23,661 nucleotides of DNA from a virus, in IMG/VR virus record IMGVR_UViG_3300006793_000286, positions 1-23,661 of that record; one strand, written 5' to 3'. Within the stretch, counting starts at the first letter, position 1, and every line of letters begins with the position of its first letter. A model generated the notes under the pieces. It searched no databases, was not told the DNA's origin, and worked only from the letters and a program-made list of their open reading frames with translations. The translations under genes were made by a program, and so were the position numbers. Positions 1 through 23,661 of the stretch are shown piece by piece.

Positions 1-454
1 AATCAACAACCTTTGATGGTGTTGCGTATCTGACAGCATCATAATACAGAATATTTGCCATAGCAACAGTGTCAACACATTTTGCTGCAATGTGCTTCCA
101 ATATCGTTTGAACTTCTTCAGTTCTTTTTCTTCACCTGACCAATTCACACGCTGTCTGCTTTGACGCACTTCATTGAATGATCTGAACACCCAAATGATG
201 AACACAGGTTTTGTCAAGCGTTCGTTCAGAGTTGGAAGAAACACATTCAACGAAGGACATTGAAGAACAAATTCATCTGTGCTGTTCATGAAGTCAAGCA
301 GCACAGAATGTTCGTCAGGTGTTATTGCACAAGATGAATATCCAAGATCACGTTCATTGAACAATGGAAGATCATTTTCGTGTGCTGTGATAGCTGCTGC
401 AATATTAGTTCCTGAACGCTGCGCACCACACACAACTATGCGCCTGTGTTTCAT
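1..454 (-). CDS. Sulfotransferase-like P-loop protein, C-terminus beyond window
   Basis: Reading the minus strand from an ATG at 454 gives 151 codons open to the window edge, so the 3' end is missing. The protein begins MKHRRIVVCGAQRSGTNIAA; the GAQRSGTN stretch is the glycine/RSGT loop that binds the 5'-phosphosulfate of PAPS in sulfotransferases. A later IIWVFRSFNEVRQS segment resembles the second PAPS-contact region (R...S). Such enzymes move sulfate to a hydroxyl or amine acceptor, often on a glycan. It is the only minus-strand gene seen and diverges from the structural gene at 546. With the glycosyltransferase-like genes to its right it may decorate host or virion surface glycans; that role is inference. 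It could instead be another P-loop kinase-like enzyme, since only the N-terminal half is visible. Confidence 0.7.
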   Translation of the reverse strand, partial: MKHRRIVVCGAQRSGTNIAAAITAHENDLPLFNERDLGYSSCAITPDEHSVLLDFMNSTDEFVLQCPSLNVFLPTLNERLTKPVFIIWVFRSFNEVRQSRQRVNWSGEEKELKKFKRYWKHIAAKCVDTVAMANILYYDAVRYATPSKVVD

Positions 455-545
455 GTTTTAAAATTACTAACTTTGTAAAGATCGTACGCAGCAACTTGTC
501 AATGCTGATCATAATTGACAGGATATGTTTTAAAATAACATAATC
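455..545. promoter_or_regulatory. Divergent intergenic region with 12-base direct repeat
   Basis: This 91-base AT-rich gap separates the leftward gene at 454 from the rightward gene at 546. ATGTTTTAAAAT occurs at 453-464 and again at 525-536. On the plus strand TATGTTTT (524-531) and on the minus strand TAATTTTA fit a loose TAnnTTTG -7 box, but no convincing -33 box lies at the right distance. Divergent promoters must be here if both genes are transcribed; the exact boxes are uncertain. Confidence 0.4.
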
Positions 546-1091
546 ATGGGTTGTACTTCATACAACTGTGATCCTTTAGATCCACAAGTGTTGAATGACT
601 GCGGTGAACTTTTGAACGGTTCAGGTGCTGAAGTTGTTGTGTTTTCATGCGGAAACACGCCAACTGATCCAACTGATGGAACAGAAGTGAATGCATTGAT
701 AACAGCAGGTGATGCAGTTCTTTTCAAAGAACTACTTGTTGAACTTCCTGAAGCAGCACCACAAGATGCTTCTTCATATCGTGCAGGCGGTGAACCACGT
801 ACTTCAACAGTGCAACGAACAGTGTCTTGGATTGATAGCAATGTGAACGAATATTCACATGATGCTTATGATGCAATTGACAATGCAAGTGGTCAAACAG
901 TGGGCGGTCTATTGGTTAAACTATACGAAGAAGATTTTTGTCTTTACATCGTGCCGAATGCAACAGGTATCGTATTCAAAGGTGGTCTGACAGGTTCAGA
1001 TGCTGATGCAATGCGTTATGTGTACACAGGTTCGTGGAAAAACAAACTTAATCCACGTGTGGTTGCTGAACCAACAGGTGTTTTCACTTAG
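546..1091 (+). CDS. Probable phage structural protein (tail-tube-like)
   Basis: This 181-residue protein begins MGCTSYNCDPLDPQ, is rich in Gly, Thr, Ala and Val, and has alternating hydrophobic segments typical of a beta-rich virion subunit. No enzymatic motif, signal peptide or membrane segment is visible. Its length fits a major tail tube or decoration protein. A strong terminator directly follows (1117-1142) and it has its own upstream region, so it appears to be a single-gene transcription unit, as abundant structural proteins often are. The stop codon is TAG; reading on would run through the terminator, so TAG is a true stop in this phage, which matters for the methyltransferase at 17155. 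Tail-tube identity is a guess from size, composition and context; the ORF itself is solid. Confidence 0.75.
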   Translation: MGCTSYNCDPLDPQVLNDCGELLNGSGAEVVVFSCGNTPTDPTDGTEVNALITAGDAVLFKELLVELPEAAPQDASSYRAGGEPRTSTVQRTVSWIDSNVNEYSHDAYDAIDNASGQTVGGLLVKLYEEDFCLYIVPNATGIVFKGGLTGSDADAMRYVYTGSWKNKLNPRVVAEPTGVFT

Positions 1092-1116
1092 GATTTCACA
1101 GTAATACAGAAAAGAA

Positions 1117-1142
1117 AAGCGGTCTTCGGATCGCTTTTTTTG
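1117..1142 (+). terminator. Rho-independent terminator after structural gene
   Basis: AAGCGGTC (1117-1124) pairs with GATCGCTT (1129-1136) across a TTCG tetraloop, eight pairs with one G-T wobble, followed by a run of T to 1141. It lies 25 bases after the stop at 1091. Confidence 0.88.
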
Positions 1143-1159
1143 TTTGCTAAATTTGGAAC

Positions 1160-1807
1160 ATGAAAACGCACATCGGCATCAGATGGTATCCACGCAAGGT
1201 TGAAACATTCCAACAGACACAGCACAGCATTGACTTCAAGAATGTGACTGTGTATCCTGATGGTCATGAATTCACACACAGAACTGATTTCGATGTCAAG
1301 TATCTTGGTGATCATGCAGGTTGCTTCAAACACTATTACAGAACACTTGAAGACCTTTGCAAGACTGATGCTGATGTCATAGGCTGCTTTTCAGACGATA
1401 TGCTGTACTTTAAAGATTGGTTAAGCATAGCACATCAACAATTCAAAAGAGATCCATACACAGGCTATTTGGCATGTTTTACACCACGCGGTGTTGCAAA
1501 GCGTTTCGGGTTCACGCATCGAAAAGGGTGGCATCAGATCAACGGTGGATGGGCTTCTTCGTGGGGTGGTGGTTATCTGTTCAAGCGCAAGACAGCAATC
1601 AAGATCCTGAAGCATCCGTTCATTCAACAGCACTTGAAGAACTATGAAGCAAATCAGCAGATTGATCATGCAATACCTGAAGCAGTTCATCAGATGGGTT
1701 TGCATCAGTACCTTCACAATCCATCATTGATGCAGCACATAGGAAAGTTCAGCACCATAGGACATCAACACAGAAAGATTGATGATGCTATTGGTTGGCA
1801 ACGATAA
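1160..1807 (+). CDS. Glycosyltransferase-like protein (GT-A type)
   Basis: This 215-residue protein starts MKTHIGIRWYPRKVET. The segment VIGCFSDDMLYF carries an acidic DD pair after a hydrophobic strand, as in the metal/sugar-nucleotide site of GT-A glycosyltransferases. NGGWASSWGGGYLF may form the acceptor region, and the C-terminal HNPSLMQHIGKFSTIGH resembles the closing motif of phage and capsule-type glycosyltransferases. The likely reaction is transfer of a sugar from a nucleotide donor; donor and acceptor cannot be told. TAAATTTG (1149-1156), a perfect TAnnTTTG -7 box, lies just before the start, though it overlaps the terminator tail and has only a weak -33. It is followed closely by a lipoprotein gene. 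Family assignment is by motif reading only. Confidence 0.65.
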   Translation: MKTHIGIRWYPRKVETFQQTQHSIDFKNVTVYPDGHEFTHRTDFDVKYLGDHAGCFKHYYRTLEDLCKTDADVIGCFSDDMLYFKDWLSIAHQQFKRDPYTGYLACFTPRGVAKRFGFTHRKGWHQINGGWASSWGGGYLFKRKTAIKILKHPFIQQHLKNYEANQQIDHAIPEAVHQMGLHQYLHNPSLMQHIGKFSTIGHQHRKIDDAIGWQR

Positions 1808-1817
1808 AACAGACACA

Positions 1818-2030
1818 ATGAAAAGACTTCTGATCATATTACTTCTTGGAATGTACGGATGCCGCGAAGATGTTACTTGCATTGAATGTTGCAAAGATGA
1901 ACGCTTGGTGGTTCAGTGTGAAGATGAAGTGTCAAATTGGCACGCACAAACACTTCTGAACTATTGGGAACAGCAAAATTTCACGTGTAAAGTGACAACA
2001 GAAGATCATTCAACTGTGTCAGGGTGGTGA
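1818..2030 (+). CDS. Small Cys-rich putative lipoprotein
   Basis: The 70-residue product from the ATG at 1818 begins MKRLLIILLLGMYGCRED: a basic n-region, a hydrophobic core and a Cys at residue 15, resembling a signal-peptidase-II lipoprotein signal with an atypical Tyr at -2. The mature part is acidic with five more Cys (CIECC near the front). An in-frame ATG at 1779 would place extra residues before the signal and overlap the previous gene, so 1818 is preferred. Phage lipoproteins next to glycosyltransferases sometimes block superinfection at the cell envelope; here that is inference. Export as a lipoprotein is likely, function unknown. Confidence 0.6.
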   Translation: MKRLLIILLLGMYGCREDVTCIECCKDERLVVQCEDEVSNWHAQTLLNYWEQQNFTCKVTTEDHSTVSGW

Positions 2031-2034
2031 TTGA

Positions 2035-2067
2035 TTGAATATTAATTGTAAATTTGTTGTACCTTTT
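2035..2067 (+). promoter_or_regulatory. Bacteroidota-type promoter upstream of small RNA candidate
   Basis: TTG (2035-2037) is followed after 22 bases by TACCTTTT (2060-2067), close to TTG-N17-23-TAnnTTTG. Expected transcript start is near 2074. No ORF follows for about 420 bases, so the transcript would be noncoding at its 5' end. Confidence 0.5.
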
Positions 2068-2073
2068 TCGGGT

Positions 2074-2188
2074 AGTCCTTTAGCAAGTACTTAAATTAGC
2101 ATCCTTCGGGGTGCTTTTTTTATTACCTTTACCCTATTCATAAAAAATCGGTGTTTGTACTGACTGACCGATTGCAACTTGCTAAAGG
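2074..2188 (+). ncRNA. Candidate structured small RNA with internal terminator
   Basis: CCTTTAGCAAGT (2077-2088) is the exact reverse complement of ACTTGCTAAAGG (2177-2188). Inside this 12-pair outer stem lie two hairpins: AGCATCC/GGGTGCT with a TTCG loop (2098-2115) and AATCGGT/ACCGATT (2146-2152 with 2167-2173). The arrangement is a three-way junction. The first hairpin is followed by seven T, so transcription from 2074 may instead stop near 2121, giving an RNA of about 48 bases whose 5' segment stays free. A third copy of ACTTGCTAAA lies at 2387-2396. No known RNA family was recognised. An attenuated leader, or a short antisense-type RNA, are both possible. Confidence 0.5.
2098..2121 (+). 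terminator. Rho-independent terminator within RNA candidate
   Basis: AGCATCC, TTCG loop, GGGTGCT (seven pairs, one G-T wobble), then a seven-base T run ending at 2121. It lies 68 bases after the lipoprotein stop and would also end read-through from the glycosyltransferase/lipoprotein genes. Confidence 0.82.
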
Positions 2189-2457
2189 GCGAACAAATCA
2201 AGTCACAGTTTGAAGTATTGAAGCACCTAATCCATGCAATGACGTCCTGCTGTCAACATGGTCTTAAAAACATACGTTGTATCAAACGAATGAGTAAGGG
2301 TGTTGAATGTAGATAGACATAGTTCTATCATAGAAAGCAGATACAATGGATTGAGGCGGCTTTCAGATATGGCATTCAGAGAATATACTTGCTAAACATT
2401 CATGTCATTCTGATATGTTTGAATAGAGTAGGTGTGTGCAGTCACTAAATGTTTGCA
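2189..2457. other. Noncoding gap, no ORF seen
   Basis: No plausible ORF is present in any frame. The stretch holds a small hairpin GATAGA/TCTATC (2312-2329) and a repeat of ACTTGCTAAA (2387-2396) shared with the RNA candidate upstream. GAG trinucleotides, nearly absent from neighbouring genes, occur four times between 2281 and 2430, so its base history differs from the coding regions. It could be the distal part of a longer noncoding RNA or the leader of the gene at 2495. Confidence 0.45.
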
Positions 2458-2490
2458 TTTGTTTTTGTATGTTATAAAGTTGTACTTTTA
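2458..2490 (+). promoter_or_regulatory. Bacteroidota-type promoter, leaderless arrangement
   Basis: TTTG (2458-2461), 21 bases, then TACTTTTA (2483-2490). The ATG at 2495 lies only four bases beyond the -7 box, so the transcript would begin at or next to the start codon. Confidence 0.6.
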
Positions 2491-2494
2491 CAAA

Positions 2495-3352
2495 ATGAAC
2501 ATTGTTCTTGCAGCATTCGGAAAGCGCGGATATTTTTACGCAGCTTATAATTTAGCATTCAGCATCAAACACTATGATCCAACAGCAAACATTCTGCTGA
2601 TACATGACGCAGGTTTGTCACAGTTACCTGATCAACGATGCTTTGACAAATTTCATGCAATAGACGAAGCCACAACGCATCCAAAAGGCACGCTTGATGC
2701 AGGCAACGTCAAGCTGAACGTTTACAAGATAGCAACCAAGTACTTCAGCAAATACATGTTCTTAGACGTTGATGCGGTTGCGCTGAAGTCTTTAAAAGAA
2801 TGGTATTATGCAATTGATCAAGACTTTGCAACAGATGTGCGTGGTCGTGGTAAAATTGACGATGACATCAACTATTCAGTTTGGGCAACGAATGAAAACA
2901 TTTGGAAAGAATTCAAGCTGAAGAAGTCAGATGAATATCTTGCTGTGCAGTCTTCATGGCATTATGCGAAGAAGACCAAAGAAAACGGTGCAATGTTTCG
3001 TGATGCTTTGCGATTGAACAAGAACACTTTTGCAGACAGAAAAGAAATGTTGAAAATCAGGTGGGGTGCAAATCTACCTGATGAATTAATTCTTGGTGGT
3101 GCAATAGTACGTGCAGGAATTGATCCTGCTGTTCCATTCAGACCGATCTTCTTTGGTGATAGACACGCACCACTGCGCGAAGTGAAAGAACATTACATCA
3201 TGTCTATGTTTGGCAATGGCAAAGGAAAGACGCTGACCAAACGTGATTTCATAGAATTTTACAACAAGCATCTTCTGTCTATCTTCAGACAGCACAACAT
3301 GAATTTTCACTACAAAGCTGCATTCATAATGCGTGACAAATACATCAATTAA
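2495..3352 (+). CDS. Glycosyltransferase-like protein with DxD motif (GT8-like)
   Basis: The 285-residue protein starts MNIVLAAFGKRGYFYAAYNL, the opening beta-strand and donor-binding helix common in GT8-like and related GT-A enzymes. YMFLDVDAVAL near residue 90 supplies the DxD motif that holds the metal and sugar nucleotide. It likely transfers a sugar to a glycan or protein; substrate unknown. An in-frame start at 2432 would lie upstream of the promoter, so the ATG at 2495, directly behind the -7 box, is chosen. It is the second glycosyltransferase-like gene in this region and lies 14 bases upstream of the next gene, so it may be co-transcribed with the capsid genes. Glycosylation of the virion or of host surface polymers are both possible. 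Confidence 0.72.
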   Translation: MNIVLAAFGKRGYFYAAYNLAFSIKHYDPTANILLIHDAGLSQLPDQRCFDKFHAIDEATTHPKGTLDAGNVKLNVYKIATKYFSKYMFLDVDAVALKSLKEWYYAIDQDFATDVRGRGKIDDDINYSVWATNENIWKEFKLKKSDEYLAVQSSWHYAKKTKENGAMFRDALRLNKNTFADRKEMLKIRWGANLPDELILGGAIVRAGIDPAVPFRPIFFGDRHAPLREVKEHYIMSMFGNGKGKTLTKRDFIEFYNKHLLSIFRQHNMNFHYKAAFIMRDKYIN

Positions 3353-3366
3353 ACAACAATCAAAAC

Positions 3367-3867
3367 ATGACTGAAAAGATCAACATCGTTTTCAAGAACA
3401 ACGGAAAAACAGCAAAAAGACAGATTTCATTTCTTCTTTCACATCGTGCAGATTGGCAGATGGAAAGCAACCCTTTCATGATTGTTGACATCGATCTGAA
3501 GAAGAAGATAGAAGGTCAGACATTCACTGACAGACCTGTTGAACAGTTGCTTGTCAGCAAGTATCCATATTTGAAGACAGTGCTTGAAGAAGAAGCTGAA
3601 GAAATTGATGAACCAATACAGACTGAAGATGACACAGAAGATCAGACCGATCAGGACGCACACAACGGATCAACCGAAGCCACGCAGACCAAAACAGTCA
3701 ATCAAGATGCGCTGAACTATGAAGCACTTCTTGAAGGTTCAATCAAGTCTATCAAGCAAGCTGTTGAAGAAAATGAAAGCATTGACATTCAGACACTGAT
3801 TGATCTTGAAACAGAAGACAGAAACAGAAGCACACTTTTGAAATACTTAAACGAAAACAACAAATAA
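3367..3867 (+). CDS. Hypothetical acidic protein upstream of scaffold
   Basis: This 166-residue protein starts MTEKINIVFKNNGKTAKRQI. The N-terminal 80 residues look folded; residues 75-115 are a strongly acidic, Gln/Thr/Asp-rich linker, and the C-terminal 50 residues are predicted helical with many Glu. No family was recognised. It sits 14 bases after the glycosyltransferase gene and one base before the scaffold-like gene, so it is co-transcribed with head assembly genes and may be a minor head or head-tail factor. Its folded-linker-helix layout would also suit a capsid-associated accessory protein. Function unknown. Confidence 0.7.
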   Translation: MTEKINIVFKNNGKTAKRQISFLLSHRADWQMESNPFMIVDIDLKKKIEGQTFTDRPVEQLLVSKYPYLKTVLEEEAEEIDEPIQTEDDTEDQTDQDAHNGSTEATQTKTVNQDALNYEALLEGSIKSIKQAVEENESIDIQTLIDLETEDRNRSTLLKYLNENNK

Positions 3868-3868
3868 A

Positions 3869-4735
3869 ATGGCTGAAGAAAACAAAATTGAACTAGCAGA
3901 CGTTCTGAAATATCAAGGAATAACACTTGGTGAAAAGGCAACGATTGAAGATTACAAGAAGATCTTTGACAATGACTTTGTGAAGATAGATCAGGCTGCT
4001 GATCATCCTGATGTGAAGAAAGCAAATGCAGGTGAATTCACACGCAAATTTGCAACAGAACTGAAGCGCACTGCAAAAGAAAACAACATTGATCTGTCTG
4101 AAGATGACACAAAGAAAGATGTTGCTGAACTGTCAAGACTTGTCACAGCAAAGCTGAATGAACAATGGTCTTCAAAGTATGATGAACTGACAGCGCAGCA
4201 GAAGAAGCCAAATGAAGCAATGACAGAACTTCAGTCAAGATTTGACAAGCTGAACCTTTCACTTGAAGATGAACGCAAGATGAAGGATGATCTTGCCGCA
4301 AAGCTGACAGGCAAAGAAAAAGAATTTGACGAATACAAAGTCAGTCTTGAAAAGTCAACAGCAGTTGGTGCATTGCATAAGTCATTGAAGTTCTCTGAAG
4401 TTGCAAAGCCACTTGAAATTGAAGGCTATCACGCACACATGAATAAGAACTACAAGCTTGAATTCGATGACAAGAAGACGCTTCAGATATATGACACAGA
4501 AGGACACAGGATTGCAGATCCTTCAAAGCATGGTGCATATCTTGAACCGAAAGCTGTCTATGATATGAAAGCAGAAGAATTCAATCTGACACAGAAGGTC
4601 GATCCAAACAAAGTTCCAAATCCAAAATCATCTGAAGACAATTCACAGCAGTTCAATCAGCAAAAATCTTCTGAAGGTGTGGCACTTAATCCACGATCTG
4701 CACCATCAATGAAGCCACGTTTGAAAACTTCCTGA
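3869..4735 (+). CDS. Scaffold-like protein for capsid assembly
   Basis: The 288-residue product is highly charged (Lys/Glu/Asp), with a long predicted coiled coil at about residues 85-165 (heptad-like Leu spacing in LSLEDERKMKDDLAAKL), and a Ser/Gln/Pro-rich basic tail ending KPRLKTS. Position immediately before the major capsid gene, size, helical content and a short basic C-terminus are typical of phage scaffolding proteins, which form a temporary core that guides procapsid assembly and often bind the capsid through a basic C-terminal helix. No protease motif is visible, so a separate enzyme or simple release would remove it. Terminator-like hairpins follow at 4750-4820. Confidence 0.7.
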   Translation: MAEENKIELADVLKYQGITLGEKATIEDYKKIFDNDFVKIDQAADHPDVKKANAGEFTRKFATELKRTAKENNIDLSEDDTKKDVAELSRLVTAKLNEQWSSKYDELTAQQKKPNEAMTELQSRFDKLNLSLEDERKMKDDLAAKLTGKEKEFDEYKVSLEKSTAVGALHKSLKFSEVAKPLEIEGYHAHMNKNYKLEFDDKKTLQIYDTEGHRIADPSKHGAYLEPKAVYDMKAEEFNLTQKVDPNKVPNPKSSEDNSQQFNQQKSSEGVALNPRSAPSMKPRLKTS

Positions 4736-4749
4736 CATTGGTTGACAGG

Positions 4750-4781
4750 TATCTTGAAGGGTTTTCATGACCTTCATGATA
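4750..4781 (+). repeat. Inverted repeat (hairpin) before terminator
   Basis: TATCTTGAAGG (4750-4760) pairs with CCTTCATGATA (4771-4781), eleven positions with one T-T mismatch and a ten-base loop. There is no T run, so it is not a terminator by itself; it may protect the 3' end of the scaffold transcript. Confidence 0.6.
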
Positions 4782-4787
4782 CAAAAG

Positions 4788-4820
4788 GACTGTGTGAAGC
4801 AATTTGCACAGTCTTTTTTT
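4788..4820 (+). terminator. Rho-independent terminator between scaffold and capsid genes
   Basis: GACTGTG (4788-4794) pairs exactly with CACAGTC (4807-4813), one more wobble pair possible inside, followed by T to 4820. It separates transcription of the scaffold from the capsid protein, letting the latter be expressed from its own promoter. Confidence 0.82.
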
Positions 4821-4844
4821 GTGCGTTATTTTTCACTACATTTG
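4818..4844 (+). promoter_or_regulatory. Probable major capsid gene promoter
   Basis: TACATTTG (4837-4844) matches TAnnTTTG exactly. TTTG at 4818-4821 is only 15 bases away, short for a -33 box; a weaker TTTT lies at the usual distance. Transcript start near 4850 would give a leader of about 110 bases. Confidence 0.5.
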
Positions 4845-4849
4845 TCAAT

Positions 4850-4960
4850 AGCGATCAAATACGCAGGTCGAACCATACCTGACATGATAATGGTTTTTCG
4901 TGGCTTACGTTACAGCAGCCAAAAGAATATGCTGTGCATGAGTAGATAAAAAAATTAATC
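4850..4960 (+). promoter_or_regulatory. Structured leader of the capsid mRNA
   Basis: Two exact six-pair hairpins lie in this leader: AACCAT/ATGGTT (4871-4876 with 4890-4895) and ACAGCA/TGCTGT (4912-4917 with 4930-4935). The last 15 bases before the ATG are A-rich and unpaired, as expected for Bacteroidota translation starts without Shine-Dalgarno. The hairpins may stabilise the abundant capsid mRNA. Inference from base pairing only. Confidence 0.4.
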
Positions 4961-6013
4961 ATGTCCTATACTCCTAGTACATTAGTAGCATGTCCAAATC
5001 TTCAAGATAGATTGGATAATGTTTTTGCAAATGATGCTGCGCGTTTCTACATTGATCCAATTCCGTTTTCAGAATTCTTGATGTCACCATTGAATAAAAA
5101 TGGTTTGGCATTTCAAGTGTCAAATGGAAAAGGAAAAGTGCGAAATGTTGAACTGACTTATCAGCCTAGAATTCTTCAAAGCGAAGTCAGCACAAACGTT
5201 TCAGATTACTGCGCTGCAACAACAGAACGTGGAAACACTTCTGAAGAATACACAATTGACACAACCAAGAATTTAGCATTTGACCAAAAGTTTGATGTTG
5301 AAGATTTGAAGTCAAGTTGTGAAGACAACGAAAATTGGTTTGCTGATCAAATTGCAAAGATGATTGCAGCACTTGATACTGCTGTGAACAACAAGAATGC
5401 AACACAAGCGGCTGCACTTCTTGGTGGATGGTCTTCTGATATTTCAGGTGTGCCACACATCACAATGTCTTCTGATGTTGCGCAAGTTCGCACATTGCAG
5501 CCATCAAGCACATTTGCACCATTTCCTTCTTCAATGCAGTCTATCAAGGCAGCAGGAAGAATTTCAAATTTCGGTGCATCAACAATCGTTGGTGGGATGC
5601 AGTTAAATCACTATTTAGAACAAATTCAGTCAGGTTGCTGTGCTGATTATGGTCTTGACTTGGGCGATTTGCAGAAGCGTTTTGGATTGGCTTCAGTTTA
5701 TGACCGATATGTCGCAGATGCAGCAGGCGGTGATGAATTCAGTTGGATGGTTGCAAACGGATCACTTCAGGTGCTTCACTACAACCGTTGGACAGGTCTT
5801 TTCGGAAAGCAAGATGCAAATAACAGTTATGGTGTTGTGTATGGTCGTTTAGGTATTCCTTACGACATCAGCATCAAGCATGACTGTGGAACAATTCAGG
5901 TGTCAGTTGTTGCGACAACTAAGCTTGTTGCGCTTCCTGACGATATGTATCAAACAGGTGATCACCTTGATGGTGTGAAAGGGTTTGCTGCAATCGAAGT
6001 TGACAATTCGTAA
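4961..6013 (+). CDS. Probable major capsid protein
   Basis: The 350-residue protein starts MSYTPSTLVACPNLQDRLDN. Size, mixed alpha/beta character, lack of enzymatic motifs, position directly after a scaffold-like gene, its own promoter and leader, and its own strong terminator all fit a major capsid protein with the HK97-type fold. Cys residues occur at several places (for example GCCADYG near residue 227), unusual for a capsid and possibly structural. There is no obvious delta-domain coiled coil at the N-terminus, consistent with a separate scaffold. The identification rests on context and composition, not on a recognised signature. Confidence 0.72.
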   Translation: MSYTPSTLVACPNLQDRLDNVFANDAARFYIDPIPFSEFLMSPLNKNGLAFQVSNGKGKVRNVELTYQPRILQSEVSTNVSDYCAATTERGNTSEEYTIDTTKNLAFDQKFDVEDLKSSCEDNENWFADQIAKMIAALDTAVNNKNATQAAALLGGWSSDISGVPHITMSSDVAQVRTLQPSSTFAPFPSSMQSIKAAGRISNFGASTIVGGMQLNHYLEQIQSGCCADYGLDLGDLQKRFGLASVYDRYVADAAGGDEFSWMVANGSLQVLHYNRWTGLFGKQDANNSYGVVYGRLGIPYDISIKHDCGTIQVSVVATTKLVALPDDMYQTGDHLDGVKGFAAIEVDNS

Positions 6014-6033
6014 AAGACGAAAGTCAGAAATCA

Positions 6034-6067
6034 AAAAGGGCGGTGCATTGTGCATCGTCCTTTTCTT
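6034..6067 (+). terminator. Rho-independent terminator after capsid gene
   Basis: A 14-pair stem (6034-6047 with 6051-6064) with two G-T wobbles and a three-base loop; the A-rich foot pairs with a T run continuing as CTT. It ends 18 bases before the next ATG. Confidence 0.82.
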
Positions 6068-6084
6068 AAAACTTTACAACGCAG

Positions 6085-7083
6085 ATGGCTTGCTTTGATA
6101 ATGTGATCAGTTACAAGAACGGATGTGAAGCTTCTTCAGGGTTGCTTCTTGATAATTTGGTTCAGTATGGTGAAGTGTCAAAATACGTCACAGAAGACTA
6201 TGAAGATGCTTCTGAACTGATTGATGAAAAGATACAGTTTGCGGTGAAGAATGTTGTTGAAGAAATGTCAGGACATTTTGCTTCACAGTACATTCCAAAA
6301 ACACTACTTGAAAACAAGCGTGCAGGTTTCTTTGATGAAACACAGACAGAAAATGCTGCTGCTGCAAACACGCGAAAAGGCATAGAACTTGAAATCTGTA
6401 ATCGTGAAAGCTTTTATCAGTTGTATGTCAGTTTCATTGAAACATATCTGAATTACACAGGAAGCGTGTCAGTTCTTGTCATAGATACAATGACAGGTGA
6501 AACGCTTGATACTATCACAGTGACATCAGTTGCAGGTGAAATTGTTCAGACCTATGTTGACAAGACTTACACAGCAGAAAAACGCAAGCGCAGAATTGCT
6601 TTTGTGTATGATGCAACAGGTATTCCAAACTATGCCACAACGTTAATTGGTGAAGGTTGCACGACATGCAGCAAAGGTCTATACAATCTTTCAGGCTTCA
6701 TCACAGGACGTTCTATTTCAGTGCCAACAGCATCTGATCCAATCCTTGCAAACATTGACAGCGCGAATGACACAGCAGGTCTGTCAATCAATTTCAGTCT
6801 AAGCTGTGACAATCAGAATTGGTTGTGCAGTCAAAGAAATCTGCTTGGGATGCCTATTCTATACAGAACGGCTGAATTGATCATGGAATTTTCAATCTTC
6901 AACACTGATCGTTTCAACAGTAAGACAGCGATCAATAAGAAAGAGAACGAAGAACGCATGATGAAATATCATGAAGACTATGAAAAGCAAATGTCAATGA
7001 CATTGAAGAACATTTCAGCACCTTCAGATGGTGTTTGCTTTACGTGCAGAAAGACACGAAAGTCTGTGACAAGTCTTCCATGA
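6085..7083 (+). CDS. Phage structural protein (Bacteroidota-type neck/adaptor candidate)
   Basis: The 332-residue protein starts MACFDNVISYKNGCEASSGL, a Cys-containing opening I associate with structural proteins of Bacteroidota phages (FDN-I--K--C----SG pattern). The middle is beta-rich (SVSVLVIDTMTGETLDTITV) and the C-terminal 70 residues are helical and charged before a CFTCRKTRKS tail. At least ten Cys are present, including EGCTTCS, hinting at disulfides or metal binding in the virion. It lies between capsid and connector genes. A neck, adaptor or tail-terminator role is likely from position; the exact one cannot be told. It overlaps the next small gene by ATGA. Confidence 0.65.
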   Translation: MACFDNVISYKNGCEASSGLLLDNLVQYGEVSKYVTEDYEDASELIDEKIQFAVKNVVEEMSGHFASQYIPKTLLENKRAGFFDETQTENAAAANTRKGIELEICNRESFYQLYVSFIETYLNYTGSVSVLVIDTMTGETLDTITVTSVAGEIVQTYVDKTYTAEKRKRRIAFVYDATGIPNYATTLIGEGCTTCSKGLYNLSGFITGRSISVPTASDPILANIDSANDTAGLSINFSLSCDNQNWLCSQRNLLGMPILYRTAELIMEFSIFNTDRFNSKTAINKKENEERMMKYHEDYEKQMSMTLKNISAPSDGVCFTCRKTRKSVTSLP

Positions 7084-7178
7084 AAACGAAGAAGAAACAT
7101 ATCAAAACCAAGACACGCGAAGTTCTGACTTCGATGGTTGGTGATGTTCTGAAATTCACTGTTGTATGGCTGAACTGA
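7080..7178 (+). CDS. 32-residue basic protein, translationally coupled
   Basis: An ATG overlapping the preceding stop (ATGA at 7080-7083) opens a 32-codon frame ending TGA at 7176-7178, 13 bases into the next gene at 7166. The product starts MKTKKKHIKTKTREVLTSMV: a Lys-rich N-terminus and a short hydrophobic C-terminal end (VLKFTVVWLN). It fills an otherwise empty 82-base gap, and the stop/start overlaps at both ends match this genome's style. A small virion cement, connector clip or membrane-binding peptide is possible; no family recognised. Confidence 0.5.
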   Translation: MKTKKKHIKTKTREVLTSMVGDVLKFTVVWLN

Positions 7179-7756
7179 CAACAAAACAATTTGCAGCGAA
7201 GCTGAAAGGCATCACGCGCAAAATGAAGACAGACAATCTTCCATATAAGATCGCTGTGCAGACCGTTCATGCGCTGCGCATCAATCGCATCTTTCATGTT
7301 GGTCTGAATGCTTCAGCAGGTAGAATTGGAAGCTATGACACCAAGCGTGAAATATATGCTTCTGATGATCAACTGCGAAGAAAAGGAACGCACAAAGGCA
7401 AGTCAGGTAAGACCAAGTTTCAGTCAGGCAAAGCACATAAGACTTCATACTACAAGAATTACAAAGCATTGAAACAGCAGCAAGGCTTCAACGCATCACG
7501 CGTGAATCTTCGCATGACGAACAATCTGCAAAGTGAATTTGCAAATGTGAACATCAGCAAAAGCAGCAACAGTGCGCCAAAAGGTTCAATGCCTGTCAAA
7601 GTCAATCCATTGTTGTATGTTGAACGCATTGACAATCTGAACAAGCTTGAAGGAATTGAAAAGAAATATGGTGATGTTTTCGGCTTCACAAATGGTGAAC
7701 GAACCAAATTCAATCGCACCTTTCAATTTGAAATGAATAAACTGTTGAACGCATGA
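7166..7756 (+). CDS. HK97 gp10-like / virion morphogenesis protein candidate
   Basis: The 196-residue protein starts MAELTTKQFAAKLKGITRKM and is very basic (Lys/Arg/Asn/Gln-rich), with a flexible GK-rich middle (residues 70-95) and a helical C-terminal end. Short basic proteins of this type between capsid and portal or tail genes are commonly HK97 gp10-like or gpS-like tail-completion proteins, which begin with a helix and have the same basic loop. The match is by character and position, not by an exact motif. It is flanked on both sides by 32-codon genes. Confidence 0.55.
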   Translation: MAELTTKQFAAKLKGITRKMKTDNLPYKIAVQTVHALRINRIFHVGLNASAGRIGSYDTKREIYASDDQLRRKGTHKGKSGKTKFQSGKAHKTSYYKNYKALKQQQGFNASRVNLRMTNNLQSEFANVNISKSSNSAPKGSMPVKVNPLLYVERIDNLNKLEGIEKKYGDVFGFTNGERTKFNRTFQFEMNKLLNA

Positions 7757-7851
7757 AAGTTGTACATACAAAGATCAAAGCCTGTTGTGGTGGAAAGAAA
7801 GGACGCAGAAGCTATCTTGAAGAATTCTATATTGTAGCAAAGGCAGCATGA
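7753..7851 (+). CDS. 32-residue basic Cys-Cys protein, coupled on both sides
   Basis: ATGA at 7753-7756 joins this frame to the previous gene, and ATGA at 7848-7851 joins it to the portal-like gene, so its 32 codons exactly fill the gap. The product starts MKVVHTKIKACCGGKKGRRS, with a CCGGKKGRR basic patch and a helical tail (YLEEFYIVAKAA). Perfect coupling at both ends and the absence of stops make it convincing for so short a frame. Function unknown; a portal-associated or connector peptide is possible. Confidence 0.7.
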   Translation: MKVVHTKIKACCGGKKGRRSYLEEFYIVAKAA

Positions 7852-9704
7852 AAGATCAAAATGAAATAGAACTTATTCTTGCAGATGTACTTGCAAAGTC
7901 TAAAGATCTGTACATCATAAATCAGAAGACAAAACAACCTGAATGGAAGGGTGTTCCTGATTATTATGAAGGGTATCAAGCTGCTGTGAAACAGGTCAAC
8001 AGAATTGCAAATCATTCTGAAGTTGACAAGTATCCTGCTGAACTTTTCAAGCATCGTGCGCCAAATCAGAATGCAGAAGAAAGTGAATACATAGAAAACA
8101 ATTACAAGAACACCACGCACCCTGTTTTCATGGACTATCTATCTGTGACTTCACGTGGCTTGAATGATCACAATTGGTCAATTGAATTCAGTGACACATC
8201 TGCTGAAGAACAAGACTATAAACACTACATCACAACACAGATCGATGTTTTCAAATCTGTTGAACGATATGTGAAAGACCTTGTTCCAACACTTCGCGCA
8301 AATGATGCGAATGGTGTCATGACATTTGATCTGAAGCAACCGAAAACTGTTGTGAAAGATGATGGTGAAGAAGTGGTTGATGATCGTGAAAGATTAGAAC
8401 CACAACCAAAATTCTATTCATCTGCACAGGTCGTTGAATGGACATGGAATGAACATGCAATGTTTGAAAGCACTGAACGTTCAGTTGTTCAGTATTACAA
8501 CCAACCGATGAAGATCGGTCGTGTGTTCTATTTCTATGATGACACAAACATTTGGAAGATCGAACAGACAGGCAACTTCATTGACAACACGTTCAATTTG
8601 AACATCATATTTGCACACGATCTGAAATACTTTCCATGTCAGAAGATGAAAGGTGTTCCAAAGATCCTGAAGTCAGATGAAATCTATTACACTTCACGCT
8701 TTTATTTCAGCGTTGATCCATTGGATTGGTCGTTGCTTTATTCAAACTATCTGAACGCAGCAATCGCGAATGTGTGCTTTCCTTTCAGATGGCAGATCGG
8801 TGACAACTGTGACTTCACAGATGCAGACAATTCAACTTGTCACAATGGACGCATTGCAACGAAAGACGGTGAAATGAAGTTGTGTCCTTCTTGTAAAGGT
8901 TCAGGAATGAAAGTCAGAACATCAGTGATGTCAACGTACTTGCTGAAGCCAAAAGAAGGACAAGATGAAGGTGACACATCTTTTCCAACACCTGTTGGAT
9001 TTGTTTCACCTGAAACAGACACACTTGACTTCACAGATCAGAAAGCAGCTTCACTGATAGCACAGGCACGTGAAATGCTGCACATTCATACTTCTGACAG
9101 CAAGGTGAAAGGCAATGAAAATGAAACTGCACTTGGAAAGATCATTGACATGAAGGCAATGTTCGCATTTGTGCAGCCTGACAGTGATCAGACATTTGAT
9201 GTGTTTCAGTTCTTGCTTGATGTGATCGGTGATGTGCGTTATGGAAAGAACATTGAAACAGCAAAACTGACCTATCCAAAAACGTTTGACTTCAGAACAG
9301 AAGCAGACGTTCTTGAAGACATCAGAACAGCACGTGAAGCGAATGCGCCAACACACATAGTCAATACATTAATACATCAGTACATCAGAACACGTTTCTT
9401 CGCAGAACGTGACACTGCACGTGTGTCTGAACTGATAACAACATCAGACAGATTGCTGACACTGACATCAGAAGAAATTGTTCAGCGTAAAGCACAGAAC
9501 ATTGTTGAAGCGTGGGAAATCGTGTTGCATGACAGCGCATTCACATTGATCAATGAATTGATATTTGAAGAAGAAGATTTCTTGTCATTGGATATTGACA
9601 AACAGGTTGAAAAGCTTGTGACAAAAGCAAAGCAAAAAGCACCTGAAGATGTCATTGAAAAGCGTGCAAGAAAAACAGCAGAACGTCTTGTCAATGGTAA
9701 CTGA
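7848..9704 (+). CDS. Portal-like protein with four-Cys zinc-ribbon-like insertion
   Basis: This 618-residue protein is of portal size, followed directly by a MuF-like head gene, the classic portal neighbour. Portals form the dodecameric ring at one capsid vertex through which DNA passes. The middle contains DPLDWSLLYSNYLNAAIANVC and a long C-terminal helical region (about residues 400-618) compatible with the portal stem and crown. Cys321, Cys331, Cys346 and Cys349 (C-x9-C-x14-CPSC, then KGSG) look like a DnaJ-type zinc ribbon inserted in the protein, which is unusual. No ATPase motif is seen, arguing against terminase. Portal assignment rests on size, helical layout and neighbours. Confidence 0.68.
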   Translation: MKDQNEIELILADVLAKSKDLYIINQKTKQPEWKGVPDYYEGYQAAVKQVNRIANHSEVDKYPAELFKHRAPNQNAEESEYIENNYKNTTHPVFMDYLSVTSRGLNDHNWSIEFSDTSAEEQDYKHYITTQIDVFKSVERYVKDLVPTLRANDANGVMTFDLKQPKTVVKDDGEEVVDDRERLEPQPKFYSSAQVVEWTWNEHAMFESTERSVVQYYNQPMKIGRVFYFYDDTNIWKIEQTGNFIDNTFNLNIIFAHDLKYFPCQKMKGVPKILKSDEIYYTSRFYFSVDPLDWSLLYSNYLNAAIANVCFPFRWQIGDNCDFTDADNSTCHNGRIATKDGEMKLCPSCKGSGMKVRTSVMSTYLLKPKEGQDEGDTSFPTPVGFVSPETDTLDFTDQKAASLIAQAREMLHIHTSDSKVKGNENETALGKIIDMKAMFAFVQPDSDQTFDVFQFLLDVIGDVRYGKNIETAKLTYPKTFDFRTEADVLEDIRTAREANAPTHIVNTLIHQYIRTRFFAERDTARVSELITTSDRLLTLTSEEIVQRKAQNIVEAWEIVLHDSAFTLINELIFEEEDFLSLDIDKQVEKLVTKAKQKAPEDVIEKRARKTAERLVNGN

Positions 9705-10597
9705 TGGCATTATTCAGCGACACTATACGGAAACTGATTGAACAGAAAACAAACAGGCTTGAAAGCATTCCTGATGCGTTTGCTGCTGACATGATCAGAA
9801 TTCAACAATCGAAGTTCAATGACATCATTGGACTTCTGAATGAACTTGAATTCAGTGGTGGAAGTCTTGTGACAAACAAAACAAATCTGACAAAGATTGA
9901 AGGTGTTGTTGACAGCATCAAAGATGTTCTGACAGATGATGAATTTGAAGATGCAGTGTCAGGATTGCTGAAAGAATTTGACACACAGGCTGACATCAAT
10001 TACAAGTACTTTGGTGAAGTAGTTGAAGATTTCAAAGTTCCTGCAATAGCAGATGACATTTTGAATGAACGAAAAGTTGCTGCTGTTGAAAGTCTATTGA
10101 ACAGCACTGATGATCTTCTGACAAATCCTATGCGTCAAGAACTTGCAAACAGTGTCACATCAGGTGCAACACGTAAAGATCTGATCAACACATTCAGAAC
10201 GCTTGTTCTTGGAAGCAATGACACAGATGGTCGTTTGCTTAGATCAACAAGACAGATCGTGTCAGACACGTTTGCGCTGTCAGATGCTTCAGTGTCAAAC
10301 GCTGTTGCTGATCAGTTAGGTCTTGACTATTATCTTTTCACAGGTGGTCTGATAGAAACTACACGCTGCTTTTGTCGTGAAAGAAACGGCAAATATTTTC
10401 ACAGAAAAGAAGTTGAAGCGTGGGGTCGAAAAGAAAAGCTTGGAAAGTGCAAGACCAACAAAGGATGGGCAGGCATGATGGCAGGCACGAACGAAAAAAC
10501 TATTTTTATAACACGTGGCGGTTATAACTGCCAACACGCACTGCTTGCAGTGTCTGAAGCTGTTGTTCCAAAAGAAGTAATTTCAAGAAATGCTTAA
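9704..10597 (+). CDS. MuF-like (SPP1 gp7-like) minor head protein
   Basis: The 297-residue protein has a helical N-terminal 200 residues followed by a compact C-terminal domain with ETTRCFCRERNGKYFHRKEV (residues 218-237) and ITRGGYNCQHALLAV (269-283). The T-R--C---G--F spacing and closing NC-H motif match the MuF/SPP1 gp7 domain, where Cys/His residues end the fold. Such proteins bind the portal inside the procapsid and may enter the host with DNA. Start overlaps the portal stop by one base (TGATG). No toxin domain is fused at the C-terminus, which ends 14 residues after the motif. Confidence 0.78.
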   Translation: MALFSDTIRKLIEQKTNRLESIPDAFAADMIRIQQSKFNDIIGLLNELEFSGGSLVTNKTNLTKIEGVVDSIKDVLTDDEFEDAVSGLLKEFDTQADINYKYFGEVVEDFKVPAIADDILNERKVAAVESLLNSTDDLLTNPMRQELANSVTSGATRKDLINTFRTLVLGSNDTDGRLLRSTRQIVSDTFALSDASVSNAVADQLGLDYYLFTGGLIETTRCFCRERNGKYFHRKEVEAWGRKEKLGKCKTNKGWAGMMAGTNEKTIFITRGGYNCQHALLAVSEAVVPKEVISRNA

Positions 10598-12233
10598 AGC
10601 AATAATCACATATTTGAATTTGAAGCTTAGTCTTCTGAATTATTTTGACATGACGCGCTGCTTGTGTGAATTGAAAGCAGAAAGTGACAAAGAAGATGAC
10701 ACGCGCATCAGTCCGAAAGAATACATCAGCAATGGTGAATGGCAGTCAATAGACTTTGACGCATTCAACGGTGTTTCTTATTGGCGGCTGCGTGATGAAA
10801 TTCAAACAGAACCTGTTGAAAATCAATACAAGGCATCAAAGAAAGTTGATGTGAAAATTCCTTTGCGCTTGGTGTTCAGTGTGAACAGAAGCAAGCTGAC
10901 ACAGGATGATGCGTATTCATTTGACAGAATTCGTGAAACGATTGTCAAGCAGTTCAATTTTGATGATGGTGATCTGAAGACACAGCTTCAAGTGAATAAG
11001 GTAACTGTCAGCGCACCAACAGCGAACGGAAACGCGCAAGAAGTGTGGAATGAAGAAACAGCGAACACAGGAACTTTTGAACCAAAGTATGAAGTTGTTT
11101 TTGGATCAATTGACATTGACGTTGATCTTGTTGCAGACAAAGATTGTCTATTAACTGAATGTGATGAAATAGAACAGGACATCTTGAAGACGTTTGACTT
11201 CTGCAAAGCTGCTGTTCGTGATAGACTTACATCTGAACAAGAACAGTGCTTGATTGATGCGCTGTGTGCGTGTGCTGATGCAACAGTTCAAGTGAACGGT
11301 GCTGATGTTGGAACAGTTGCAAGTGGTGGAACATACGACCAATCAATTCACGACACAGCAGGTACTGATGTTGGTACTGCTGCAAATCCTTCAGTGATCG
11401 GTGACAGTTCAAATGAAGTCAATGGTGTTGACATATCTGAACCAACAGTTGCAGAAGGAACGCACAATCAGCAGATACATAATTCAGCAGCTTCAGACGT
11501 TGGAACGGCTGCAAATCCTTCTGTTGTTTCGGATGCAACGGTAACAATAAACGGTGATAGTTTAGGTGCAACAGGTGATGTTGTGGCTGAAGGTTCAGTT
11601 GATATTGATGTTCAGCAAGGCGGTGCGCCTGTTGGTTCGTGGGATGGATCGGTTTGGGATGTTCCTGCATCAGCGTGTGGAAGTACAGCGGCACAACTTA
11701 AAACAGGTCAGACCGTAAGCTATGCAACTGGTGATGATGGTGATCTGCAAGAAGGTAGGGAAGTTGATTTTACAACTTTAAACGAAAACAACTACTTTGG
11801 AAATACCAATAGGTTTACTGATGAACTAGGTACACAAGTCTATGCTAATAACATAGCCATAGATTGGAGTACTTACGACCAAACAACAAACAACGTTACA
11901 GGATGGTATGTTGTCAAGCAATCTGCAACTCCGTGGGCTACTGCCATCACTAATTGCACTTCGTTCAGCGTGGGTAGTTTTACAAGTGGCTGGTATCTGC
12001 CAAATATTAGACAATACGCCCAGATTTTGGACTTATCTTCCACATCAAGATTAAACTATTCACCATTCAACATAACATTCGGGCTATTAAATTCGTCAAC
12101 TACTTACCCATCCAACACAGCGCAAGCGTGGGAAGGTGTGGCAGGTGGTGGTTCAACCCCTATTTTTAACAGAACGAAAACAATTAACACTGAATACTTG
12201 ATAGCGCGAACTTTTAACACTTCAGAACTTTAA
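10590..12233 (+). CDS. Tail/neck protein fused to DUF1566 (Lcl-type) receptor-binding domain
   Basis: The 547-residue protein has three parts. Residues 1-225 form a Cys-containing domain with no known match, perhaps virion attachment. Residues 232-365 hold two copies of a unit with DVGTAANPSV (260-269 and 303-312) and IH(D/N)-A-(G/S)-DVGT, then GSWDGSVWDVPA, all recurring features of Bacteroidota phage fibre proteins. Residues 370-547 read as a DUF1566/Lcl C-terminal domain: KTGQTVSYATGDDGD, then WATAITNC, then GWYLPNIRQYAQI (the W-LP---E-L motif). That domain is used for carbohydrate or surface binding. From about 11690 codon use changes (GAG, CTC and CTA appear), suggesting an exchanged receptor module. 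The start overlaps the previous gene by eight bases; ATG at 10650 is an alternative. Confidence 0.72.
   Translation: MLKAIITYLNLKLSLLNYFDMTRCLCELKAESDKEDDTRISPKEYISNGEWQSIDFDAFNGVSYWRLRDEIQTEPVENQYKASKKVDVKIPLRLVFSVNRSKLTQDDAYSFDRIRETIVKQFNFDDGDLKTQLQVNKVTVSAPTANGNAQEVWNEETANTGTFEPKYEVVFGSIDIDVDLVADKDCLLTECDEIEQDILKTFDFCKAAVRDRLTSEQEQCLIDALCACADATVQVNGADVGTVASGGTYDQSIHDTAGTDVGTAANPSVIGDSSNEVNGVDISEPTVAEGTHNQQIHNSAASDVGTAANPSVVSDATVTINGDSLGATGDVVAEGSVDIDVQQGGAPVGSWDGSVWDVPASACGSTAAQLKTGQTVSYATGDDGDLQEGREVDFTTLNENNYFGNTNRFTDELGTQVYANNIAIDWSTYDQTTNNVTGWYVVKQSATPWATAITNCTSFSVGSFTSGWYLPNIRQYAQILDLSSTSRLNYSPFNITFGLLNSSTTYPSNTAQAWEGVAGGGSTPIFNRTKTINTEYLIARTFNTSEL
11310..11540 (+). repeat. Two imperfect coding repeats in fibre-like protein
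   Basis: DVGTAANPSV is encoded at 11367-11396 and again at 11496-11525, each preceded by related TYDQSIHDTAGT and THNQQIHNSAAS segments and followed by a short V/T-rich strand. The DNA copies share long stretches (for example GCTGCAAATCCTTC). They probably form repeated beta elements of a fibre shaft. Confidence 0.7.
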
Positions 12234-12235
12234 TC

Positions 12236-12469
12236 ATGCCAACTTATAAATTTGAACAATTCAACGTTGAAATAAAAGATCCAACCATTTCAAACTATTC
12301 ACCGAAGTACACAATCGGTTGTGATGTTGGTTCTGTAACAATAACGCTTGAAACTGAAAGCACGAAGTTGTATGGCGTACAGCTTGATGGCTTTCCAAAT
12401 ACAGATGAATGGACTGACAAAGATGTTGAAGCGTGGGTTTTGGAAGATTTGAAGAAATACGAAGTTTAA
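12236..12469 (+). CDS. Small hypothetical protein after fibre gene
   Basis: The 77-residue protein starts MPTYKFEQFNVEIKDPTISN, three bases after the fibre stop. Alternating hydrophobic residues suggest a small beta-rich fold with a helical acidic end (WVLEDLKKYEV). Its place directly behind a receptor-binding protein makes a fibre chaperone or fibre-tip accessory protein plausible. No family recognised. Confidence 0.65.
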   Translation: MPTYKFEQFNVEIKDPTISNYSPKYTIGCDVGSVTITLETESTKLYGVQLDGFPNTDEWTDKDVEAWVLEDLKKYEV

Positions 12470-12502
12470 ATTCAGAAACATAACCATTGGAACGGTGTCA
12501 TC

Positions 12503-12748
12503 ATGAGCGAAGAAGAAATGGAACAGCTAAAGCAAGACATGGCAGTATTAAAGACCGATTTCAAAGAAGTGAAAACGGCACTAATCGGAAATGCAGAATT
12601 GAAGCAACGTGGTTTAATCCATGATGTTAAAGATAATTCAGCTTATATTAGACGCGACAAGAAGCACAAAGAAAAAGCAGTGGGAATTTTTGTGGGTGTT
12701 CAATCTGCCATCGCTGCGTTGCTTACGTGGATGAAGTTCAAACTCTGA
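12503..12748 (+). CDS. Coiled coil plus C-terminal membrane segment (XhlA-like)
   Basis: This 81-residue protein has an N-terminal helix rich in Glu/Lys with heptad-like spacing (MEQLKQDMAVLKTDFKEVKT), a short basic stretch, and one membrane segment at about residues 58-77 (AVGIFVGVQSAIAALLTWMK). This is the layout of XhlA-like phage lysis accessory proteins, which sit in the inner membrane with the coil in the cytoplasm. It starts a run of small membrane proteins before the endolysin gene, supporting a lysis role. Confidence 0.65.
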   Translation: MSEEEMEQLKQDMAVLKTDFKEVKTALIGNAELKQRGLIHDVKDNSAYIRRDKKHKEKAVGIFVGVQSAIAALLTWMKFKL

Positions 12749-12751
12749 TAA

Positions 12752-12976
12752 ATGCCTGACACAGACATACTGAAGCAAAAAAGTCTGAACACAGGTCAGA
12801 TCATTGCAGTTGTTTTCTTTGCAGTGTCAGCAACGTTTGCAGTCACGAAGATCGTTCTTGACATTGAACATCAGAAGGATAAATTGAACTACACAAACGA
12901 GCGCATTGATAAGAAGCACAATCAAGCAATTCAGTATATTGATGACAGATTTGAAGCTTTGAAGAATGATAAGTGA
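12752..12976 (+). CDS. Small single-span membrane protein, lysis cassette
   Basis: The 74-residue protein has one membrane segment at about residues 16-37 (IIAVVFFAVSATFAVTKIVL) followed by a charged helix (NERIDKKHNQAIQYIDDRFE). It lies four bases after the previous gene and overlaps the next by 11 bases. Location among membrane and lysis genes suggests a holin partner or antiholin; no specific family recognised. Confidence 0.65.
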   Translation: MPDTDILKQKSLNTGQIIAVVFFAVSATFAVTKIVLDIEHQKDKLNYTNERIDKKHNQAIQYIDDRFEALKNDK

Positions 12977-13235
12977 ACTGCGAAAAGGTGGAAGAAAAAG
13001 CAACGCAACGCTGTTGGTGATGATCGTCTTGACAGTTGTGTACTTGATACAGTTCATTCAAATAACTGTTCTGATGGTGCTTGACTATAAAGACATCTGT
13101 TTTGACATGTCGTATGTGCAAATGTATCCACGCATGACAACAACAGAATACATTGCAGGAATGGTTTCATTGATCGGTCTTTTCGGTGCTGCTAATGCTT
13201 ATACATACAACAAAACTTCAGAAGATGAAAGCTAA
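12966..13235 (+). CDS. Holin candidate with two membrane segments
   Basis: The 89-residue protein has two clear hydrophobic segments, about residues 15-38 (TLLVMIVLTVVYLIQFIQIT) and 62-78 (EYIAGMVSLIGLFGAANAY), a basic N-terminus (RKGGRK) and an acidic end (TSEDES). Its size, two-span topology and place directly before the endolysin fit a class II holin, which opens the inner membrane. It overlaps neighbours on both sides by 11 bases. Confidence 0.68.
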   Translation: MISELRKGGRKSNATLLVMIVLTVVYLIQFIQITVLMVLDYKDICFDMSYVQMYPRMTTTEYIAGMVSLIGLFGAANAYTYNKTSEDES

Positions 13236-13614
13236 TTTTGATCTGTACGCGAATTTTACAAAGTCTGAATTTGACTGCAAGCATTCAGGAAAGAATGAAA
13301 TGCAGCATTCGTTCATGTCAAAGCTGCAATCACTGCGCACAGCGTATGGTAAGCCTATGAAGATCACTTCAGGCTTTCGTGATTTCACGCACCCTATTGA
13401 AGCAAAGAAGTCAAGAAAGAACGGTGCGCATCCAACAGGAAAAGCGTGTGACATTTCCATCAGCAGAAAAGAAGCATATCAGCTTTTGAAGTTGGCTGTT
13501 GAATTAGGGTTCACAGGTATTGGCTTCAAGCAAAAAGGTTCAGGTCGTTTCATACATCTTGACACGATTGAAGACAATGATCTTCAACCAAGACCTTCGA
13601 TTTGGTCATATTGA
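13225..13614 (+). CDS. M15-family peptidase endolysin (VanY/Peptidase_M15_3-like)
   Basis: From the ATG at 13225 the product has 129 residues. ITSGFRD (residues 47-53) and GAHPTGKACDIS (68-78) give the M15 zinc motif H-x-x-G-x-A-x-D (His69, Asp76), and FIHLD (109-113) supplies the second zinc His111. These metallopeptidases cut peptidoglycan peptides, typically L-Ala-D-Glu or D-Ala-D-Ala bonds. No signal peptide is visible, so export through the holin is expected. An in-frame ATG at 13186 would overlap the holin gene by 50 bases; 13225 overlaps by 11 and starts at a typical N-terminus. Confidence 0.88.
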   Translation: MKANFDLYANFTKSEFDCKHSGKNEMQHSFMSKLQSLRTAYGKPMKITSGFRDFTHPIEAKKSRKNGAHPTGKACDISISRKEAYQLLKLAVELGFTGIGFKQKGSGRFIHLDTIEDNDLQPRPSIWSY

Positions 13615-13967
13615 AAGTCATTGAATTCATACAGAAGTGGTGGATGGTGATCATAATTGCTGTCATAGCACTTCTTTTCGCATCTGCTGCACTTTCTTTG
13701 TTGTCTGATGGTCTTGCACAGAAAAAAGAATTGAAAGCGTTAAAACGCGCCAAAACAGAAGAACTGCAAAAGCAAGAAGATCATTTCAATGGCATCATTG
13801 CAAGTTATCAGGACAGTCTGAAGCTGATTGACTTGCGAATTGATAGCTTTGACATTGCACTTGGTGTAAAAGATGAACAACTAAACAACACACATGATGA
13901 AGTTCAATTGCTTTCAGGTGATAGTCTTGCTATTGTTGACGCACTTCAACGCGTTTTCACAAGATGA
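13602..13967 (+). CDS. Rz-like inner-membrane spanin subunit
   Basis: The 121-residue protein has an N-terminal membrane anchor (about residues 13-36: WWMVIIIAVIALLFASAALS) followed by a long charged helix likely to form a coiled coil (KKELKALKRAKTEELQKQE). This is the N-in/C-out layout of Rz i-spanins, which cross the periplasm to contact an outer-membrane partner and disrupt the outer membrane. It directly follows the endolysin, overlapping it by 13 bases, and its 3' end overlaps the next gene in another frame, as in Rz/Rz1. Confidence 0.72.
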   Translation: MVILKVIEFIQKWWMVIIIAVIALLFASAALSLLSDGLAQKKELKALKRAKTEELQKQEDHFNGIIASYQDSLKLIDLRIDSFDIALGVKDEQLNNTHDEVQLLSGDSLAIVDALQRVFTR

Positions 13968-14328
13968 TGTTCTTGTCATTTGGTATGAAGAACAGACACG
14001 TTACTGCATCACAGAACAACAAGCACTGCTGACAGTAGAACTTGACATGCAGAATGAAATTCACAAAGGTCAGATCATAGACCTGAAAGGAAAGAACGCT
14101 GAACTTCAAAAGAAGGTTGATGCAAAAGACAAGATCATTGAAGCCACTGACAGCATCATTGAAGTCAAAGATGAACAACACGAACTGACCAAAAAAGAAC
14201 TGCGTCAGCGAAAGAATAAAGCCATCAGAGAATGGTTCAAGAACAATGCTGAAAAGCTGCTGATCGGTTCAGGTGCTTTTGTCGGTGGTGTTGCTGTTGG
14301 TATTGGAACAGGTTTCAGTGTCAGATAG
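13894..14328 (+). CDS. Rz1-partner candidate with signal peptide and C-terminal hydrophobic segment
   Basis: The 144-residue protein overlaps the Rz-like gene by 74 bases in a different frame. It starts MMKFNCFQVIVLLLLTHFNA followed by FSQDD: a signal peptide with the AFSQ cleavage style common in Bacteroidota. The middle is a coiled coil (about residues 55-120) with repeated K-IIEA and V-DEQ patterns. The C-terminal LLIGSGAFVGGVAVGIG (about 123-139) is a glycine-rich hydrophobic segment that could insert into a membrane. No lipobox Cys is present, so it is not a standard Rz1 lipoprotein. It probably serves the outer-membrane step of lysis. Stop codon is TAG. Confidence 0.65.
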   Translation: MMKFNCFQVIVLLLLTHFNAFSQDDVLVIWYEEQTRYCITEQQALLTVELDMQNEIHKGQIIDLKGKNAELQKKVDAKDKIIEATDSIIEVKDEQHELTKKELRQRKNKAIREWFKNNAEKLLIGSGAFVGGVAVGIGTGFSVR

Positions 14329-14346
14329 CAGTCAAAATTCAATCAT

Positions 14347-14400
14347 TTAACTTATAAGTTAATACGTGTAACACGTAAATTTGTGCTTATAACGCAAATT
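14347..14400. repeat. Three abutting palindromes
   Basis: Perfect palindrome TTAACTTATAAGTTAA (14347-14362), then TACGTGT-A-ACACGTA (14363-14377), then AATTTGTG/CGCAAATT with a seven-base loop (14378-14400, one G-T wobble). No base separates them. They lie between the last lysis gene and the first early-gene promoter. An operator array, a replication origin element or a strong transcript end are possible. Confidence 0.8.
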
Positions 14401-14414
14401 AATTCACAAAAAGC

Positions 14415-14445
14415 TTGCATAGTAACTTTCTATGATATACATTTG
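14415..14445 (+). promoter_or_regulatory. Early-region promoter, near-consensus Bacteroidota type
   Basis: TTG (14415-14417), 20 bases, TACATTTG (14438-14445). Between the boxes CATAG (14419-14423) and CTATG (14430-14434) form an inverted repeat, a possible operator. The first gene starts at 14468, about 15 bases after the expected transcript start, behind an A-rich leader. Confidence 0.78.
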
Positions 14446-14467
14446 ACCTAACAAACAAACAGAAAGC

Positions 14468-14695
14468 ATGACAACTCTAAAAGAAATACAAGAAAGCACA
14501 AAGTCACTTCAGCAAATAGTGATGAACAGATCAAAGGTTATCATCAGTAAAAGCACTTTGACTATTGAACGTTACACAACAGATGGTTATCTTGATTTCG
14601 TTGGTGATCTTAGCTACACACCACAGCGCACAAAATACTACCAAGATGAAGTGAAGTTTTGGAACGCTGTCAAACGATATTTAAAGCAGCAATGA
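14468..14695 (+). CDS. Small hypothetical early protein
   Basis: The 75-residue protein starts MTTLKEIQESTKSLQQIVMN and is basic, with a helical front and a Tyr-rich middle (LSYTPQRTKYYQ). It is the first gene behind the strong early promoter and the triple palindrome, the usual place for a host-takeover or regulatory protein. No domain recognised. Its stop overlaps the next start by ATGA. Confidence 0.7.
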   Translation: MTTLKEIQESTKSLQQIVMNRSKVIISKSTLTIERYTTDGYLDFVGDLSYTPQRTKYYQDEVKFWNAVKRYLKQQ

Positions 14696-15021
14696 TGTCA
14701 GACTACCTGATTGACAACTTAGATCTGAAAGGCGTTAGAAACGTATTGAACGAAACAAACATGAGAAGACCACACAACTATTCAACAGAAACGATCACAT
14801 TCAAAGGTGTTAGAATGACTGTCACAGGTTATGCAGAAGAAAGCGAATTTGAAGTTGACGTGATCAGTCTTGACGATGACACACAGCTTCATGATCTGCT
14901 TGCAGACATCACTGAAAATCCAATGTCAGAGATTGCAAGACTTGCAGCAGAAGCGCATCAAGAAAGCGTTCAGTCAATCGGTGACGATGACAATTATGAA
15001 GCAAATCATCTTGACGATTAA
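14692..15021 (+). CDS. Small acidic hypothetical early protein
   Basis: The 109-residue protein from the ATG at 14692 (ATGA overlap) starts MMSDYLIDNLDLKGVRNVLN. A beta-rich middle (ITFKGVRMTVTGYAEESEFEV) is followed by a very acidic C-terminal half rich in Asp, Glu and His (DDDNYEANHLDD). An upstream in-frame ATG at 14659 would overlap the previous gene by 37 bases and is less likely. Acidic small early proteins can mimic DNA, but nothing specific supports that here. Confidence 0.7.
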   Translation: MMSDYLIDNLDLKGVRNVLNETNMRRPHNYSTETITFKGVRMTVTGYAEESEFEVDVISLDDDTQLHDLLADITENPMSEIARLAAEAHQESVQSIGDDDNYEANHLDD

Positions 15022-15055
15022 ACACAGAAAAAGAATATCTTTGCAAAATAATTTG

Positions 15056-15063
15056 TACTTTTA
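15056..15063 (+). promoter_or_regulatory. Possible -7 box of promoter
   Basis: TACTTTTA followed by CAGTGAAC, the same arrangement as the promoter at 18350 (TACCTTTACAGTGAAC). TTTG at 15040-15043 is only 12 bases upstream, so the -33 element is doubtful. Confidence 0.45.
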
Positions 15064-15085
15064 CAGTGAACTAAAAACAACAGAA

Positions 15086-15316
15086 ATGCGAAACAAAGAA
15101 AGCATAGAAGAAAGCAACATTGAACTGCGAAGAATAAACAAAGCACTTCCAAGTGGTGGTGTGCGTGCGCTTGCTGCATCAACAAATTTGAATTACTATG
15201 TCGTGTACAGAACACTGCAAGGAACAACTAAGCATTGGGATAAACGTCATGATAAAATTCTGAAAGCTTCACGTGCTTTGCTCAAAGATGCAGGTGTTCA
15301 GTTGATCGAAGCATAA
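15086..15316 (+). CDS. Small putative helix-turn-helix DNA-binding protein
   Basis: From the ATG at 15086 the product has 76 residues starting MRNKESIEESNIELRRINKA. The segment GVRALAASTNLNYYVVYRTL reads as a helix-turn-helix (alanine in the first helix, turn at TNLN, recognition helix YYVVYRTL) followed by a basic tail (KHWDKRHDKILKAS). A promoter-like -7 box lies upstream. Position in the early block suggests a transcription regulator, possibly acting on the palindromes or repeated promoters here. Longer in-frame starts would overlap the previous gene deeply and are rejected. Confidence 0.62.
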   Translation: MRNKESIEESNIELRRINKALPSGGVRALAASTNLNYYVVYRTLQGTTKHWDKRHDKILKASRALLKDAGVQLIEA

Positions 15317-15347
15317 AAAAAGCAAGCGCAACCTAAGTCACGCTTGC
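15314..15347 (-). terminator. Terminator-like hairpin facing the minus strand
   Basis: GCAAGCG (15322-15328) and CGCTTGC (15341-15347) form seven exact G/C-rich pairs. The run of seven A at 15314-15321 is on the left, so the U tract follows the hairpin only in leftward transcripts; on the plus side there is no T run. Confidence 0.6.
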
Positions 15348-15431
15348 ACAACAAACAAAACAGAAAGGGCGTCAAGAACAACGCCAAACTATTCAGAACT
15401 TCAAAACTAACAACAAAACAAAACAAAAGCA

Positions 15432-15731
15432 ATGAACGTCAATACTTTTACACAACGAACAGCCGAAAGCAAGCAGCGAATGTCTGTCAATGCGCGGCTA
15501 ACTGCACAGAAGGTGATCAGTACGCTGAACACTATTGGTGAAGAATACAAAACAGTGCATACAGACAAACAAACGCTTGGCGAACTGTGTAGAGTGCTTC
15601 AGGTGCAGTCAAAAGAAATCACCAACAGTCAATGGCAGTTGTTCATATCAAACAATGACAACGGTGCTGTGTGGCTTGAAGCTGCTTCATTATTTGACAC
15701 ACTATCAGACGCGTTCAATCCTTCAAAATAA
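15432..15731 (+). CDS. Hypothetical early protein upstream of ERF
   Basis: The 99-residue protein starts MNVNTFTQRTAESKQRMSVN and appears mostly helical, with a Trp in the last third (NGAVWLEAASLFDTL). It lies behind an A-rich leader and six bases before the recombination gene, so it is probably co-expressed with it. No known domain recognised. Confidence 0.68.
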   Translation: MNVNTFTQRTAESKQRMSVNARLTAQKVISTLNTIGEEYKTVHTDKQTLGELCRVLQVQSKEITNSQWQLFISNNDNGAVWLEAASLFDTLSDAFNPSK

Positions 15732-15737
15732 GAAAGC

Positions 15738-16283
15738 ATGAAAGATCTATACAAAGCATTATCAGCATTTCAGCAAGAATGTCCTGTGATACATCAAGAC
15801 ACGGAAGGCTACGGCTACACTTATGCCAACTTGAAGAAGATCTTCAGCACAATCAATCCAATACTTGCAAAGCATGGTCTTGGATATTATCAATCAGTTC
15901 AAAGTCAGCAGGTCAGCACCACTGTTTTCCATATCGCAACCGAACAAACAATTCATTCAGAAAGCGAAATTCCACAAGGTGTGCAGTTGAAAGGAATGAA
16001 TGACTTTCAAGTTCTTGGTTCTGCGATCACTTACTTCAAACGGTATCAAATTTCTGCACTGCTTGGATTGATCACTGACAAGGACATTGACGCAAGTGGT
16101 GAACAGACGAAAGCTGCAAAGCCAAAATCAAAGTCTGACACAAAGTGGTTGAACCCGAACACGCAAGAATGGACAGCAGCAGTCAAATTCCTTGCAGATG
16201 GTGGTGCGATGGCTGACATCAAGAAGAAATATGCCATCAGCAGAAATAATGAAGAAACTTTGATGGATGAAGTTTTAGGATAA
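15738..16283 (+). CDS. erf: ERF-family single-strand annealing recombinase
   Basis: The 181-residue protein starts MKDLYKALSAFQQECPVIHQ and contains the family hallmarks YGYTYANLKKI near residue 25, ILAKHGLGYYQSV (about 42-54), and LGSAITYFKRYQISALLGL (about 92-110), followed by a DKDIDAS turn. ERF proteins bind single strands and anneal homologous ends in phage recombination and genome circularisation. The C-terminal part (residues 115-181) is a Lys/Ser-rich linker followed by a small helical domain. RusA resolvase (17868) and DnaB (20596) nearby fit a replication-recombination block. Confidence 0.85.
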   Translation: MKDLYKALSAFQQECPVIHQDTEGYGYTYANLKKIFSTINPILAKHGLGYYQSVQSQQVSTTVFHIATEQTIHSESEIPQGVQLKGMNDFQVLGSAITYFKRYQISALLGLITDKDIDASGEQTKAAKPKSKSDTKWLNPNTQEWTAAVKFLADGGAMADIKKKYAISRNNEETLMDEVLG

Positions 16284-16483
16284 TGAGCAAACAACTATTT
16301 GAACAAATAAGAGAAACAGAATATCATGAAGAAATCACTTTACAACATCGAAGAAGAATATCTGAAAATCGCGAATCAGTTATCAGATGGCGAACTGACA
16401 GAAGAATTGGAAACAGCACTGATGATCAACGAACAAGAACTTCAGTCAAAGGCGATTGCCTACGCTTACGTGATCAAAGATGA
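16283..16483 (+). CDS. Doubtful overlapping frame starting at ERF stop
   Basis: A start joined to the ERF stop (TAATG) opens a 66-codon frame that overlaps the Gp157-like gene by 158 bases. The first 18 residues (MSKQLFEQIRETEYHEEI) look like a natural protein start, but the remainder is Arg-rich and resembles an out-of-frame reading. It may be a decayed or truncated small gene, a short coupling peptide, or chance. Low confidence. Confidence 0.25.
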   Translation: MSKQLFEQIRETEYHEEITLQHRRRISENRESVIRWRTDRRIGNSTDDQRTRTSVKGDCLRLRDQR

Positions 16484-16820
16484 AGATGCTGATGTGTCTG
16501 CTATTGATGACGAAATCAAGCGTCTGCAAGCGATAAAAAAAGCAAAGAACAACAAGATCAAAAGACTGAAAGACACTATTCACAGAGCAATGGACTTGTT
16601 CCAAATAAATGAAGTAAAAATTGCAATCATGACCATCAACTTCAGACGATCAGAAGGTGTCATTTGTACCGACACAGATGCTGTGATTCCTGAAGAACTT
16701 TGCACCGTTGTTCCTGAAACAAAGAAGCCGAATCTGACCAAGATCAAAGCAGCATTGAAAGCTGATCAGATGGTTGAAGGTTATGAGATTGAAGAACGAT
16801 TCAACTTGCAGATCAAATGA
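16326..16820 (+). CDS. Siphovirus Gp157-like protein
   Basis: The 164-residue protein starts MKKSLYNIEEEYLKIANQLS. The Gp157 family pattern is clear: an N-terminal L-Y-I--EY--L helix, then an acidic helix with AYAYVIKDEDADVSAIDDEI, a basic coiled coil (about 60-85, KRLQAIKKAKNNKIKRLKD), and a C-terminal domain with IPEELCTVVPETKKPNLTKI and a KAALK segment. The family is usually found beside recombination genes and is linked in streptococcal phages to a resistance-related protein; its biochemical role is unknown. Position next to ERF agrees with the family. Confidence 0.8.
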   Translation: MKKSLYNIEEEYLKIANQLSDGELTEELETALMINEQELQSKAIAYAYVIKDEDADVSAIDDEIKRLQAIKKAKNNKIKRLKDTIHRAMDLFQINEVKIAIMTINFRRSEGVICTDTDAVIPEELCTVVPETKKPNLTKIKAALKADQMVEGYEIEERFNLQIK

Positions 16821-17158
16821 AGTTTGAAAAGCAAATCACAGACTTGAACACGTATGTCAATCTGTACTACAAATCAGATCTTCAAGATGGAAATGAGTTG
16901 TCAATGCTACTTCAGAAGATCACTGGTCTGCTGTTCTTTCTTGAATCAATCAGAAGCACATCACATGATATGTTTGAACAGAAGATCTTCAACCTTGTGA
17001 AAGAGGGTTCAAGCGTGTCAAGGGCAACCAATGAAGCGCACGTGGCGCACCCTGAAATGTATCAACTGCGAAGAATCATGGATGGCGGCTACAAGATTGT
17101 CGATGCTATCAGAACCAACATCAGCTATTTGAAATCAGAAAGAAATCATTCATCATGA
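16817..17158 (+). CDS. Hypothetical protein in recombination block
   Basis: The 113-residue protein starts MKFEKQITDLNTYVNLYYKS, joined by ATGA overlaps to both neighbours. It appears helical throughout, with a hydrophobic middle (LLQKITGLLFFLESI) that is not long enough for a typical membrane span. Coupling to the methyltransferase fragment suggests co-expression. No domain recognised. Confidence 0.68.
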   Translation: MKFEKQITDLNTYVNLYYKSDLQDGNELSMLLQKITGLLFFLESIRSTSHDMFEQKIFNLVKEGSSVSRATNEAHVAHPEMYQLRRIMDGGYKIVDAIRTNISYLKSERNHSS

Positions 17159-17331
17159 ATATTTTTGAAGAACAAAAAGTGTTTTCAAAGAACTTGAAAG
17201 AATTGAGAAAAAGCAAGATGAAGTTCGTTGAATTCTTTGCAGGTGGTCGGTGCTTTGGGCGTGTAGCTGAAGCAGCAGGTCATGAAGTCATTTCAACAGA
17301 TTGGACAGCTTATGAAAACATTGACATTTAG
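17155..17331 (+). CDS. C5-cytosine methyltransferase, N-terminal part ending at in-frame TAG
   Basis: The 58-codon frame starts by ATGA overlap at 17155. Residues 23-36 (KFVEFFAGGRCFGR) are motif I of C5-cytosine methyltransferases, the S-adenosylmethionine-binding F-G-G loop, and EVISTDW (44-50) is motif II. The frame stops at TAG (17329-17331) and the next codon, ATG at 17332, is in the same frame and continues the enzyme. It is therefore the first piece of a gene split between motif II and the catalytic motif. TAG ends other genes here (1091, 14328), so general recoding is unlikely. The protein may exist as two associating pieces, be joined by read-through, or be inactive. Confidence 0.8.
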   Translation: MNIFEEQKVFSKNLKELRKSKMKFVEFFAGGRCFGRVAEAAGHEVISTDWTAYENIDI

Positions 17332-17871
17332 ATGGATGCTGAATGGCTTAGACCTTCAGACTTTCCTGAAGATGTTGATGGTGCGTGGTTGTCATTCGAT
17401 TGCACGTCTTATTCAATCGCTGCATGTAGTACGCACAGACACATGGACAAGTCACCAAAATCTGAATATGCGTTCAAGTGTGATCGTGTCAATCAGCACT
17501 GCATTGCAATGCTTGACCATTGGATTGAAAGAAATCCTGACTTTGTGTTTTGGATAGAAAATCCACGTGGCAACTTGCGTCACATGGAATGGATGAAACG
17601 CTTCACACGTCACACAGTTTGGTATTGTCAATACGGTGATGAACGCGCAAAACCAACTGACATTTGGACAAACTGCACAAATTGGAAGCCACGTGAAATG
17701 TGCAAGAATTACAAGTATGATGCTGATGGCAACATCATTGACAAGCATTGTCATCATGCTTCTGCAAGACGTGGTGCAAGAACAGGAACACAAGGAAGAA
17801 AAGGAAGCTTTGAACGTTCACTTGTTCCATTGCAATTGATAGAAGAAATCTTGACAGCAGCTACATCATGA
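17332..17871 (+). CDS. C5-cytosine methyltransferase, catalytic part
   Basis: This 179-residue frame begins with ATG right after the TAG of the N-terminal piece and in the same frame. DGAWLSFDCTSYSIAA (16-31) corresponds to motif IV, with Cys24 as the catalytic nucleophile, though the usual Pro before Cys is Asp. WIENPRGNLRH (74-84) is motif VI, and WYCQYGDERAKPTDIWTNC (97-115) matches the motif VIII/target-side segment of the phage subfamily with PPC-TTFS and ENPRG signatures. The full enzyme would be about 238 residues, short for a Dcm type, with little room for a target-recognition domain. It would modify cytosine in phage DNA, perhaps for protection from restriction. RusA follows by ATGA overlap. 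Confidence 0.8.
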   Translation: MDAEWLRPSDFPEDVDGAWLSFDCTSYSIAACSTHRHMDKSPKSEYAFKCDRVNQHCIAMLDHWIERNPDFVFWIENPRGNLRHMEWMKRFTRHTVWYCQYGDERAKPTDIWTNCTNWKPREMCKNYKYDADGNIIDKHCHHASARRGARTGTQGRKGSFERSLVPLQLIEEILTAATS

Positions 17872-18314
17872 AAGAATACAGAATTGACATTGATCCAATT
17901 CCTGCACCACGTATGACACAGCGCGATATTTGGAAGAAGCGTCCTGTTGTTGTCAAGTATCACGCATATCGTGATGCGATCAGGTACAAGCTACTTTCAC
18001 AAGGCATGAAGAAGCTTCCTTCAGCAATGGGTTTCACGTTTCACATGCCAATGCCTAAGTCATGGACAAAGAAGCGAAAAGAATACATGAATGGAAGACT
18101 GCACGAACAGAAGCCTGATCTTGACAATCTGATCAAAGCAGTGAAAGATGGCTTCACGTATGGAACACCATTCGATGACAGTCATGTGTCATGCTATGTC
18201 TTCGCACAGAAGGTGTGGAGTGTTGAAGGTGCTGTTGTAATCTATGAAGCACAGCAAGATGGAAGAACCATCATTCAAAAGATCATTGACTATTTGAAGA
18301 ATCTGATTGAATAA
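17868..18314 (+). CDS. rusA: RusA-like Holliday junction resolvase
   Basis: The 148-residue protein starts MKEYRIDIDPIPAPRMTQRD. KPDLDNLIKAVKDGF (residues 82-96) with Asp84 and Asp86, and FDDSHV (102-107), place the acidic metal-binding residues of RusA nucleases (equivalent to Asp70, Asp72 and Asp91 in E. coli RusA). The N-terminal PIPAPRM-Q and a Lys-rich stretch (KSWTKKRKEYM) also fit. It cuts four-way junctions made during ERF-mediated recombination or replication. Start overlaps the methyltransferase by ATGA. A noncoding stretch with a repeated promoter follows. Confidence 0.9.
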   Translation: MKEYRIDIDPIPAPRMTQRDIWKKRPVVVKYHAYRDAIRYKLLSQGMKKLPSAMGFTFHMPMPKSWTKKRKEYMNGRLHEQKPDLDNLIKAVKDGFTYGTPFDDSHVSCYVFAQKVWSVEGAVVIYEAQQDGRTIIQKIIDYLKNLIE

Positions 18315-18319
18315 AGCTG

Positions 18320-18357
18320 CAAAACATTTGCACGTGTCAATGATATGTGTACCTTTA
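18320..18357 (+). promoter_or_regulatory. Promoter, first copy of a 23-base repeat
   Basis: TTTG (18327-18330), 19 bases, TACCTTTA (18350-18357). Bases 18320-18342 are identical to 22066-22088, where a second promoter has the same spacing. TGCAAA-ACA-TTTGCA (18318-18332) is an inverted repeat over the -33 box, and ATTTGCACGTGTCAAT centres on the palindrome CACGTG, a possible operator. Confidence 0.78.
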
Positions 18358-18377
18358 CAGTGAACAAACGAAATAAA

Positions 18378-18551
18378 ATGATCAAGACAACAAATTACAA
18401 GCACTACCACGAACTAAAAGAAAAAGGAATATCTGTTCAGTTTGTAACTAAAAATCAAATGAAGAAACTTTCACAATCATATAAAAGAATTGACACAAAC
18501 AAAAACAACAAACATGAAAACAGAACAACAAATCATTCAGCAACATTTTGA
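18378..18551 (+). CDS. Small hypothetical basic protein
   Basis: From the ATG at 18378, 21 bases after the -7 box, a 57-residue product starts MIKTTNYKHYHELKEKGISV. It is Lys/Asn-rich with a predicted helical front. The last 13 codons overlap the next gene in another frame and read as low-complexity Asn/Thr/His, so the natural protein may effectively be the first 45 residues. First gene behind a strong early promoter; possible small regulator. No domain recognised. Confidence 0.5.
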   Translation: MIKTTNYKHYHELKEKGISVQFVTKNQMKKLSQSYKRIDTNKNNKHENRTTNHSATF

Positions 18552-18693
18552 AGCGATCAAGAAAATTGTTAGAAGACGCGACAAGACAGAAATGTATGAA
18601 CGCTTTCTTGAAATAGAAGCGCAATTTCACGAATATGATGAAGACATCAATCGCATCAATTCTTTTCTTGACATTGAAGGCGCAGCGGTATGA
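18514..18693 (+). CDS. Small hypothetical helical protein
   Basis: The 59-residue product from the ATG at 18514 starts MKTEQQIIQQHFEAIKKIVR and is helical, with charged RRRDKTEMYERFLEIE. It overlaps the next gene (ABC-ATPase/GNAT) by ATGA, indicating co-translation. Start follows an A-rich stretch, typical for this phage. Could be a partner of the downstream protein. Confidence 0.65.
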   Translation: MKTEQQIIQQHFEAIKKIVRRRDKTEMYERFLEIEAQFHEYDEDINRINSFLDIEGAAV

Positions 18694-19832
18694 AGTACAT
18701 TGAAAGATCAAACAAAATCACGCATGATGAATTCACTGAATATGTTTTTGAACAGTTTGACATTGAGAACACAGAAGAAACACGTGTGAAAATTCCAATG
18801 AATTTTGGCGCTGTCAGAACTTTTGATTGGAATATCGGTGTCATATACGGTGGTTCAGGAACAGGAAAGACAACGCTTTTGAAGGAATTTGGAGATCTGA
18901 CTTCAGACAACTTTTCAGAAGACAAGTCATTGATCAGTAATTTTGATTGGCTTGAACCAAAACAGGCAACCTTTCTGCTAACAGCCATGGGACTATGTTC
19001 TGTGCCTGCGTGGCTGCGCCCCTTTCACACGTTAAGCAATGGCGAACAATATCGCGCAGCGTTAGCGTATAAAGTAGGCAAAGCGTCTTCAAATGATGTC
19101 ATTTTGATTGATGAATACACATCTGTGGTTGATCGTGATGTGGCAAAGTCAATGTCAAACGCATTGCAGAAATACATCAGACGCGAAAACAAGAAAATCA
19201 TTCTTGCTTCTTGTCATTTCGATATTATGGAATGGTTGAACCCTGATTGGACATATTCACCACTGAAAGGGCGTGTCGAAAGACCGTCATGTCTTCGGCA
19301 ATCAAGACCAAAAATTGAACTTCAGATTTTTCGATGCCGATATGAAGCTTGGACCCTATTCAAACAACATCACTATCTGACCGAAGATCTTAATCCTTGC
19401 GCAGAAACATTTGTGCTATCAATGAACGGACAGCACATTGGCTTCTTTGGTATTCTTCCATTTCCTGGCGTTGGTGATGCAAAAACAAGAAGACTATCAC
19501 GAATGGTGATACTGCCTGACTTTCAAGGATTAGGCATTGGCACAAAGTCATTCAACTACCTATGTTCGTTATACGCTGCTGAAGATCATGTGATGTATGT
19601 CAGAACTGTGTCACCTGCACTTGGTAAATTCATGGAAAAGAATGAAAATTGGTCAGCAACATCATCAAACGGTAAAATTCCGCCAGATGACACATCAGGT
19701 CGAAAGTTGATGAAGCGTGCAGGATATTCTTACAAGTACATTGGAGCAAAATCTTCAGATGACACAGACATCATCAAATTCAAATCAACTGTTTGGAAAG
19801 ACGTTGCACAAAATCAGATTTCACTTTTTTAA
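18690..19832 (+). CDS. ABC-type ATPase fused to GNAT acyltransferase (Mom-like?)
   Basis: The 380-residue protein has two domains. The first (about residues 45-195) is an ABC-type ATPase: Walker A GGSGTGKT (54-61), signature-like LSNGEQ (115-120), Walker B VILIDEY (137-143, with Glu142 catalytic) and switch His176 (ASCHF). The second (about 215-365) is a GNAT fold: FKQHHYL, then TRRLSRMVILPDFQGLGIG (267-284), whose Q-G-L-G-I-G is the acetyl-CoA loop. No membrane partner is present, so it is a soluble ATPase. Phage Mu Mom, a GNAT-fold enzyme, modifies adenine in DNA; such fusions, next to a methyltransferase, may couple DNA-binding ATPase activity to base modification. Alternatives are tRNA or protein acylation. 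Domains are clear, substrate unknown. Confidence 0.85.
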   Translation: MKYIERSNKITHDEFTEYVFEQFDIENTEETRVKIPMNFGAVRTFDWNIGVIYGGSGTGKTTLLKEFGDLTSDNFSEDKSLISNFDWLEPKQATFLLTAMGLCSVPAWLRPFHTLSNGEQYRAALAYKVGKASSNDVILIDEYTSVVDRDVAKSMSNALQKYIRRENKKIILASCHFDIMEWLNPDWTYSPLKGRVERPSCLRQSRPKIELQIFRCRYEAWTLFKQHHYLTEDLNPCAETFVLSMNGQHIGFFGILPFPGVGDAKTRRLSRMVILPDFQGLGIGTKSFNYLCSLYAAEDHVMYVRTVSPALGKFMEKNENWSATSSNGKIPPDDTSGRKLMKRAGYSYKYIGAKSSDDTDIIKFKSTVWKDVAQNQISLF

Positions 19833-19833
19833 C

Positions 19834-19841
19834 TACATTTG
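19834..19841 (+). promoter_or_regulatory. Possible -7 box for replication gene
   Basis: TACATTTG matches TAnnTTTG exactly, two bases after the previous stop. No TTG lies at the expected distance upstream, so activity is uncertain. A transcript from near 19848 would carry the hairpin-rich leader before 19988. Confidence 0.4.
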
Positions 19842-19896
19842 CACAGTGCGTCTGACAAACGTGCTTGAAATCACTAACATGAAACACAATACAAAT

Positions 19897-19975
19897 TCAC
19901 GAAAGGAAGTAGGAACAGACGCTTGTTTGTTAGTGAACACCTGTTCTTCTGCGTTGTCAGCGCAGCCTTTCGTGA
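19897..19975 (+). ncRNA. Predicted three-way-junction leader RNA (candidate riboregulator)
   Basis: TCACGAAAGG (19897-19906) pairs exactly with CCTTTCGTGA (19966-19975). Inside are P2, AGGAACAG (19911-19918) with CTGTTCTT (19941-19948, one wobble), and P3, CTGCG (19949-19953) with CGCAG (19961-19965). P2 and P3 abut each other, and P3 abuts the closing strand of P1, so the helices could stack. The structure ends 12 bases before the ATG at 19988, where folding could control translation. No known riboswitch consensus was recognised. Confidence 0.6.
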
Positions 19976-19987
19976 TATTTAAAAATC

Positions 19988-20599
19988 ATGGCAAAAGACA
20001 AGAAATCATTCATTCTGTATTGTGATCAACGCGGAACATGGGAACGACTAAGCGATGAACAAGCAGGCAAGCTGATCAAACACGTTCTTGCGTATGTTAA
20101 TGATGAAAACCCTGAATCTGATTTCATCACTGAACTGGCATTTGAAGGAATCAAACGATCATTGAAAGCTGACTTGCAAAAATATGAGCAAATCAAAGCG
20201 AAGCGAATTGAAGCAGGTCGCAAAGGCGGCAAGCAAACGCAAGCAAATCAAGCAAATGCTTCTTTTGTTAAGCAAACGCAAGCAAATCAAGCTGTAAGTG
20301 TTACTGATACTGTAAGTGATAATGATATAATAAAACAAGGCGAAGACTTTGTGACATTCTTCAAGATCTACAACAAGAAGATGGACTTGCACAAGTGTGA
20401 ACGTGAATGGTCTGACATAGATTCTTCTGAACATAAAAAAATACTTTTGCACGTTCCGAAATATGTTGCAGCAACACCTGACATCAAATTCAGAAAGAAG
20501 CCTTTGAACTACTTGAAAGACAGAACATGGCAAGATGAAGATCTGCCAACAAACAAAACAACTGAAACAGCAGGAACATGGAAACCAAATCTGATATGA
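19988..20599 (+). CDS. Replication-initiation-like protein (DUF6291-like)
   Basis: The 203-residue protein starts MAKDKKSFILYCDQRGTWER. KSFILYCD, LSDEQAGKLIKHVLAYVNDE and FEGIKRSLKADLQKYEQIK are the recurring pattern of phage proteins annotated as DUF6291 or replication-initiation/replisome organisers. A basic EAGRKGGKQTQ stretch (about 75-85) leads to a low-complexity Gln/Ala/Asn linker with a repeated KQTQANQA, then a small C-terminal domain ending DRTWQDEDL, which resembles DnaB-loader tails. It precedes dnaB with an ATGA overlap, supporting a helicase-loading or origin-binding role. The structured leader upstream suggests its synthesis is controlled. Confidence 0.72.
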   Translation: MAKDKKSFILYCDQRGTWERLSDEQAGKLIKHVLAYVNDENPESDFITELAFEGIKRSLKADLQKYEQIKAKRIEAGRKGGKQTQANQANASFVKQTQANQAVSVTDTVSDNDIIKQGEDFVTFFKIYNKKMDLHKCEREWSDIDSSEHKKILLHVPKYVAATPDIKFRKKPLNYLKDRTWQDEDLPTNKTTETAGTWKPNLI

Positions 20600-21918
20600 A
20601 CATCGAACGGCAAGTGATCGGTGCATTGATCTTGAACCCTGATAATTATTTCAACGTGAATGAAATACTGTCAGCAAACACGTTTACTGGACGCGAAGAA
20701 AAAGCAATATTTGAAGCATTTGAAAAGATGTTCAACAGTGATCTTGACATCACGCTGATTCTGCTGCAAGAGCAGATTCACAAAGCAGGACACACTTTTG
20801 ACATTCTTTCAATCATTGACGATCTGAATTCAGGTCATGCTTTCATTGATCATTGCAGGGTGCTGAAAGAAAAAGAAATCAGGAAAGAACAGTCGAAACT
20901 TGGTTCTGAAATTCTGTTGAAATCAAACGATCCTGAAGCAGATCCATTTGAAACGAATGATCACATCATGTCAGAAGCTGAACGTGTTGTCAGTATGGTT
21001 GACTTTGGAAAGAAGAAAAGCAACGCTGATCTGATTCAAGAGGTCAAGCGTAAAATGAAGCACGCAAGCAATAGCGGTGGCATGACAGGTCTGCTGACAG
21101 GCTTTGAAGATCTTGACCGAATATACGGTGGCAGACAGAATTCTGATCTGATCATCAAAGCAGCGCGTCCTGCAATGGGCAAAACATCACAAGCATTGTG
21201 CGAAGCAAAGCACATGGCATTTGAAGACAACAGAAAGGTGGTCTTCTTCAGTCTTGAAATGAGTTGCGAACAGTTGATGCAGCGTCTTGTCAGTGTTCAC
21301 ACTGGAATTCAATTGAACAAGATCAGGAATGGCAGCTTGACTTCTGAACAGTGGAACGCATACTATGACCAAGAGGAATATTTGAGCAACGACAATCTGA
21401 TGATCGTGGATGATGTCTATTCATTGAACGCTATCAAAACACGATGCAGAAAGCTGAAGATGAAAGGTGCACTTGATGTTGTGTACATCGATTACTTGCA
21501 GTTGATCAATCACAAGGTTGATCGTGGTCGAAGCAAAGAAAATGAAGTCAGTGAAATATCACGATCACTGAAGATGTTGGCAAAGTCATTGGATGTGCCT
21601 GTTGTGGTTCTTAGTCAGTTATCAAGAGCAGTTGAAAGTCGTGGCGGTGACAAGCATCCAATGCTGTCAGACCTTCGTGACAGTGGCGCAATTGAACAAG
21701 ATGCTGATATAGTGGAATTCATCTTCAGACCTGAATACTATGATCAAGATGATCTTTCATTGTGCGGCAAAGCATACGTTCTGATTTCAAAGAACAGAAA
21801 CGGTGCTTGTGGTGACATTGAACTTTTCTTCAACAAAGAATGTACACGATTTGAGAATTCAAACTATGACAATGAATCCATACAACGTAGAGAACCCTAC
21901 GCTGAAGCTGATTTCTGA
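20596..21918 (+). CDS. dnaB: Replicative DNA helicase, DnaB family
   Basis: From the ATG at 20596 (ATGA overlap with the previous gene) the product has 440 residues. The N-terminal domain starts MNIERQVIGALILNPDNYF, typical of DnaB. The RecA-like domain carries Walker A KAARPAMGKTS (about 188-198), FFSLEMS, Walker B VVYIDYLQL, VVLSQLSR, and the arginine-finger region with LSDLRDSGAIEQDADIVEFI. It unwinds DNA at the fork as a hexamer. An in-frame ATG at 20578 adds six residues; 20596 fits the overlap style of the genome. Downstream of the initiator-like gene, it forms a replication pair. Confidence 0.93.
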   Translation: MNIERQVIGALILNPDNYFNVNEILSANTFTGREEKAIFEAFEKMFNSDLDITLILLQEQIHKAGHTFDILSIIDDLNSGHAFIDHCRVLKEKEIRKEQSKLGSEILLKSNDPEADPFETNDHIMSEAERVVSMVDFGKKKSNADLIQEVKRKMKHASNSGGMTGLLTGFEDLDRIYGGRQNSDLIIKAARPAMGKTSQALCEAKHMAFEDNRKVVFFSLEMSCEQLMQRLVSVHTGIQLNKIRNGSLTSEQWNAYYDQEEYLSNDNLMIVDDVYSLNAIKTRCRKLKMKGALDVVYIDYLQLINHKVDRGRSKENEVSEISRSLKMLAKSLDVPVVVLSQLSRAVESRGGDKHPMLSDLRDSGAIEQDADIVEFIFRPEYYDQDDLSLCGKAYVLISKNRNGACGDIELFFNKECTRFENSNYDNESIQRREPYAEADF

Positions 21919-22054
21919 AAAGGCTTCAGAAGCAACAGAAAGACTGATCAACAGCCAAAGCAAAAGTGATGCAGATGATGTGATATGTCTGACAAATCTT
22001 GAAATGAAGCTGCTGCAAAAAGCGATCATCAAGCACAAAAACAAAGAAAAGTGA
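21866..22054 (+). CDS. Small hypothetical protein overlapping dnaB end
   Basis: An ATG at 21866 (or 21872) opens a frame of 62 or 60 residues, starting MTMNPYNVENPTLKLISEKA. It overlaps dnaB by about 50 bases, more than usual here, but continues helical and charged to a Lys-rich end (IIKHKNKEK) across otherwise empty sequence. Probably a small accessory protein; no domain recognised. Confidence 0.52.
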   Translation: MTMNPYNVENPTLKLISEKASEATERLINSQSKSDADDVICLTNLEMKLLQKAIIKHKNKEK

Positions 22055-22065
22055 AAATAATTGCA

Positions 22066-22103
22066 CAAAACATTTGCACGTGTCAATGTTCTTTGTACTT
22101 TAG
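22066..22103 (+). promoter_or_regulatory. Promoter, second copy of the 23-base repeat
   Basis: TTTG (22073-22076), 19 bases, TACTTTAG (22096-22103). Bases 22066-22088 repeat 18320-18342 exactly, including ATTTGCACGTGTCAAT, while the following bases differ, so the repeated part is probably a regulator site plus -33 box. Confidence 0.78.
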
Positions 22104-22126
22104 CTGATGCAAACAAACAACGAGAT

Positions 22127-22342
22127 ATGAAAAACACAATTAAACAACTTACAGAATTATTGAACAGCGACATTGATGCTGATGATTTCTATGTGATAAC
22201 CACGTACATCGGGCAGATAAAATTTCAAGGTTATTATAGTGCTGCAAGGCTCAATAAGTATTCTGAACAAGGCTTTGAATTTAATTTGGATGGTGGGTAT
22301 ATGATTGCCGAAAAAGGTGAAATACAAATCATTTTAACTTGA
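22127..22342 (+). CDS. Small hypothetical protein behind repeated promoter
   Basis: From the ATG at 22127 the 71-residue product starts MKNTIKQLTELLNSDIDADD and reads as one helix followed by a beta-rich section (IGQIKFQGYYSAARLNKY, then FEFNLDGGYMIAEKGEIQI). Codon choice (TTA, GGT, CTC) is a little less like the rest of the phage. Longer in-frame starts lie inside the promoter and are rejected. No domain recognised. Confidence 0.65.
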   Translation: MKNTIKQLTELLNSDIDADDFYVITTYIGQIKFQGYYSAARLNKYSEQGFEFNLDGGYMIAEKGEIQIILT

Positions 22343-22346
22343 AATC

Positions 22347-22655
22347 ATGAAAATTCTTGACTGCGAAGAAATAGTGAAAGCAATGCTGCACAGGAAAGCA
22401 GTCTATCGTGACGATTACAGAAAACTGATTTCTGTTGTATGGTGGCATCAGATCAACTGTGACAAACAGATGACTGCACTTCAACTTCTGAACAAGCTGA
22501 CGAACAAGGAAATTCATCATCCTGAAAGCATCATGCGAGCGCGAAGAAAGATCCAAGAAGATCATCCTGAATTGCGTGGTGATACGTACAAGCAACGCAA
22601 GACAACGGAACAACAAGCGGTTCAGATTGAATTGGGTTATAATGCGAAAAGTTGA
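22347..22655 (+). CDS. Conserved-looking phage protein, possible DNA-binding
   Basis: The 102-residue protein starts MKILDCEEIVKAMLHRKAVY. A helical N-terminal part resembles a winged-helix or HTH unit, and SIMRARRKIQEDHPELRGDT (about 61-80) matches a pattern (I-RARRKIQE--PELRG) that I associate with small phage proteins of unknown function. It then ends in a basic/Gln-rich tail. Lies four bases after the previous gene; likely in the same transcript. Confidence 0.7.
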   Translation: MKILDCEEIVKAMLHRKAVYRDDYRKLISVVWWHQINCDKQMTALQLLNKLTNKEIHHPESIMRARRKIQEDHPELRGDTYKQRKTTEQQAVQIELGYNAKS

Positions 22656-22677
22656 ACGAAATCTTAAATGAAAAACC

Positions 22678-22737
22678 ATGACAAGAGAACAAGCAGAAAA
22701 GAGAGCAGAGGAACAGATAAGAACAGAGCTAAGATGA
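22678..22737 (+). CDS. 19-residue leader peptide candidate
   Basis: A 19-codon frame starting MTREQAEKRAEEQIRTELR ends with TGA overlapping the ATG at 22734 (ATGA). It is a regular charged helix and contains several GAG codons, like the gene it leads into. It may couple translation of the PAPS-reductase-like gene. Very short, so uncertain. Confidence 0.35.
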   Translation: MTREQAEKRAEEQIRTELR

Positions 22738-23606
22738 AAAATTTACTAGTATCTTTTTCGGGTGGAGAAACGTCAGCGTTCATGGCTCAATGGCTAAAGA
22801 GGCACTACAAAAATCTAGGTTATGAAAAAATTTGTTTTGTATTTGCCAATACTGGACAGGAAAACGAGCAGACACTAATATTTACAGAGCAATGCGACAA
22901 AGAATATAACTTGGGGGTCGTTTGGGTTGAGGCAAAAGTTACGCAAGAGAGAGGGAAGGGAGTTAGACATAGAGTTGTGAATTTTAAAAGTGCATCAAGA
23001 AACGGAGAGCCGTTTGAAGATGTGATTAAGAAGCTAGGCATAACAAACCACCCCAATCCTTTTTGCACTAGAGACACCAAACTTGCCCCAATAGAGTCTT
23101 ATGTGAAAGATCTTTTTAATGGAGAGAAGTTTGCCACTGCGATAGGTATACGAGTAGACGAGGTTGATAGGATTTCATCAAGCAGAAAAGACCGAAATAT
23201 AATATACCCACTCATAACATCCGTTCCAATGAGCAAGCAAAAAGTCAATTTCTGGTGGTCAAAACAACCGTTTAGATTAGAATTAAAAGGTTATCAAGGG
23301 AACTGTAAAACGTGTTGGAAGAAGTCAGACTTTAAGCTGTACCAATTAGCAAAAGAAGACGTTACTCAGTTTGGCTTTATGGATAGAATGGAGGAAAAAT
23401 ATGGGAGAGTAGGCTATGAATTTGAGCGTGACCCAAAAGCAAAAAATAGGACATTCTTCAGAAATCACAGAAGCACTCAAGATATAATTCGAGAATCAAG
23501 AGATTGGGGTGGATTTGTACGGGATGACTCATTAGATGTTAACGACCAACTGAGAATGTTTGATAGCGAGTCATGTGAGATTTATTCAAATTGTGGTGAT
23601 TTGTAA
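22734..23606 (+). CDS. PAPS-reductase-like PP-loop protein, foreign composition
   Basis: From the ATG at 22734 the product has 290 residues. SFSGGETSA (residues 7-15) is the SGG-x-(T/S)-S PP-loop that binds ATP or PAPS in the adenine-nucleotide alpha-hydrolase superfamily; FANTGQE follows on the second strand, as in PAPS reductases. HPNPFCTRDTKLAPI, GIRVDEVDR and GNCKTCWKKSD (two Cys) are shared with phage members. The phage proteins may reduce sulfate, modify nucleic acid, or act like DndC-type sulfur enzymes; which one cannot be told. Codon use differs sharply from the rest (many GAG, GGG, CTA, AGG), indicating recent acquisition. An ATG at 22668 adds a Lys/Arg-rich stretch and is less likely. 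Confidence 0.82.
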   Translation: MKNLLVSFSGGETSAFMAQWLKRHYKNLGYEKICFVFANTGQENEQTLIFTEQCDKEYNLGVVWVEAKVTQERGKGVRHRVVNFKSASRNGEPFEDVIKKLGITNHPNPFCTRDTKLAPIESYVKDLFNGEKFATAIGIRVDEVDRISSSRKDRNIIYPLITSVPMSKQKVNFWWSKQPFRLELKGYQGNCKTCWKKSDFKLYQLAKEDVTQFGFMDRMEEKYGRVGYEFERDPKAKNRTFFRNHRSTQDIIRESRDWGGFVRDDSLDVNDQLRMFDSESCEIYSNCGDL

Positions 23607-23661
23607 TGGAATTTATATACGTTGACGAAAATAATAAAGATGCTGTTGACCTAATACATCT
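23606..23661 (+). CDS. Start of a gene cut by the window edge
   Basis: TAATG joins the PAPS-reductase stop to a new frame starting MEFIYVDENNKDAVDLIH, open to the last base. Only 18 residues are visible, so nothing more can be said except that it is co-transcribed with the gene before it. Confidence 0.6.
   Translation, partial: MEFIYVDENNKDAVDLIH

Follow-up and report, generated by a model that had tools for sequence, protein, structure and literature searches.

A phage C5 cytosine methyltransferase gene divided between motifs II and III by a TAG with an abutting ATG: a candidate two-piece enzyme

Introduction

In the natural two-chain C5 cytosine methyltransferases described so far, the division falls within the variable region or beyond it; in M.AquI and M.EcoHK31I, the second chain carries motif IX, or motifs IX and X (PMC3404938). 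Engineering has pointed to another position: among circular permutants of M.MpeI and M.SssI, activity was highest in those opened between motifs II and III. Of the M.MpeI fragment pairs tested, [1-61]+[62-395] complemented best, while the equivalent M.SssI split, [1-57]+[58-386], was inactive (PMC5944983). Adjacent reading frames can be translated by termination-reinitiation, which needs overlaps or very short distances; in three E. coli gene pairs, a distance of 2 nt lowered reinitiation by 5, 20 and 70% (PMC10666635).

Here we analyse a virus record of 23,661 bases (hereafter the window) in which an in-frame TAG splits a small C5 cytosine methyltransferase gene into open reading frames (ORFs) of 58 and 179 amino acids (pieces A and B; Table 1). 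The explanation that we prefer, with a confidence falling somewhat short of even, is that the methyltransferase is made as two associating polypeptides via termination-reinitiation.

Results

Layout of the divided gene

The frame has the TAG as its single internal stop, reading YENIDI*MDAEW across the junction, and the ATG at 17332 abuts the TAG in the same frame. Upstream of the stop are motif I (FFAGGRCFG) and the motif II region (DW); downstream of it are the motif III Asp, motif IV (SFDC), motif VI (ENP) and the motif VIII region, such that the two ORFs together hold the C5 methyltransferase motif set. Reading the frame through thus bore out the first-pass annotation, which had described motifs I and II before, and IV, VI and VIII after, a single TAG directly followed by an in-frame ATG. 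A second contig, IMGVR_UViG_3300025103_000187, overlaps window positions 13518-23661, differs from it at six of 10,144 bases, has the same TAG and extends the phage genome to about 35.5 kb.

Table 1 Features at and around the divided methyltransferase gene.
Feature	Position	Strand	Evidence or remark
Upstream gene, 113 aa	16817..17158	+	Its TGA overlaps the next ATG (ATGA at 17155)
Methyltransferase piece A, 58 aa, motif I and motif II region	17155..17331	+	phrog_757, E 0.0047 alone
In-frame TAG, loop between motif II and motif III	17329..17331	+	Sequence, alignment, predicted fold
Methyltransferase piece B, 179 aa: motif III Asp, catalytic Cys, ENP, motif VIII region, C-terminal helix	17332..17871	+	phrog_757, E 1.6e-12 alone
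RusA-like Holliday junction resolvase	17868..18314	+	Its ATG overlaps the methyltransferase stop (ATGA at 17868)

The ATGA overlaps on either side of the gene mark the region as a chain of closely coupled genes, and translation of the RusA-like gene is probably coupled to that of piece B through the second overlap. Piece A begins with an extension of about 21 amino acids (17155-17217) that lacks a counterpart in nearly all relatives and was predicted with low confidence, as a helix at residues 3-17. The start of the relatives corresponds to the ATG at 17218, which may be the true start of the methyltransferase. Elsewhere in the window we observed an ABC-type ATPase fused to a GNAT acetyltransferase (18690-19832; phrog_11143, E 8e-137), which is matched by 233 stretches of IMG/VR, and, further downstream, a PAPS-reductase-like gene (22668-23606; phrog_424, E 1.7e-41).

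Family and predicted fold

The read-through protein matches PHROG 757 (DNA methyltransferase; E 1.3e-18), and each piece also matches by itself. In Pfam, piece A had an insignificant match and neither the read-through protein nor piece B had any; a profile search against PDB sequences returned none. An AlphaFold2 model built from 55 aligned sequences, with the TAG read as Lys, reached a pLDDT of 88.3 and a pTM of 0.84. Its top Foldseek match was M.HhaI (E 1e-7), and structural comparison gave Z 15.2 for M.HhaI (1fjx; 3.3 Å over 194) and Z 15.5 for DNMT3B (6kdl); the best solved structures were C5 cytosine methyltransferases (M.HhaI, M.MpeI, M.HaeIII and DNMT3A/3B). The motif IV cysteine (C83, counted over the whole protein, in piece B) and E135-N136 of motif VI are invariant in the 55 sequences, and SFDC replaces SPPC here as in the relatives L026, L032 and L187. 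Family, modelled fold and catalytic residues identify the gene product as a small phage C5 cytosine methyltransferase, with catalysis predicted.

Relatives at the junction

Of 304 viral relatives we fetched the best (about 80), along with about 60 in cellular genomes. Among the 84 that were aligned, the column of the TAG is variable and gap-free and holds a sense codon in every one; the residues encoded are diverse and include Ser, Ala, Val, Gln, Thr and Lys. The alignment, a check proposed in the first-pass annotation, cuts two ways. With sense codons in the relatives and no indels, the gene is no relic of long-standing decay. Near relatives read AAG ATC (L026, 66%), ACT ATG (L187, Winogradskyella) and CAG ATG (L188, Lacinutrix) at the junction, and AAG or CAG is one substitution away from TAG. 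On this alignment, the ATG after the TAG is inherited, being present in the two nearest cellular relatives, L187 and L188; we therefore rejected it as a newly selected start, and its presence is no sign of selected reinitiation.

A search of IMG/VR for TAG, TAA or TGA at the junction, with patterns that reach only members near the consensus, recovered only the second contig. Three further candidates (L020, L021 and L247) were rejected as chance matches outside any methyltransferase frame. An intact methyltransferase was absent from the 8 contigs of close phages tested (nearest by capsid and by the ATPase-GNAT gene), which are possibly fragments, and in a sample of 397 Flavobacteriaceae genomes a full-length copy occurred only in that of L187.

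Several members of the family are interrupted elsewhere. Frameshifts lie near motif VI (ENPRG) in L238 (C10 run), L241 (G9 run) and L009 (T7 run), and after ENPRGG in L242; these look like phase variation or homopolymer error. A copy in a Clostridia MAG (L243:4001-4405) has a stop-bearing insert after ENPRGG.

Position of the break and reinitiation

In the predicted fold, the TAG falls between motifs II and III, in a coil that follows the strand at residues 44-48 and precedes the motif III segment; this coil accounts for about 13 of 217 codons. When single-base routes to a stop were enumerated for the window gene and its relatives, 2-5% were directly followed by ATG, and 10-14% had an ATG in frame somewhere from -2 to +3 codons. 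The distance from stop to start at the window junction is 0 nt, within the productive range for reinitiation (PMC10666635), and we counted this, together with an operon chained by ATGA overlaps, in favour of reinitiation.

Ribosomes would accordingly be expected, under the two-polypeptide explanation, to translate piece A with its AdoMet-binding motif I and motif II region and to terminate at the TAG. A fraction would reinitiate at the abutting ATG to produce piece B, from motif III to the C-terminus, and the two pieces would then associate into an active methyltransferase. We infer reinitiation, association and activity from the arrangement itself, the position of the break in a loop that tolerates it, the start codon next to the stop and the conservation of the second piece, which together lead us to favour this explanation; a TAG common to two non-identical contigs was also counted for it. 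Against it we counted the inactive M.SssI split, the inherited ATG, the restriction of the stop to a single lineage and the frameshifted relatives. The proposal in the first-pass annotation that TAGATG yields two associating pieces is thus supported in part; published work on split enzymes (PMC5944983) and the conservation of the C-terminal part tilt the balance towards it.

Constraint on the two pieces

Constraint was measured by pairwise and relative-rate counts only. Over residues 79-238, with L187 as outgroup, the window had 15 unique changes and its sister sequence L026 had 14, indicating no acceleration, and differences from L026 and L187 were concentrated at third codon positions. Around the TAG (residues 46-78), the window and L187 differ at 50% of sites, compared with 25% for L026 and L187. 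Changes in the window at columns otherwise conserved by class show a similar pattern, six of the seven falling within residues 46-74 (scan P 0.03), as expected if the constraint on a continuous chain had eased. The relative-rate excess with outgroup L187 (P 0.06 for residues 46-78 and 0.04 for 22-78) is borderline and outgroup-dependent, not being significant with some other outgroups. These counts suggest that constraint was locally eased around the break while the catalytic part was kept, although they do not date the stop. The terminal branch of the window is the second longest of 78, and five near-invariant positions are changed; judged from the alignment, these could also mean relaxed function, and along with the borderline rate excess they weigh against a two-piece enzyme.

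Discussion

Recent inactivation

A serious rival, nearly as likely as the two-piece enzyme and given a little over a third of our confidence, is that a recent amber mutation switched the methyltransferase off in this phage lineage, leaving piece B as a remnant not yet decayed and perhaps still translated for the sake of RusA coupling alone. A recent nonsense change requires no extra assumptions, and the sense codons in all 84 aligned relatives, the long branch and the altered near-invariant residues would fit it. It stays nearly as likely because the stop occurs in a single lineage, the ATG is inherited, the M.SssI analogue is inactive and frameshifted members exist elsewhere in the family. 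However, we found no second lesion in 238 codons, the TAG is common to two contigs that differ elsewhere, and the changes are local to the break, not spread. Moreover, only the 2-5% of random nonsense changes noted above would place an ATG directly after the stop, and rarely would they fall in the break-tolerant loop.

Read-through and error

Partial decoding of the TAG, by a host amber suppressor or leaky termination, would give a low level of full-length enzyme; we consider this lesser rival unlikely, and possible if amber codons are suppressed in the host. In its favour, both sides of the TAG share one frame, almost any residue is tolerated at the column, K and Q among them, and the model of the full-length protein shows an intact C5 methyltransferase fold at high confidence. 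Yet a tRNA search of both contigs, covering about 35.5 kb of phage genome, found none, and RNA structure at the TAG is not unusual (z -1.17, not significant). The stops of the listed window ORFs comprise 19 TGA, 15 TAA and 3 TAG including the junction; TAG terminates ORFs at 1091 and 14328 and, in the continuation contig, another one (L024:795-1094). With at least three other phage genes ending in TAG and no tRNA in the search, general recoding was rejected and TAG is taken as a normal terminator in this phage. The first-pass argument that TAG ends other genes therefore holds, and the suppressor tRNA that it had proposed looking for did not appear in the phage genome; of the alternatives that it listed, read-through and recent amber mutation each keep the probability given here. 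Although the contigs are metagenomic, sequencing or assembly error, the remaining one, is very improbable, since a one-off error would hardly recur in two contigs that differ at six other sites.

Comparison with known systems

If the two-piece explanation is true, one substitution would have turned a one-chain enzyme into two chains, thanks to an adjacent inherited Met codon. If the pair works, evolution would be using the most break-tolerant loop found by engineering, that between motifs II and III, and targeted methylation work would gain a small split enzyme of natural origin. With slightly more reserve than for the two-piece explanation itself, we tentatively regard the gene as one for a natural C5 methyltransferase whose chain is cut between motifs II and III, a split point so far seen in engineered enzymes only; its two pieces would be made from one mRNA, with TAG/ATG reinitiation at zero distance, and then assemble.

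Code 15 crAss-like phages, in which TAG encodes Gln, also carry in-frame TAG inside phage genes (PMC9523058). Unlike in those phages, TAG terminates here, and we found one in-frame TAG and no suppressor tRNA. The phage DNA methyltransferases of PHROG 757 (for example Bacillus phage BM15 gp128, and the Winogradskyella and Lacinutrix loci L187 and L188) belong to the same family and share the same motifs; the window enzyme is 60-66% identical to its nearest relatives among them, without indels at the junction. The aligned relatives have a continuous ORF there, whereas the window has TAG. Like M.AquI and M.EcoHK31I, the window gene would distribute one C5 methyltransferase fold over two polypeptides, but its break lies between motifs II and III and not, as in those two enzymes, within the variable region or beyond it. 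The break is placed likewise in the engineered pair M.MpeI [1-61]+[62-395] and the permutants cp62M.MpeI and cp58M.SssI (PMC5944983); those splits are man-made, with the equivalent M.SssI pair inactive, whereas that of the window is natural.
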